Below, piece after piece: positions 1 to 64,000 of a stretch of DNA of 64,000 nucleotides. The DNA comes from Thiohalophilus thiocyanatoxydans. GTDB taxonomy: Bacteria > Pseudomonadota > Gammaproteobacteria > UBA6429 > Thiohalophilaceae. Under the pieces are notes generated by a model. That model had not been told where the DNA came from. It was given only the letters and a program-made list of their open reading frames with translations, and did not search any database. The DNA is taken from positions 124,001 through 188,000 of the forward strand of contig NZ_SOQX01000006.1 of assembly GCF_004366735.1 (NCBI RefSeq), in the 5' to 3' direction. The translations under genes and the position numbers were made by a program. Position 1 is the stretch's first letter. The number at the start of each line of letters is the position of its first letter.

Positions 1-425
1 AGCTGAATATCGATCCCAGCGAGGGACCGGATATCGTCGCCGTGGTCGAGGCCCAGCGCGAACGGGCCCAGACGCTGAAGGAGCTGGCGGATATTTGCCA
101 GTTCTTCTATCGCGATTTCGACAGTTATGATGAGAAGGTGGCCAACAAGCAGCTCAAGGCCGCCGCGCTAGAGCCATTACAACTGCTGCGCCGGAAATTG
201 TCTGAGCTGGACGAGTGGCAACAAGGCCCCATCCACGACGCGATCCACAGCACGGCCGGGGAGCTGGATCTCAAAATGGGCAAGGTGGGTATGCCGTTGC
301 GCGTGGCCGTCACCGGCGGTGCGCCGTCGCCGTCACTGGATCTGACGGTGTATCTGCTCGGCCGGGAACGGACCCTGAACCGTATCGATATGGCCCTGGC
401 GTATATTCGCCAGCGCACCGAATAA
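1..425 (+). CDS. gltX: Glutamyl-tRNA synthetase, C-terminal end (5' truncated by window)
   Basis: This is the last 140 or so residues of a class I glutamyl-tRNA synthetase, which charges tRNA-Glu in the cytoplasm. The frame is open from base 3 with no start in view; it begins LNIDPSEGPD and continues with VVEAQRERAQTLKEL, the linker and anticodon-binding helical domain typical of bacterial GltX. The end (GRERTLNRIDMALAYI) matches the usual GltX C-terminus, where a G+ERTL+RI motif is common. Catalytic HIGH and KMSKS motifs lie outside the window. A GTG at 42 could be mistaken for a start, but the frame and homology continue upstream of it. glnS follows after 27 bases, so the two related synthetases are probably co-transcribed. 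Confidence 0.88.
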   Translation, partial: LNIDPSEGPDIVAVVEAQRERAQTLKELADICQFFYRDFDSYDEKVANKQLKAAALEPLQLLRRKLSELDEWQQGPIHDAIHSTAGELDLKMGKVGMPLRVAVTGGAPSPSLDLTVYLLGRERTLNRIDMALAYIRQRTE

Positions 426-452
426 TAACGTTTTTACACGGATTGAATCAGC

Positions 453-2150
453 ATGCCCAGTGATACTCCCCGACCGACCAACTTTATTCGTCAGATCATC
501 GAGGCCGATCTGGCCGCCGGGAAACACGACGGCCGGGTGATGACCCGGTTTCCGCCCGAACCCAACGGCTATCTGCATATCGGCCATGCCAAATCGATCG
601 TGCTGAATTTCGGGGTGGCCGCGGATTATCACGGCGCCTGCAATCTGCGTTTTGATGATACCAATCCGCATAAAGAGAACGTCGAATTCGTCGAGGCGAT
701 CAAACGGGATGTGCAGTGGCTCGGCTATGAATGGCAGAATCTTTATTTCGCCTCCAACTATTTCGAGCAGTTGTACGCGTATGCCGTCGAGCTGATCAAA
801 CGGGGCAAGGCCTATGTCTGCGATCTGACCGGCGAACAGATCCGTGAATATCGCGGCACCCTGACCGAACCGGGCAGGGACAGTCCCTATCGCGAGCGCA
901 GCGTCGAGGAGAACCTGGATCTGTTTGCCCGCATGCGTGCCGGCGAGTTTCAGGACGGTGAAAAAGTACTGCGCGCGAAAATCGATATGGCCTCGCCCAA
1001 TATCAATCTGCGCGATCCGACCATTTATCGTATCCGTCACGGTGTGATCCATCATCAGACCGGTGAGCAGTGGTGTATCTATCCGATGTACGACTTTACA
1101 CACTGCCTGTCCGATGCCCTGGAAGGGATCACGCATTCACTGTGTACTCTGGAGTTCGAGGATCACCGGCCGTTGTACGACTGGTTCCTGGACACCCTGC
1201 AGACGCCGCATCATCCGCAACAGATCGAGTTTTCACGTCTGACCCTGGAACATACCGTGACCAGCAAGCGCAAGCTGACCGAACTGGTCGAGCAGGGCTA
1301 TGTGGAGGGCTGGGACGATCCACGTATGCCGACCATCGCCGGTCTGCGCCGCCGCGGCTATACGCCCGCCGCGTTGCGCGATTTCTGCGAGCGCATCGGG
1401 GTTACCAAGTCGGACAACTTCGTCGAAATGGGTGTGCTCGAAAACAGTATTCGCGAGGATCTCAACCGCGTGGCGCCGCGGCGCATGGCGGTGCTGCATC
1501 CCCTCAAGGTGGTAATTACCAATTATCCGGAGGAACAAACCGAACAACTCGAGGCGCCCAACCATCCGCAGGATGAGAGCCAGGGGAGCAGACAGATTAG
1601 CTTCAGTCGTGAGGTCTGGATCGATCGGGATGACTTTATGGAAGTGGCGCCCAACAAGAAATTCAAACGCCTGGTCAGTGGCGGCGAGGTACGCCTGCGC
1701 AACGCCTATGTGATCCGTTGCGATGAGGTGATCAAGGACGCGCACGGCGAGATTATCGAGCTGCACTGTAGCTTCGATCCGGCGACCCTGGGCGCCAATC
1801 CCGAGGGGCGCAAGGTCAAGGGCGTTATCCACTGGGTCAACGCCGCTGATGCGCTGCCGGCCGAGCTGCGGCTCTATGATCGGCTGTTCAATCATCCCAA
1901 TCCCGACAGTGCCAAAGACGGCAAGCTCTGGACCGAGCATCTCAACCCCGACTCTCTGCGCACCCTGACGCACAGTCTGGTGGAGGCGAGCCTGGCCTCG
2001 GCTGCCCCCGGCGAGGTGTTCCAGTTCGAACGCGAGGGTTACTTCTGTCTCGATGAGGCCCGCCGGGAGGGCGGGATGCCGGTCTTCAATCGCACCGTGA
2101 CCCTGCGGGACACCTGGGCGAAAATCGAGCAAAAATCCGCGGGGCAGTGA
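453..2150 (+). CDS. glnS: Glutaminyl-tRNA synthetase
   Basis: Charges tRNA-Gln with glutamine. The 565-residue product is close to the E. coli enzyme (about 554). The first signature [17 protein letters not shown] (about residues 32-48) holds the HIGH motif at 42-45. The second nucleotide-binding motif reads VTSKRK at 269-274, where many GlnS proteins have VMSKR; this is a mild deviation. The C-terminal half is the two-barrel anticodon-binding region ([24 protein letters not shown]). Having GlnS means that tRNA-Gln can be charged directly. It lies 27 bases after gltX, and a strong hairpin follows the stop, so gltX-glnS probably forms one unit. Confidence 0.96.
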
Positions 2151-2155
2151 GGGCC

Positions 2156-2182
2156 GTCGTCGCGCACGGGTCGCGCGACGAC
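2156..2182 (+). terminator. Hairpin after glnS, possible terminator
   Basis: A perfect 10-bp inverted repeat (GTCGTCGCGC / GCGCGACGAC, loop of 7) starts 5 bases after the glnS stop. The stem is very GC-rich, but TTGATC rather than a T-run follows it, so intrinsic termination is plausible but not certain; it may instead protect the 3' end of the mRNA. Confidence 0.5.
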
Positions 2183-2259
2183 TTGATCTATGCAGCTGGC
2201 GAAACATTCGGCAAATGACTGAAATTCGGACGGATCCTGGAAAAATCCGCGCCGGATGA

Positions 2260-2288
2260 TTGACATAAGGGGGCCGCTGACGTAAATT
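2260..2288 (+). promoter_or_regulatory. Sigma-70 promoter of the tRNA-Ala / tRNA-Glu unit
   Basis: A consensus -35 TTGACA (2260-2265) is followed after exactly 17 bases by TAAATT (2283-2288). The next bases, GCGCGCTC, form the GC-rich discriminator typical of stable RNA promoters under stringent control. The predicted start, near 2295, is about 10 bases before the tRNA-Ala gene. Confidence 0.85.
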
Positions 2289-2304
2289 GCGCGCTCTCGA
2301 TTTC

Positions 2305-2380
<76 letters not shown>

Positions 2381-2401
2381 GAGACCACAGCGGGGTGACG
2401 G

Positions 2402-2596
2402 GTGAAATATATCGGACGCTTTGCTGTGTACCTCGGGATCATACTGATAGTACTGGGTATGATCGCCGGATTCGGTGCGATGCTTGTCAAACAGGACAGC
2501 GCGGGCATTCAGTGGCTCGGTGTCGTGCCAGTAGGGTTTGTAGTACTATTGGCGGGCACTGTCATGTCGCAGCTGTCACGTCCCGACGACGAATAA
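2402..2596 (+). CDS. Small membrane protein (64 aa) between two tRNA genes
   Basis: The product is a 64-residue protein with two predicted membrane helices: about residues 6-28 (FAVYLGIILIVLGMIAGFGA) and 38-58 (LGVVPVGFVVLLAGTVM). A short hydrophilic loop (VKQDSAGIQ) joins them and the tail SRPDDE is acidic. It starts with GTG at 2402, preceded closely by GGGGTG, a fair ribosome binding site. It lies 21 bases after tRNA-Ala and 11 bases before tRNA-Glu on the same strand, so it is probably made from the tRNA primary transcript. I do not recognise a named family. Alternating hydrophobic and charged composition and the exact fit between the tRNA genes favour a real gene. Confidence 0.62.
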   Translation: MKYIGRFAVYLGIILIVLGMIAGFGAMLVKQDSAGIQWLGVVPVGFVVLLAGTVMSQLSRPDDE

Positions 2597-2607
2597 CGTA
2601 AGTTTTC

Positions 2608-2684
2608 GTCCCCATCGTCTAGTTGGCCTAGGACACCGCCCTTTCACGGCGGCAACAGGGGTTCGAATCCCCTTGGGGACGCCA
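2608..2684 (+). tRNA. tRNA-Glu (anticodon TTC)
   Basis: The 77-base cloverleaf starts GTCCCCATCGTCTAGTTGG and ends GGGGACGCCA with CCA encoded. The anticodon stem CCGCC/GGCGG encloses CTTTCAC, giving anticodon TTC. The T-arm is GTTCGAATCCCC. No separate promoter is evident in the 11 bases before it, so it is probably co-transcribed with tRNA-Ala. Terminators follow directly. Confidence 0.98.
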
Positions 2685-2694
2685 AATATAAATC

Positions 2695-2718
2695 AGCCCG
2701 CTTCTGCGGGCTTTTTTA
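2695..2718 (+). terminator. Rho-independent terminator after tRNA-Glu
   Basis: The stem AGCCCGC / GCGGGCT with a TTCT loop is followed by a run of T, beginning 10 bases after the tRNA 3' end. This is a textbook intrinsic terminator for the tRNA transcript. Confidence 0.93.
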
Positions 2719-2730
2719 TTTGCTGTTAAG

Positions 2731-2756
2731 AAAGGGTCCTTCATGGGCCCTTTTTT
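2731..2756 (+). terminator. Second, tandem terminator
   Basis: The stem AAAGGGTCC / GGGCCCTTT (one G-T pair) with loop TTCAT is followed by a T-run. It stands about 20 bases after the first terminator and would catch read-through of the tRNA transcript. Confidence 0.85.
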
Positions 2757-3031
2757 ATTGGATAGCATTTTCAGGATCGAAGGTCCCCTCCAGAACGGCC
2801 CGCATGCACGGATCTCTTGTTTTGCCTGGCTGGATCCAGACAGCCGGGCAATAGCTGATTGTTTACGCCTTTGACGCCTTGCCACTTCGCATGGCGTGCA
2901 GCGGTTCGTCACGGTCATTTTGAACCCGTGCAAGGAATGGCGAGCCGGGTGTTGAACCCGGCCGGGTTTCGGGCGGAGGGCGGTGGCCGGGGTAATGGGG
3001 GATCACGACTGCCCCGGCGATCGGCACTGGC
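2757..3031. other. Non-coding stretch, nothing recognised
   Basis: Between the tandem terminators and the tetR promoter there is no convincing reading frame with a ribosome site, no RNA gene and no clear repeat. Short open frames on both strands lack coding character. Confidence 0.5.
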
Positions 3032-3078
3032 TTGCATTTGGCAAAAATCGCCCTATACTAACTGACTGGTCAGTCAGT
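3032..3078 (+). promoter_or_regulatory. Promoter and overlapping TetR-type operator of the efflux operon
   Basis: TTGCAT (3032-3037), a 16-base spacer and TATACT (3054-3059) form a good sigma-70 promoter. An 18-base near-perfect palindrome, ACTGACTGGTCAGTCAGT (3061-3078; 16 of 18 positions symmetric), follows immediately and covers the expected transcription start. Its TGACTG/CAGTCA arms resemble operators of AcrR-like TetR repressors. The position implies that the downstream TetR protein represses its own operon by blocking initiation. Confidence 0.85.
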
Positions 3079-3090
3079 ATTTCAGGGGCA

Positions 3091-3744
3091 ATGGCAAAAA
3101 CTCTTTTAGAACAGTCGGATAGCAGACGCCATCAACGGCGCAAAGCGGCGCGGCCGGGTGAAATCATTGCCGCGGCGCTGGAGTTGTTTGTCGAGCACGG
3201 TTTTGCGGCTACCCGGCTGGAGGATGTGGCGCGCCAGGCGGGGGTCTCCAAAGGCACGGTCTATCTCTATTTTGACAGCAAGGAAGCGTTGTTCGAGGCC
3301 GTGGTGCGGGAGATTGTGATTCCCCAGGTCGAGCGCAGCGAACTGCTGGCGCAACAGCACCGGGGCAGTCAGGCCGAATTGCTTGAACAGCTGGTGATGA
3401 ACTGGTGGCAATCGGTCAGCGCCGGGCCGGTTTGCGGTATTCCCAAGCTGATTGTTGCCGAATCCGCCAACTTCCCGCAGGCGGCACAATTTTTCGTGGA
3501 TAACGTGATCAACCGGGTACGCGGGATTTTCAACAAGGTCATCGAAAAGGGCATCGAGCAGGGCGAATTTCGCCAGATCGATCCCGAGTATGTGACGCGC
3601 CTGTTGATGTCCCCGATGGTTTTGCTGGCTATCTGGCGTCACTCTCTGCAACCCTACGATCAGACCTTTCCGATGGATGAGCAAACCTATTTGCATCAGC
3701 ATCTTGATCTGTTTCTCAACGGACTGAAAAAGGAGATGCCATGA
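3091..3744 (+). CDS. TetR/AcrR family repressor of the efflux operon
   Basis: This is a DNA-binding repressor of 217 residues. The N-terminal helix-turn-helix (about residues 20-66) has the family pattern IIAAALELFVEHGFAATRLE, then VARQAGVSKGTVYLYF. The remaining helical part is the ligand-binding and dimer domain, which gives no clue to the inducer. I chose ATG 3091 because it follows CAGGGG and lies just after the operator; an in-frame start at 2983 would lie upstream of the promoter. The stop overlaps the tolC-like gene (ATGA), so the regulator is the first gene of the operon it probably controls. Confidence 0.92.
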   Translation: MAKTLLEQSDSRRHQRRKAARPGEIIAAALELFVEHGFAATRLEDVARQAGVSKGTVYLYFDSKEALFEAVVREIVIPQVERSELLAQQHRGSQAELLEQLVMNWWQSVSAGPVCGIPKLIVAESANFPQAAQFFVDNVINRVRGIFNKVIEKGIEQGEFRQIDPEYVTRLLMSPMVLLAIWRHSLQPYDQTFPMDEQTYLHQHLDLFLNGLKKEMP

Positions 3745-5174
3745 GTGCGCGCAGCGTGATGGGCGGACTGGTGCTGTTGTTGAGCCTGCCGGTGGCGCAG
3801 GCCGAGGAACAGACGCTTGGTTTTGAACGGGTGGTGGAAAAAATCCTGGGTCATTATCCGAGCCTGGAAGTGGCGCGCCTGCAGGTGCAGCGTTCGCGCG
3901 AGGAGATCGCCCGGGTGGAAAGCCAGCTGGGCTGGGAAATGGCCAGCGACGGCGGGGTCTCGCATGATGTCTCCGTGTTCGGGACACCGACCGATCGCGC
4001 CGATGTGAATCTCTCCCTGGAGCGGCAGCTGGAATCGGGTCATCGGGTCGGGGTCAGCGGTAACTATACCTATGAGGACAGCGCGTTCACGGTCAACCCG
4101 GAATTTCCCAATCCCTCGCACTCCACCCAGCTGGATCTCAATTACCGCATTCCCTTGAAGCAGGGTGAGGATAATCCGGCCTACACTGAAAGCCTGGCGG
4201 GGGCTGCGGCCGGGGTTGAAGCCGAACGTGCCGCCGCGCAAGCCCTGCGCAACGATATCGCCAATCAGGCACTGGATCTGTTTTATGCCAAGGCGCTGAG
4301 CGAGGCGCGACTGAACAGCGCCCGTGAGGCCCTGAACAACGCTCGCCGTCTGCAAGAGTATATTGCCGATCGACGCGAGCTGGGGCTGGCCGAAGAGAAG
4401 GATAGCCTGCAGGCCGAGGCCCAGGTCAGGGCGCAGCAGACCGCTCTGGAACAGCTGGAAATGGGCCTGGAACAACAGCAGATTGCGCTTAACCGACTCA
4501 TGGGCGAGCCCTGGCAACGGCGCTATCGCAGTGTCGTGCAGGTGCAGTCGCAACTGATCGAGCAGAGGGTGGAGGCGCTGGTCGATCAGGCGGAAGCCCG
4601 TTATCCCCCGCTACAGCAAAACCGCGCCCGCCTCGAAGTGACCGAAACGGTTCTGCATCGCAGCCGCGATCAGCGCAAGGATCAGCTGGATCTGATCTTC
4701 TCGGTGGGCAGCCGTACGCGCAGTGGCGATGCCACGACCGGCAGTGTCAACGAGCAGGATATGGCTGGTCAGATTCGCTTTGAGTACCGTGAATCATTGA
4801 ACAAGCAGGGTCTGGATGCCGAAGTGCGCCAGGCGCAACTGGATCGCACCATCGCCATCCAGGAGATTCGCCGTGCCCGTGACGAGCTGACCTACGGCGT
4901 CGCCAGTCTGGTACAGGAGATCAATGCCGCCCGTCGGGCACTGGATAGCAGCCGCCGGCGTTTGCAAAGCGAGCAGGATAAATACCGTGAGGCCATGCAG
5001 CGTTATCGTCAGGGGCGGGAGCAGACCGATCGGCTGATCCAGTTTGATAATGAACTGAACGATGCCCGACTGACGGTGGCCGAACTGGAGGTCGAGCTGG
5101 CGCGCCGGCTCAGTGCCCTGCGGATTCTGCATGGCAGCTTCTGGGCCACCCTGGATACCGGGGAACTGCGATGA
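3741..5174 (+). CDS. TolC-type outer membrane efflux protein
   Basis: This is an outer membrane channel for tripartite efflux. The 477-residue protein starts with a Sec signal peptide (GGLVLLLSLPVAQA, cleavage near residue 21). Long amphipathic heptad-rich helices (about 160-260 and 370-470), rich in Ala, Gln, Arg and Glu, alternate with beta segments such as VNLSLERQLESGHRVGVSG, the duplicated layout of the TolC/OEP family. It overlaps the TetR gene by ATGA upstream and the RND pump gene by ATGA downstream, so translation of all three is coupled. The usual adaptor gene is missing between it and the pump. Confidence 0.9.
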   Translation: MSARSVMGGLVLLLSLPVAQAEEQTLGFERVVEKILGHYPSLEVARLQVQRSREEIARVESQLGWEMASDGGVSHDVSVFGTPTDRADVNLSLERQLESGHRVGVSGNYTYEDSAFTVNPEFPNPSHSTQLDLNYRIPLKQGEDNPAYTESLAGAAAGVEAERAAAQALRNDIANQALDLFYAKALSEARLNSAREALNNARRLQEYIADRRELGLAEEKDSLQAEAQVRAQQTALEQLEMGLEQQQIALNRLMGEPWQRRYRSVVQVQSQLIEQRVEALVDQAEARYPPLQQNRARLEVTETVLHRSRDQRKDQLDLIFSVGSRTRSGDATTGSVNEQDMAGQIRFEYRESLNKQGLDAEVRQAQLDRTIAIQEIRRARDELTYGVASLVQEINAARRALDSSRRRLQSEQDKYREAMQRYRQGREQTDRLIQFDNELNDARLTVAELEVELARRLSALRILHGSFWATLDTGELR

Positions 5175-8100
5175 TCCGGTTTCTGGTCGAACACCGCCTG
5201 GTCGTCCATCTGATTTCGATCTTTTTGATCGTGCTGGGCATTATCGCGATCGCCAACATCAACCGCGAGGCCTTTCCCAACGTCAATCTCGACAAGGTAC
5301 AGATCGAGATCGCCTATCCCGGATCCTCCCCCGAGGAGATCGAACGCATCATTATTACGCCCATCGAACAGGAGCTGCGTTCGCTCGATGGTATCGACAC
5401 CATGACCTCCATTGCCTTTCCCGGTTCGGGGCGCATCAATCTCGAGGTGGATCCCGATGCGACCAATCGGGATCGCATTGTCAGTGATGTGCAGCTGGCG
5501 GTGGATCGCGCCACGTTACCCGGTGACATGCCCGAGGATCCCGTGGTGCTGGAAGTGGACGGCAAGATGATTCCGATCATCCAGCTGGCCATCTCCGCGC
5601 CGCGCGATGAAGTGGCGCTGAAACGGCTGGTGGATGACATGGAAGACGATCTGCTGAATATCGACGGGATCGCCCGGGTACAGATCCAGGGCGATCGACG
5701 GGCCGAGCTGCGGGTGGTGGCCGACCCCGAAAAATTGCGTGAGCACCGCATCTCCATCGGTGAGCTGGCCGAAGTACTGGAGAACTGGAACGTCAACGCG
5801 CCGGGCGGCGATCTGGAAACCCCGCAGGGCCAGCGAGCCATTCGAATTGTCGGCGAATATCAGCAGACCCGGGATATCAGCGAGCTGGTGCTGCGCGCCA
5901 ACGAGCGGGGCGAGGGGATTCGACTGGGTGATATCGCCGAGGTGACCGAGTCACTGGAGGAGGCCGATACCTACTACGATGTCAGCGGTACGCCGGCGCT
6001 GAATGTGATCGTGATGAAAAAAGCCGAGGCTGACATCATCGAAGCGGTGGATCGGATCGACGCTTATCTGGCGCAGGTGCCGGAACGTTACGGCGATGAT
6101 ATCGAGATCGAAACCTTCCAGGACTTCTCCTATTTTGCCAAGGTGCGTCTGGGGGTACTGACCAATAACGCCCAGGTCGGGCTAGTACTGGTCTTTCTTT
6201 CGCTAATCCTATTTTTACGCCCCTCGGTGGCGTTGACCACCACCTGGGGTATTCCGATCGTTTTTCTGACCGGCCTGTATGTTCTGTACCTTTCCGGTAT
6301 TACCCTGAACCTGGTTTCCATGCTCGGCTTTATCATGGTGCTGGGAATGCTGGTGGATGATGCCATCATCATCGGCGAGAACATTACCTATCATATGGAG
6401 CAGGGACTGTCGCCCAACGAGGCGGCGGTGACCGGCGCGAAAGAGTTGATCGGGCCGGTAACGGCGACCATTTTGACCACGGTTACCGCGTTTTTGCCGA
6501 TGCTGTTCATGAGCGGCATGATTGGCAAGTTTATCGTCGCCATTCCCATCGTGGTTATTGCCCTGCTGATTTTCTCCTGGCTGGAGTCGTTTTTGATCCT
6601 GCCCAGCCATGTCGCGCATGTTACCAACAGTAAAAAACGTCCCGGCGAACGCCGCTGGTTGGTGAAGCTGGAGAATGGCTATGCCTGGATGCTGGACAAG
6701 GCGATTCGTCGCCACTGGATCACCTTGCTGATCTCCATTGCGGCACTGGCATTGAGCCTGTTTGCAGCCATGAATGTGCTCAAGTTCCAGCTGTTTCCGC
6801 CGGTGGATGTGGATGAATACATCGTGCGGGTAACGGCACCGGCCGGTACCAGTCTGGAAGCAATGCGCGAGCGAATGCGCGCCATCGATGAAACAGTGCG
6901 CGAAGGAACCAATCCGGACTATCTGGAAACCACGATTATTTCCACCGGTCAGATTGCGACGGATGCCAATGATCCCCTGATGCAGCGCGGCAGCCGCTTC
7001 GGGCAGATCCGGGTCAATTATATACCCGCGGTACTGCGTGAAGATCATGATGTGCTGGATGACATGCGCCGGTTTGAATCCCTGTTAACGGAAAAATTCC
7101 CGGACCTGGAGATCACTTTGGGCGAGATCAAACATGGCCCGCCCACTGGTCGCGCATTGGAGGTGGAGATTTCCAGTGACAACAGTGATGTCAACGAACG
7201 GGTTGCTTATCGACTGATGGATTATGTGAAAACCCTGCCGGGGATCACCACCATCGAAAGCGGCCTGCAACCGGGCGATCCGGAGCTGCACGTGGTGGTC
7301 GACCGGGTCAAGGCGGCCTACGCGGGGATCGACCTGGCGACTATCGCCAGTCACGTGCGCGCCGCGGTCGACGGCTTGCGGGTGACGACTACGCGCAAGG
7401 GGACCGAGGAAGTGGATATTACTATCCGACTGGCGAATGACAGCGACGATCCCGTTGGCAGATTGATGCAACTGGATATTCCCAATCGCTCCGGCGGCAT
7501 GGTGCCGTTGAACCGGCTCGCCAAACTCGAGGAGCATGACGGCTATACCACGATTCGGCATAAACAGGGTGTGCGCGCGGTGACCGTGGTCGCCAATCTC
7601 GATAGCAAGCAGACAACCAGTCTGGAGATCAACCGGGCTGTGGAAGAGGGCGAGTCACAGTGGCTGGGTGAGGATGCCGACAAGGTCCGGGTGGTTTACG
7701 GTGGCGAGAATGAAAAGAACCAGGAATCTTTTGCGGATCTTAAATGGGCATTTGCCGTCGCGTTGATCGGAATATTCTTTATTCTCGCCATTCAGTTCAA
7801 TAACCTGGGTTATCCGCTGCTGGTGATGATGGCAATCCCGTTCGGGGTGGTGGGGATTGTGATCAGTTTCCTGCTGCACGATCTGTTCTGGAAAGACATG
7901 CCACTGTCGTTTTTCTCGACCCTGGGCATGGTCGCGTTGACCGGGGTGGTGGTCAACAGTTCGCTGATTATGGTGGTATTTATCCAGCGGGCCCTGGAGG
8001 AAGGTTATAAGACCTACGAGGCCGTGATGCAGGCCGGCCGCCGACGTCTGCGCGCGGTGATCCTGACCGCCGCCACTACGGTACTGGGCCTGTTACCGAC

Positions 8101-8281
8101 CGCCTACGGCTGGGGCGGTTCGGATCCGTTCGTTGCCCCCATGGCCCTGGCCCTCTCCTGGGGGCTGGCTTTTGCGACGCTGGTGACCCTGTTTACCATT
8201 CCGGCCGCATTTGTCGCCGCCGCGCGGGTCAAGCAGGGGGTTGTTCGACTGTTGACCCGATCCACCGGGGCACGCGAATAA
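5171..8281 (+). CDS. RND-family efflux pump, inner membrane permease
   Basis: This is a proton-driven AcrB/MdtC-like pump of 1036 residues, the usual RND length. An N-terminal membrane helix (about 10-28) is followed by a large periplasmic loop, a block of helices around 325-500, a second periplasmic loop and a final helix block from about 860. The transmembrane motif LGMLVDDAIIIGENI contains Asp396 and Asp397, which align with the proton-relay pair Asp407/Asp408 of AcrB. At the AcrB Lys940 position, by eye, the helix reads GVVVNSSLIMVV and has no lysine, as in several other RND subfamilies. The substrate cannot be read from the sequence. No membrane fusion protein gene is present in the operon. 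Confidence 0.93.
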   Translation: MIRFLVEHRLVVHLISIFLIVLGIIAIANINREAFPNVNLDKVQIEIAYPGSSPEEIERIIITPIEQELRSLDGIDTMTSIAFPGSGRINLEVDPDATNRDRIVSDVQLAVDRATLPGDMPEDPVVLEVDGKMIPIIQLAISAPRDEVALKRLVDDMEDDLLNIDGIARVQIQGDRRAELRVVADPEKLREHRISIGELAEVLENWNVNAPGGDLETPQGQRAIRIVGEYQQTRDISELVLRANERGEGIRLGDIAEVTESLEEADTYYDVSGTPALNVIVMKKAEADIIEAVDRIDAYLAQVPERYGDDIEIETFQDFSYFAKVRLGVLTNNAQVGLVLVFLSLILFLRPSVALTTTWGIPIVFLTGLYVLYLSGITLNLVSMLGFIMVLGMLVDDAIIIGENITYHMEQGLSPNEAAVTGAKELIGPVTATILTTVTAFLPMLFMSGMIGKFIVAIPIVVIALLIFSWLESFLILPSHVAHVTNSKKRPGERRWLVKLENGYAWMLDKAIRRHWITLLISIAALALSLFAAMNVLKFQLFPPVDVDEYIVRVTAPAGTSLEAMRERMRAIDETVREGTNPDYLETTIISTGQIATDANDPLMQRGSRFGQIRVNYIPAVLREDHDVLDDMRRFESLLTEKFPDLEITLGEIKHGPPTGRALEVEISSDNSDVNERVAYRLMDYVKTLPGITTIESGLQPGDPELHVVVDRVKAAYAGIDLATIASHVRAAVDGLRVTTTRKGTEEVDITIRLANDSDDPVGRLMQLDIPNRSGGMVPLNRLAKLEEHDGYTTIRHKQGVRAVTVVANLDSKQTTSLEINRAVEEGESQWLGEDADKVRVVYGGENEKNQESFADLKWAFAVALIGIFFILAIQFNNLGYPLLVMMAIPFGVVGIVISFLLHDLFWKDMPLSFFSTLGMVALTGVVVNSSLIMVVFIQRALEEGYKTYEAVMQAGRRRLRAVILTAATTVLGLLPTAYGWGGSDPFVAPMALALSWGLAFATLVTLFTIPAAFVAAARVKQGVVRLLTRSTGARE

Positions 8282-8384
8282 ATACAACGTTCACGATCCG
8301 CGTAGCGTGGATGACTCGCGTTCAATTGGTGTGTTGCCGGAGCGCTTCACGCCGCAGTTCGACGGTTGCGGCTAAATAAGGTTT

Positions 8385-8876
8385 TTACAGTCGGCCGGCG
8401 GAGGCGAAGTGACGTCGCCAGTAGCGATCCTTGAGGTTGGCGATACTGACCTGCTTGCCGCTGGAGGGAGCGTGGATAAAACGGCTGTCGCCCAGGTAGA
8501 TGCCGACGTGGGAGACAAAGCGGTTAGATTTGCTGCTGAAGAAAATCAGATCGCCGGGGCGCAGGGCGCGGCTGGGGATATGCTGCACACTGCGGTATTG
8601 CTGCCCGGTGGTGCGCGGCAGTTCGAGGCCGGCTTTTTGATAGGTATACTGAACGAGGCCGCTGCAATCAAAACCGTGCCGGGGCGAGTCGCCACCGTAG
8701 CGATAGGGTGTGCCGAGCATGCTGCGGGCCACTTCCACCAGTTTGTCCCGATCGATCGTCGTGTCGGCCGAGCGATGTAGCGGGACGCCACACCCGTATA
8801 GCAGTAACAACGCGAGTCCCGCCGGCCAGAGCCATCCGATGTTGAGCTGCAGGAGGGAGGGATTTGTTTGCTGCAT
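8385..8876 (-). CDS. NlpC/P60 peptidoglycan endopeptidase, probable lipoprotein
   Basis: This 163-residue enzyme probably cuts peptidoglycan stem peptides or cross-links in the periplasm. After a hydrophobic N-terminal segment there is a possible lipobox, LLYGC (Cys near residue 29). The NlpC/P60 domain follows, with the catalytic Cys in GFDCSGLVQY, His in VSHVGIYLG and a third polar residue in FIHAP. The length and layout resemble E. coli MepS/Spr, but the similarity is not close enough to assign that name. It is convergent with the RND gene and divergent from mrcB, so the two neighbouring genes on its promoter side both act on the cell wall. Confidence 0.88.
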   Translation of the reverse strand: MQQTNPSLLQLNIGWLWPAGLALLLLYGCGVPLHRSADTTIDRDKLVEVARSMLGTPYRYGGDSPRHGFDCSGLVQYTYQKAGLELPRTTGQQYRSVQHIPSRALRPGDLIFFSSKSNRFVSHVGIYLGDSRFIHAPSSGKQVSIANLKDRYWRRHFASAGRL

Positions 8877-9157
8877 GGGTGTACTCCGTTTGGCTATTTT
8901 TAGCCCATCCGGGCTCCCAGGTCAATAATTCGAGAAATATCAGCTATTTCAAAGACTTTCTTTATGCGATTTACAAATCGTGACGGGCGGACGGTGACTC
9001 CCGGGAAGAGGGGGACGATTGGCGCGCCGGCAGTTGGGCGGCCTGTGACCGACTCGTCAGCGCCGCCTGGCTGCAGATGCTTTATACTGGCCGCTTTATC
9101 CTGACCGGGGCGCTTGTTCAGGCGGGGTCGGTTGTTTTGAAGGAATGTTGATCGGAT

Positions 9158-11518
9158 ATGCCAAGTCGTAAATCGGTAACCCCACGCCGCAAGCGCAGTA
9201 CCCGCCCGCGGCGCGCGGCGCGTAAACCCGCGCGCCGAAAAAAATCGCGCGGCTTTCGCTGGCGTTATCTGTTCGTCGGGCTGGCGCTCGTGGCGGTGGG
9301 GTATGTCGTCTATCTGGATTACACCATCCGGGATCAGTTCGAAGGCAAGCGCTGGGCTCTGCCGGCCAAAGTGTATGCCCGCGCGCTGGAAATTTATCCC
9401 GGCAAGCAACTGCCCGCGGCACAACTGGTTCAGGAGCTGGAGTTGCTCGGCTACCGCGAAAATCCGGGGCAGCTGACCCCGGGCAGTTATCAGCGGCGGG
9501 GTAACCGCCTGCGCTTTACGACCCGGGCCTTTCAATTCTGGGACGGCCGGGAGCGTTCCCGTCAGCTGGAGGCGGTATTCAGTGACGGCGTACTGACCCG
9601 TTTGCAGGATCAACACGGTGCTGAGCTGAGCCTGTTGCGACTGGAGCCGCCGGCCATCGGCGGGATTTACCCGGGTCATCGCGAAGAGCGGGTCCTGGTC
9701 CGCCTGCTGGAGGTGCCGCCGCTGTTGCAGCAGGCGCTGGTCGCCGTTGAGGATCGCGCTTTTTACGCGCATCCGGGGATTAATCCCAAGGCGATTGCCC
9801 GCGCACTGGTGGCCAACCTGCGGGCCGGACGCACGGTACAGGGGGGCAGTACCCTGACCCAGCAACTGGTGAAAAATTTCTTTTTAACCAATGAACGCAG
9901 CCTGTGGCGCAAGGCCAACGAGGCGGTGATGGCGCTGCTGCTGGAGTGGCACTACGCCAAAACCGAGATCCTCGAAGCCTATATCAACGAGATTTACCTG
10001 GGTCAGGACAAACAGCGAGCGATACACGGTTTTGGGCTTGCCGCGCACTATTATTTCGACAAACCGCTGGCGGCACTGGATGCCGGCGAGATTGCCACCC
10101 TGGTGGCGCTGGCCCGGGGGCCGTCCTATTACCATCCCGAGCGTCATCCCCAACGCTTGCGTCAGCGACGTAATCTGGTGATTGACATTCTGGAGCAGGA
10201 TAACGGGCTCGATCCGGCCCGCGCGCAACGGGCCCGGAATCAACCGCTGGGGATCGTGCGCGGTAAACCGGGGGCCATCTCCGATTACCCCGCGTTCATG
10301 GATCTGGTGCGCCGGCAGTTACGCGAGCAGTATCGGGAGGCCGATCTCACCTCCGAAGGGCTGCAGATTTTTACCACCCTGGATCCCGCTATTCAGCGCC
10401 GGGCTGAACAGAGCCTGAGTCGCCGCATCACCGCCCTGGATCGCCAGCATGGCCTGGACGGCGGGCTGCAGGGTGCCGCTGTGATCACCAGCACCAGCGG
10501 TGGCGAGGTGCTGGCGCTGGTCGGCGATCGGCAGGCCCGTTACGCCGGTTTTAACCGGGCGCTGGAGGCCTCGCGCCCCATCGGCTCGTTGATCAAACCG
10601 GCGGTCTATCTGACCGCGCTGGATCGCCCGCAACAGTATACCCTGGCGACGCCTGTCGAGGATGCGCCGATCACACTGGAGGCGGACAACGGGACCCGCT
10701 GGTCGCCGCGCAATTACAGCGGCGAGTCGCATGGACGGATCCCGCTGTTCCGGGGGCTGGTCAACTCCTATAACCAGGCCACCGTGCGTCTGGGGATGCA
10801 GCTCGGGTTTGAACCCATTGCCGATACCCTGCAGCGCATGGGCGCGCCACGTTCCGTCCCGGCCTATCCGTCAATGCTGCTGGGAGCGGTCAATTTTACG
10901 CCGTATGAAGTCGCGGGGATGTACCAGACCCTGGCCGCCGGAGGCTTTCGCAGCCCCTTGCGCGCCATTCGCGAAGTGCTTGGGCCCGGGGGTGAACCGC
11001 TGCGCCGTTACCCGTTGAATGTGGAGCAGACCCTGAACGTCGACAGTGTGCAGCTGCTGCACAGTGCCCTGCTGGAAGTTCCGCGCAGCGGCACGGCCCG
11101 GGCCCTGCCGGCGATGCTGCCGGCCGGGCAGACGGTGGCCGGCAAGACAGGCACCACCGATGATCTGCGCGACAGCTGGTTTGCCGGCTTTAGCGGCAGT
11201 CATCTGGGGGTAGTCTGGCTGGGCCGGGATGATAACGGTGCCACGGGATTGACCGGCGCCAGCGGCGCCATGCGGATCTGGGGTGACATCTTTGCCGAGC
11301 TGCCGGGGATGCCGCTGGAGCCGCCGCCCAATCCGGGGATCGAATACCACTGGTTCGATTCGCAGAGCGGTTTGATCAGCCGGCGGGATTGCCCCGGTGC
11401 GGCCTATCTTGCCTTTATAAAAGGCACGGCGCCGCAGGAGAAAATCGACTGTGCCGGCGGCGGGGTGCGTGACAAAATGGACAGTACGCTGGATTGGCTG
11501 AAAGGATGGTTTCAATGA
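9158..11518 (+). CDS. mrcB: Penicillin-binding protein 1B, bifunctional peptidoglycan synthase
   Basis: This class A PBP polymerises lipid II and cross-links the strands. The 786-residue protein has a strongly basic cytoplasmic tail (residues 1-35) and one membrane anchor (about 36-55). A UB2H-like region follows (about 80-165), then the glycosyltransferase domain with catalytic Glu198 in AVEDRAFYAHPG and GGSTLTQQLVKN. The transpeptidase has all three motifs: SLIK with Ser477, SYN at 537-539 and KTGT at 663-666. The UB2H region and length favour PBP1B over PBP1A. A TATACT box at 9083-9088 may be part of its promoter, but no good -35 is visible. A TPR lipoprotein gene overlaps its stop by ATGA. 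Confidence 0.95.
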   Translation: MPSRKSVTPRRKRSTRPRRAARKPARRKKSRGFRWRYLFVGLALVAVGYVVYLDYTIRDQFEGKRWALPAKVYARALEIYPGKQLPAAQLVQELELLGYRENPGQLTPGSYQRRGNRLRFTTRAFQFWDGRERSRQLEAVFSDGVLTRLQDQHGAELSLLRLEPPAIGGIYPGHREERVLVRLLEVPPLLQQALVAVEDRAFYAHPGINPKAIARALVANLRAGRTVQGGSTLTQQLVKNFFLTNERSLWRKANEAVMALLLEWHYAKTEILEAYINEIYLGQDKQRAIHGFGLAAHYYFDKPLAALDAGEIATLVALARGPSYYHPERHPQRLRQRRNLVIDILEQDNGLDPARAQRARNQPLGIVRGKPGAISDYPAFMDLVRRQLREQYREADLTSEGLQIFTTLDPAIQRRAEQSLSRRITALDRQHGLDGGLQGAAVITSTSGGEVLALVGDRQARYAGFNRALEASRPIGSLIKPAVYLTALDRPQQYTLATPVEDAPITLEADNGTRWSPRNYSGESHGRIPLFRGLVNSYNQATVRLGMQLGFEPIADTLQRMGAPRSVPAYPSMLLGAVNFTPYEVAGMYQTLAAGGFRSPLRAIREVLGPGGEPLRRYPLNVEQTLNVDSVQLLHSALLEVPRSGTARALPAMLPAGQTVAGKTGTTDDLRDSWFAGFSGSHLGVVWLGRDDNGATGLTGASGAMRIWGDIFAELPGMPLEPPPNPGIEYHWFDSQSGLISRRDCPGAAYLAFIKGTAPQEKIDCAGGGVRDKMDSTLDWLKGWFQ

Positions 11519-12000
11519 AGAGTCCGGGTTATTACCGCCAGGCGGGCGTCCTGTTGTTCGGCGTGCTGTTGATGGCGTGCAGCGCGACGCCGGACAGGAC
11601 CCAGTCTGAGTCCGATGTGGAGCCGGAGAGTGAGGCAATCGCCCAGGTACGCCCGGGGGCGGAGACCAGCCGGCCGGTACTGGCGCTGCTGGAGCAGGCC
11701 AATAACGCCTCACGCCGCGGCGATCTGGCTGTGGCCGAATCCCGCCTGGAGCGGGCATTGCGTATCGAGCCGCGCAACGCGGTGTTGTGGTCTTACCTGG
11801 CCAAGCTGCGCCTGCACCAGGGGCAGCTGGATCAGGCCGCAGGGCTGGCTGCCAAATCCAACAGTCTGGATCGTTCGCAAAATTATCAACTGCAGGCCGA
11901 TAACTGGCGCATTATCGCTCACGCCCGATACCACGCCGGTGATTCGGAAGGGGCCAAAAACGCCCAGCAACGGGCCACGACCCTGTTGCAGAAGCAGTGA
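11515..12000 (+). CDS. TPR-repeat lipoprotein downstream of mrcB
   Basis: This is a 161-residue predicted outer membrane lipoprotein. The signal peptide ends in a lipobox (LLMAC, about residues 16-20). A polar linker rich in Glu and Ser is followed by at least two TPR units: LLEQANNASRRGDLAVAESR with LERALRIEP, then LWSYLAKLRLHQGQLDQAAG. Start ATG 11515 is preferred because AAAGGA stands 8 bases before it and it overlaps the mrcB stop (ATGA); an in-frame TTG at 11494 is unlikely. Translational coupling to mrcB suggests a partner or regulator of PBP1b, analogous in idea to LpoB or CpoB, but this is inference from position only. Confidence 0.82.
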   Translation: MKSPGYYRQAGVLLFGVLLMACSATPDRTQSESDVEPESEAIAQVRPGAETSRPVLALLEQANNASRRGDLAVAESRLERALRIEPRNAVLWSYLAKLRLHQGQLDQAAGLAAKSNSLDRSQNYQLQADNWRIIAHARYHAGDSEGAKNAQQRATTLLQKQ

Positions 12001-12183
12001 TCCGCCGCAAACGCGCGCGACGCGATTCAGGGGCTGCGCCGGATAGACTTCCGAGCCGGGGCGCGCACCCCGATGCCCTCGAGTGCGGTACAATGACCTC
12101 TCTGCTGGGCGGGCGGCCCGGGTGGCTTGTCCGGGGGATTCCTGAACCGCGCCCCGGCCAGGTCGGCATCGCGGCTCCTCAGC

Positions 12184-12204
12184 ACCCGTAACCCGTAACC
12201 CGGA
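12184..12204. repeat. Three heptamer units, ACCCGTA type
   Basis: Three consecutive 7-base units (ACCCGTA, ACCCGTA, ACCCGGA) lie 22 bases before yoaA. They resemble in style the other degenerate heptamer arrays of this window but have a different unit. Confidence 0.6.
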
Positions 12205-12225
12205 ACACAGGTACAACACAGCGCA

Positions 12226-14157
12226 GTGGATTCCCCCAACGAGATTCTAGGTCAACACGGTCCGTTTGCCCGGCAGGTGGCGGGGTTTGCCCCGCGCATC
12301 GAACAACAGGCGATGGCCGATGCCGTGCAGGCGGCGCTGGCGCAGGGCGAGCATCTGATCGTCGAGGCGGGCACCGGGACTGGCAAGACCTTCGCCTACC
12401 TGGTGCCCGCGCTGCTGTCGGGGCGCAAGGTGGTGGTCTCCACCGGCACCCGCAATCTGCAGGATCAGCTGTTTCATCGCGATCTGCCGGTGGTGCGCAA
12501 GGCGCTGCAGGTTCCGGCCAGCGTGGCGCTGTTAAAAGGGCGCAGCAACTATCTGTGCCTGCACCGTCTGCAACTGGCCGAAGAGACGGCCTATCAAAAT
12601 CCGGCGGAGATGAAAAAACTGCAGCGCATTCGCGACTGGGCCGGGCGCACCCGGCGCGGCGATATCGCCGAATTGCCCGAGGTGGACGAGCAGGACATGA
12701 TCTGGCCCAAGGTCACCTCCACCGCCGATAACTGCCTGGGGCAGGAGTGCGACTGGTTCGATCGCTGTCATCTGGTGGAGGCCCGGCGCGAGGCGCAGGC
12801 CGCCGATGTGGTGGTGGTCAACCATCATCTGTTGTTTGCCGACATGGCGCTGCGCGAGACCGGTTTCGGCGAGCTGCTGCCCTCGGTCGAGGCGTTCATC
12901 ATTGACGAGGCCCATCAGCTGCCGGACGTGGCCTCCGGGTTTTTCGGCACGGCCCTGAGCGCCAACCAGTTACTGGAGCTGGCACGCGACAGTCGCGATG
13001 AATATATCAACGAGCTCAACGAGGATCGCGAGCTGGTGCGCCTGGCCGATGAACTGGAAAAAGCGGTGCGCGACATGCGACTGCTGTTTCGTCAGCCGGG
13101 CCAGCGCGGCAACTGGAAGGCGCTGGCCGACCAACCCGATATGCAGGCGGTCACCGCGCAGCTCGGTCAGAAACTGGCGCAGCTGCAGGCGGCGCTGGAA
13201 CCCTGTGCGCCGCGCAGCAAGGCGCTGGACAAGTGTTACCAGCGGGCCCGGGAACTGGGCAGCCGCTTCGAGGAGCTGGTCGCGGTGCATGACAGTGACG
13301 ACATTCACTGGTACGAGGTGCATCCGCGCAGCTTTACCCTGCACCTGACGCCGCTGGATATCGCCGCCAACTTCCGCGAGCAGCTGGAAAGCACCTCGGC
13401 CAGCTGGGTGTTTACTTCGGCGACCCTGGCGGTGGCCGATCGCTTCGACCATTTCCAGCAACGGCTGGGGCTGGAGCAGGCCGCCACCGCACGCTGGGAC
13501 AGCCCCTTCGACTTTGCCCGCCAGACCCTGCTCTATCTGCCCGAACAGATGCCGGCCCCCAATGCGCCCGACTATACCGAAGCGGTGGTGGCGCAGGCCC
13601 GCCGGGTCCTCAAGATCAGCGGCGGGCGGGCGTTCTTGCTGTTTACCAGCCATCGCGCCCTGCAGGAGGCTGCCGGCCTGCTGCGCGATCAGGTGCCATG
13701 GCCGCTGTTCGTGCAGGGCGAGGCGCCGCGCGATGTCCTGCTGGAGCAGTTTCGGCGCGCCGGGAACGGGGTCCTGCTCGGGACCAGCAGTTTCTGGGAA
13801 GGGGTGGATGTGCGCGGTGAGGCGCTCTCCTGCGTGATCATCGACAAGCTGCCGTTTGCCTCGCCCGGCGATCCGGTGTTGCAGGCGCGCATCGAGGCGC
13901 TGCAAAAGCAGGGGATCAACGCCTTCATGACCTACCAGCTACCCGCCGCGGTGATCAGCCTGAAACAGGGCGCCGGGCGGCTGATTCGCGACGTCAATGA
14001 CTACGGTCTGCTGATGATCTGCGATCCCCGGCTGCACAACAAACCGTACGGCCGGGTCTTCTTACAATCGCTGCCGCCGATGCCCCGCACCCGCGATCTG
14101 GCCCGGGTACGCAGCTTTTTCGAACAACGCGAGCAGGCGGAGGCCGCGCCGGTATGA
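12226..14157 (+). CDS. yoaA: YoaA, XPD/DinG-family iron-sulfur DNA helicase
   Basis: This superfamily 2 helicase is linked in E. coli to replication and DNA damage tolerance with the pol III chi subunit. The 643-residue protein has Walker A AGTGTGKT (48-55), DEAH at 227-230 and motif VI GAGRLIRD. Four cysteines placed like the [4Fe-4S] ligands of the family are at 111, 170, 175 and 181. The GTG start at 12226 keeps the conserved N-terminal stretch (RQVAGFAPRIEQQAMA), which the next in-frame ATG would remove. The length and the directly overlapping tsaB gene (ATGA) match the E. coli yoaA-tsaB order, so I prefer YoaA to DinG. Confidence 0.9.
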   Translation: MDSPNEILGQHGPFARQVAGFAPRIEQQAMADAVQAALAQGEHLIVEAGTGTGKTFAYLVPALLSGRKVVVSTGTRNLQDQLFHRDLPVVRKALQVPASVALLKGRSNYLCLHRLQLAEETAYQNPAEMKKLQRIRDWAGRTRRGDIAELPEVDEQDMIWPKVTSTADNCLGQECDWFDRCHLVEARREAQAADVVVVNHHLLFADMALRETGFGELLPSVEAFIIDEAHQLPDVASGFFGTALSANQLLELARDSRDEYINELNEDRELVRLADELEKAVRDMRLLFRQPGQRGNWKALADQPDMQAVTAQLGQKLAQLQAALEPCAPRSKALDKCYQRARELGSRFEELVAVHDSDDIHWYEVHPRSFTLHLTPLDIAANFREQLESTSASWVFTSATLAVADRFDHFQQRLGLEQAATARWDSPFDFARQTLLYLPEQMPAPNAPDYTEAVVAQARRVLKISGGRAFLLFTSHRALQEAAGLLRDQVPWPLFVQGEAPRDVLLEQFRRAGNGVLLGTSSFWEGVDVRGEALSCVIIDKLPFASPGDPVLQARIEALQKQGINAFMTYQLPAAVISLKQGAGRLIRDVNDYGLLMICDPRLHNKPYGRVFLQSLPPMPRTRDLARVRSFFEQREQAEAAPV

Positions 14158-14810
14158 AGATCCTGGCGCTGGATGCGGTCACCGAGGCCTGTTCGGCGGC
14201 GCTCTATATCGATGGGGCCAGCCGGCAGCAGTATGCGGTGGCGCCGCGCGAACATACCCGCTTGCTGCTGCCGATGGTCGATGCCCTGCTGGGGGAGGCG
14301 GATCTGACCCTCGCCGATCTGGATCTGATCGCCTTCGATCGCGGCCCGGGATCGTTCACCGGCATTCGGATCACCCTGAGTGTGGTGCAGGGGCTGGCCT
14401 TCGCCGCCGATCTGCCCGTGTTGGGGGTCTCCAGCCTGGCCGCGCTGGCCCAGGCAGCGTACCGACAGCGACAGGCCGATTCGGTGCTCAGTCTGATCGA
14501 TGCTCGCATGGGCGAATTTTACTGGGGCTATTATCAGTGGCAGGGGGATCGCATGCAGTTGCAGGGCGACGAGCAGGTCTCCCGCCTCGGCGCGATCCCG
14601 GTGTCGGGCGACGCCCGGGTATTCGGCAGCGGCGTGGCGACCCGGGACGAGGTGCTGCGCGAGCACGGCTTGACCCGCCTGAACGACGAAGCGACCCTGC
14701 GTTATCCGCGTGCCGAATACATCGGCGAGCTGGCCGCGCTGAGCCCGGAACAGGCGGAGACGGTGGAGTCGGCACAACCGGTTTATTTACGCAACAAGGT
14801 GACCGGCTGA
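14154..14810 (+). CDS. tsaB: TsaB, tRNA threonylcarbamoyladenosine synthesis subunit
   Basis: TsaB is the partner subunit of TsaD in making t6A37 on ANN-decoding tRNAs. The 218-residue protein has the ASKHA start MKILALDAVTEACSAAL, then REHTRLLLPMVDALL and the hallmark FDRGPGSFTGIRI (about 62-74). The C-terminal half is less conserved and a little shorter than the E. coli protein (231). It overlaps yoaA by four bases. Its usual partner genes tsaD, tsaE and tsaC are not in the window. Confidence 0.94.
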   Translation: MKILALDAVTEACSAALYIDGASRQQYAVAPREHTRLLLPMVDALLGEADLTLADLDLIAFDRGPGSFTGIRITLSVVQGLAFAADLPVLGVSSLAALAQAAYRQRQADSVLSLIDARMGEFYWGYYQWQGDRMQLQGDEQVSRLGAIPVSGDARVFGSGVATRDEVLREHGLTRLNDEATLRYPRAEYIGELAALSPEQAETVESAQPVYLRNKVTG

Positions 14811-14870
14811 CTTGAGCCCGACCCGCCCCCTTGGTAGGCTTGCTGCTTCTTTACTAACAGGGACGCCGTG

Positions 14871-15380
14871 ATGAGAACCTTGTTCACCCGAATGGTCGCT
14901 TTTTTACCGGTGCTTGGTCTGTTGGTCTTCTACACCGCCGCGTCGGCCCAGGAATCCGTGATCGAAGGAGACGGATCCCGCATCTATGTCAAAAAGGTCG
15001 AAAAGCCTCTTCCCGAGGTCTACAGCAAGGTTTTTACCGCGCTGGAAAACGGCGGTTATTTTGTGCAGTTCGAGCCCAACATCGCCAAGAATCTGGAACA
15101 CTTCGCCCAGCGCTGGGGGGATGATTACAACCGTAACAAACTCGAAGCGATCCGCAGCCTGGTTTTCAGCAATGCCTGGTATGTGAACCAGATCAGCAAT
15201 CTCGATCCCGAGTTGCTGGCCATGGTCCCCCTGCGCATGACCTTTATTCATAAAGAAGAGATGACCACGATGCTGTTCGTGCGCCCTTCACGGGTCGCCG
15301 CGGACAGCCCCGCCAAAAAAATCGCCACCGAACTCGAAAACGACATCATCAATACCATCGAACGGATCGTCTTCTATTAA
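14871..15380 (+). CDS. Exported DUF302-like protein
   Basis: This is a 169-residue protein with a Sec signal peptide (MVAFLPVLGLLVFYTAASAQ, cleavage near residue 26 after ASA). The mature part has the DUF302-like layout: a KPLPEVYSKVFTALENGGYFV helix-strand start (about 45-65), a central region with NLDPELLAMVPLRMTFI, and a closing strand TMLFVRPSRVA. The function of this fold is unknown. A GTG at 14868 directly precedes ATG 14871; I prefer the ATG, which sits 7 bases after AGGGA. It stands alone between tsaB and the convergent dapE. The family call is from memory of the pattern and should be treated as moderate. Confidence 0.72.
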   Translation: MRTLFTRMVAFLPVLGLLVFYTAASAQESVIEGDGSRIYVKKVEKPLPEVYSKVFTALENGGYFVQFEPNIAKNLEHFAQRWGDDYNRNKLEAIRSLVFSNAWYVNQISNLDPELLAMVPLRMTFIHKEEMTTMLFVRPSRVAADSPAKKIATELENDIINTIERIVFY

Positions 15381-15386
15381 ATAAAG

Positions 15387-15414
15387 TTGGCAGTTGGCAG
15401 ATAGCAGCTGGCAG
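15387..15414. repeat. Heptamer array, TTGGCAG type (4 units)
   Basis: Four contiguous 7-base units (TTGGCAG, TTGGCAG, ATAGCAG, CTGGCAG) begin 6 bases after the stop of the DUF302-like gene. The same unit recurs at 47145-47186 and 57791-57825. Confidence 0.8.
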
Positions 15415-15460
15415 AGAAAGATGCTTACTGGTAGGTTGCGGGGAATCCGGAGAGGTTGTT

Positions 15461-15541
15461 TTTACCACGAAGGCACGAAGACACGAAGTGATGAAATTTG
15501 GTAACAATGTTTTCTTCGGGCCTTCGTGTCTTCGTGGTTAA
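15461..15541. repeat. Inverted pair of octamer repeats, ACGAAGRC type
   Basis: The left arm 15461-15488 and right arm 15514-15541 are 28 bases each and match as inverted repeats at 24 of 28 positions, with a 25-base loop. Each arm consists of 8-base units of the form ACGAAGRC. The structure lies between two convergent genes and could fold into a long hairpin. It is related in style to the octamer pairs near 43.1, 51.7 and 59.2 kb. Confidence 0.85.
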
Positions 15542-15588
15542 AGAAATTTTACTCGGCATTCTCTGTGTCTCTGCGGTATATCTTTTTA

Positions 15589-16725
<1,137 letters not shown>

Positions 16726-17067
16726 CTAACCGAAATGTTGCTCATAGTCGGCTTCCTTAAAGCCGACCAGGAGCTGATCGCCGTGCTGGATGACCGGCCG
16801 TTTGATCAGCATGGGATGGTGTTGCATCAGTTCGATGGCCATTGGGGTGTCGAGATCCTGTTTTTGCGCCTCATCGAGCTGGCGCCAGGTCAGACCGCGG
16901 CGGTTGAGCAGGGTCTCCCAGCCCACGGCCTGACACCAGCGTTGCAGCTGTGCCTTGTCGGGCGCAGCTTGCTTGAGATCGTGAAAGGCGTAGTCGATCT
17001 CGCGGGCATCGAGCCACTTGCGCGCTTTTTTCACGCTGTCGCAGTTTTTGATACCAAACAGTTCCAT
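16726..17067 (-). CDS. yffB: YffB/ArsC-family thioredoxin-fold protein
   Basis: This 113-residue protein has the arsenate reductase/Spx-type thioredoxin fold. It starts MELFGIKNCDSVKKARKWL, with Cys9 at the active-site position, and includes KRPVIQHGDQLLVGF, where the Arg after IK and the preceding Pro are typical of the family. E. coli yffB also precedes dapE. True arsenate reduction is unproven; YffB has been proposed to act with glutathione. It lies 14 bases after dapD and 9 bases before dapE, so it is translated as part of the dap operon. Confidence 0.88.
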   Translation of the reverse strand: MELFGIKNCDSVKKARKWLDAREIDYAFHDLKQAAPDKAQLQRWCQAVGWETLLNRRGLTWRQLDEAQKQDLDTPMAIELMQHHPMLIKRPVIQHGDQLLVGFKEADYEQHFG

Positions 17068-17081
17068 GATTGTGGTGGCGA

Positions 17082-17903
17082 TCAGATATCGCGCAGCAGT
17101 TCGTTGATGCCGACCTTGCCGCGGGTCTTTTCATCCACCTGTTTGACGATCACCGCGCAGTAAAGACTGTACTTGCCGTCTTTGGAGGGCAGGTTGCCGG
17201 AGACCACCACCGAGCCGGCGGGAATCCGGCCGAAGGTGATCTCGTCGGTTTCGCGGTTGTAAATGCGGGTGCTCTGACCGAGATAGACCCCCATGGAGAT
17301 GACCGAGCCCTCTTCGATGATCACCCCTTCGACCACCTCGGAGCGGGCACCGATAAAGCAGTTGTCCTCGATGATGGTCGGTGCCGCCTGCAACGGCTCG
17401 AGTACGCCGCCGATGCCGACGCCGCCGGACAGATGGACGTTCTTGCCGATCTGGGCGCAGGAGCCGACGGTGGCCCAGGTATCGACCATGGTGCCGGAGT
17501 CGACATAGGCACCGATGTTGACATAGGAGGGCATCAAAACCACGCTCGGCGCGATATAGGCGCCTTTGCGCACAGTGGCCGGCGGTACGACGCGCACGCC
17601 GTCGGCGCGAAAATCGCGTGAGTTGTATTCGTTGTATTTGGCGGGAACTTTGTCGTAATAATTGGTAAAGCCGCCTTTCATGAATTCGTTGTCATGGATG
17701 CGGAAGGAGAGCAGCACGGCTTTTTTCAACCATTCGTTGACAACCCATTGCCCCTCTTTTTGTTCGGCAACCCGGGCTTCACCCTTGTCGAGCATGGCAA
17801 TGGCTTCGGTGACCGCTTCCTTGACGATGGTGTCCACGCTGCGCGGGGTGATCTCGGCGCGATTTTCAAAGGCGTTGTCGATGATATTGATAATGTCACT
17901 CAT
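17082..17903 (-). CDS. dapD: Tetrahydrodipicolinate N-succinyltransferase
   Basis: DapD transfers succinate from succinyl-CoA to tetrahydrodipicolinate, the entry to the succinylase branch of lysine synthesis. The 273-residue product matches the E. coli length (274). The central and C-terminal part is a left-handed parallel beta helix of hexapeptide repeats ([37 protein letters not shown]). I chose the ATG at 17903 because GGAGAAACCC lies directly before it and it gives the usual N-terminus; the frame stays open to 17960. Confidence 0.96.
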
Positions 17904-17992
17904 GGGTTTCTCCGCATTGATGATTCGGTTGGCGGGCCGCCGGGCCGCAACGAGGGGCAATTATACCGGGCCGCACCGGCTGACGCAGCTGT

Positions 17993-19189
17993 TCACAGGC
18001 TGTCGATGAGATTTTTTATGCGCCCGGCCGCCTCGACGCACTCTTCGAGATCCGCCACCAGCGCCATGCGTACCCGGTTGCGGCCGGGGTTGGTCTGGCG
18101 GCTGTTACGCGACAGGTATTGACCGGGCAGCACGGTGACATTCTGTTCGCCGTAGAGGCGCCGGGCAAACCCGGTATCCTCAAGGGGTGTCCGGGGCCAC
18201 AGATAAAAGCCGGCCTCGGGTCGGCTGACCGACATCACCGGTTGCAGAATCGCCAGCACTGCATCGAATTTGCGCCGATACAACTGGCGATTCTCCCTGA
18301 CATGCTGCTCATCGGACCAGGCGGCCACGCTGGCGATTTGATGATGGGGGGGCATGGCACAGCCGTGATAAGTTCGATAACGGTGAAACGCGGCGATAAT
18401 TTCGGCATCACCGGCGACAAAACCCGAGCGCAGGCCGGGCAGGTTGGAGCGTTTGGAGAGGCTGTGAAACACCACGCACTGTTTGAACTGATCATTACCG
18501 GCTGCCGCGGCGGCCTGTAACAAGCCGACCGGCGGTTGTGTCTCGTCAAAATAGATTTCCGAATAACACTCGTCGGCGGCGATAACAAAATCATGCCGTT
18601 CGGCCAGTTCCATCAGTTTGATCAACGTGGCCTGATCCAGCACTGCCCCGGTCGGGTTGCCGGGGGAACAGAGATAAAGAAGCTGGCAGCGGGCCCAGGT
18701 TTGTTCGCTGACCGCGTCGAAATCGGGAATGAATCCGTTGTCCGCCTCGCAGTTGAGATAGCCGGGTTCGGCGCCGGCCAGCAGGGCCGCGCCTTCGTAA
18801 ATCTGGTAAAAGGGGTTGGGCATCAAAACCAGCGGATCACGGCCACGCTCCACCACCGCCTGGGCAAAGGCGAACAGTGCCTCACGGGTGCCGTTGACCG
18901 GCAGGACATGGTGTTCGCTGTCGAGCAGATCGGCGGGCAGTTGAAAACGACGGTTCAGCCACTCGACAATCGCCTCGCGCAGGGCGGGACTGCCGCGGGT
19001 CAGTGGATAACTGGCCAGGGTCGCCAGGCTGTCGCGAATTACATCAAAGACGAACGCCGGGGAATCATGTTTGGGTTCACCGATCGACAAGGCGATATGC
19101 GCCAGTGACCCGGGCGGGGTGACACCGTCTTTGAGCCGGGCCAGCTTTTCAAAAGGATAGGGGTGTAATTTGTCGAGTTCCGGATTCAT
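17993..19189 (-). CDS. dapC: Succinyldiaminopimelate transaminase
   Basis: This PLP-dependent aminotransferase converts N-succinyl-2-amino-6-ketopimelate to succinyl-DAP with glutamate, the step between DapD and DapE. The 398-residue class I/II protein has LPVNGTREALF, the cofactor motif CSPGNPTGAV, AADECYSEIYF and the PLP lysine 246 in HSLSKRSNLPG. The presence of dapD, yffB and dapE in the same direction supports the dapC-specific name over a general aspartate transaminase. It is the first gene of the set; its start is 47 bases from the divergent EamA gene, so the two promoters must share that space. Confidence 0.92.
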   Translation of the reverse strand: MNPELDKLHPYPFEKLARLKDGVTPPGSLAHIALSIGEPKHDSPAFVFDVIRDSLATLASYPLTRGSPALREAIVEWLNRRFQLPADLLDSEHHVLPVNGTREALFAFAQAVVERGRDPLVLMPNPFYQIYEGAALLAGAEPGYLNCEADNGFIPDFDAVSEQTWARCQLLYLCSPGNPTGAVLDQATLIKLMELAERHDFVIAADECYSEIYFDETQPPVGLLQAAAAAGNDQFKQCVVFHSLSKRSNLPGLRSGFVAGDAEIIAAFHRYRTYHGCAMPPHHQIASVAAWSDEQHVRENRQLYRRKFDAVLAILQPVMSVSRPEAGFYLWPRTPLEDTGFARRLYGEQNVTVLPGQYLSRNSRQTNPGRNRVRMALVADLEECVEAAGRIKNLIDSL

Positions 19190-19236
19190 ACTGTACGCTG
19201 CGCTAAACGGGGCGGACCCGGGCCAATGGGGAAAAG

Positions 19237-20169
19237 ATGCGTAGTATAGGGGATTCGGGCGGGGCGGCCAAATGGCAGGCGACCGCGCCGGTTTTCAGTC
19301 TGTTACTGGCGGCCACATTGTGGGGCGTGTTCTGGTTTCCGCTACGCTGGCTCGAACAGCTGGGGCTGACGGGGTTGTGGCAGACCTTCTTTATCTATAC
19401 CGGTACGTTGTGGGTCGTGATAATCCTCGTCTGGCGTCAGGCGCCCAATCTGAAAACGGAGATTGGGCAGGCGCCCTGGGCGTTGTTGTTTATGGCACTG
19501 GCCAGTGGCTGGTGCAACACCGCGTTCATTCTGGCCATGCTGGAAGGCGAGGTGATGCGGGTGTTGTTGCTGTTTTATCTCTCACCCCTGTGGGCCACCC
19601 TGATAGGCTGGTTATTTTTAAAAGAAGAATTGCACACGCTTTCGATTTTGGTCCTGGTGATAGCGATCGGCGGTGCGGTGGTTATGCTGTGGCATCCCGG
19701 CATGGGCTATCCCTGGCCGCATGATACCGCCGACTGGCTGGCCCTGTCAGCGGGGATCATGTTTGCCATTCTCAATTCCCTGGTGCGGTTTACCGATCGG
19801 ATATCCATACCGGTCAAGACATCCGTGGCCTGGGTCGGTGCGATCGTGGTCTCCGGACTGTTGATTCTGTTCAGTGGTACCGGCCTGCCGGATGTGTCAT
19901 TTTCCGTGGCAGGCTATGCCTGGCTGGTCGGTGCCTTGTTAATGGTGATCATGACCTTCAGTGTGGTCTACGGTGTGACCCATATGCCGGTGCATCGTTC
20001 GTCGGTCATTTTACTGTTTGAACTGGTGGCCGGCGCGGTCTCCTCGCAGTGGCTGACCGAGGAAGTGATTCTGCCCAAAGAGTGGATTGGCGGAGCGTTG
20101 ATTATTATTGCCGCCTGGTTGTCCGCACGCCGGCAATTACAGCATCCCGAGGAGGAGTGGAGGGTATGA
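19237..20169 (+). CDS. EamA/DMT-superfamily transporter
   Basis: This inner membrane permease of 310 residues has about ten hydrophobic helices arranged as two EamA repeats (first half about 15-150, second about 160-300). Typical stretches are LLAATLWGVFWFPLR, LLLFYLSPLWATLIGWL and the repeat-final helix GGALIIIAAWLSARR. Substrates of this family vary widely (amino acids, nucleosides, metabolites) and cannot be predicted. ATG 19237 follows GGGGAAAAG. Its stop overlaps the following VOC gene by ATGA. Confidence 0.88.
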   Translation: MRSIGDSGGAAKWQATAPVFSLLLAATLWGVFWFPLRWLEQLGLTGLWQTFFIYTGTLWVVIILVWRQAPNLKTEIGQAPWALLFMALASGWCNTAFILAMLEGEVMRVLLLFYLSPLWATLIGWLFLKEELHTLSILVLVIAIGGAVVMLWHPGMGYPWPHDTADWLALSAGIMFAILNSLVRFTDRISIPVKTSVAWVGAIVVSGLLILFSGTGLPDVSFSVAGYAWLVGALLMVIMTFSVVYGVTHMPVHRSSVILLFELVAGAVSSQWLTEEVILPKEWIGGALIIIAAWLSARRQLQHPEEEWRV

Positions 20170-20537
20170 GTAATATTACGGCACTCGATCATGTCAGCCT
20201 TCTCGTCAGTGATACCCGACAGGCGTTGGCGTTCTATCAACAGGTACTCGGGCTGATGGTGGATGAGACGCGGCCGGATCTCGGTTATCCCGGCGCCTGG
20301 CTGCAACTGGGTGATCGGCAACTGCATTTACTGGAGTTACCCAATCCCGATCCGGTGGTGGGTCGGCCGACCCACGGCGGCCGTGATCGGCATCTGGCTG
20401 TTCGTGTGCAGTCGCTGGATACCCTGATTGCCAGCCTGGAACAGCACGGCATCGATTTTACGCTCAGTCGTTCGGGGCGCCGCGCCTTGTTTTGCCGCGA
20501 TCCCGATGCTAATGCCCTGGAGTTTATCGAGCAGTAA
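20166..20537 (+). CDS. VOC-fold protein (glyoxalase/bleomycin resistance superfamily)
   Basis: This is a single-module pair of beta-alpha-beta-beta-beta motifs, 123 residues. It starts ITALDHVSLLVSDTRQALAFY (possible metal His9) and has LHLLELPNPDP, RHLAVRVQSLDTL and the C-terminal NALEFIEQ, where the last Glu is a usual metal ligand. The reaction is not predictable from the sequence. ATG 20166 overlaps the transporter stop (ATGA) and follows GGAGTGGAGGGT. Its 3' end overlaps the convergent sulfatase gene by 14 bases. Confidence 0.87.
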   Translation: MSNITALDHVSLLVSDTRQALAFYQQVLGLMVDETRPDLGYPGAWLQLGDRQLHLLELPNPDPVVGRPTHGGRDRHLAVRVQSLDTLIASLEQHGIDFTLSRSGRRALFCRDPDANALEFIEQ

Positions 20538-22440
20538 AGCGATGTTCTGCGGGCTGCTCGACGGGCACCAGGCTCAGGGCTTGATTGTCGAACAAATGTT
20601 CCTGAGCCGACTTTGTCAGACTGTAAGCACGCCGTATCTGATCATCGCTCCCGTTGCGGCAGGGTTGCGGATTATCCAGCTCCGGATTGCGGCGCCAGTT
20701 GTGACAGCGGGCCTGTTCCGGCCTGGCGAGCGGAATTTCAATGACCTGGTCGTCACCCACAAACCAGCCCAGTGTCCCGTTGTGATAATACTCGGCGATT
20801 TGCGGTGCCGATTCGTCGAACAGTGAATAACCCAGAGTGTAGGGCATGGGCATATCCAGGATTTCCGCGATGGTGGGTGCAATATCCCGGTGATGGGCAA
20901 TGCGTTCGGGCGTGCCCGGTTCCACCAGATCGGGCGCGTAGATCGCAAACGGTACCTGATGGCGCTCGACACCGGTGCGGCGGACCCGGGCGGTGTGATC
21001 GGCGACCAGCACCAGCATCCACGGATAGTGCCAGTCACGCTTTTCCAGTGCGCTGACAAATTCGCCCAGTTCATGGTCGGCCAGATGCAGGACATTGCGT
21101 TCGATATTCAGTCGTGAATCGGGCGCCACCAGCGGAGCAAAATCCTCGCGTAGCTGGATGTCATGGGTGGTATTGGTGTTGATGCCGATATGCACCGGCT
21201 CAGGCATCTCGGAGAGTGCACGCAGGACATGTTGATAAAGATCGTGATCATAGACGCCCCAGTTATTCTCCGGATAGTCCCGCCGGGAGATGGCCTGTTT
21301 GCCTTCGCTGAGGGCATAGCCCATTGACTGGGCATAGGCACCAACCCCGCTGGTGTTTTCATGTGATCCCTGAAAGTAGGCAGTGGACCAGCCCGCGTCG
21401 GCCAGGCGGCGCGGCAGGCAGTCATAGTCGAACAGGGCTTGCGGCGTGCGCGCCAGAGTCTGGCCCAGCGGGTTTTGATAGCTGCAAAGGACGGCGAACA
21501 TGCCCTCGGTGGTGCGCATGCCGCCGGCAATCATGTCGCGATCGGCAAACGCGCGGGCGGCAAGCGCATCAAAATTCGGTGTGACCGGTGTGCCATCCTC
21601 CAGCGGTTGCATATGCCGGGTTGACCAGCTTTCCAGAAAGACCAGGAAGAGATTGATCGGGCGCACCTGGACCTGTTCCGGTATCGCACGTGGTATTGGA
21701 TAGAGGGCCTGGAGATTGCTTTCGGCTTCCCGGGCGGTGATCCAGTCCAGTGGTTGCCGACGCAGTTCGCCGTGTGTGTTTTGCAGGCCGTGCAGGGCGG
21801 AGTAGGCGCCGTTTAAAGCGGCCGCGGTTTCGCTGGCATCGGCCATGCGCATGGCATCGTGCGGCCCCTGGGGGATACCGCTGGCATTACTGCGCACAAA
21901 CAGGACACTCAGGAGGAGGACGCCCAGCAGACTCAGCTCCGGTCTCAGCCGCTGCCCCGGTTTTTTGTCGACTTCGACCCAGCGCACTGTGAAAAACAGG
22001 GCGGTGGCAATTAACAGGCCGATGATCCAGGGCCAGTGTTCGACCAGCATATTTAAAAGACTGTCGAGTGAATTGAACAGTTCGGCGGCTTCGTAGCCGA
22101 TATGTCGGCCGGTTTCCTGCCAGTAGAGCCAGTCACCCAGGTGGGCGGCCAACAGTACTACCCCGGCAGGTGCCAGCCAGCCACGGCGTGGCACGGGCAG
22201 CGGAGAGCGACTGACAAGCCAGAGGCCGATAACCGTCAGACCGGCCAGAAAAGCGGCAATAGCCAGATCGAAACGCAGTCCCCACCACCAGGCCCGCGGC
22301 CACAGCGCGTCGGGCACCATCACCGCGCCACTGATCAGACGCAGCAGCCAGGTCATCAGAGCCAGGAGCAAAAAGAATTTAAGCCAGGTCCGCAAAAGTG
22401 CCGCCGTCGAGGCGGGCCGATCAGAAATGGAATCACGCAT
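20524..22440 (-). CDS. LtaS/OpgB-like membrane sulfatase-fold phosphotransferase
   Basis: This 638-residue protein has about four or five N-terminal membrane helices (residues 18-35, 58-76, 88-105, 136-155, 170-185) and a large extracytoplasmic alkaline phosphatase/sulfatase-fold domain. Candidate metal site residues are Glu270 in LVFLESWS, the nucleophile Thr310 or Thr311 in GGMRTTEGMF and the Asp-His of VLVADHTARV, matching the LtaS Glu/Thr/Asp/His set. In Gram-negative bacteria such enzymes usually move phosphoglycerol or phosphoethanolamine onto glucans or lipid A. The exact acceptor is unknown here. It is transcribed away from the lipoprotein-rhodanese operon. Confidence 0.82.
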   Translation of the reverse strand: MRDSISDRPASTAALLRTWLKFFLLLALMTWLLRLISGAVMVPDALWPRAWWWGLRFDLAIAAFLAGLTVIGLWLVSRSPLPVPRRGWLAPAGVVLLAAHLGDWLYWQETGRHIGYEAAELFNSLDSLLNMLVEHWPWIIGLLIATALFFTVRWVEVDKKPGQRLRPELSLLGVLLLSVLFVRSNASGIPQGPHDAMRMADASETAAALNGAYSALHGLQNTHGELRRQPLDWITAREAESNLQALYPIPRAIPEQVQVRPINLFLVFLESWSTRHMQPLEDGTPVTPNFDALAARAFADRDMIAGGMRTTEGMFAVLCSYQNPLGQTLARTPQALFDYDCLPRRLADAGWSTAYFQGSHENTSGVGAYAQSMGYALSEGKQAISRRDYPENNWGVYDHDLYQHVLRALSEMPEPVHIGINTNTTHDIQLREDFAPLVAPDSRLNIERNVLHLADHELGEFVSALEKRDWHYPWMLVLVADHTARVRRTGVERHQVPFAIYAPDLVEPGTPERIAHHRDIAPTIAEILDMPMPYTLGYSLFDESAPQIAEYYHNGTLGWFVGDDQVIEIPLARPEQARCHNWRRNPELDNPQPCRNGSDDQIRRAYSLTKSAQEHLFDNQALSLVPVEQPAEHRFTAR

Positions 22441-22569
22441 TGTTCAGATTTTTCATCAGGGAAACCGGTTTTCTAATGCTGGATAGTATATATGGATTTT
22501 CGCGGGTGATGCACGCTGCTGGGCAGGAATATTTGTTTATGCAACCGACCCCGATCAGTCGCTGTTTCG

Positions 22570-22590
22570 CCTGGCGGATCATCCGCCAGG
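22570..22590. promoter_or_regulatory. Palindrome between divergent genes
   Basis: A 10-bp perfect inverted repeat (CCTGGCGGAT / ATCCGCCAGG) around a single central C lies between the sulfatase gene and the lipoprotein gene. No T-run follows on either side, so it is more likely a protein-binding site or mRNA stem than a terminator. It is 12 bases from the start of the TGTCA cluster. Confidence 0.5.
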
Positions 22591-22601
22591 TCAGCACCCG
22601 C

Positions 22602-22658
22602 TGTCAGACATGTCATGACCGGCTGTCAGAAATAGCAGGAAGTGACAGTGTCAGACAT
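22602..22658. promoter_or_regulatory. Probable enhancer (UAS) for the lipoprotein-rhodanese promoter
   Basis: The 10-mer TGTCAGACAT occurs at 22602-22611 and again at 22649-22658, with a 9-of-10 copy TGTCAGAAAT at 22624-22633. Spacings are 22 and 25 bases, about two helical turns. ATGTCATGAC (22610-22619) and the palindrome TGACAGTGTCA (22643-22653) lie in the same stretch. The cluster is about 35-90 bases upstream of the -24 element, a usual position for sigma-54 activator sites. ATGTCATGAC is also found upstream of the porin promoter. Confidence 0.72.
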
Positions 22659-22691
22659 CAGATATGTGTTGAAAATCAACGGCCTGGAACA

Positions 22692-22707
22692 TGGCATGCG
22701 ACTTGCT
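22692..22707 (+). promoter_or_regulatory. Sigma-54 (-24/-12) promoter of the lipoprotein-rhodanese operon
   Basis: TGGCATGCGACTTGCT carries the GG and GC dinucleotides exactly 10 bases apart and matches the TGGCAY-N5-TTGCW consensus. It lies 36 bases before the lipoprotein start. An activator gene with a GAFTGA motif, the sigma-54 contact, is only about 1 kb away. Confidence 0.87.
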
Positions 22708-22742
22708 ACTCAGTTGTAAGTGTCTAACTCGAGGAGAGATGA

Positions 22743-22916
22743 ATGCGACTGAAGTTGTTAACGCCCCTGTTGCTGGTACTGGGCTTGTGGGGTTGTGGAT
22801 CGGCACCCGTGGAAGAGAACGAGCGACAGGAAAATGCCAATACGCAAACTGAAACACAACAGAACGATTCGACAGAGGTCAACGAAGAATTATCCGACCT
22901 GGAAGATGATTGCTAG
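22743..22916 (+). CDS. Small acidic lipoprotein (57 aa)
   Basis: The short frame starts at ATG 22743 after CGAGGAGAG, a strong ribosome site. The product has a lipoprotein signal (LLTPLLLVLGLWGC, lipid-bearing Cys18), then a very polar mature part rich in Glu, Asn, Gln, Thr and Asp. It ends in LSDLEDDC with a Cys as the last residue. It is the first gene after a sigma-54 promoter, 45 bases before the rhodanese gene, so the two probably form an operon. I do not recognise a family. The terminal Cys beside an exported sulfurtransferase is suggestive but its role is unknown. Confidence 0.75.
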   Translation: MRLKLLTPLLLVLGLWGCGSAPVEENERQENANTQTETQQNDSTEVNEELSDLEDDC

Positions 22917-22961
22917 ATGTTCGGCAATCAGAATAATCACATAGTGAGGAGAAGAGGCATT

Positions 22962-23627
22962 ATGAAAAAAGCAAAACTAATAAGTAATCTGCTGCTGGCC
23001 GCGACGATTGGTTTTTCATCCGTTGCGTGCGCGGCGAATGACAAACTGGCGGTAAAAATCACCCCGGAACTCGGTGAGGTGCCGGTCAAACATCATGGCA
23101 AGAAGATGGTTATACGCCGTGATCAGGATCAAAAGGCGGTTGTGGACAAGAATTTTTCCAAGACTTCACGCAAGTGTCCGCCATTCTGTATCCAACCGTC
23201 GACACTGGCTCCTGGCGTGGAGACTATTGGGGAAGTTGAAATGCTCGATTATCTGGATCGATTGCATAATGAGGGTGACGATTCAATTCTTGTCGTCGAT
23301 TCGCGGACGCCGGGCTGGGTTGAGAAAGGTACAATTCCCGGATCAGTTAACATTCCCTGGACAAAACTGAATCCGGCAAAAGGGGCTGATCCGTTGACCA
23401 TGAGTGACATCATGACCAACCAGTTTGGTGCCAAGCAGATCGAATCAGGCATCTGGGATTTCAGTAATGTCAAAACGCTGGTCATGTTTTGTAATGGTAT
23501 GTGGTGCGGTCAATCACCCGCCAACATCAAGCAATTACTGAAAATGGGTTATCCGGCGCATAAAATCAAATGGTATCGCGATGGTATGCAGGGCTGGTCA
23601 ATGCTGGGGCTGACAACAGCCAGGTAA
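22962..23627 (+). CDS. Exported rhodanese-domain protein with two cysteine pairs
   Basis: This 221-residue periplasmic or lipid-anchored protein has signal peptide KLISNLLLAATIGFSSVACA; either cleavage after ACA or acylation at Cys23 is possible. A linker carries KCPPFCIQPS (Cys72, Cys76). The rhodanese domain (about 88-218) has VVDSRTPGWVEKGTIPGSVN and an active-site loop CNGMWCGQS with Cys177 as the expected sulfur-carrying residue and a second Cys182. ATG 22962 follows AGGAGAAGAGG; the frame is open further upstream. Family members transfer sulfane sulfur to thiols or cyanide, but the substrate here is not known. Sigma-54 control and a following terminator define a two-gene operon. Confidence 0.88.
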   Translation: MKKAKLISNLLLAATIGFSSVACAANDKLAVKITPELGEVPVKHHGKKMVIRRDQDQKAVVDKNFSKTSRKCPPFCIQPSTLAPGVETIGEVEMLDYLDRLHNEGDDSILVVDSRTPGWVEKGTIPGSVNIPWTKLNPAKGADPLTMSDIMTNQFGAKQIESGIWDFSNVKTLVMFCNGMWCGQSPANIKQLLKMGYPAHKIKWYRDGMQGWSMLGLTTAR

Positions 23628-23698
23628 CCGACAGTCAGGAAAAAGAAACTTATAATACTTTACAACCTGACAATTAACTCCTCCTCGAGAGCTGTATT

Positions 23699-23735
23699 AA
23701 CGCGAGACTTTTCTCCCGGTCTCGCGTTCTTTTTT
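23699..23735 (+). terminator. Rho-independent terminator after the rhodanese gene
   Basis: A perfect 10-bp stem AACGCGAGAC / GTCTCGCGTT with a 10-base loop is followed by CTTTTTT. It ends just before the stop of the convergent regulator gene. On the opposite strand the hairpin is not followed by a T-run, so it mainly serves the plus-strand operon. Confidence 0.93.
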
Positions 23736-23736
23736 A

Positions 23737-25104
23737 TTACAGGGTATTCTGATCGCCGTTTTTTATCTGACGTAAGTGCCGGTAAAGCGTTCGTTCGCTG
23801 ATGCCAAGCTCTTGCGCGGCCTTGACACGATGGCCGCGATGTTTTTCCAGGATAGCCAGTATTTCCTGTTTGTTCACGGTAATATTTCGCCGGTTCAATA
23901 AGGGGTCGCGTGATAGGTTCTCATCATCGACAACAGCGTTGTGCGGCGCAGTGGATAATGGCTCGTCCAGAAACGAGAAATGTTCGGGCTGGAGGGGGTG
24001 CTCATGCGCGAGTATCGAGGCTCTTTCGATAATATTACGCAGCTCCCTGACATTGCCGGGATAATCGTGCTGCATAAGAAGAGTCTGGACCTCCGGTACA
24101 AGAGGAAGCTTGCGTTCCCCGCCGGGTATCATGGACAGAAAATATTCGACCAGTCCGTTTATATCTTCCTTGCGTTCGCGAAGTGGCGGGATATAAATCG
24201 GAAATGCAGTCAGTCTGAAGTAAAGATCCTCCCGGAACTGATTTTGGCGGACCATTTCACGCAGATCACGATGCGTTGCGGCAATGATCCGAATATCGAT
24301 ATCGGTAAATTCCGTGGCGCCGAGGCGTCGTATCTGGCTGGTTTCCAGCAGGCGTAACAGTTTGGTCTGGAGGCTTGCGGACAACTCGCCAATTTCATCA
24401 ATAAACAGTGTGCCGCCTTGTGCGGATTCGATCAGCCCCTGCTTGCGTTTGTCGGCACCGGTGAAGGCACCACGTTCATGGCCAAAAAGTTGACTCTCGA
24501 CCAGGCTTTCGCCCAGGGTCGTGCTGTCAACAACCACCAGGGGACCATTGGCCCGACTGGATTGGCGGTGGATATATTCTGCAACACACTCTTTCCCGAC
24601 CCCGCTTTCTCCCTGCAAGAGTACCGTAGTCTGGGTTGGTGCAACGCGTTGCAGGATTTCGGTCAGTCTGAGCATAACCGGCGATCGTCCCAGCAGTTGG
24701 CGGCCGGTTTCCTCGACACTCGACAGTCTGTTGATGGACTCGCCCATCGACATGATGTTTCCCTGCTCATCAAAGATCGGCATGGCCTCAAGCTGGACAA
24801 GTTCCTCATTACCGTCGCAATCATAATGTGTGTGTATGACATGCGTCGGCTTACTTGACTGGAAGACCGTATCCAGAGGGCAGTGCTCTCCGTGCTGTTG
24901 GCAGGGTACATCACAATGATGCGATATTTTATAGCAAAAGCTGCCAACCACCTTGTCCCGGGTCGTACGGTAATGTTCGAGGTAATGCCGGTTTGCCGCC
25001 TGAATACGATAATCACGTCCTATAATGACAAAGGGTTCGTGATACATATCAATCATTTGCTGACAGGAGGGCAGCAACGTGGATTCAAAATGCTTCTGAT
25101 CCAT
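23737..25104 (-). CDS. Sigma-54-dependent activator with cysteine-cluster PAS domain
   Basis: This enhancer-binding protein of 455 residues has three parts. An N-terminal PAS domain (about 15-125) has Cys57, Cys64, Cys68 and Cys75 in CYKISHHCDVPC...HCPL, a pattern that could bind a metal, an Fe-S cluster or act as a thiol switch. The AAA+ domain has Walker A GESGVGKE (165-172), the sigma-54 contact GAFTGA (212-217) and Walker B GTLFIDEIGE (231-240). A C-terminal Fis-type helix-turn-helix (KAAQELGISERTLYRHLRQI) follows. There is no receiver domain, so it probably senses its signal directly. It lies between two -24/-12 promoters, which are its likely targets. Confidence 0.93.
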   Translation of the reverse strand: MDQKHFESTLLPSCQQMIDMYHEPFVIIGRDYRIQAANRHYLEHYRTTRDKVVGSFCYKISHHCDVPCQQHGEHCPLDTVFQSSKPTHVIHTHYDCDGNEELVQLEAMPIFDEQGNIMSMGESINRLSSVEETGRQLLGRSPVMLRLTEILQRVAPTQTTVLLQGESGVGKECVAEYIHRQSSRANGPLVVVDSTTLGESLVESQLFGHERGAFTGADKRKQGLIESAQGGTLFIDEIGELSASLQTKLLRLLETSQIRRLGATEFTDIDIRIIAATHRDLREMVRQNQFREDLYFRLTAFPIYIPPLRERKEDINGLVEYFLSMIPGGERKLPLVPEVQTLLMQHDYPGNVRELRNIIERASILAHEHPLQPEHFSFLDEPLSTAPHNAVVDDENLSRDPLLNRRNITVNKQEILAILEKHRGHRVKAAQELGISERTLYRHLRQIKNGDQNTL

Positions 25105-25447
25105 CTCTCTCTCCCAATTACACTGACGGGCCAGATTATAGAGTAATCATATCAAAGAGGTATGCATTTGTATCAGTACTATTTATTAATGTTTTCTTAT
25201 ATGTTAATTGTTATGGATCATTTCAGACAGTCTTATGGGACAACTAAACAGGATTGTTCCTGAACCGGCATTCCCAATGCCAATAAAACCACGTCGTTGC
25301 CGCGCCTGCCGGAATATACTGTGTATCCCTTATCTGTGAATTCGATGGCTACGTTCGCATAACGACGATCCGGGCAGTCGCGGTAGTGCCGATTAATGCC
25401 AAAGTGATCCGAGATGTGGCCCGCCTGAATTCATGTTGATTGCCTGC
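25105..25447. other. Non-coding stretch upstream of the regulator gene
   Basis: This 343-base region is the leader of the minus-strand regulator and part of the upstream region of the porin. I see no supported gene in it. It contains a weak minus-strand -24/-12-like element at 25267-25282, described separately. Confidence 0.5.
25267..25282 (-). promoter_or_regulatory. Weak -24/-12-like element facing the regulator gene
   Basis: Read on the minus strand the sequence is TGGCATTGGGAATGCC. GG and GC are 10 bases apart, but the -12 element ATGCC departs from TTGCW. If active it would give a leader of about 150 bases and autoregulation through the same TGTCA cluster that serves the porin. The evidence is thin. 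Confidence 0.3.
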
Positions 25448-25487
25448 ATGTCATGACGGACCTGTCAATCTGGCAGTTCTGTCAGGT
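25448..25487. promoter_or_regulatory. Probable enhancer (UAS) for the porin promoter
   Basis: ATGTCATGAC (25448-25457) is shared exactly with the lipoprotein-rhodanese enhancer. TGTCA half-sites follow at 25463-25467 and 25480-25484 (TGTCAGGT). The cluster lies about 120-160 bases upstream of the porin -24 element, a normal distance for a looping sigma-54 activator. Confidence 0.65.
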
Positions 25488-25608
25488 CGGAATGCCCGGG
25501 CAGAGGCGAGCTCTATTATGCAGGTGGAATCGTTTACCAGTATCTATCTGCTTAATCTGGAAGGAAAAATTGTTTTTTTTTCGAAGTGGTCCGGGAATAA
25601 ATCAGGTG

Positions 25609-25624
25609 TGGCATAACTCTTGCT
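25609..25624 (+). promoter_or_regulatory. Sigma-54 (-24/-12) promoter of the porin gene
   Basis: TGGCATAACTCTTGCT has GG and GC separated by 10 bases and shares TGGCAT-N5-TTGCT with the promoter at 22692-22707. The porin start is about 72 bases downstream. Confidence 0.87.
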
Positions 25625-25637
25625 CCAGTTGTTTCGG

Positions 25638-25656
25638 TCTGTCTCGTCGAGACAGA
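25638..25656 (+). promoter_or_regulatory. Palindrome at the 5' end of the porin mRNA
   Basis: A perfect 9-bp inverted repeat, TCTGTCTCG T CGAGACAGA, starts 13 bases after the -12 element, so it is at or next to the transcription start. It could be a stabilising 5' stem in the mRNA or an operator site. Confidence 0.6.
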
Positions 25657-25695
25657 TGTGAATGAAACTTCGATAACAACATTGTGGGAGCGAGT

Positions 25696-26649
25696 ATGAA
25701 ACAAGAATTCAAATTAATGACTGCCGCGGCGGCAGTAGCTGCGGTACTGGGTTCGGCACCGGCTGCCGCCAACGAGGTATATGGTGATGTTCGTCTGTCA
25801 GTGAACAGTATTGACGACAGTTCCGGAACCTCCAGTGACAGCCAGGACAGCAATGCCTCACGGGTTGGTTTTAAAGGCGGGTATGAGCTCGATGGCGGGC
25901 TGAAGGCCCTGTACCACATCGAAGGGGGCGTTAACACGGATGGCGATGATAACAAGGATATGTTTACCAAACGCTTCGCCTTTGCCGGCCTGGCCGGGAA
26001 CTTCGGCAAGGTGTTATACGGCACGCTTTCCTCGCCCTACAAAATGGCCGGGCTCAAGATCGATCCGTACTATGATACCGCAGCCGGTGACAAGTTAAGT
26101 GGCAGGAACTACGGCCTGTCGGATTACACCAACGGCTGGTTTGATAATGTGGTGGCCTATATTACACCGGACATGAACGGGATTCAGGCCAATGCCGTGA
26201 TGGTGATGGATGACGAGGAGAGCAATGATCATCACTTCAATTACGGGGTTAGCTATAACCAGGCCGGGTTCAGTGCGGGTATCCAGTTGCTGGAAGTCAA
26301 TACTGTGGGTTCCGAGGTCGATGCCACCCGTGTTACCGCAGGTTATAAAACGGATCAGTGGAGTGTTGGTGCCAGCATGGAAAATGTCGACCCCGAGGCA
26401 TCGGCTGACACGGATTATCTATATGTCGCCGGTACCTATAACGTCTCCGCGAAAAACACCCTGAAGCTCTCCTACGGGGATGTGGATGATGATGGCACTG
26501 GCATGACCGCGGGAGTTTCCCATGACCTGGGTGAAAAGACCGAACTCTACGCCCTCTACAGTGATATAGATTATGATGATGCTGCCAAGGATAACCGCAC
26601 GGTTATCTCTCTTGGTGTTAGTCACAAGTTCAGTATCGGCGGTAATTAA
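25696..26649 (+). CDS. Gram-negative general porin
   Basis: This outer membrane beta-barrel protein of 317 residues has signal peptide LMTAAAAVAAVLGSAPAAA (cleavage near 25). The mature part has alternating amphipathic strands, a typical first strand EVYGDVRLSVNSI, SRVGFKGGYELDGGLKALYHIEGGV and a final strand TVISLGVSHKFSIGG. The loops are very rich in Asp, which suggests a cation-favouring or low-Ca constriction, though this is inference. ATG 25696 follows TGGGAGCG. Expression is predicted to depend on sigma-54, which is unusual for a general porin. Confidence 0.9.
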   Translation: MKQEFKLMTAAAAVAAVLGSAPAAANEVYGDVRLSVNSIDDSSGTSSDSQDSNASRVGFKGGYELDGGLKALYHIEGGVNTDGDDNKDMFTKRFAFAGLAGNFGKVLYGTLSSPYKMAGLKIDPYYDTAAGDKLSGRNYGLSDYTNGWFDNVVAYITPDMNGIQANAVMVMDDEESNDHHFNYGVSYNQAGFSAGIQLLEVNTVGSEVDATRVTAGYKTDQWSVGASMENVDPEASADTDYLYVAGTYNVSAKNTLKLSYGDVDDDGTGMTAGVSHDLGEKTELYALYSDIDYDDAAKDNRTVISLGVSHKFSIGGN

Positions 26650-26670
26650 CCACCCTGTAGTGCCGGCCGG

Positions 26671-26689
26671 CCAGGCTGATCTGGCCTGG
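26671..26689. terminator. Hairpin between porin and glnD, possible terminator
   Basis: The stem CCAGGC / GCCTGG with a 7-base loop lies 21 bases after the porin stop and 12 bases from the convergent glnD stop. There is no clear T-run, so termination is uncertain. Confidence 0.4.
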
Positions 26690-26701
26690 TCGGGCGCTCG
26701 T

Positions 26702-29353
26702 TTATTCTTCCAGCTCTTCGAGCGTGCTGAGGCGCAAGGTCTCCTTTTGTTCGGCATTCAATGGCCGATCGTCACTACTTGTGATTTCAAAAATGTCCTC
26801 GACTCGTTCGCCGAAGGTGGCGATTTTGGCGTTATGGAGCTGAATGTCATGGGTATAAAAGACCGAGCCGATATTCGATAAGAGTCCCGGACGATCGTAG
26901 GTTTTGACCTGCATGATGGTCCGTTCACTGTCGTCCTCAAAGTGAATCTCGGTCGGGATCTTGAAGTGTTTGGCCTGGCGCGGCAGGCGACGGGTGATTT
27001 CCGGCGCTTCCTGGCCGGGGTGGCGCAACAGGTGGTAGAGCTTGTTGCGTATCTCACTGTTGCGTTGATTGTCACGCACCGGCTCGCCGCTGCTGTCGAG
27101 AAACTGGAACGTGTCGAGCGTGTAGCCGTCACGCGAGGCCAGAATGCGCGCGTCGACGACGGTCATGCCGGCCTGGCTCAGTACCGAGGTGATCAGAGCG
27201 AACAGATTGGGATGGTCGCGGGTGTAGATAAAGATCTCGGTACCACCGCGACGGCTTTGTTCGCGGAACAGGATCACCGGCAGATCTTCCAGATCGGTAT
27301 TGAGAATGGCCTGGGTGTGCCAGACAATCTCGTCGGGGAAATAACGCAGAAAGTATTCATCCCCAAGGTTGTCCCATAACTGGTTGATCAGCACATTGTG
27401 TTCATCGTCCGACTCCAGCAGTTCGGCCGCCGCCTGGCGCCGTTCCCGGACCAGTTCGGATTGCACCAGCGGATTTTTCAGGCCGCGGCGCAGGGCGCGT
27501 ACCGTGGCATGGTACAGTTCCTGGAGCAGGGCGTCTTTCCAGGAATTCCATACGTGTTCGCTGGTGCCGCGAATATCCGCCACAGTCAACAAATACAGAT
27601 AATTCAAATGCACCAGATCCCCTACCTGTTCGGCAAATTCATGCACAATGTCGGGATCGCTGATGTCCTTGCGTTGCGCGGTGGAAGACATCAAGAGATG
27701 GTTTTTTACCAGCCAGACCACCAGTTTGGTGTCATAGTTACTCAGGCCGTGGTTCTTGCAGAATTCACGCGCATCCGCCGCGCCGAGGGTGGAGTGATCT
27801 CCGCCCCGGCCCTTGGCCACGTCATGGAACAGAGCGGCCAGGAGTAACAACTCCTGTTTGGGGATGCGTTGCATGATCTCGCTGCACAGGGGGAACTCAT
27901 GGAAGTATTCGGGCACCGTGAAACGACGCAGATTACGTATGACCATCACTGTGTGTTCATCGACGGTATAGACATGAAACAGATCGTGTTGCATCTGCCC
28001 GACGATGCGCCCGAAAACCGGCAGGTAGGCGGCGAGCACCCCGTACAGGTACATACGGCGCAGGGCATGGGTAAAGCCGTGACCGTAACGGAGGATCTCC
28101 ATGAACAGGGAGCGGTTGCGCAGATCGGCACGAAATTCCGTGTCGATCAAATAAGTATGATCTCGAATCAGGCGTATGGTGTTGGCGCGAACCCCTTTGA
28201 GTTCCGGGTGTTGCATCAGCAATAAAAAGATTTCCAGCAGCGCGAAAGGATACTGAACGAAGACATTCTCCTCCTTGACCTCCAGGTACCCCTTGCGGGC
28301 CTGAAAGCGCCGGTTGAGTGAGACCGGCTCGGCCTGTTCCTCGGCCAGGAGGATCTCTTCCTTGAACAGCTGCAACAACATCTCATTCAGGCGACTGAGC
28401 TCCATGATGGTGCGGTAGTACTGTTTCATGAACTGTTCCACCGCCAGCCCCTTGAAGTTGTCGCGATAACCGAAGTGCCGGGCCAGCTCCCGCTGATGAT
28501 CGAACAGCAGACGATCCTCGCGGCGTCCGGCAATCAGATGCAGGCCGAAACGGACCTGCCAGAGAAACGCCTGGCCTTCATGCAGGGTCCGGTATTCGTT
28601 TACGGTGAGAAAGCCGTGGTCAACCAGCTGACTCAGACTGCCGGCGTTGTAATGGCGCTTGGCGACCCAGCCGATAATCTGAATGTCCCGTAGACCGCCG
28701 GGGCCTTCCTTGATGTTGGGTTCGAGGTTGTAGGCCGTATCATTGAACTTGTCATGGCGCTGCTCCTGCTCCCGGAGCTTGGCCTCGAAAAATTCCCGGC
28801 TGGGCCAGATCTGTTGCGGGCCGCACAGGGCCTTTTGCTGTTCAAACAATGCTGATGGGCCAATCAACAGCCGGGCTTCCTGCAGGTTGGTGGCAACGGT
28901 GATGTCGCGGGCGGCCTCCTGCTGGCACTCATCGAGCGTGCGCACGCTCTGGCCCACTTCCAGACCCATATCCCAGAGAAAGGTGAGAAACCCCTCAATA
29001 GCTGTGTGATAGGGCTCGGGTGCCTCGGTCAGTAACAGCATCAGATCCACGTCGGAGGCCGGATGCAATTCGCCGCGTCCATAGCCGCCCACGGCCAGCA
29101 GGGCGATACCGGGATCACCCGGTTCGAAATAGAGTGTCCAGGCCCGTTGCAGGAGGGTGTCGATCAGCCCGGCCCGGGAGGTAACCAGTTCGGTGGCGGC
29201 ACGACCGGCGTAAAAGCGTCGTGCCAGCTCTTCATGGGCGGATTGCAGGGCGTCGCGGAACAGGGGCAGGGGAGAATCTGTTTCCTGCAGCGCCGTATCG
29301 AAGGCTTCGGTATTGAACAGGTCCGCGTCAACCGGGACCAGCGAAGCAGTCAT
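26702..29353 (-). CDS. glnD: PII uridylyltransferase / uridylyl-removing enzyme
   Basis: GlnD senses glutamine and adds or removes UMP on PII proteins, setting nitrogen regulation and glutamine synthetase adenylylation. The 883-residue protein has the nucleotidyltransferase motif GGYGRGELHPASDVDL (89-104, Asp101 and Asp103). The HD hydrolase motif ALFHDVAKGRGGDHS (His510-Asp511) follows. Two C-terminal ACT domains begin near EIFIYTRDHPNLFALI and IMQVKTYDRPGLLSNI. Its start is 2 bases after the map stop, so the two genes are co-transcribed in the order map-glnD. Confidence 0.96.
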   Translation of the reverse strand: MTASLVPVDADLFNTEAFDTALQETDSPLPLFRDALQSAHEELARRFYAGRAATELVTSRAGLIDTLLQRAWTLYFEPGDPGIALLAVGGYGRGELHPASDVDLMLLLTEAPEPYHTAIEGFLTFLWDMGLEVGQSVRTLDECQQEAARDITVATNLQEARLLIGPSALFEQQKALCGPQQIWPSREFFEAKLREQEQRHDKFNDTAYNLEPNIKEGPGGLRDIQIIGWVAKRHYNAGSLSQLVDHGFLTVNEYRTLHEGQAFLWQVRFGLHLIAGRREDRLLFDHQRELARHFGYRDNFKGLAVEQFMKQYYRTIMELSRLNEMLLQLFKEEILLAEEQAEPVSLNRRFQARKGYLEVKEENVFVQYPFALLEIFLLLMQHPELKGVRANTIRLIRDHTYLIDTEFRADLRNRSLFMEILRYGHGFTHALRRMYLYGVLAAYLPVFGRIVGQMQHDLFHVYTVDEHTVMVIRNLRRFTVPEYFHEFPLCSEIMQRIPKQELLLLAALFHDVAKGRGGDHSTLGAADAREFCKNHGLSNYDTKLVVWLVKNHLLMSSTAQRKDISDPDIVHEFAEQVGDLVHLNYLYLLTVADIRGTSEHVWNSWKDALLQELYHATVRALRRGLKNPLVQSELVRERRQAAAELLESDDEHNVLINQLWDNLGDEYFLRYFPDEIVWHTQAILNTDLEDLPVILFREQSRRGGTEIFIYTRDHPNLFALITSVLSQAGMTVVDARILASRDGYTLDTFQFLDSSGEPVRDNQRNSEIRNKLYHLLRHPGQEAPEITRRLPRQAKHFKIPTEIHFEDDSERTIMQVKTYDRPGLLSNIGSVFYTHDIQLHNAKIATFGERVEDIFEITSSDDRPLNAEQKETLRLSTLEELEE

Positions 29354-29355
29354 GG

Positions 29356-30123
29356 TTAAAAACTTTCCTCGTTTCGGCGGGTCAGCACTTCATGGCCGTC
29401 CTCAGTCACCAGGATGGTATGTTCCCACTGGGCGGAGAGGGCATGGTCTTTGGTGACCACGGTCCAGGCGTCCTTGAGCACCTTGGTCTGGCGCTTGCCG
29501 GCATTGATCATCGGCTCGATGGTGAAGGTCATGCCGGTCTCGAGCACCAGCGTGGTGCGCGGATCGTCGTAGTGCAGTACCTGCGGCTCCTCGTGGAAGT
29601 TCTCGCCGATGCCGTGGCCGCAATATTCGCGTACCACGCTGTAGTTCTGCTTTTCGGCGTGTTGCTGGATGGCGCGCCCAATATCGCGCAGGGGCAAGCC
29701 CGGTTTGACCATATCGATGCCGATTTTCAGACAGTCGTACGCGGTTTGGGCCAGACGCCGGGCCTGAATCGAGGGCTCGCCGACAAAGAACATCTTGCTG
29801 GTATCGCCGTGGAAGCCGTCCTTGATGACCGTGACATCGATATTGATGACATCCCCCTTTTTCAGCCGCTTCTCATTCGGAATCCCGTGACAGACCACAT
29901 GATTGACCGAGGTGCAGACCGATTTGGGGAAACCGTGATAATTGAGGGGCGCCGGGATAGCCTGCTGCTCGTTGACGATGTAGTCATGACAGATCCGGTC
30001 CAGCTCGGCGGTGGTCACGCCGGCCTGGACATGGGGTTCGATCATTTCCAGCACCTCGGCGGCGAGACGGCCGGCGATCCGCATTTTTTCGATTTGCTCG
30101 GGGGTTTTTATACTGACACTCAT
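29356..30123 (-). CDS. map: Methionine aminopeptidase, type I
   Basis: Map removes the initiator methionine from new proteins. The 255-residue protein has the five metal ligands Asp96, Asp107, His170, Glu203 and Glu234 in the motifs NIDVTVIKDGFHGDTSK, CGHGIGENFHEEP, FTIEPMI and QWEHTILV. It is divergent from rpsB, as in E. coli, and is followed at once by glnD. The leader of 289 bases separating it from rpsB carries the rpsB promoter and a structured rpsB leader. Confidence 0.96.
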   Translation of the reverse strand: MSVSIKTPEQIEKMRIAGRLAAEVLEMIEPHVQAGVTTAELDRICHDYIVNEQQAIPAPLNYHGFPKSVCTSVNHVVCHGIPNEKRLKKGDVINIDVTVIKDGFHGDTSKMFFVGEPSIQARRLAQTAYDCLKIGIDMVKPGLPLRDIGRAIQQHAEKQNYSVVREYCGHGIGENFHEEPQVLHYDDPRTTLVLETGMTFTIEPMINAGKRQTKVLKDAWTVVTKDHALSAQWEHTILVTEDGHEVLTRRNEESF

Positions 30124-30234
30124 TGATTTTCCTCCACGCTACAGGCGTGGGGTGGCTCCTGTCGCAAAAGTCGTGAATGGCGCCCGGTTTGGGGCGGTGG
30201 GGGCTTTTTTTAGCGCACAAACCGGGTGGTTTCG

Positions 30235-30263
30235 TTGTCGTAAACAGCGGTTTATGGTATAAA
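30235..30263 (+). promoter_or_regulatory. Sigma-70 promoter of rpsB-tsf
   Basis: TTGTCG (30235-30240), 17 bases, then TATAAA (30258-30263). The following bases TCGCGCGC form a GC-rich discriminator as expected for a growth-rate controlled ribosomal operon. The predicted start, near 30270, leaves a 5' leader of about 143 bases. Confidence 0.82.
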
Positions 30264-30323
30264 TCGCGCGCTTGTTTAGCAAACCTAACCGGCCGTGGCT
30301 TGCCCCGGTCAAAAATGACACAC

Positions 30324-30380
30324 ATGTACCGACACATCTGTCCGGGTGCCCGCCAAGGCGGGTTGGCAGATGGGGTACAT
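30324..30380 (+). ncRNA. Structured rpsB leader (probable S2 autoregulatory element)
   Basis: Three nested stems line up in the rpsB leader: ATGTACC (30324-30330) with GGTACAT (30374-30380), CATCTG (30335-30340) with CAGATG (30367-30372), and CCCGCC (30349-30354) with GGCGGG (30357-30362). The hairpin ends 18 bases before the AAGGAG ribosome site. In gammaproteobacteria the rpsB leader is known to mediate feedback by ribosomal protein S2, so this is the likely element. Confidence 0.75.
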
Positions 30381-30412
30381 GGAGGCCTAACCCAATACAA
30401 GGAGACACTATA

Positions 30413-31342
30413 ATGGCTGACGTTACGATGCGCCAGATGCTTGAGGCTGGCGTCCACTTTGGTCACCAGACCCGATTCTGGAACCCCAAAATGGCCCCCT
30501 ATATCTTCGGGGACCGCAATAAAATCCACATTATTAATCTGGAAAAGTCCCTGCCGCTGTACAATGAGGCGATGAACTTTGTCAGCTCGCTGGCCGCCAA
30601 CAAGGGTTCCATCCTGTTTGTCGGCACCAAACGCGCCGCCCAGAAACTGGTCAAAGAAGAGGCCGAGCGCTGCGGGATGCCCTACGTGAACCACCGCTGG
30701 CTCGGTGGTATGCTGACCAACTACAAGACCGTCAAGCAGTCGATCAAGCGTCTCAAGGAGCTTGAATCGATGATGGAAAGTGGTGCGGTCGAAGGCCTGA
30801 ACAAACGTGAAGTACTCAGTCTGAGCCGCGAGCAGGAAAAACTGGAACGCAGCCTCGGCGGGATCAAGAACATGAACGGCCTGCCCGATGCCATGTTCGT
30901 CATCGACGTCGGTCACGAGAAAATCGCCGTCGCCGAGGCGGTCAAGCTGGGTATTCCGGTAATCGGTGTGGTCGATACCAACAACAGCCCGGACGATGTC
31001 GATTATGTGATTCCGGGGAATGACGACGCCATTCGCGCGATCACTCTTTATACCCAGGGTGTCGCGGCCGCAGTCCTTGAGGGCAAGGCGACGACCGCCC
31101 ACATCGGCGAAGGCTCTGCTGACGATTTCATCGAGCTGGATGAAGAAGGGGAAGTGACCCCGGCCAGCAAGAAGAAAACCGCCAAGAAGAAAACCGCAGC
31201 CAAGAAAAAAGTTGCCAAGAAAAAAGCCGCCAAAAAGAAAGCGGTCAAGAAACAGGATGACGAATCCGGCACGGACGAGCCGGCAACGGCTGAACCAGCG
31301 GCCACACCGGAAGCCGCTTCGGCCGAGGCGGATTCCGAGTAA
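30413..31342 (+). CDS. rpsB: 30S ribosomal protein S2 with Lys-rich C-terminal extension
   Basis: S2 of the small ribosomal subunit. Residues 1 to about 240 align with the usual S2 ([49 protein letters not shown]). The protein runs to 309 residues, about 65 more than E. coli S2. The tail has a block of repeated [10 protein letters not shown]-like units (about 253-280) and then an Ala-, Glu- and Pro-rich acidic end. ATG 30413 follows AAGGAG; the open frame upstream is leader sequence. A hairpin with T-run separates it from tsf. Confidence 0.96.
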
Positions 31343-31379
31343 GGCTCACGTTACTGGCAACCTGAGTAACAATAAAGAA

Positions 31380-31402
31380 AAAGGGGGCAACGCCCCCTTT
31401 TT
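31380..31402 (+). terminator. Attenuating terminator between rpsB and tsf
   Basis: AAAGGGGGC / GCCCCCTTT with a very short loop, followed by T residues, lies in the 117-base rpsB-tsf gap. A partial terminator here would lower tsf expression relative to rpsB. Confidence 0.8.
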
Positions 31403-31459
31403 CGGATTTTCACAAACAGATTTGATCTAACAGCGAATACAGATTAGAGGACAGGGTTC

Positions 31460-32341
31460 ATGGCAATTACAGCTGCAATGGTTAAAGAACTGCGCGAACG
31501 CACCGGCGCGGGCATGATGGAATGTAAAAAAGCGCTGGTTGAAACTGACGGCGATCTTGAGGCGGCCGTTGAACAGATGCGTAAATCCGGCATGGCCAAA
31601 GCCGACAAGAAGGCCGGCCGCACTGCCGCCGAAGGTCTGGTTGCGATCAAGGTCACCCCCGACAACAAGACCGCCGCGATTGTGGAAGTGAACTGCGAAA
31701 CCGACTTTGTCACCAAAGGCGAGGATTTTCAGAACCTGGTAAACAACGTGGCGGATCGTGTGCTGGCTGACAAGCCGGCCGATCTGGATGCCCTGATGGC
31801 CATGCCGATCAGCGACAATGACAGCACCAGCATCGAAGATACCCGCAAGGAATTGATTGCCAAAATTGGCGAGAATATGGCTGTACGTCGATTCGAAGTT
31901 ATCGAAGCCCAGGGAACATTAAGCTATTACATGCACGGCAGCCGCATCGGTGTGGTGATTGACCTGGAAGGCGGGGATGAGCAGCTGGGCAAGGATCTGG
32001 CCATGCATATCGCCGCCAGCAGCCCGGTCTGCGTCTCCGAGGAAAATGTGCCAGCCGATGTAATCCAAAAGGAAAAAGAAATCTTTTCCTCCCAGGCAGC
32101 TGAAAGTGGTAAGCCTGCCGATATTATCGAAAAAATGGTTGAAGGGCGCATCAAGAAGTTCCTCAAAGAAGTTACTCTTCTGGGGCAGCCTTTCGTCAAG
32201 GATGCAGACCAGACCGTGGAGCAGCTGCTCAAATCCGCGGGGGCAACTGTACATCGCTTTGTCCGTTTTGAAGTCGGCGAAGGTATCGAGAAGAAACAGG
32301 AGAACTTCGCCGAGGAGGTTATGGCTCAGGCGAAGAACTAA
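31460..32341 (+). CDS. tsf: Elongation factor Ts
   Basis: Guanine nucleotide exchange factor that recycles EF-Tu-GDP. The 293-residue protein starts with the conserved [20 protein letters not shown] and ECKKAL, followed by the EF-Tu-contacting core ([11 protein letters not shown]) and the coiled-coil region in the second half. The length is close to E. coli EF-Ts (283). It follows rpsB and precedes pyrH, the universal gammaproteobacterial order. Confidence 0.97.
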
Positions 32342-32372
32342 CCCGCAACCATCAACACAACAACGATAACAT

Positions 32373-33089
32373 ATGGCCAAGACACCTATATATAAACGTA
32401 TACTGCTCAAACTGAGCGGCGAAGCCCTGATGGGCGAGCATGAATACGGCATCGATCCGGCGGTGATTAATAGCATCGCGGCGGATGTCAAGGAAATCAA
32501 CCAGGCTGGTGTTCAGGTGGCCATGGTTATCGGTGGTGGTAATATCTTTCGCGGCGTCAATCTGGCATCCGAAGGAATGGACCGGGTTACGGCCGATCAT
32601 ATGGGTATGCTGGCGACCGTAATCAATGCCCTGGCGCTGCAGGATGCGATCAAGCGCCAGGAGCTCCAGGTGCGGGTCATGTCGGCCTTGCCTATCCATA
32701 CGGTATGCGAGGATTACATCCGTTTGAGGGCGATTCGCCATCTGGAAAAAAACAGGGTGGTTGTTTTTGCGGCCGGTACGGGTAATCCGTTTTTTACCAC
32801 GGATACGGCGGCCAGTCTGCGAGGCATTGAGATCAGCGCGGATGTGGTGGTCAAGGGAACCAAGGTGGATGGCGTCTATTCTTCTGACCCGGTCAAGGAT
32901 CCGTCCGCCAAACGGTTTGAAAAGCTGGGATATGACCAGGTGATCGAACAGAAACTGGCGGTCATGGACACCACGGCGATTGTTTTATGTCGGGATAACA
33001 ATATCCCGATTCGTGTATTTAATATGACCAAACCCGGCGCCTTGATGCGTATGGTTATGGGTGAAAGTGAAGGCACGCTGGTAGAATAG
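32373..33089 (+). CDS. pyrH: UMP kinase
   Basis: Phosphorylates UMP to UDP in pyrimidine nucleotide synthesis. The 238-residue amino acid kinase-family protein has [12 protein letters not shown], the glycine-rich [14 protein letters not shown] and [17 protein letters not shown]. The start is 31 bases after tsf; frr follows after 13 bases. Confidence 0.97.
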
Positions 33090-33102
33090 GGAGCATCATT
33101 GC

Positions 33103-33660
33103 ATGATTAATGACATTAAAAAAGATGCTGAAAGCCGCATGGGTAAAAGCGTCGAAGCATTAAAAACCGAACTGACCAAGCTGCGTACCGGTCGGGCTCA
33201 TACCAGCCTGCTGGATCATGTCATGGTGGAGTATTACGGCTCGCAAGTTCCCCTTAACCAGGTCGCGAGTATCTCTGTTGGGGATGCGCGAACACTGACT
33301 GTTCAGCCCTGGGAAAAACCCATGGTACAAAAGGTCGAAAAAGCCATTCTTGAGTCTGATTTGGGGCTCAATCCGGCAACTTCGGGTGAAGTCATTCGTG
33401 TACCGTTACCCGCGCTGACGGAAGAGCGACGCAAGGATATGATTCGTATCGTTCGCCAGGAAGGTGAAAATACCCGGGTTGCAATTCGAAATATCCGTCG
33501 CGATGCCATTAGTGATTTCAAAAGTCTTTTGAAGGATAAAGAGATCACTGAAGATGAAGAACACAAGGCGGAAGAAGAGATACAGAAACTCACCGACAAA
33601 TATATTGCAAAAGTCGATGAAGCGCTGGAAGCGAAAGAAAAAGATCTCATGGAGATCTAA
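33103..33660 (+). CDS. frr: Ribosome recycling factor
   Basis: RRF splits post-termination ribosomes with EF-G. The 185-residue length is typical. Recognised segments are [35 protein letters not shown] and [14 protein letters not shown], forming the three-helix tRNA-like protein. It is in the standard place between pyrH and uppS. Confidence 0.97.
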
Positions 33661-33702
33661 AACGGTCCTGATTTGAGCAGATGACCAGAGTTATATTATT
33701 CA

Positions 33703-34479
33703 ATGAGCAGTATGCCCCAGGATATCAACAATGAGGAGCGAGATGGCTATGTAAGCCTGCCTCGTCATATCGCCATTATCATGGATGGTAATGGTCGCTG
33801 GGCAGAACAACGCCATTTGCCGCGCTTCGCCGGCCATCGTGCAGGGGTGGAGTCCGTACGCGAGATTGTCCGCAGTTGTGGTGAGAAAGGCATACAGGCT
33901 TTGACGCTGTTTGCTTTTTCCAGCGAAAACTGGCGTCGGCCTCAGAAAGAAGTCGGTTTGTTAATGGAACTCTTTCTGACCGCGCTGGAGCACGAAGCCA
34001 AAAAATTACACAAAAACGAAGTACAACTGCGCATCATCGGCGACACCAGCGCCTTTCCCGAAAAGATCCGTAAACGCATCCGTGAGGCGGAATCACTCAC
34101 CGCCAATAACAACCGGCTGATCCTGAATATTGCCGCTAATTACGGCGGAAAATGGGATATTACCCAGGCTGTTCAACATCTGGCCCGGCAGGTACAACAA
34201 GGTGAGCTGGCGCCGGAGGAAATTGATGCCGAGCGGATTGCCGGACAACTCAATATGCATGACTTGCCGGAACCCGATTTGTTTATTCGCACCGGTGGCG
34301 AGCAGCGCATTAGTAATTTTTTGATCTGGCAACTGGCCTATACCGAACTCTATTTTACCGATGTTCTGTGGCCGGATTTTAATCGCGATCAGTTGGAGCA
34401 GGCTCTGTCCTCGTTCGCCGGTCGACAACGTCGTTTTGGGCGTACCGGTGAGCAGGTGGGGAAACTTAAACATGCTTAA
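33703..34479 (+). CDS. uppS: Undecaprenyl diphosphate synthase
   Basis: This cis-prenyltransferase makes the C55 lipid carrier for peptidoglycan and other glycans. The 258-residue protein has the catalytic Asp28 in IAIIMDGNGRWA, FAGHRAGVE, LTLFAFSSENWRRP and the C-terminal FIRTGGEQRISNFLIWQ. ATG 33703 and ATG 33712 are both possible starts; the ribosome site is weak. Its stop overlaps the start of cdsA by 8 bases. Confidence 0.96.
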   Translation: MSSMPQDINNEERDGYVSLPRHIAIIMDGNGRWAEQRHLPRFAGHRAGVESVREIVRSCGEKGIQALTLFAFSSENWRRPQKEVGLLMELFLTALEHEAKKLHKNEVQLRIIGDTSAFPEKIRKRIREAESLTANNNRLILNIAANYGGKWDITQAVQHLARQVQQGELAPEEIDAERIAGQLNMHDLPEPDLFIRTGGEQRISNFLIWQLAYTELYFTDVLWPDFNRDQLEQALSSFAGRQRRFGRTGEQVGKLKHA

Positions 34480-35302
34480 GCAGCGGGTTCTGACCGGATT
34501 GGTTCTGGCGCCGCTGACGATATGGGCGATTTTCGCATTGCCGGAAACGGGCTTCATTGTCTTACTTCTGGGTATTTTTTCGATCGCCGCCTGGGAGTTG
34601 GGTGGTCTGGCCGGGTTATCGCAACCGGGTCCACGTCTGTTTTATGTGGTGGGGATGTTTGCGCTGATGGGCGCAACAGGTTTTTACGCCACATTGCAGG
34701 ATCGTATTCTGGATGTTCTCTACCTGCTGATTACTGCGTTCTGGTTACTGGCTCTCCTCGGTCTGTTCTATTTTTATCAGCATACAGTAAAACGTTCGGA
34801 TTTCAGCCTCTTCAGACTGTTAGCCGGCATTGGCATTATTCTTGGGCCCTTTGTTGCCTTGCTGGTTTTACGTCATCGCGATCCCCTGGGCCCGCAATGG
34901 GTTATGTATCTGTTACTTCTGATCTGGGTTGCCGATAGCTGCGCGTATTTTACAGGCCGTGCCTTTGGCCGGCACAAGTTGCTGTATAACGTCAGTCCCG
35001 GTAAAAGCTGGGAAGGTGTAGTCGGCGCTCTGTTGGGCTGTTTACTGCTGGCGGTAATTGCCGGGTGGTGGTTCGAACTGGTCGTTGCAAATTATTTGTG
35101 GTTTATTGCAATCAGCCTGGTGGTGGTCGTGTTCTCCGTAGCGGGTGATCTGGTAGAAAGCCTGTTCAAGAGGCAGGTCGGCGTGAAGGATAGCGGGCAC
35201 ATTCTGCCTGGGCATGGTGGTGTTCTCGACCGCATCGACAGCCTGACCGCGGCAGCTCCGGTTTTTGCCAGCGGTCTCTATTTACTGGAGCTGAGCACAT
35301 GA
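34472..35302 (+). CDS. cdsA: Phosphatidate cytidylyltransferase
   Basis: Makes CDP-diacylglycerol from phosphatidate and CTP in the inner membrane. The 276-residue protein has about eight hydrophobic helices and the CDP-DG synthase signature around 240-262 ([13 protein letters not shown], then [12 protein letters not shown]). I set the start at ATG 34472 ([14 protein letters not shown]), the usual N-terminus; the frame is open further upstream within uppS. Its stop overlaps dxr by ATGA. Confidence 0.95.
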
Positions 35303-36489
35303 AACAGGTGACACTACTTGGTGCGACCGGCTCGATCGGATTGAGCACACTGGATGTTATTGCACGCCATCCGGAGCAATTCTCTGTATTTGCACTTACT
35401 GCCAATACCCAGGTTGACCGTTTATTTCAGCAATGTTGCGACTATCAGCCTGAATATGCGGTCATGGCCGACCCGCAGGCAGCAGAGCAATTGGAACAAA
35501 AACTGGCCGAGAATGGGCTGGAGACGCAGGTATTGGCCGGTATCGACGGACTGATTCAAGTGGCATCGGATGCGGGTACCGATTATGTTATGGCTGCCAT
35601 TGTCGGCGCCGCCGGCCTGCAGCCGACACTGGCGGCAGCACGGGCCGGCAAACGAGTACTGCTGGCCAACAAGGAAGCGTTGGTGATGTCCGGCAGATTA
35701 TTTATGGACGCGATCAAGGAAAATCAGGCGGAATTATTACCCATTGATAGTGAGCATAATGCCATCTTTCAATGTATTCCCGGCAGGCTGAGTGGCAATG
35801 TTACTGAGTACGGTGTCAAACGGATTTTATTGACCGGTTCGGGCGGGCCGTTTCGTCAAACGCCCTTGAGTCAACTTGCCAGAGTGACGCCGGAGCAGGC
35901 GGTTGCGCACCCGAACTGGGATATGGGCCACAAGATATCTGTGGATTCAGCAACTATGATGAACAAGGGACTGGAGCTTATCGAAGCCTGTTGGCTGTTT
36001 GAAGCCAGGCCTGACTTTATCCAGATTGTCGTACATCCTCAAAGCGTCGTGCATTCTATGGTGGAATATACGGATGGTTCGATACTGGCTCAATTGGGTC
36101 AGCCGGATATGCGGACCCCGATTGCCCATGCCATGGCCTGGCCGGAGCGAATGGATTCCGGTGTCGACAGGCTTGACCTGTTTGATGTGGCCCGGCTGGA
36201 TTTCGAACGACCGGATTATGAGCGTTTTCCCTGCCTGCAACTGGCTGAGCAAGCTGCACGGCAGGGTGGCACCGCGCCGGCTATTCTGAATGCGGCCAAT
36301 GAGGTTGCCGTACAGGCATTCCTGGATGGTGCTCTGGATTTTACCAACATTGCTGTGGTAGTGGAATCGGTGTTGAGTGTTATGAGCAGCCGCGAAGCGG
36401 ATGATCTGAATACGATCCTGGTGGATGATGAACAGGCCCGGGAATATGCGCAGGAATCGATTCACCAGGCACGTACCAGAGTTGAATAA
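35299..36489 (+). CDS. dxr: 1-deoxy-D-xylulose 5-phosphate reductoisomerase
   Basis: The first committed step of the MEP isoprenoid pathway, forming MEP from DXP with NADPH. The 396-residue protein has the NADPH motif [14 protein letters not shown] at the N-terminus, [21 protein letters not shown] and [19 protein letters not shown] with the metal and substrate residues. It overlaps cdsA by 4 bases and rseP by 1 base (TAATG). ispD and ispF of the same pathway are at 57.9-59.1 kb. Confidence 0.97.
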
Positions 36490-37856
36490 TGTTTGATTTT
36501 ATTTATTTCACGCTGGCGTTCCTGGTCGCAATCAGTATCCTCATTGCGATACACGAATTCGGCCATTTCTGGGTTGCAAAAAAACTCGGCGTCAAGGTGC
36601 TGCGTTTTTCGATTGGCTTCGGGCGTCCCATCTGGCGCACTGTGCGAGGTGAGGACCGTACCGAATATGTGATTTCCGCATTGCCACTGGGCGGTTATGT
36701 CCAGATGCTGGATGAGAAAGAGGGGACGGTAAAAGACGAGGAAAAACACCGTGCCTTCAATCGACAACATATCTGGAAACGTTTTGCCATTGTTGCCGCC
36801 GGCCCGGCATTTAATTTTCTGTTTGCTGTTGCCGCTTTCTGGCTTATGTTTGTTATCGGAGCCAATGCTCTGAAGCCGGTTATCGGGGATGTGACGGAGA
36901 ACTCACTGGCGGCGAAAGCAGGTTTCCAATCGGAACATGAAATTGTCGCCATCAACGATAAGCCAACCCCGGTCTGGGAAGTTGCCATGCATCAACTTTT
37001 GCCTGCCGTGGTGGATCGTGATTCCATTAACGTTACACTTCGCAGTCCTTCAGGGTCTGATTCGGAGCATAAACTGGCGCTGGATGAAATTCGTGGTGAA
37101 CTGGATCCGGATAATCTGTTTGAATTACTCGGTTTTGAACCGTGGCGGCCGCGGGTTGAACCCCTGGTGGGGCAGATTCTTGAAGGATCACCTGCAGAAC
37201 AGGCTGGTTTGCAACGAGAGGATCGTATTCTGGAAATTGACGGGCGGAAAATCACGCAATTTACGGATATGTCTGAATATGTCCGGCAACGTTCCGGTGA
37301 GCCGTTAGAGTTCAGGATTTCACGGGGTGACGAAAGCCGCACCTTGACCATTACCCCGCGTATCGTCGAGCAGGATGGAACTGAAATTGGTCAAATTGGA
37401 ATAGGGCCTCTTGAGCGCGGTGAAATACCCGAGGAAATGATTGTCTATTATGATCATTCAATTTTCGAGGCGATTCCAAAATCAGTAGCCCAGACCGGAT
37501 CAATGACAGTCCTGACACTGAAAATGCTTGGTAAACTGTTTACCGGTGAAGTTTCCATAAAAAACCTGAGTGGTCCGATTAATATAGCCAAACATGCAGG
37601 TCTTTCAGCCAGTGCAGGTTTAAATCGATTTCTCAATTTTCTTGCGATCGTCAGCATTAGCCTGGGGATTCTGAATCTGTTACCGATCCCGATTCTTGAT
37701 GGTGGTCATTTGATGTTTTATGTGGTGGAAATGATAAAAGGGAGTCCGGTGTCGGCAGAAACCGAAATGACCGGGCGCATGATCGGAGTTTTTCTTCTGG
37801 TTATGCTGATGGGGCTGGCATTTTATAATGATATTATGCGACTGGTTGGGAACTAG
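36489..37856 (+). CDS. rseP: RseP, site-2 intramembrane metalloprotease
   Basis: Cleaves RseA and remnant signal peptides in the inner membrane, releasing sigma-E in response to envelope stress. The 455-residue protein has the zinc motif HEFGH (22-26) in the first helix, two PDZ domains in the periplasmic part (GDVTENSLAAKAGFQ and GQILEGSPAEQAGLQ), and the third ligand in IPILDGGHLM. It precedes bamA as in other gammaproteobacteria. The sigma-E and anti-sigma genes are not in the window. Confidence 0.96.
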   Translation: MFDFIYFTLAFLVAISILIAIHEFGHFWVAKKLGVKVLRFSIGFGRPIWRTVRGEDRTEYVISALPLGGYVQMLDEKEGTVKDEEKHRAFNRQHIWKRFAIVAAGPAFNFLFAVAAFWLMFVIGANALKPVIGDVTENSLAAKAGFQSEHEIVAINDKPTPVWEVAMHQLLPAVVDRDSINVTLRSPSGSDSEHKLALDEIRGELDPDNLFELLGFEPWRPRVEPLVGQILEGSPAEQAGLQREDRILEIDGRKITQFTDMSEYVRQRSGEPLEFRISRGDESRTLTITPRIVEQDGTEIGQIGIGPLERGEIPEEMIVYYDHSIFEAIPKSVAQTGSMTVLTLKMLGKLFTGEVSIKNLSGPINIAKHAGLSASAGLNRFLNFLAIVSISLGILNLLPIPILDGGHLMFYVVEMIKGSPVSAETEMTGRMIGVFLLVMLMGLAFYNDIMRLVGN

Positions 37857-37862
37857 ACTGAT

Positions 37863-40151
37863 ATGATGTTTTTAATGAAAAGAATTCTGACCACGTTGTC
37901 ATTGCTGTGTTTTATGATTCCTGCTATGGCGTTCGAGCCGTTTGTTATCAAGGATATACGCCTTGAAGGGCTGCAACGCATTTCGGCGGGGACAGTGTTT
38001 AACTATCTGCCGCTTAAAGCGGGCGACAGGCTTGATGCCGAGTTGAGCAGCCGGGCAATTCGCGAACTTTACCAGACCGGGTTTTTTAAAGATGTGGAAC
38101 TTGAGCGTGAAGGAGATGATCTGATTGTCTTTGTCGCCGAACGCCCGGCGATTGCTGATATTCGTATCGAAGGCAACGATAGCATTCCCGATGAGCAGCT
38201 TGAATCGTCATTGCAACAAATCGGGCTGGTCCGGGGACAGGTCATGGATCGCTCCACTCTTGATAAGGTTACTCAGGAGTTAGAGCGACAATATTATGGA
38301 CAAGGTAAATACGGCGTTGAAATTGAAACCGTCACAACCCCATTGGAACGAAACCGTGTCGATATAGAGATCAATATTGCAGAAGGCGTTGCCGCAGAAA
38401 TTTTTTCAGTTAACATCGTGGGCAACAAAAAGTTTGATGACGAAGAACTGCTGAAGAATTTATCTCTTGCCGATAGTTCATATTTCGGCCGTAATAAATA
38501 TTCTCGACAGGAACTAAGCGGTGACCTGGAAAATTTACGTTCTTATTATCTCGACAGGGGATATATAAATTTTAATATTGATTCAAGCCAGGTTTCTCTG
38601 ACCCCTGACAAGCAGGAAGTCTATGTTACGGTTAATGTCAGCGAAGGTGAGCAGTACACTGTTAGTGATATAAAGGTGACTGGTGAAACGATTATTTCTG
38701 AAGAAGAGGTTGACGAGCTGATAACCCTCGAAGTAGGCGAGGTCTATTCGCATAGAAAGAGCACGGAGACAACAAACAATATTAGCGATAGATTGGCTGA
38801 AAGTGGGTACGCTTTTGCTAACGTCAACCTTATCCCCGATCTTGACAAGGATGCCCAAACTGTTGATTTGACTTTGTCGGTTGATCCGGGAAGGCGTGTT
38901 TATGTTCGTCGTATCAACATTACAGGGAACGATAAAACCCGAGATGAAGTGATCCGACGCGAAATGCGTCAGCATGAAGGTGACTGGTTATCCACCAAGA
39001 AAGTGTCCCTGTCACGTGAACGTCTGAACAGGCTTGGTTTTTTTGAACAAGTCTCGGTTGAAACACCTTCTGTCAGCGGGACGGATGACCAGGTTGATGT
39101 CAATATTAATGTTAAAGAACGTCCAACTGGCTCCTTGTCAGCTGGTATTGGCTATTCGGATACCGATGGAGCATTGGTGAATTTCGGTTTGACCCAGGAA
39201 AACTTCCTGGGTACAGGCAAGCGACTTGGCCTGAACATAGATAACAGTAGCGTTACTAAATTCTATAATGTCTCCTATACAAATCCCTACTATACTGATG
39301 ATGGCGTCAGCCGCGGTTTTAATCTGTTCTGGCGGGAAGTGGATGCTGAAGCGGCGGATCTGACCAGCTTTACTACCAATACCAAAGGGATTTCAATGAA
39401 TTATGGTATTCCACTGTCTGAAATTACCCGAGCCAGTGTCAGTTTTGGCGTGGAGAGTACGGAAATTGTCCCGGGCAGTAATGTGGCACAGGATATACTT
39501 GATTTTATAGATCAAAATGGTAGTGTTTATGATGATTACGAAGTGTCACTGGGCTGGCGTCGAGATAGCCGAAATCGGGCAATTCTCGCTGATTCGGGTT
39601 CGGTAGCCTCCCTGTCATTGAGCTCAACAACTCCTGGCAGCGATCTGGAATATTATAAACTCAATGGCCGTTTTCAGAAATATTTCGGTCTTACTGACAA
39701 TATCACCCTCTCTACTGAATTGAATCTGGGGTATGGTCAGAGCTATGGTGATACTGATATAGACGGATTACCGCCGCATAAGAATTATTATGCGGGCGGG
39801 AGTCGTTCTGTTCGGGGCTATGACAGCAACAGCCTGGGGCCTCGCGATGAAGGAGGGACCAATGATCCGCTCGGTGGTAACAGGAAAGTGGTGGGAAGAA
39901 TGGAACTGATATTACCGAATATATTTGCTGAACAGAGTCGATCCACGCGGATCGCGGCATTCTTTGATGCAGGTAATGTTTTCGGCGCGGATGAAAAAAT
40001 TGAATCGAATGACTTGCGGACTTCAACCGGCCTTGCGTTTATGTGGCTGGCACCGATTGGTACGTTACGCTTCAGTTATGCAGTGCCATTGAATGATAAG
40101 CCGGGTGATGATGTGCAAAACTTCCAGTTTACTATGGGATCGAGTTTCTAA
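37863..40151 (+). CDS. bamA: BamA, outer membrane protein assembly factor
   Basis: Core of the BAM complex that inserts beta-barrel proteins. The 762-residue protein has signal peptide [19 protein letters not shown], five POTRA domains (about 25-420, starting [20 protein letters not shown]) and a 16-strand barrel with the conserved loop 6 motif [13 protein letters not shown] (about 648) and terminal FQFTMGSSF. The ATG at 37863 and one at 37875 (MKRIL) are both possible; the second gives a more usual signal peptide. Base composition is clearly more AT-rich than dnaE or pyrG in the same window. Confidence 0.97.
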
Positions 40152-40180
40152 TTTTATTGATCGTGTTAAGGTGATTAACA

Positions 40181-40717
40181 TTGCTTAAAAAATGGCTACA
40201 ATATCTCACCCTGATTCTGCTTCTCCTGTCAGGATTCTCCGTTGCCAATGCGGAAGCCCGGATCGGTTTTGTCGATATTTCGCAGGTGCTCAAGGAGGCT
40301 CCTCAAGCTGACGCGGCTCGAAAGAAACTTGAAGAGGAGTTTGCTCCGCGGGATGATAAAATCGTTGCGATGCAAAAGAAATTAAAACAAATGGAAGAAG
40401 AGATGGCTACGGATGCCGACATTATGAGCGAGGAAGTACGCAAGAAAAAAGAGCGGAAAATCGTTCTTGAAAAGCGTGAAATAAAGCGGACTCGCGAAGA
40501 ATTCAATGAAGATTTGAATATACGTCGTAACGATGAGTTGAATAAGCTGCAAAAACTGGTCTATGACACTATTGTCACTCTTGCCAAAGATAAGGATTTT
40601 GATATCGTTTTTGGTGATAATGTTATCTACGCTTCTGAGAAGGTAGACCTGAGTGAGAAAGTACTTGAGCGCCTGAACGCACAATACAACTCAGAGACTG
40701 ACGATCAGCGGAACTGA
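40181..40717 (+). CDS. skp: Skp/OmpH periplasmic chaperone
   Basis: Holds unfolded outer membrane proteins on the way to BamA. The 178-residue protein has signal peptide LTLILLLLSGFSVANA, then the strand ARIGFVDISQVLKEAPQ and a long charged coiled-coil region (about 50-130, rich in Lys and Glu), and a C-terminal strand DIVFGDNVIYA. The start is TTG 40181 after AAGGTG; no in-frame ATG would keep the signal peptide. Confidence 0.93.
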   Translation: MLKKWLQYLTLILLLLSGFSVANAEARIGFVDISQVLKEAPQADAARKKLEEEFAPRDDKIVAMQKKLKQMEEEMATDADIMSEEVRKKKERKIVLEKREIKRTREEFNEDLNIRRNDELNKLQKLVYDTIVTLAKDKDFDIVFGDNVIYASEKVDLSEKVLERLNAQYNSETDDQRN

Positions 40718-40728
40718 CGGGATACTAC

Positions 40729-41745
40729 GTGAAACTGACTTTGCAACAACTTGCCAGGCATGCTGGAGGGCGGGTTGTCGGTGATGATGATATCGTCATC
40801 GATAGCGTTGCAACACTGAATAATGCACGTCCTGGCAGTATTACTTTTTTAACCAGCCCTTCTTATCGACAATACCTTGGCGATACCCGTGCTTCGGCGG
40901 TCATTCTAAGTGAGTCAGATCTTGAGCATTGTCCGGTAAGTGCTTTGGTCGTCGATGATCCTTATGTATCATACGCCAGACTGGCCAACCTGTTATATCC
41001 TGCAGAACGTCCTGCTTTAGGCGTACATCCTGCTGCGGTAATTGATAAGTCAGTTCATATTCCCGATTCGGTTTCCATTGGGCCTCATTGTTATATCGGA
41101 CCGTCTGTCAAATTGGGTGAAAATGTTTCTCTTGGACCCGGATGTGTGCTCGAATCCGGTGTTGAAATTGGCGAGAAATGCTACTTGCACGCAAATGTGA
41201 CTGTTCAACGTGACTGTGTAATTGGCAAGCAGGCGGTGATCCACCCCGGGGTGATAATCGGAAGTGACGGTTTTGGGCAGGCAAACGATAACGGAATATG
41301 GATAAAAATCCCCCAGATCGGCAAGGTGGTAATCGGTGATGACGTTGAAATCGGCGCCAACACCACGATAGACCGTGGCGCAATCGACGATACTATTATC
41401 GGAGATAACGTCAAGCTCGATAATCTGATACAGGTAGCGCATAATGTCCGGATTGGCGCATATACGGTGATAGCTTCCAGTACCGCTATTGCCGGCAGTG
41501 TACAGATTGGGTGCCATTGTATGATTGCCGGGGCCGTTGCTATTGCCGGGCACATAGAAATTGCGGACAATGTCACGATTACCGGTATGTCGCTGGTTAC
41601 CCATACTATCCGCGAACCCGGAGTTTATTCCTCCGGCGTACCACTGGATTTGAATCGCCAGTGGCATAAAAATGCTGTCAGATTCAAGCAGTTGGACGAG
41701 ATGGCCAAACGGATTAAAAAACTGGAATCCCGGCTGGGAAAATAA
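40729..41745 (+). CDS. lpxD: UDP-3-O-acylglucosamine N-acyltransferase
   Basis: Third step of lipid A synthesis, N-acylation of the 3-acylated sugar nucleotide. The 338-residue protein has an N-terminal uridine-binding domain (residues 1-100), a left-handed beta helix of hexapeptide repeats and the catalytic His in NLIQVAHNVRIG, then a C-terminal helix (RFKQLDEMAKRIKKLESRL). It starts with GTG 40729, 11 bases after skp. Because gnnA/gnnB-like genes are nearby, its natural substrate may carry an amide rather than an ester at position 3. Confidence 0.96.
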   Translation: MKLTLQQLARHAGGRVVGDDDIVIDSVATLNNARPGSITFLTSPSYRQYLGDTRASAVILSESDLEHCPVSALVVDDPYVSYARLANLLYPAERPALGVHPAAVIDKSVHIPDSVSIGPHCYIGPSVKLGENVSLGPGCVLESGVEIGEKCYLHANVTVQRDCVIGKQAVIHPGVIIGSDGFGQANDNGIWIKIPQIGKVVIGDDVEIGANTTIDRGAIDDTIIGDNVKLDNLIQVAHNVRIGAYTVIASSTAIAGSVQIGCHCMIAGAVAIAGHIEIADNVTITGMSLVTHTIREPGVYSSGVPLDLNRQWHKNAVRFKQLDEMAKRIKKLESRLGK

Positions 41746-41768
41746 GCTATTGATATAGGGGTTGAATC

Positions 41769-42215
41769 TTGGTCTCGTTGAATATTTATGAAATTCTTGA
41801 ACATTTGCCGCATCGCTATCCGTTTCTGCTGATTGACAAAGTCCTGGAATGCGAACCTGGAAAATCGCTCGTTGGCATTAAAAATGTCAGCCACAACGAG
41901 CCCTATTTTCCGGGCCATTTCCCCAATCATCCGATTATGCCGGGGGTGTTGATCCTCGAGGCGCTGGCTCAGGCGACCGGGATCCTGGCTTTTCAGACCG
42001 TGGGGCGTAAACCGGACGGTACTTCGCTTTATTATTTCGTCGGTATTGATAATGCCCGCTTCAAACAGCCGGTCATTCCGGGTGACCAAATCCGCCTTGA
42101 AGTTGACTATATCCGCAAAATGCGGGGAATCTGGAAATTTAACGGCCGCGCCCTGGTCGATGACAAGGTGGTCTGTAGCGCCGAACTGATGTGTGCTGAA
42201 CGTGAGATAGAATGA
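41769..42215 (+). CDS. fabZ: 3-hydroxyacyl-[ACP] dehydratase FabZ
   Basis: Dehydrates 3-hydroxyacyl-ACP in fatty acid elongation and competes with LpxA and LpxD for 3-hydroxyacyl-ACP. The 148-residue hotdog protein has [15 protein letters not shown] and the catalytic His/Glu pair in [20 protein letters not shown]. The start is TTG 41769, with AGGGG 8 bases upstream; a second TTG lies 9 bases later. The stop overlaps lpxA by ATGA. Confidence 0.96.
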
Positions 42216-42985
42216 GCATCGATCAACGCGCAGTCATTGATCCTTCTGCCAATATTGCTGATGACGTCAGCATCGGTGCGTTCAGCATTATCGGTGCGGA
42301 TGTCGAAATCGGGACGGGTACTGTCATTGGCCCACATGTCGTGATCACCGGCCCGACCCGCATCGGCCGTAATAATCGTTTTTTTCAATTCAGTTCCATC
42401 GGGGAAGTTCCGCAGGATAAAAAATACCATGGCGAGGACTCACGCCTGGAAATCGGTGACGGGAATACTATCCGCGAGTTTGTTACCATCAATCGCGGGA
42501 CCGACGACGGTGGCGGGGTTACCCGCATAGGCAACGACAACTGGCTGATGGCCTATATCCATATTGCCCATGACTGCCTGATCGGGAACAACACGATCTT
42601 CGCCAATGGTGCCTCACTTGCCGGCCATGTGGAGATCGAAGATTATGTGATTCTTGGGGGCTTTACCCTGGTGCATCAGTTTACCAAAATCGGCATGGGT
42701 GCTTTCTGTGGCATGGGCAGCACGGTTAGCAAGGATATTCCGCCCTATGTGATGGTCAGCGGCAATCCCGCGAGCCCTTACGGCATCAACAGTGAAGGCC
42801 TGAAACGACGTCAACACAGCAAGGAAGCGATCAAGGCCGTCAAAGCCGCCTATAAAACCCTCTACCGCTCGGGACACACCCTGGATGAAGCCAAGCAACA
42901 CCTCCGGCCGCTCGCCGAACAACACCCCGAAGTTCAGCCCATGCTCGACTTCCTCAACCGCTCCAAGCGGGGAATTCTTAGATAG
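42212..42985 (+). CDS. lpxA: UDP-N-acetylglucosamine acyltransferase
   Basis: First step of lipid A synthesis, transferring a 3-hydroxyacyl chain to the sugar 3-position. The 257-residue protein has the hexapeptide-repeat beta helix, the catalytic His120 in IHIAHD (E. coli His125) and [12 protein letters not shown]. The residue aligned with E. coli Gly173, the acyl chain ruler, is Met168 in [11 protein letters not shown]. aeruginosa LpxA also has Met there and uses C10 chains, so a C10 preference is inferred. With gnnA/gnnB-like genes next door it may use the 3-amino sugar UDP-GlcNAc3N. Confidence 0.97.
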
Positions 42986-42998
42986 AATTGGGGTGAGT

Positions 42999-43154
42999 AA
43001 CGCGGAGTTCGCAGAGGCGCGGAGACGCAGAGGATATAACAATGTTAAATTTTGAATTAGTCAAGTACAGGTAATTCAAAACTCACAATTCAACATTCAG
43101 AATCATTTCAGTTTTGCGTTCTCCGCGACTCTGCGCCTCCGCGTCCTCTGCGTT
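42999..43154. repeat. Inverted pair of octamer repeats, GCAGAGGC type
   Basis: The left arm (42999-43035) is built from 8-base units such as GCAGAGGC, GCGGAGAC and GCAGAGGA. The right arm (about 43113-43154) carries the same units in reverse orientation. The 77 or so bases between are AT-rich and themselves partly inverted (AATGTT...AACATT). The element lies between convergent lpxA and lpxB, at one end of the inverted lpxB-gnnB-gnnA block. Confidence 0.82.
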
Positions 43155-43168
43155 TATTATCAGAAAAT

Positions 43169-44302
<1,134 letters not shown>

Positions 44303-44312
44303 TGCGGTGCTC

Positions 44313-45401
44313 TCAGATTGACTGGATCACATCGACGATTTGATCGATCTGTGCGTCCTTCAGCTCCGGATAAACCGGCAGGGACAGACAACGGCCGGCA
44401 ATTTCCTCGGTGACCGGCAGGCTGACATCCTTGCAGACGTCGGCAAAAACTTTTTGTTGATGCAAGGGGACGGGATAATAAATGGCCGAGCCGATCTGGT
44501 TATCCGCCAGTTTTTTCATCACCGCATCCCGTTGATCACTCAATACGGTGTATTGATGATACACGTGGGTCCCCAGGCCATCTTCGTGCGGCGGGGTCAC
44601 GACGCTGCCGGCCAGACCCGCTGAATAACGATGTGCCACACGCCGGCGTTGCTGGTTGTATTGCGGCAGACGTTTGAATTTGGCGCGCAGAATGACCGCC
44701 TGCAGCTCATCCAGCCGGCTGTTGTAGCCGACCACCTCGTGATAATAGCGCTCCTTGCTGCCGTGGTTGCGCAGCATCAGCAGCATCTCGGCGACAGCAT
44801 CGTCATTGGTGGTGATCATGCCGCCGTCGCCATAGCAACCCAGGTTCTTGCTGGGAAAGAAGCTGTGTGCACCGGCCAGACCGATACTGCCGGTCATTTT
44901 GCCGTTGATATCGGCGCCGAAGGACTGGGCGCAATCCTCGATAACCTTCAGGTTATGTTTGTCGGCCAGAGCCATAATCGAGGCCATGTCGGTCGGCTGG
45001 CCGAACAGATGGACCGGCAAAATGGCGCGGGTCTTGTCTGTCATCGCCGCCTCGATCAATCCGGCATCCAGGTTATAGGTATCCGGGTGTATATCCACGT
45101 AAACCGGGATCGCGCCCACATAGCGTATGGCTTCGGCGGTGGCGATAAACGTGAACGAGGAGGTGATAACCTCATCCCCCCGTCCGATGCCGGCGGCGAC
45201 CAATGCCAGATGCAGTGCATCGGTGCCCGAGGCGCAGCTGATGGCATGTTTAACCCCCAGATAGTCGGCCACTTCGGACTCGAAGCTTTTGACGTTGGGG
45301 CCGAGGATAAAACTGGTGTTTTCGAATGTTTCGGCAAAACCCTGTTCGATTTCCGCTTTCAGGGTCTGGTATTGCTCTTTCAGATCAACCATCGGGATCA
45401 T
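44313..45401 (-). CDS. gnnB: DegT-family aminotransferase, probable GnnB (UDP-GlcNAc3N synthesis)
   Basis: This PLP-dependent sugar aminotransferase of 362 residues starts MIPMVDLKEQYQTLKAEI and has ASGTDALHLAL, VIEDCAQSFGA and the PLP Lys185 in HSFFPSKNLGCYGDGG, all typical of the DegT/DnrJ/EryC1/StrS family. In Acidithiobacillus ferrooxidans GnnB aminates the 3-keto sugar made by GnnA to UDP-GlcNAc3N, and both genes lie between lpxA and lpxB. The same neighbours occur here, which supports the GnnB call. An alternative is an O-antigen amino-sugar enzyme (WbpE-like). It lies 35 bases after gnnA and 10 bases before lpxB on the same strand. Confidence 0.8.
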   Translation of the reverse strand: MIPMVDLKEQYQTLKAEIEQGFAETFENTSFILGPNVKSFESEVADYLGVKHAISCASGTDALHLALVAAGIGRGDEVITSSFTFIATAEAIRYVGAIPVYVDIHPDTYNLDAGLIEAAMTDKTRAILPVHLFGQPTDMASIMALADKHNLKVIEDCAQSFGADINGKMTGSIGLAGAHSFFPSKNLGCYGDGGMITTNDDAVAEMLLMLRNHGSKERYYHEVVGYNSRLDELQAVILRAKFKRLPQYNQQRRRVAHRYSAGLAGSVVTPPHEDGLGTHVYHQYTVLSDQRDAVMKKLADNQIGSAIYYPVPLHQQKVFADVCKDVSLPVTEEIAGRCLSLPVYPELKDAQIDQIVDVIQSI

Positions 45402-45436
45402 GTTGGTGCTACCTCAATAGTGCAAATACGGGGCAA

Positions 45437-46375
45437 TTAACCTTCGGTCAATTGCCGATTGATTTCAAAGGCGGTTTCCAGGGCACGCAAACCATCGGCA
45501 CCACTGACAACTGGTCTGGCGCCGGTATGAATTGCCTGAAGAAACGCGCCGATTTCACTCAGCAGGGCATCACCCTGGTCAAAGGCATGCTCCTCGCTGT
45601 CGATTTCGGCAACGCCCGGATACATCTCGCCTTTGCCCTTGCGATGAATACCGAGCTGTTTGTTCTGAAAATCGATAGTGATATAGGCGTCGGACTGAAA
45701 GATGCGCATCCGGCGCTCGCTTTTCATGCTGATGCGACTGGCAGTGACATTGGCGACACAGCCGTTTTCAAATTCCAGACGGACGTTGGCGACATCGATT
45801 TCGTTAGAGAGTACCGGCACGCCGCTGGCGTGAATCGCCTTGACCGGTGAGCCGACAAAATCGAGAATGATATCGATATCGTGAATCATCAGATCCAGAA
45901 TCACATTCACATCGGCGCCGCGCGGGTTGAACGGGGCAATCCGATGGCTCTCGATAAACAGCGGTTCGACCAGGACATTCTCCAGCGCCATGATGGCGGG
46001 ATTGAAACGTTCCAGGTGTCCGATTTGAAATTTCAGATTATTGCGTTCCGCCAGCGCCACCAGCTCCCGGCCCTGTTCCAGCGTCGAGGTGATCGGCTTT
46101 TCCAGCAGCACATGCACGCCATTTTCCAGAAAGACTTTAGCGACTTCGTAATGCTTCTGGGTGGGGACCACGATACTGACCGCGTCCACCTGGCCGATCA
46201 GATCATGATAATCGCGGTAGACTTCGACATCATGTTCGGCCGCAATCGTTCGGGCGACCTCCTGATTGCTGTCGCAGACGCCGACCAGTTGCGAGGCGGG
46301 CAGTTGGGCGTATTTCTGGGCGTGAAACTTTCCGAGATAACCGACACCAATGACGGCGGTTCTGAGTGTTGTCAT
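45437..46375 (-). CDS. gnnA: Gfo/Idh/MocA oxidoreductase, probable GnnA (UDP-GlcNAc 3-dehydrogenase)
   Basis: This NAD-dependent sugar dehydrogenase of 312 residues has the Rossmann start LRTAVIGVGYLGKFHAQKYA, the family motif VLLEKPIT (catalytic Lys of EKP) and IGHLERFNPA, then the C-terminal substrate domain with DLMIHDIDIILDFVG. In the GnnA/GnnB pathway it oxidises the 3-OH of UDP-GlcNAc before transamination. It is first in the minus-strand set gnnA-gnnB-lpxB. The lpx context is the main ground for the specific name; sequence alone gives only the family. Confidence 0.8.
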   Translation of the reverse strand: MTTLRTAVIGVGYLGKFHAQKYAQLPASQLVGVCDSNQEVARTIAAEHDVEVYRDYHDLIGQVDAVSIVVPTQKHYEVAKVFLENGVHVLLEKPITSTLEQGRELVALAERNNLKFQIGHLERFNPAIMALENVLVEPLFIESHRIAPFNPRGADVNVILDLMIHDIDIILDFVGSPVKAIHASGVPVLSNEIDVANVRLEFENGCVANVTASRISMKSERRMRIFQSDAYITIDFQNKQLGIHRKGKGEMYPGVAEIDSEEHAFDQGDALLSEIGAFLQAIHTGARPVVSGADGLRALETAFEINRQLTEG

Positions 46376-46541
46376 TAAAATAACTCTGTTGCGGTTGGCA
46401 GGTCAGCGGTTCGGGGTAAAATGGCGCGGCGCGAGTGAGGCGGCGCTCTCCGAGCCGGAGGCATAAACAAAATAATCGCATTTTTAGCCTGTAAATTCAA
46501 TTACATAACCCGCCATTTACGGTGACCGACAGAAGGATAAT

Positions 46542-47138
46542 TTGCACTTGGACACAGATTGGACATTTACCCTGCAAAAAGAACGTCTGGCCGGTCTGGA
46601 TGAGGTCGGCCGCGGTCCGCTGGCGGGGCCGGTGGTCGCCGCGGCGGTGATGCTGGATCCGGCCCGTCCGATTGCCGGCCTGCTCGATTCCAAACGGCTG
46701 AGCGAGGCGCGCCGGGAACAGCTGGCGGCACAGATTCAGGAGCAGGCGCTGGCCTGGGCCGTGGCGCGGGCCGGGGTGGCCGAGATCGATCGGCTCAATA
46801 TCCTGCAGGCCAGTCTGCTGGCGATGCAGCGGGCGCTGGCCGCGCTGGAACCGGCGCCACTGGAAGCGCTGGTGGACGGCAACCGCTGCCCCGAGCTGCC
46901 CTGTCCGGCACAGGCCGTGATCAAGGGGGATGATTGCGTACCGGCGATCATGGCCGCCTCGATCCTGGCCAAGGTCAGCCGCGACCGGGAGATGATCGCC
47001 CTGGCCGAGCAGTATCCCGGCTACGGTCTGGAAAAACACAAGGGCTATCCGACCAAAGCCCACATTGCGGCGCTGCAGGAGCGAGGGGTGAGTGAGATCC
47101 ACCGGCGCAGCTTCGGACCGGTGCGCAAGCTTTTGTAA
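46542..47138 (+). CDS. rnhB: Ribonuclease HII
   Basis: Removes ribonucleotides from DNA and RNA-DNA hybrids. The 198-residue protein has the catalytic motif [16 protein letters not shown] (Asp and Glu of DEVGRG), [13 protein letters not shown], and [23 protein letters not shown] with the other acidic residues. Two TTG codons, 46542 and 46548, are the possible starts after AGAAGGA; no in-frame ATG fits. Heptamer repeats follow directly after the stop. Confidence 0.95.
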
Positions 47139-47144
47139 ACAAAG

Positions 47145-47186
47145 TTGGCAGATGGCAGATGGCAGATGGCAGTTGGCAGTCGGCGG
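47145..47186. repeat. Heptamer array, TTGGCAG/ATGGCAG type (6 units)
   Basis: Six contiguous 7-base units (TTGGCAG, three ATGGCAG, TTGGCAG, TCGGCGG) start 6 bases after the rnhB stop. It is the longest array of this type in the window and is followed 15 bases later by a CCTCGTC array. Confidence 0.88.
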
Positions 47187-47201
47187 TTTGGGGCCGTTTT
47201 T

Positions 47202-47233
47202 CCTCGTCCCTCGTCACTCGTTCCTCGGCCCTG
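47202..47233. repeat. Heptamer array, CCTCGTC type
   Basis: Units CCTCGTC, CCTCGTC, ACTCGTT, CCTCGGC and a partial CCTG follow in perfect 7-base register. The same unit recurs at 57919-57950, also downstream of a GGCAG-type array. Confidence 0.85.
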
Positions 47234-47246
47234 GTGTTCTAAACAT

Positions 47247-47275
47247 TTGTTTTCCTGCTAAAAAGCGGGTATAAA
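47247..47275 (+). promoter_or_regulatory. Sigma-70 promoter of the HNH gene
   Basis: TTGTTT (47247-47252), a 17-base spacer and TATAAA (47270-47275) form a good promoter about 43 bases before the chosen HNH start. It lies just after the CCTCGTC array. Confidence 0.72.
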
Positions 47276-47324
47276 ATTAAGTCAGTCAAAACATATGAAA
47301 ATGGGTGAGAGGCAGGAGAACGTC

Positions 47325-47894
47325 ATGTCGTCGTTACCATTGATTCTCAGACTGGATATCAACGGCCAGCCAGTTAACTGGATTCCCTGGCAGGAGGCCG
47401 CCTGTATCTATTCCCGCGACCGGGTTGCCTGGACGGCCGGGGATCACATGTTCCAGCTGCACGGCGGCCACAGTCGACTGACGGGTGAGCAGAGCCTGCT
47501 GGAGATTAACTCCATCATCGCCGTCAAGGGCGAAAACCGGATTACCCGGCGCCACAGCACGCCGCCGCTGAGTAACCGCGAGCTGTTCCGCCGCGATCGC
47601 CATACCTGTCTCTATTGCGGCCATGAGTTTCGCGATCCGCTGCTGACCCGGGACCACGTCAAACCGCTCTCCCGCGGCGGGCGCGATCACTGGCGCAATG
47701 TGGTCACCGCCTGCAAGCGGTGTAACGCCCGCAAGGGCAGCCGTTCCCCGGAACAGGCCAACATGCCGCTGCTGGCCATCCCCTACGTCCCCAACCTGGC
47801 CGAGTATCTGGTGCTGCGCAACCGCCGCATTCTGGCCGATCAGATGGAATTTCTGCGGGTCCAGTTCAAACAGATGGCCAGGGACTGGATGTAG
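47325..47894 (+). CDS. HNH endonuclease-domain protein
   Basis: This 189-residue protein has an unidentified N-terminal part (LILRLDINGQPVNWIPWQEA, about 1-90). The HNH domain follows: CLYCGHEF, the catalytic DHVKPLSRGG and NVVTACKRCNARKG, with two CxxC zinc pairs. The N-terminal part looks like the small conserved HNH proteins found as single chromosomal genes in many proteobacteria, whose role is unknown. ATG 47325 follows CAGGAG; ATG 47295 in the same frame is possible. It interrupts the usual rnhB-dnaE neighbourhood and has its own promoter. No restriction methylase or mobile element is adjacent. Confidence 0.84.
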   Translation: MSSLPLILRLDINGQPVNWIPWQEAACIYSRDRVAWTAGDHMFQLHGGHSRLTGEQSLLEINSIIAVKGENRITRRHSTPPLSNRELFRRDRHTCLYCGHEFRDPLLTRDHVKPLSRGGRDHWRNVVTACKRCNARKGSRSPEQANMPLLAIPYVPNLAEYLVLRNRRILADQMEFLRVQFKQMARDWM

Positions 47895-48138
47895 CCTGCT
47901 GAAGCTGCTGCTTCCCGGCCACCGACCACCCCGGTTCCAGCACAAATGAACAATCGGCCCTGACGAACGTCTGTGTTCGGTGGTGTCACGGTTTTCGCTG
48001 TTTCGGTGGTCTCCTGCGTAACCCACGATGCCTCGCCCGGCCCGGTCTGACAGGGGCTGATGCCGGCGGTGGACAAAATCGGCGGCTAACGGGTGTCAAG
48101 TCTTGCACTCCTGACGGATTGATCTGACACTTTGCGCC

Positions 48139-51100
48139 ATGGATTCCTTCGTCCACCTCCATCTGCATACCGAATATTCACTGGCCAACGGCCTGGTGCG
48201 GATCAAGCCGTTGGTCAAAGCCGTGGCCGACGCCGGGATGCCGGCGGTGGCGATGACCGACCAGTGCAATCTGTTCGGCATGGTCAAGTTCTACAAGGCG
48301 GCGATCGCCGCCGGCGTCAAACCGATCATCGGCGTGGATGCCTGGCTGCACAACGAGGAGGATCCCAATCAACCCGGCCGCCTGGTGCTGTTGTGTCAGG
48401 ATAATACCGGTTATCGCAATCTGACCCGGCTGGTCTCGCGCAGCTATATCGAGGGCCAGCATCGGGGCCAGCCGACCCTCAGTCGCGAGTGGCTGGAGGG
48501 GGCCACCGACGGTCTGATCGCCCTGTCCGGGGCCCGCGAAGGGGACGTCGGGCAGGCCCTGCTCAACGGTAATCCGCAACTGGCGGCGCGACGGCTCGAG
48601 CAGTGGCAGAGGTTGTTTCCCGAACGCTATTACCTGGAAGTGCAGCGCACCGGGCGTGAAGGGGAGGAGGATTACCTGCATGCTGTGGTGGAGCTGGCCA
48701 TCGCCCATGATCTGCCGGTGGTGGCCACCAATGACGTGCACTTCCTGGCGCGTGACAACTTCGAGGCGCACGAGGCCCGGGTGTGTATCAACGAAGGGCG
48801 CACCCTGGATGATCCGCGCCGGCCCAAACGCTTCAGCGAGCAGCAATACCTGCGCACCCCGCAGGAGATGGCCGAACTGTTCGAGGATCTGCCCGAAGCG
48901 CTGGCCAATACGGTCGAGATTGCCAAACGCTGCAATGTCGAGCTGACGCTGGACAAGAATTATCTGCCCGACTTCCCGGTGCCCGCCGGCATGACCATCG
49001 ACGAGTTTCTGCGCGAGGAATCGCGCAAGGGACTGGAAGCACGGCTGAACAAGTTCTTTGACACCACGGCAGCGGATTATGAAAGCATCCGCCGGGAATA
49101 TCACGAGCGACTGGAGATGGAGCTGGATGTGATCATCGCCATGGGCTTTCCCGGCTACTTTCTGATCGTCGCCGACTTTATTCGCTGGGCCAAGGAGAAC
49201 GGCGTGCCGGTCGGGCCGGGGCGCGGTTCCGGCGCCGGCTCGCTGGTGGCCTATGCCCTGACCATCACCGATCTGGATCCCATCAAATACGATCTGCTGT
49301 TCGAACGTTTTCTTAACCCCGAACGGGTCTCCATGCCTGACTTCGATGTCGACTTCTGCATGGAAGGGCGCGATCGGGTAATCGATTACGTGGCCGATTA
49401 TTACGGCCGCGAAAAGGTCTCGCAGATCATCACCTACGGCACCATGGCGGCCAAGGCGGTGGTGCGCGATGTGGGTCGCGTGCTCGGCCATCCCTACGGC
49501 TTTGTGGATCGCATCGCCAAATTGATTCCCTTCGAAGTGGGCATGACCCTGGAGAAGGCACTGGAGCAGGAAGAGCAGCTGCAGGAGCTGTACGACCAGG
49601 ACGAAGAGGTGCGCGGCCTGATCGATCTGGCCAGGATGCTCGAAGGTTGCGCGCGCAACGCCGGCAAGCACGCCGGCGGGGTGGTGATCGCGCCGTCGCA
49701 ACTGACCGACTTCACGCCCTTATACTGCGAGCAGGGCTCCGGCAGTATCGTCACCCAGTTCGACAAGGACGACGTGGAAGCGGTGGGTCTGGTCAAATTC
49801 GACTTCCTCGGTCTGCGCACATTGACCATCATTGACTGGGCGGTGCGCGCCATCAATCAGGACAAGGCCGCCAAAGGTGAGGCGCCGGTCGATATCATTT
49901 CCATCCCGCTGGATGATGAAAAAACCTTCGAGCTGTTAAAAGCCAACCAGACCACCGCCGTGTTCCAGCTCGAATCCCGCGGTATGAAGGATCTGATCAA
50001 GCGCCTGCAACCGGACAGCTTCGAGGAGATCATCGCCCTGGTGGCGCTGTTCCGTCCCGGTCCGCTGCAGTCGGGCATGGTGGATGACTTTATCAACGTC
50101 AAGCACCGTCGCAAACAACCCGAGTATCCGCATCCGGATATCGTCGCCATCCTCGAGCCCACCTACGGCGTCATCCTGTATCAGGAACAGGTCATGCAGA
50201 TCGCCCAGGTGCTGGCCGGCTATACCCTCGGCGGCGCGGATCTGCTGCGCCGCGCCATGGGCAAGAAAAAGCCCGAAGAGATGGCCAAGCAGCGCGACAT
50301 CTTTACCAAAGGCGCGCTGGAGCGCGGCGTCGAGGAGAAGACCGCCACCTACATTTTCGATTTGATGGAGAAGTTCGCCGGCTACGGCTTTAACAAATCC
50401 CACTCGGCCGCCTATGCCCTGGTCTCCTACCAGACCGCCTGGCTCAAGGCGCACTATCCGGCGCCGTTCATGGCCGCGGTCCTCTCGGCGGATATGGATA
50501 ACACCGACAAGGTGGTCACGCTGATCGACGAGTGCAGCGACATGCAACTGACCGTCCTGCCGCCGGATATCAATCAGTGCGAATACCGTTTTACCGCCCA
50601 GGATGAACAGACCGTGGTCTATGGGCTGGGCGCGATCAAAGGGGTCGGTGGCGCGGCCATCGACAGCATGATCGAAGAGCGCAACGCCAACGGCTCCTTT
50701 GCCGATCTGTTCGACTTCACCCGGCGCATCGATACCCGCAAGGTCAACCGCCGCACCCTGGAGGCGTTGATCATGGCCGGCGCGCTGGATGTGTTCGGCG
50801 AGAACCGCGCCACCTTGATGGCCTCGTTGCCGGCGGCCCTGAAGACCGCCGAACAGCACAGTCGCGATCAGGCAGTGGGCATGCAGGATCTGTTCGGGAT
50901 CGGCATGGCGCCCGAGTCCAACAGCGGCCCGGTGGCCTATCATCGCCAGCCGGAGTGGAGCGAGGATGAACGACTGGCCGCGGAGAAACAGACCCTGGGG
51001 CTCTACCTGACCGGCCACCCCATCGAACGCTATCTGCCCGAGCTGGCCGGTTTTGTCTCGGCACGTATCGTCGATCTCAAACCGACCCGCGATCAGACCG

Positions 51101-51600
51101 TGGTGGTGGCGGGGTTGATCGTCGCCATGCGCACCATGAATACCCGCCGTGGCGATCGCATGGCGTTTATTACCATCGACGATCGCAGTGCGCGCATTGA
51201 ACTGGCCGTGTTCAGCGAACCGTTCCAGCGTTACCGGGATCTGCTGGCCAAGGACAAACTGATCGTGGTCGAAGGCGAGGTGAGCATCGACGAATACAGC
51301 GGCGGTTACAAGATGAGCGCGCGCAGCATCTACGACATCAATCAGGCACGCGAAAACTTCGCGCGCAAACTGTTGCTCAGCGTCGATCACCACAAAGCCG
51401 GCAACGGTTTTATTCCTGATCTGCAGCACACCCTGACGCCGTTTCGCGAAGGCTTCTGCCCGGTCATCATCGACTACCACCGCGACGACGCCCGCGCCCA
51501 GATCGCGCTGGGCGAAACCTGGCGCGTCCATCCCACCGACGAACTCCTGCACCGCCTGCGCGACAGCCTCGGTGACGACCACGTCAAAGTCATCTACTAG
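48139..51600 (+). CDS. dnaE: DNA polymerase III alpha subunit
   Basis: The replicative polymerase of 1153 residues. It has the N-terminal PHP domain (FVHLHLHTEYSLANG), palm with catalytic Asp403 and Asp405 in PDFDVDFCMEGRDRV, and the third Asp in VKFDFLGLRTL. Fingers with GYGFNKSHSAAYALVSYQT follow, then a tandem HhH region and an OB fold (VVAGLIVAMRTMNTRRGDRM). The length fits E. coli DnaE (1160). No clear ribosome site precedes ATG 48139. The 244-base gap before it holds no gene I can support. Confidence 0.98.
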   Translation: MDSFVHLHLHTEYSLANGLVRIKPLVKAVADAGMPAVAMTDQCNLFGMVKFYKAAIAAGVKPIIGVDAWLHNEEDPNQPGRLVLLCQDNTGYRNLTRLVSRSYIEGQHRGQPTLSREWLEGATDGLIALSGAREGDVGQALLNGNPQLAARRLEQWQRLFPERYYLEVQRTGREGEEDYLHAVVELAIAHDLPVVATNDVHFLARDNFEAHEARVCINEGRTLDDPRRPKRFSEQQYLRTPQEMAELFEDLPEALANTVEIAKRCNVELTLDKNYLPDFPVPAGMTIDEFLREESRKGLEARLNKFFDTTAADYESIRREYHERLEMELDVIIAMGFPGYFLIVADFIRWAKENGVPVGPGRGSGAGSLVAYALTITDLDPIKYDLLFERFLNPERVSMPDFDVDFCMEGRDRVIDYVADYYGREKVSQIITYGTMAAKAVVRDVGRVLGHPYGFVDRIAKLIPFEVGMTLEKALEQEEQLQELYDQDEEVRGLIDLARMLEGCARNAGKHAGGVVIAPSQLTDFTPLYCEQGSGSIVTQFDKDDVEAVGLVKFDFLGLRTLTIIDWAVRAINQDKAAKGEAPVDIISIPLDDEKTFELLKANQTTAVFQLESRGMKDLIKRLQPDSFEEIIALVALFRPGPLQSGMVDDFINVKHRRKQPEYPHPDIVAILEPTYGVILYQEQVMQIAQVLAGYTLGGADLLRRAMGKKKPEEMAKQRDIFTKGALERGVEEKTATYIFDLMEKFAGYGFNKSHSAAYALVSYQTAWLKAHYPAPFMAAVLSADMDNTDKVVTLIDECSDMQLTVLPPDINQCEYRFTAQDEQTVVYGLGAIKGVGGAAIDSMIEERNANGSFADLFDFTRRIDTRKVNRRTLEALIMAGALDVFGENRATLMASLPAALKTAEQHSRDQAVGMQDLFGIGMAPESNSGPVAYHRQPEWSEDERLAAEKQTLGLYLTGHPIERYLPELAGFVSARIVDLKPTRDQTVVVAGLIVAMRTMNTRRGDRMAFITIDDRSARIELAVFSEPFQRYRDLLAKDKLIVVEGEVSIDEYSGGYKMSARSIYDINQARENFARKLLLSVDHHKAGNGFIPDLQHTLTPFREGFCPVIIDYHRDDARAQIALGETWRVHPTDELLHRLRDSLGDDHVKVIY

Positions 51601-51616
51601 CGGGATTCTGGAAACA

Positions 51617-51836
51617 AAACGCAGAGGGCGCGGAGGCGCGGAGACGCGGAGGAAAACAATGATTATTTAGATTCTGCTTTTGGCAGTTGTCTGTCGCATC
51701 GCAGGAGCATCTGCGCACTCACCCCAGGCTTGCTGGTTGTCCTTATGATGAAGATATTTTCCAGTCTAAGGTCGGATGAACATATTTTTACACAATCATT
51801 TCTCCGCGCCTCTGCGACTCCGCGTCCTCCGCGTTA
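51617..51836. repeat. Inverted pair of octamer repeats, GCGGAGGC type, between dnaE and accA
   Basis: The left arm (51617-51657) and right arm (51801-51836) carry the units GCGGAGGC, GCGGAGAC and GCAGAGGC in opposite orientation. About 143 bases with no recognised gene lie between. The dnaE-accA gap (354 bases) holds this element and, near its end, a TATACT box at 51909-51914 that may belong to an accA promoter, though no clear -35 is visible. Confidence 0.82.
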
Positions 51837-51954
51837 TTTCCCAGTGACCTGCCTAATGAAAACAGGAGCCGGGTCGCGGTTCGGGTGTATACAGACGGCC
51901 GGATTCGCTATACTATTCAGCCAATTAGCGCCCATTTGACCCGATAAGACCCTT

Positions 51955-52911
51955 ATGAATCTGAATTTTCTCGATTTCGAACAGCCCATCGCCGAACTGG
52001 AAGCCAAGATCGAGGAGCTGCGCTATGTCGGCTCCGACAACGAGATCAACATCGGCGAGGAGATCCAGCGCCTGCAGAACAAGAGCCGGGATCTGACCGA
52101 ATCCATTTTTTCCAATCTCAAGGCCGCCCAGATCGCCCAGCTGGCACGCCATCCCCAGCGTCCCTATTTTCTCGATTATATCGAGCAGCTTTTCACCGAC
52201 TTCGAGGAGCTGCACGGCGATCGCGCCTTTGCCGACGACAATGCGATTGTCGGCGGGGTGGCGCGTCTGGATGGCCGGCCGCTGATGGTCATCGGCCAGC
52301 AGAAAGGGCGCGATACCAAGGAGAAGGTGCGGCGTAATTTCGGCATGCCGCGCCCGGAGGGCTATCGCAAGGCGCTGCGCCTGATGCACATGGCCGAGCG
52401 CTTCAAGCTGCCGGTGCTGACCTTCATCGACACCCCCGGTGCCTATCCCGGCGTGGGTGCCGAGGAGCGCGGCCAGAGCGAGGCGATCGCCCGCAACCTG
52501 TTCGAGATGTCGGCGCTCAAGACCCCGATCATCACCACGGTCATCGGCGAGGGCGGCTCCGGCGGGGCGCTGGCCATCGGCGTCGGCGACCGGCTGATGA
52601 TGCTCCAGTACAGCACCTATTCGGTGATCTCGCCCGAGGGCTGCGCCTCGATCCTGTGGAAAAGCTCGGACAAGGCCGCCGAAGCCGCCGAAGCCATGGG
52701 CCTGACCGCTCACCGGCTCAAGGAGCTGGGGCTGATCGACCACATTATCAGCGAACCGCTGGGCGGCGCCCATCGGGATCCCGAGATGATGGCTGCCAAT
52801 CTGCGCCAGGCGCTGCTCGAGAGCCTGGAAATTGTCGACGCCACCCCGCTCGACAAGCTGCTGGAGCAGCGTTACACCAAGCTGATTCGTTACGGGAATT
52901 ACGCGGAGTAA
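51955..52911 (+). CDS. accA: Acetyl-CoA carboxylase carboxyltransferase subunit alpha
   Basis: With AccD, transfers the carboxyl group from biotin to acetyl-CoA in the first step of fatty acid synthesis. The 318-residue protein starts [21 protein letters not shown] (one residue longer than many) and has [19 protein letters not shown] and [18 protein letters not shown]. Its place after dnaE is standard for gammaproteobacteria. tilS follows after 22 bases. Confidence 0.97.
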
Positions 52912-52933
52912 TCCCCGTCCCGGCGCGCCGCAC

Positions 52934-54274
52934 ATGACCTTCTCGGCCGCGCAACTGCGGGATCAGCTGGCGCAGCTGCCCCCGGCCAGTCGTTACCGGG
53001 TCGCCTACAGCGGCGGCTGCGATTCCCACGTCCTGTTACACGCCCTGGCCGACCTGCGCGAACAACTGGCGGTGCCGCTGGAAGCGATCCATATCAACCA
53101 CGGGCTCGCCGAACACGCCGACGCGTGGGCCGCGCACTGCCGGCAGGTGTGCGCGGCCCTGGATATGCCGCTGGTGGAGGTGACGGTCCATGCCCATCCC
53201 GGGCTGGGCGAGAGCCCCGAGGCGGCCGCCCGCGAGGCCCGTTACAGCGCCTGGCGGCAGTTGCTCCAGGCCGGTGACGGCCTGTTGCTGGCCCAGCATC
53301 AGGACGATCAGGCCGAGACGGTGCTGCTGCAGCTGCTGCGCGGCAGCGGGGTGAAGGGGCTGGCCGCGATGCCCGCCAGCACCCCCCTGGCCGACGGCTG
53401 GCTCGGTCGGCCGCTGCTCGGCTATACCCGCGCGGCCCTGCGACGCTATGCGGGGGACCACGATCTGCACTGGATCGAGGATCCCTCCAATTTCGATACC
53501 GATCTGGATCGCAATTACCTGCGCCACGAGCTGTGGCCGCCCTTGCAGCAGCGCTGGCCCTCGGCGGCCCTGACCCTGAGCCGGGCGGCGCGCCACCAGG
53601 GCGAGGCGGCGGGACTGCTCGACGAGCTCGGCGAACTGGACTATCGACATTGCCAGGGCGAGAGTCCGGACAGTCTGCGTCTGGCCCCCCTGCAGGCGCT
53701 CAATCCGCCCCGTCAGCGCAATCTGTTGCGCTACTGGCTGGCGCAACAACGGGGCCTGCCTCTGCCCGACAGCACCCACCTCAACCGGATCCTGGACGAG
53801 GTGCTCTATGCCGCCCCGGACGCCATGCCGCAGGTCGGCTGGGCCGGGGTCGAGGTGCGCCGCTACGCCGATCACCTCTACGCGATGGCCAACCGGCCGG
53901 ACTCCCCGCCACCGCCGTCCCAGCCCTGGGATCCGCTACATCAGCCGGTCCTCGAACTGGACGGGCAGTTCCTGCACGCCGAGCCGTGTCAGGGACAGGG
54001 CCTTTCCCGGCGTGCGATCGTGCAGCACGGTCTGCAGATCGCGTTTCGTCAGGGCGGCGAATCCTGTCGGCCGGCGGGGCGCGGCCATCGTCACGAGCTC
54101 AAAAAACTGCTGCAGGAGTGGCGGGTGCCGCCCTGGCAACGCCAGCGGATCCCGCTGATTCTGATCGACGGGCAGATTGCCCAGGTAGTGGATTACTGTC
54201 TTTGCGAGCCGTTTGCCGCCGGAGAGAATGAACCGGGTCTGTTGATCACCCGACGGGCCAGTCCGGTAATTTAA
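52934..54274 (+). CDS. tilS: tRNA(Ile)-lysidine synthetase
   Basis: Converts C34 of the CAU-anticodon tRNA-Ile to lysidine. The 446-residue protein has the N-type ATP pyrophosphatase P-loop YSGGCDSHVLL (SGGCDS, 26-31), AIHINHGL and LAQHQDDQAETVLLQLLRG. A TilS substrate-binding region and C-terminal domain (GRGHRHELKKLLQEWRVPPW) follow. It is more GC-rich than its neighbours and less conserved, as usual for this gene. Confidence 0.94.
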   Translation: MTFSAAQLRDQLAQLPPASRYRVAYSGGCDSHVLLHALADLREQLAVPLEAIHINHGLAEHADAWAAHCRQVCAALDMPLVEVTVHAHPGLGESPEAAAREARYSAWRQLLQAGDGLLLAQHQDDQAETVLLQLLRGSGVKGLAAMPASTPLADGWLGRPLLGYTRAALRRYAGDHDLHWIEDPSNFDTDLDRNYLRHELWPPLQQRWPSAALTLSRAARHQGEAAGLLDELGELDYRHCQGESPDSLRLAPLQALNPPRQRNLLRYWLAQQRGLPLPDSTHLNRILDEVLYAAPDAMPQVGWAGVEVRRYADHLYAMANRPDSPPPPSQPWDPLHQPVLELDGQFLHAEPCQGQGLSRRAIVQHGLQIAFRQGGESCRPAGRGHRHELKKLLQEWRVPPWQRQRIPLILIDGQIAQVVDYCLCEPFAAGENEPGLLITRRASPVI

Positions 54275-54321
54275 CGCGTTGTAAAGATTGAATCAGCGGC
54301 CGAAAACAACGACAATATTAG

Positions 54322-56037
<1,716 letters not shown>

Positions 56038-56140
56038 CAGGGTCAACCCGTTTCCCTTCACGGGGCTGCAACAACAAGCCGCGCATGCCGCTCTGTCGCG
56101 AGGCCGGGCGACCGCTGTCATGAACCGATCACCCTTTTAA

Positions 56141-57472
<1,332 letters not shown>

Positions 57473-57508
57473 ACTCGGAGGGAGCGGCATACGCAACAGC
57501 CGGAGCTC

Positions 57509-57790
57509 ATGCGAATCCTGATAGCCATACTGCTGATCCTGTTTGTCACCCTGCAATACGATTTATGGGTCGGGGACGGCAGTCTGGCCACCGTCTGGCA
57601 TCTCAAGCAGGAAGTCAAAAAACAAAAAGCGGAAAACCGGAAACTTGAAGTACGCAACCGGGCACTGGAAGCCGAGGTCGAGGATCTCAAACAGGGCCTC
57701 GACGCCCTGGAAGAACGGGCCCGCGATGAGATGGGGATGATCAAGGAAGGCGAAACCTTTATTCAGATCATCGAAGAAGAAGAAAAATAG
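57509..57790 (+). CDS. ftsB: Cell division protein FtsB
   Basis: FtsB joins FtsL and FtsQ in the divisome. The 93-residue bitopic protein has a short N-terminus, one membrane helix (ILIAILLILFVTLQYDLWV) and a periplasmic coiled coil (about 30-70, LKQEVKKQKAENRKLEVRN), then the conserved ARDEMGMIKEGETFIQI. It lies 36 bases after eno as in E. coli. A heptamer array starts at the stop codon. Confidence 0.94.
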   Translation: MRILIAILLILFVTLQYDLWVGDGSLATVWHLKQEVKKQKAENRKLEVRNRALEAEVEDLKQGLDALEERARDEMGMIKEGETFIQIIEEEEK

Positions 57791-57825
57791 TTAGCAGTCG
57801 GCAGTTTGCAGTAGGCAGTTGGCGG
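57791..57825. repeat. Heptamer array, TTGGCAG type (5 units)
   Basis: Units TTAGCAG, TCGGCAG, TTTGCAG, TAGGCAG and TTGGCGG follow directly after the ftsB stop codon in 7-base register. A CCTCGTC array follows 93 bases later, the same order as at 47.2 kb. Confidence 0.82.
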
Positions 57826-57914
57826 AGGTAGGCCGGATTAAGCAAAGCGAATCCGGCAACTCTATCGGGATAGATAATCATCCAAAAATGGATTGAATCA
57901 TCAGTTTTACTTCA

Positions 57915-58643
57915 ATGACCTCGTCCCTCGACACTCGTCCCTCGTCCCTGTCTTATTGGGCTGTGATTCCCGCCGCCGGGATCGGCAGGCGCATGGGCAG
58001 CGAGATCCCCAAGCAGTATCTGGAACTGCGGGGGCGGGCGATTATTTTGCATACCCTGGACCGATTGCTGGCGCATCCGTCGGTGAACGGGGTGGTTGTG
58101 GCGTTGTCGCGCCACGACGGCTGGTGGGAGCATCTGGAACCACACTATGACAAACCGGTGACGCGGGTCGAGGGCGGTATCGAGCGCTGCCATTCGGTAC
58201 TGAACGCCCTGCACGAGCTCGCCCTGCATGCGGATGACGCGGACTGGGTGCTGGTGCACGATGCGGCGCGCCCCTGTCTGTCACACTCTGATCTGGATAA
58301 GCTGATACAGACGCTGGCCGATGATGAGGTGGGTGGTCTGCTGGGTGTGCCGGTGCGCGATACCATGAAACGGGCCGAAGCCAATGATCGCGTGGTCGAC
58401 ACGGTCGAGCGCGAGAACCTGTGGCACGCATTGACCCCGCAGATGTTTCGGCTGGGCCCACTGCGCCATGCCCTGGAGCAGGCCATTGAAGCCGAACAGC
58501 TGGTGACCGATGAGGCCTCGGCCATGGAGCATGCCGGCTATCAACCACGGCTGGTGGAAGGCAGTGCCGGCAATATCAAGATCACCCGCGCCGAGGATCT
58601 GGTACTGGCCGACTTTTATCTGCAACAACAGGAATCAAACTGA
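57915..58643 (+). CDS. ispD: 2-C-methyl-D-erythritol 4-phosphate cytidylyltransferase
   Basis: MEP pathway step making CDP-methylerythritol. The 242-residue protein has the nucleotide motif [31 protein letters not shown] and [11 protein letters not shown]. The only in-frame start that keeps the first strand is ATG 57915. The codons from there to about residue 13 ([12 protein letters not shown]) are encoded by the CCTCGTC heptamer array and have no counterpart in typical IspD. There is no good ribosome site. The stop overlaps ispF by one base. Confidence 0.94.
57919..57950. repeat. Heptamer array, CCTCGTC type, within the 5' end of ispD
   Basis: Units CCTCGTC, CCTCGAC, ACTCGTC, CCTCGTC and a partial CCTG run in 7-base register from 4 bases after the first base of the ispD ATG. 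They are translated as part of the protein's N-terminus. Confidence 0.85.
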
Positions 58644-59119
58644 TGCGTATCGGACAGGGCTTTGATGCCCACCGTTTCAAACCGGGCGGCCGTCTGGTCC
58701 TGGGGGGCGTGGAAATCCCGCACGATCAGGGACTCGAAGCCCACTCGGACGGCGATGTGCTGATCCACGCCCTGTGCGATGCGATCCTCGGTGCGCTGGC
58801 GCTGGGCGATATCGGCCAGCACTTTCCCGATAGCGACGATGACTTCAAAGGCATCGACAGTCGCCGACTGTTGCGCCAGGTGATGACGCTGATCGGTGAA
58901 CGTGACTATCGTATCCAGAACGCCGATCTCACCCTCATCGCCCAGCAACCCAAACTCGCACCCTATATCCAGGCGATGCGTGAACTCCTTGCCACGGATC
59001 TGCAGACCGACATCGACAACCTCAGCATCAAGGCCACCACCACCGAAGGCATGGGCTTCACCGGCCGCGGCGAAGGCATCGCCGCCATGGCGGTTGTGCT
59101 GATTGATAAAAGATCATAA
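58643..59119 (+). CDS. ispF: 2-C-methyl-D-erythritol 2,4-cyclodiphosphate synthase
   Basis: MEP pathway enzyme downstream of IspD and IspE. The 158-residue protein starts [16 protein letters not shown] with the zinc ligands Asp8 and His10, and has [18 protein letters not shown] with a further His ligand, IGQHFPDSD and [17 protein letters not shown]. It overlaps ispD by one base, so the two are co-translated. An octamer repeat pair follows. Confidence 0.97.
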
Positions 59120-59361
59120 CGCAGAGGCGCGAAGGCGCAGAGAACCGCAGAGTTAAAAATAAAATGATCCTCTGTGAACGAAAATGGTTATTGATTTTAT
59201 TTTGTTTGGCTTTTAATAACCTGATTCAAAAGTATCTATACAGGAAGTATTTTCGATACTGAGCCTGTCTGAAAATCCGAAGTCAATTTAGACCACTTAA
59301 TAATGGTGAAGTACATATTTATGATTTCTCTGCGTCCTTTGCGCCTCTGCGTCTCTGCGTT
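59118..59361. repeat. Inverted pair of octamer repeats, GCAGAGGC type, between ispF and truD
   Basis: The left arm (59118-59154, units GCAGAGGC, GCGAAGGC, GCAGAGAA) begins at the ispF stop codon. The right arm (about 59325-59361) has the same units inverted and ends 16 bases before truD. About 170 AT-rich bases lie between and contain no gene I recognise. Confidence 0.83.
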
Positions 59362-59376
59362 GGATCTTTTCGTCCT

Positions 59377-60411
59377 ATGAAAACGCACTGGTCCAGTCTT
59401 GCTTACGCCTTCGGCCAACCGACGGTAACAGGCGTGTTGCGTCAACAGCTCGCGGATTTTGTGGTCGAGGAGCAGCTCGGTTTTGAGCCGACCGGCGAGG
59501 GCCAGCATGTCTGGCTCTGGATCGAAAAACGCGAACGCAATACCCAGGACATTGCCCAGCTGCTGGCCCGCCATGCTGGGATCAAATCCCATGCCGTGGG
59601 GTTCTCCGGGATGAAGGATCGGCGGGCGATCACCCGTCAATGGTTCAGCCTGGATCTGGCCGGCAAGGCCGAGCCCGACTGGTCAGCGCTGGGCGATGAC
59701 GGGTTATCGATTCTGCAGGCCACCCGCCACAGCAAGAAATTGCGCCGCGGTGTGCACAAGAGCAATCGCTTTGCCATTACCCTGCGAGATCTGCAAGGCG
59801 ATACCTCGACACTGGCGGAGCGGCTGGTGGCGATTCGACAAACCGGTGTGCCCAACTATTTCGGGGCACAACGTTTCGGGCGCGATGAAGCCAATCTTGA
59901 ACAAGCCCGGCAGATGTTCGCCGGCCAGCGGGTCAACAACCGTAACAAGCGCAGTATCTATCTCTCCGCCGCCCGCTCGTTGTTGTTCAACCAGCTGTTG
60001 TCAAAACGGGTCAGTGACGATACCTGGCACCGGGCGATGGACGGCGATGTGATGCAGCTGGCCGGCAGCCACAGTATTTTTGTCCCCGAAGCGATCGATG
60101 AGACCATCGAGCAACGTGTGAGCGAGATGGACATCCATCCGACCGGGCCGTTATGGGGCAGGGGGGAGCTCAAAAGCGGCGGGACGGTTAAAACATGGGA
60201 ACAACAGCTGGCCGACGATTACCCCGATTACTGTCAGGGCCTGGAACAGGCGGGGCTGAAACAGGAACGGCGCAGTCTGCGCCTGGCGGTCAAACAGCTC
60301 GAATGGTCACAGCAGGACAGGCATCTGCACCTGTCGTTTGAACTGGAGACCGGGGCCTATGCGACCGGGGTGATTCGTGAATGCGTCGATGTGTCTGCCC
60401 CGGAACACTGA
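59377..60411 (+). CDS. truD: tRNA pseudouridine synthase D
   Basis: Makes pseudouridine 13 in tRNA-Glu. The 344-residue protein has FVVEEQLGFEPTGEGQHV, the catalytic Asp in GFSGMKDRRAITRQW, VPNYFGAQRFG and NRNKRSIYLSAARSLLFN, then the TRUD insertion domain. It normally follows ispF directly; here an octamer repeat element of about 250 bases separates them. Confidence 0.96.
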   Translation: MKTHWSSLAYAFGQPTVTGVLRQQLADFVVEEQLGFEPTGEGQHVWLWIEKRERNTQDIAQLLARHAGIKSHAVGFSGMKDRRAITRQWFSLDLAGKAEPDWSALGDDGLSILQATRHSKKLRRGVHKSNRFAITLRDLQGDTSTLAERLVAIRQTGVPNYFGAQRFGRDEANLEQARQMFAGQRVNNRNKRSIYLSAARSLLFNQLLSKRVSDDTWHRAMDGDVMQLAGSHSIFVPEAIDETIEQRVSEMDIHPTGPLWGRGELKSGGTVKTWEQQLADDYPDYCQGLEQAGLKQERRSLRLAVKQLEWSQQDRHLHLSFELETGAYATGVIRECVDVSAPEH

Positions 60412-60448
60412 ACGCCGCTATTGCACGACTGGCAGTTAAAACGCAGCG

Positions 60449-60994
60449 CTAGCCGCCGCGTTTGAGCAGGACGTAAATCGCCCCGGTGCCACCGTCCACC
60501 GGCCGGGCGGAGCAGAAGGCGAGGATCTCGTCGCGCTGTTGCAGCCAGTGGTTCACGTATTGCTTGAGTACCGGCCGTTTTTGCTCGGAGCCGTGACCCT
60601 TGCCGTGGATGATGCGCACACAGCGCACGCGGTTCTGCCGGCATTCATTAAGAAAGCGTACCACCGCCTCGCGGGCTTCCACGCGAAACAGGCCGTGCAG
60701 ATCCAGCTCGGCCTCGATGGCCAGTTCGCCGCGGCGCAGTTTTTTGACCAGCTTGTGTTGCAGACCGCTACGGACAAACAGCAGCTCCTCGCCGGTTTCC
60801 AGTTCCTCGGGATTGACCGGATCGGAGAGCAGCTCGTCGAGCACCGCCGCCTCGTCCAGCTCGCGCTGGCGCGGTCGGGGGGAGGGCCTGGGGCGCTCCG
60901 GCCGCTGACGGGGCTCGGCCTCCAGGCGCCGCACATCCTGCACGGCCTGGCGAAACAGCTCCAGCTCCTCTTTGTCGGGGGATTTTTTGCTCAT
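60449..60994 (-). CDS. smrA: Smr-domain protein, SmrA/YdaL-like
   Basis: This 181-residue protein has an N-terminal helix (EELELFRQAVQDVRRLEAE), a polar Pro/Arg-rich linker and a C-terminal Smr domain with LDLHGLFRVEAREAVVRFL, the motif VRIIHGKGHGSE and GGTGAIYVLLKR. Smr domains are MutS2-like nucleases acting on DNA or mRNA. HGKG, YVNHWL and the end GGTGAIYVLL fit E. coli SmrA better than SmrB. It stands alone between convergent truD and divergent surE. Confidence 0.85.
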   Translation of the reverse strand: MSKKSPDKEELELFRQAVQDVRRLEAEPRQRPERPRPSPRPRQRELDEAAVLDELLSDPVNPEELETGEELLFVRSGLQHKLVKKLRRGELAIEAELDLHGLFRVEAREAVVRFLNECRQNRVRCVRIIHGKGHGSEQKRPVLKQYVNHWLQQRDEILAFCSARPVDGGTGAIYVLLKRGG

Positions 60995-61144
60995 CGGTAT
61001 CCGGCGGCAGCGTGGATTGACTGCGGACCCGCGTTCGCGCAGCGAAGGAAAATCTAGGCGGGATCGCGCTTATCCGGTATAGTAGGGCCAAATTTACCGT
61101 CCATTCAACCACTTCCAGCGATGATGTAACCTCCTGCAGCAGCT

Positions 61145-61903
61145 ATGCGGATATTGTTGAGCAATGATGATGGCTATGAAGCCCCGGGGATCAATGTCCT
61201 GGCGCAGACCCTGCAGGATATCGCCGAGATCACCATCGTGGCGCCCGAGCGGGATCGTAGCGGCGCCAGCAACTCCCTGACCCTGGAGATGCCCATCCGC
61301 GCCCGCCGCCTGGGCGACAATCTGATCCGGGTCGACGGCACCCCGACCGATTGCGTGCATCTGGCGATCACCGGGCTGCTGGATCACGAGCCCGACATGG
61401 TCATCTCCGGGATCAATGCCGGCGCCAACATGGGCGACGACGTACTTTACTCGGGCACCGTGGCCGCCGCCATGGAAGGGCGCTTTCTCGGCCTGCCGGC
61501 CATCGCCGTCTCCCTGGCCGGCAGCGGTCATCGCTTCACCCACTATGATGCCGCCGCACAGGTGACCAGGCTGTTCATCGATCGGCTGGCCGCCGATCCC
61601 CTGCCGCAGGACACCATTTTGAATATCAACGTCCCGGATCTGCCGTTCGCGGAACTGTCGGGCTATCAGGCCACGCGCCTGGGCCATCGGCACAAGGCCG
61701 AGCCGGTGATCAAGGCCGAGGACCCGCGCGGCCGGGATATCTACTGGGTCGGCCCGCCCGGTGCCGAGCAGGACGCCGGGCCGGGCACCGACTTTTACGC
61801 GGTGCGCAACGGCTATGTCTCGGTGACCCCGATCCAGATCGATCTCACCCGCCATCAGGCGCTGCAGTCCGTCGCCGACTGGCTGGCGAAGTGGGGCGCA
61901 TGA
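61145..61903 (+). CDS. surE: 5'/3'-nucleotidase SurE
   Basis: Hydrolyses nucleoside monophosphates in stationary phase and stress. The 252-residue protein starts [16 protein letters not shown] with the metal pair Asp8-Asp9, and has [37 protein letters not shown] and [17 protein letters not shown]. It opens the surE-pcm-yqaA-nlpD set in which every junction overlaps by four bases. Confidence 0.96.
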
Positions 61904-62562
61904 ACAGCCATCTCGGGATTGGCATGACCTCGCAGCGCACCCGCGACCGGCTCATTGAGCGGCTGCGGGAGAAGGGCATCACCAACGAGGCGGTGCTGGA
62001 GGTCATGCGCCGCACGCCCCGGCACATCTTTGTCGACGAGGCGCTGGCCACCCGCGCCTATGAAGACACCGCGCTGCCCATCGGCAGCGGCCAGACCATC
62101 TCCCAGCCCTATATTGTCGCGCGCATGACCGAGGTACTGCTCGGCGCCGGCAGCCCGCAACGGGTGCTGGAGGTGGGCACCGGTTGCGGTTATCAGACCG
62201 CGATTCTGGCGCAACTGGTTGAGAAGGTGTTCACGGTCGAGCGCATTGCACCCTTGCTGCAGCGCGCGCGTAACCTGCTCTATGAGCTGCGTCTCAGCAA
62301 CGTGCGGTATCAGCACAGTGACGGCAACTGGGGCTGGCAAGCACACGCCCCCTATGACGGGATCATCGTCACCGCCGCGCCACAGAACGTGCCCCCGGAA
62401 CTGCTCGGCCAGCTGGGCGACGGCGGCCGGCTGGTGATCCCCACCGGCGGGCAGGGGCAGATACAACGCCTGCGCCTGATCACCCGCCAGGGCGATGAAT
62501 TTAATGAGACCCTGCTCGAGTCGGTCAGTTTTGTGCCGCTGGTACAAGGAGATATTTCGTGA
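61900..62562 (+). CDS. pcm: Protein-L-isoaspartate O-methyltransferase
   Basis: Repairs isoaspartyl residues by SAM-dependent methylation. The 220-residue protein has [37 protein letters not shown], the SAM motif [18 protein letters not shown] and [16 protein letters not shown] chose ATG 61900, which overlaps the surE stop (ATGA); GTG 61891 and ATG 61930 (MTSQRT) are alternatives in the same frame. It overlaps yqaA by GTGA. Confidence 0.95.
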
Positions 62563-63140
62563 GCCTGTTTTCCGCCCTGTTCGACCGGGTTATGCTCTGG
62601 TCGGCGCATCGTCATGCGCCGGGCTATCTGTTTGGCCTCAGTTTTGCCGAATCCTCTTTCTTCCCCATCCCGCCCGATGTCATGCTGGCGCCGATGGCCC
62701 TGGCGCGCCCCGATCGCGCCTGGCACTTTGCGCTGCTGACCACCATCGCCTCGGTGCTTGGCGGCATGGCCGGCTATGTGATCGGCATGTTCGCGTTTGA
62801 AATGATCGAGCCGTTGTTACACAGTGCCGGTTACTGGGAAAAATATCTTCAAACCCGGCAGTGGTTTGCCGACTGGGGGATCTGGGTGATCTTCATAGCA
62901 GGGTTTTCCCCGATACCCTACAAGGTTTTCACGATTACCGCCGGGGTTGTCGGCATGGTGTTTCTGCCGTTTGTCATCGCCTCGGCGGTGGGGCGCGGGG
63001 CACGCTTTTTCATGGTCGCCGGATTGATGAAGTGGGGCGGGCCGGCGATGCAACAAACCCTGCGCCAGTACATCGATCGCCTCGGCTGGCTGGTGATCCT
63101 GGCCATAATTGTCGCGTATTTTGTATTGAATAACGGATGA
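62559..63140 (+). CDS. yqaA: YqaA family membrane protein (SNARE-associated/VTT domain)
   Basis: This inner membrane protein of 193 residues has four to five hydrophobic segments, with the DedA/VTT-like re-entrant motifs [20 protein letters not shown] and [18 protein letters not shown]. Related proteins act in lipid or undecaprenyl-phosphate movement, but YqaA itself is poorly characterised. It starts with GTG 62559 overlapping the pcm stop and its stop overlaps nlpD by ATGA. Its place between pcm and nlpD is shared with other gammaproteobacteria. Confidence 0.88.
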
Positions 63141-63868
63141 AGCTACGGGCTGCACTCATTGTCGTCATGATCGCCGGGTTATTCGGCTGCCGACCTTTTG
63201 TGCATTACGACCCGGATCGTGATCAGCCCACCAAAAGCCGTGTCTACACTGTCAGCAAGGGGGATACCCTCTATTCCATTGCCTGGGAGCATGGTCACGA
63301 CTATCGCAGCGTGGCGCGCTGGAACGGCATCAATCCGCCCTACACAATCTATCCCGGCCAGGAAATCCGCATGTCCCCGGGCGATACGGCCGCGGCAGTG
63401 GCGCAGGATGATGTCGGCCGGAGCGACGACAATACCGGCACGACAACCAGCACTGCCGAACAAAACAAACCCGCAGCGGAACCTGTGCGCAAACTGAGCT
63501 GGCAATGGCCGGTCGAGGGCGAAATCGTCAACAACTTTTCGGGTACGGATCCGGGTAAAAAAGGGCTGGATATTGCCGGCAGAATGGGGCAATCTGTAAA
63601 GGCTGCCGCGGACGGCAAGGTGGTCTACAGCGGCAGCGGTTTACGCGGTTACGGAAAACTGATAATAATCAAGCATAATACCGCGTACTTCAGCGCGTAT
63701 GCGTACAACGACAAGTTGCTTGTGCAGGAGAATGACGCCGTCAAGTCCGGACAGCGCATAGCCGAGATGGGAAAACACAATTCGGATCAGGCGATGCTGC
63801 ACTTCGAGATTCGGCGTAACGGTACACCGCAAGATCCTGTTAAATACTTGCCAAAGAAGGGGTCGTAG
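63137..63868 (+). CDS. nlpD: NlpD, LysM/LytM-domain amidase activator lipoprotein
   Basis: Outer membrane lipoprotein that activates AmiC at the septum. The 243-residue protein has lipobox LFGC (Cys18), one LysM domain (about 34-78: YTVSKGDTLYSIAWEHGHDY), a polar linker and a C-terminal LytM domain (GLDIAGRMGQSVKAA, YFSAYAYNDKLLVQ, LHFEIRRNG). As in E. coli NlpD, the first metal His of active M23 peptidases is missing, so it should be a non-catalytic activator. In relatives the rpoS promoter lies inside nlpD. Confidence 0.95.
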   Translation: MKLRAALIVVMIAGLFGCRPFVHYDPDRDQPTKSRVYTVSKGDTLYSIAWEHGHDYRSVARWNGINPPYTIYPGQEIRMSPGDTAAAVAQDDVGRSDDNTGTTTSTAEQNKPAAEPVRKLSWQWPVEGEIVNNFSGTDPGKKGLDIAGRMGQSVKAAADGKVVYSGSGLRGYGKLIIIKHNTAYFSAYAYNDKLLVQENDAVKSGQRIAEMGKHNSDQAMLHFEIRRNGTPQDPVKYLPKKGS

Positions 63869-63883
63869 TCACGGTAGTCGCCT

Positions 63884-64000
63884 ATGACTGAGTACGGAAA
63901 TAACGTAGACAAACCCAAGCAGGACAAGGACGCCGAGGATGAGCTGGATGCACTGCCGGAAGAAGACACGGAACAGGATAAACTCATCGTCGACGAAGAG
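63884..64000 (+). CDS. rpoS: RNA polymerase sigma factor RpoS, first 39 codons (3' truncated by window)
   Basis: Only the start is present: MTEYGNNVDKPKQDKDAEDE and an acidic continuation. No sigma-factor region is yet visible, so the call rests on position directly after nlpD (15 bases) and on the acidic N-terminus usual for sigma-S in this place. Sequence beyond the window should show region 1.2 and 2 motifs. Confidence 0.75.
   Translation, partial: MTEYGNNVDKPKQDKDAEDELDALPEEDTEQDKLIVDEE

Follow-up and report, generated by a model that had tools for sequence, protein, structure and literature searches.

A candidate FisR-type sigma-54 locus encoding a small cysteine-tailed protein and an exported rhodanese in Thiohalophilus thiocyanatoxydans

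In the sulfur-oxidising gammaproteobacterium Thiohalophilus thiocyanatoxydans a gene for a predicted small lipoprotein and a gene for an exported rhodanese lie behind what appears to be a sigma-54 promoter, which raises the question of what signal would call for an envelope sulfurtransferase and what its small partner might do. We analysed a stretch of 64,000 nucleotides (the window; contig NZ_SOQX01000006.1, positions 124,001 to 188,000), in which the initial annotation had delimited 22692-23627, that is, the promoter through the rhodanese; the upstream boxes, terminator, activator and porin considered below fall outside those coordinates. The operon comprises the following features.

22602..22653, + strand: five TGTCA/TGACA boxes, putative activator sites, 39-90 nt upstream of the -24 element
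22692..22707, + strand: sigma-54 -24/-12 promoter TGGCATGCGACTTGCT, a perfect match to TGGCAY-N5-TTGCW
22743..22916, + strand: open reading frame for a small acidic lipoprotein of 57 aa ending ...LEDDC, with a lipobox-like L-W-G-C after a hydrophobic stretch
22962..23627, + strand: exported SoxL-like rhodanese of 221 aa (ATG at 22962; Pfam PF00581 Rhodanese, E 2.8e-11)
23699..23728, + strand: terminator-like stem of 11 pairs followed by a T-run

The promoter, previously described as near-perfect, is in fact a perfect match at 22692-22707, and the two genes, read as a 57-residue lipoprotein and an exported rhodanese, were both confirmed, the former by its LWGC lipobox and the latter by its match to PF00581. 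The terminator, which had been called strong, is present as an 11-pair stem with a T-run, although the scan that found this one stem expects 2.3 by chance in the stretch scanned. Perfect sigma-54 sites occur three times within the 64-kb window and nine times in the 2.9 Mb genome, which encodes RpoN, versus three for a reversed control pattern (about one per Mb), and a consensus match alone is weak evidence for the operon promoter. The site at 22692-22707 draws its weight from its position, its upstream boxes and its partial conservation. Five TGTCA/TGACA boxes lie in the 200 nt before the operon versus 0.93 expected (none of 500 shuffles scored as high), and the sister genome (locus L043) has a perfect sigma-54 site before the operon at a distance similar to that in the window. 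A scan for sigma-70-type promoters gave four matches versus 2.4 expected; none was found ahead of the small gene on the + strand, and one (22910-22937, + strand, 9/12 positions) falls immediately ahead of the rhodanese. Of the perfect sigma-54 sites in the window, the third (56498-56513, - strand) was taken as chance, being inside an open reading frame read as enolase, on the opposite strand.

The rhodanese belongs to a family (E up to 1e-60) found in 54/369 genomes of the class, and the same genome encodes two paralogues that have no tail partner of the kind described below. In a 50-row alignment the motifs C72-P-x-F-C76 and C177-N-G-x-x-C182-x-Q-S are among the invariant positions, and the L043 protein is 82% identical to that of the window. 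An AlphaFold2 model (mean pLDDT 84.3, low at 71-76) has an N-terminal helix (4-22) and a single rhodanese domain, export being read from the sequence. The best PDB matches found with this model by Foldseek are rhodanese-like, several of them uncharacterised, and a profile search of the PDB gave two weak matches to rhodanese domains. Plasmid searches returned ten records with a relative of the rhodanese, at less than 60% identity, and five records with a PAS domain. In Marinobacterium (L096, L097 and L098) two rhodaneses of the family stand in tandem behind a single tail protein.

The small protein of the window exceeds the curated cut-off of no Pfam or NCBIfam model. Past position 22 it carries 13 acidic residues versus one basic, and it ends in an acidic run with a terminal cysteine. 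Using a strict pattern for such a tail, we found an open reading frame of this type upstream of the rhodanese in 51/90 loci, the window and the paralogues included. With a slightly different pattern it was present in 48/64 named loci that have 250 nt or more of upstream sequence, versus 0/5703 control ORFs (30-130 aa) from other parts of the same DNA, the two classes being defined unequally, since controls needed a start codon and tails ten open codons before the stop. Among the 16 loci that miss the pattern, L080, L088, L089 and L092 show variant cysteine ends by eye, and in a second sample of 27 further loci the tail was present in 14 of the 26 with enough sequence. The partners are precursors of 43-84 aa with a hypervariable body and, in many members, further cysteines; the sole cysteine common to all 52, which were selected by their tail, stands at the C-terminus or beside it. 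Each of the 52 has a hydrophobic stretch near its N-terminus (starts set by rule, export read from the sequence). A lipoprotein pattern flags 7/52, of which four were accepted on reading (window, L043, L117 and L124), and the LWGC lipobox is present in the window and L043 proteins. The proposal of a dedicated lipoprotein does not extend to the family, as an accepted lipobox is found in 4/52 partners and the tail alone is shared, and lipidation was rejected as the defining trait. To judge from these sequences, the conserved trait is the C-terminal acidic-cysteine tail; the small protein appears to be tethered to a membrane by lipid in this genus and free in the periplasm in most relatives. On a tree of the rhodaneses the tail label needs 10 changes versus 28 when shuffled, in a tree where L065 was filed as lacking a tail that it has, the forks at the base, L048 included, lack resolution and certain long branches are unreliable. 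Net charge does not differ between rhodaneses with and without a tail partner (p 0.46), and rhodanese charge was dropped as a sign of docking with the tail protein.

Convergent to the operon lies a gene for a candidate regulator.

23737..25104, - strand: FisR-like sigma-54 activator with a PAS domain (C57/C68/C75), an AAA+ domain with GAFTGA and a Fis-type HTH

This protein matches the Pfam families Sigma54_activat (E 1.6e-64), PAS_4 and HTH_8, the GAFTGA motif being read in the translation. Its cluster has 12 rows, ten of PAS type and two that are other activators; C57, C68 and C75 (spacing 11/7) are kept in 10/10 PAS-type rows, the window included, and C64 and C96 are found only in the window among those rows. 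The L043 activator is 72% identical to it. A homologue from Cupriavidus metallidurans is 40% identical over 442 columns and has cysteines at 53/64/71, counted from the start chosen; we take C53/C64/C71 to be the three sensing cysteines of FisR. The gene for this homologue is divergent from genes matching the sulfur dioxygenase (E 1.3e-116) and SQR families (E 1.9e-53), both below the curated cut-off. More generally, an SQR-like gene is present in 12/15 regions around homologous activators (15 regions chosen from 28 activator matches, two of them from one genome, with the window and L043, neither of which has such an adjacent gene, left out), the name SQR resting on Pyr_redox_2 and on a best NCBIfam match, below cut-off, to type III SQR. 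FisR of Cupriavidus senses reactive sulfur via three cysteines (PMC9774590; also PMC12170894, PMC8469610), and an Acinetobacter FisR is described without the regulatory cysteines (PMC7315123). A FisR-type regulator is of a described kind and points to sulfide or sulfane sulfur; the initial annotation had offered sulfane sulfur, cyanide or redox stress.

Beyond the activator a second set of sites precedes a porin gene.

25449..25484, + strand: three TGTCA boxes ahead of the porin promoter (0.42 expected; p 0.004)
25609..25624, + strand: second perfect sigma-54 consensus match, TGGCATAACTCTTGCT, before the porin
25684..26649, + strand: porin (Pfam Porin_4, E 1.4e-34)

In L043 the porin is 78% identical and is preceded by the perfect site TGGCACAGCTCTTGCT with four boxes. 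On these sequences the porin is probably a second target of the FisR-like activator, and the locus suggests that FisR-type control extends to envelope functions, the porin included. We pooled the 200 nt before 11 sigma-54 sites, namely those of the operon and the porin in the window and in L043 plus seven further loci, including the two-mismatch site of L075. They contain 40 TGTCA/TGACA boxes versus a shuffle mean of 6.7 and a maximum of 14 in 500 shuffles, a comparison in which the motif was first spotted in the same sequences and the loci were picked for having a site. Counts at individual sampled sites vary, with no box at L069 and two at L071; L195 and L196, which were fetched after the test, have five and four boxes before their sites.

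The initial annotation had proposed that the pair be sought next to a sigma-54 activator with a conserved promoter. We took 79 loci with 450 nt or more of upstream sequence, excluding the window, and scored sites that lie within 650 nt and have no more than one mismatch. Such a site was present at 4/7 loci with the activator versus 4/72 without (Fisher p 0.0014), and a site with at least two boxes at 3/7 versus 3/72 (p 0.008). The three activator loci without such a near site are L075, which has a two-mismatch site with four boxes, and L094 and L099. In the latter two (L094:5149-7654 and L099:5054-7657) a perfect sigma-54 site, with seven and four boxes before it, is followed by an SQR-like gene, the tail protein and the rhodanese, and this operon is divergent from a FisR-like activator. 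Sites without the activator occur at L046, L047, L051 and L071. L051 is without boxes and without the tail; the other three have site and boxes with no activator in view, the sequence ending 239 nt (L046) and 204 nt (L071) past the rhodanese, whereas L047 is not at a contig end. The L046 and L047 genomes each have, at another locus, a gene for a PAS activator (38-40% identical) that stands beside an SQR-like gene.

In the second sample (1.5 kb flanks) a site was initially counted at 6/8 loci with the activator versus 0/18 without; the sites of L185 and L190, first counted as support, lie inside the upstream ORF without boxes and were dropped, leaving 4/8, of which two repeat first-sample loci (L194 and L199 repeat L074 and L076, judged by their sites). 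No convincing site with boxes was found before the pair at L069, L185, L190, L200 and L207, all of which have an adjacent activator. The proposed conservation thus holds at L043, L074, L076, L195 and L196, and before the SQR-like head gene at L094 and L099; it is weak at L075, owing to the two mismatches, and fails or is unclear at L069, L185, L190, L200 and L207. Promoter and activator go together in some lineages but not in others. In the majority of relatives no activator is seen with the pair, and 68/72 loci without it have no near site; most of the family is therefore controlled otherwise.

At L069 the pair, activator and SQR-like gene stand side by side; L043 has no SQR gene that we could find next to the pair, the window neighbourhood shows none, and the SQR-like gene of the window's own genome has no such sigma-54 promoter. 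In the window the neighbours of the pair are a sulfatase-like gene and the activator. The L048 rhodanese shares 58% identity with that of the window and sits in a group of genes read as SoxX, Y, Z, A, a SoxK-like lipoprotein and SoxB, and at L128 and L191 sox-like genes accompany both the tail protein and the rhodanese. Homologues of the L048 SoxZ in the window's own genome pass the Pfam SoxZ cut-off, with three matches, and its SoxYZ loci are on other contigs. Two of these, L131 (C3:164631) and L132 (C1:300947), have identical scores and may reflect a recent duplication; the third is on C2. An ArsR-family gene lies about 0.8-1.5 kb upstream of the rhodanese in L105, L107, L110 and L112; three of the four were compared with NCBIfam and match its ArsR/SmtB model above cut-off, whereas their resemblance to BigR falls short of the cut-off for that model. 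A peroxiredoxin was confirmed near the pair in L105, and similar proteins were seen by eye in the other three. It may be that another sulfur or redox regulator controls the pair in this lineage. At L061 (7710-8270) a DsrE-family protein, exported by reading, follows the pair, and in L087 too the pair is followed by a similar-looking gene. Clustering of the neighbours gave mainly housekeeping-like genes, the commonest including lysA-like upstream (15 loci) and dapF-like downstream (12 loci), named by reading; neither is a sulfur gene.

The idea of a sigma-54 operon for an envelope sulfurtransferase thus has support in the sequence, and as an interpretation it was incomplete. We favour, as the probable reading, a sulfane-sulfur-responsive sigma-54 regulon of FisR type that would make a periplasmic sulfur relay with a small carrier. 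By analogy with FisR, sulfide or polysulfide would modify the three PAS cysteines of the activator, which would bind the TGTCA/TGACA boxes and fire two sigma-54 promoters, those of the porin and of the lipoprotein-rhodanese operon. In the periplasm the SoxL-like rhodanese would be loaded with sulfane sulfur at C177 and exchange it with the single cysteine that ends the acidic tail of the small protein, which could then carry the sulfur on a swinging arm to the next acceptor. It is conceivable, though we hold this broader proposal with some doubt, that these small proteins constitute a new family of minimal persulfide carriers in the periplasm. Each would be a short, variable and acidic chain whose C-terminal cysteine arm a dedicated SoxL-like rhodanese loads or unloads, and more than one class of sulfur sensor would induce them (FisR-like activators in some lineages, BigR-like ArsR proteins in others).

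The same regulon could instead serve a small protein that is no carrier, acting as a scavenger or buffer of persulfide or of a thiophilic metal, or as a chaperone of the rhodanese, with the tail cysteine as ligand. One cysteine surrounded by acidic residues could be a metal site, the hypervariable body has additional cysteines in many members, and no sign of docking came out of the charge test; we nevertheless consider this unlikely, as the one cysteine shared by the 52 partners (by selection) sits at the end of the chain next to a sulfurtransferase, and the pair is sometimes found in sox-like or SQR-like contexts. A fortuitous sigma-54 site is very unlikely. The operon would then be transcribed otherwise and the pair would be a housekeeping envelope sulfurtransferase, as might be argued from the background of about one reversed match per Mb, from the 68/72 loci with neither activator nor near site and from the sigma-70-like match just before the rhodanese; against this, five boxes lie upstream, the perfect site is kept in the sister genome and the site recurs in distant loci with the activator. 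It is highly improbable that the small gene encodes a RiPP-like precursor peptide whose C-terminal core is modified with sulfur supplied by the rhodanese. A signal-like N-terminus, a variable middle, a conserved C-terminal end and an adjacent sulfur-transfer gene would fit such a peptide, but no further modifying enzyme or exporter recurs by eye among the nearest neighbours, and the rhodanese itself looks exported.

The regulator and the enzyme belong to known kinds, and the cysteine-tail pair is one that we have not seen described: a literature search, outside which most subscription papers fall, found no description of the pair, the carrier or the regulon in the texts it covered. FisR (Cupriavidus pinatubonensis, cited in PMC9774590, PMC12170894 and PMC8469610; Acinetobacter, PMC7315123) is likewise a sigma-54 activator encoded beside its target operon, with three sensing cysteines except in Acinetobacter. 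Its homologues adjoin SQR-like genes and its known targets are sulfide-oxidising genes, whereas the adjacent candidates here are a porin and the small protein-rhodanese pair. PspE of E. coli is likewise a periplasmic single-domain rhodanese (PMC10215317, PMC2593051). SoxL, a periplasmic rhodanese of the Allochromatium vinosum sox cluster, is proposed to take sulfur from SoxY (PMC3368242). It too is an exported rhodanese of sulfur oxidisers, the likeness being drawn via the L048 relative; it differs in that it is a sox-cluster gene, whereas the window rhodanese lies outside a sox cluster, behind its own sigma-54 site and with a cysteine-tail partner. To our knowledge, little is understood of how sulfane sulfur crosses the periplasm between SQR or SoxYZ, storage and the oxidation machinery of the cytoplasm, and a recurrent small protein whose C-terminal cysteine is conserved beside a SoxL-like rhodanese is an easily tested candidate for a missing carrier. 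SoxY and DsrC are sulfur carriers with a reactive cysteine on a flexible C-terminal tail. The small protein resembles them in its C-terminal cysteine arm and differs in that no folded carrier domain is expected, its precursors being variable in sequence and 43-84 aa in length, and in that its tail is acidic.
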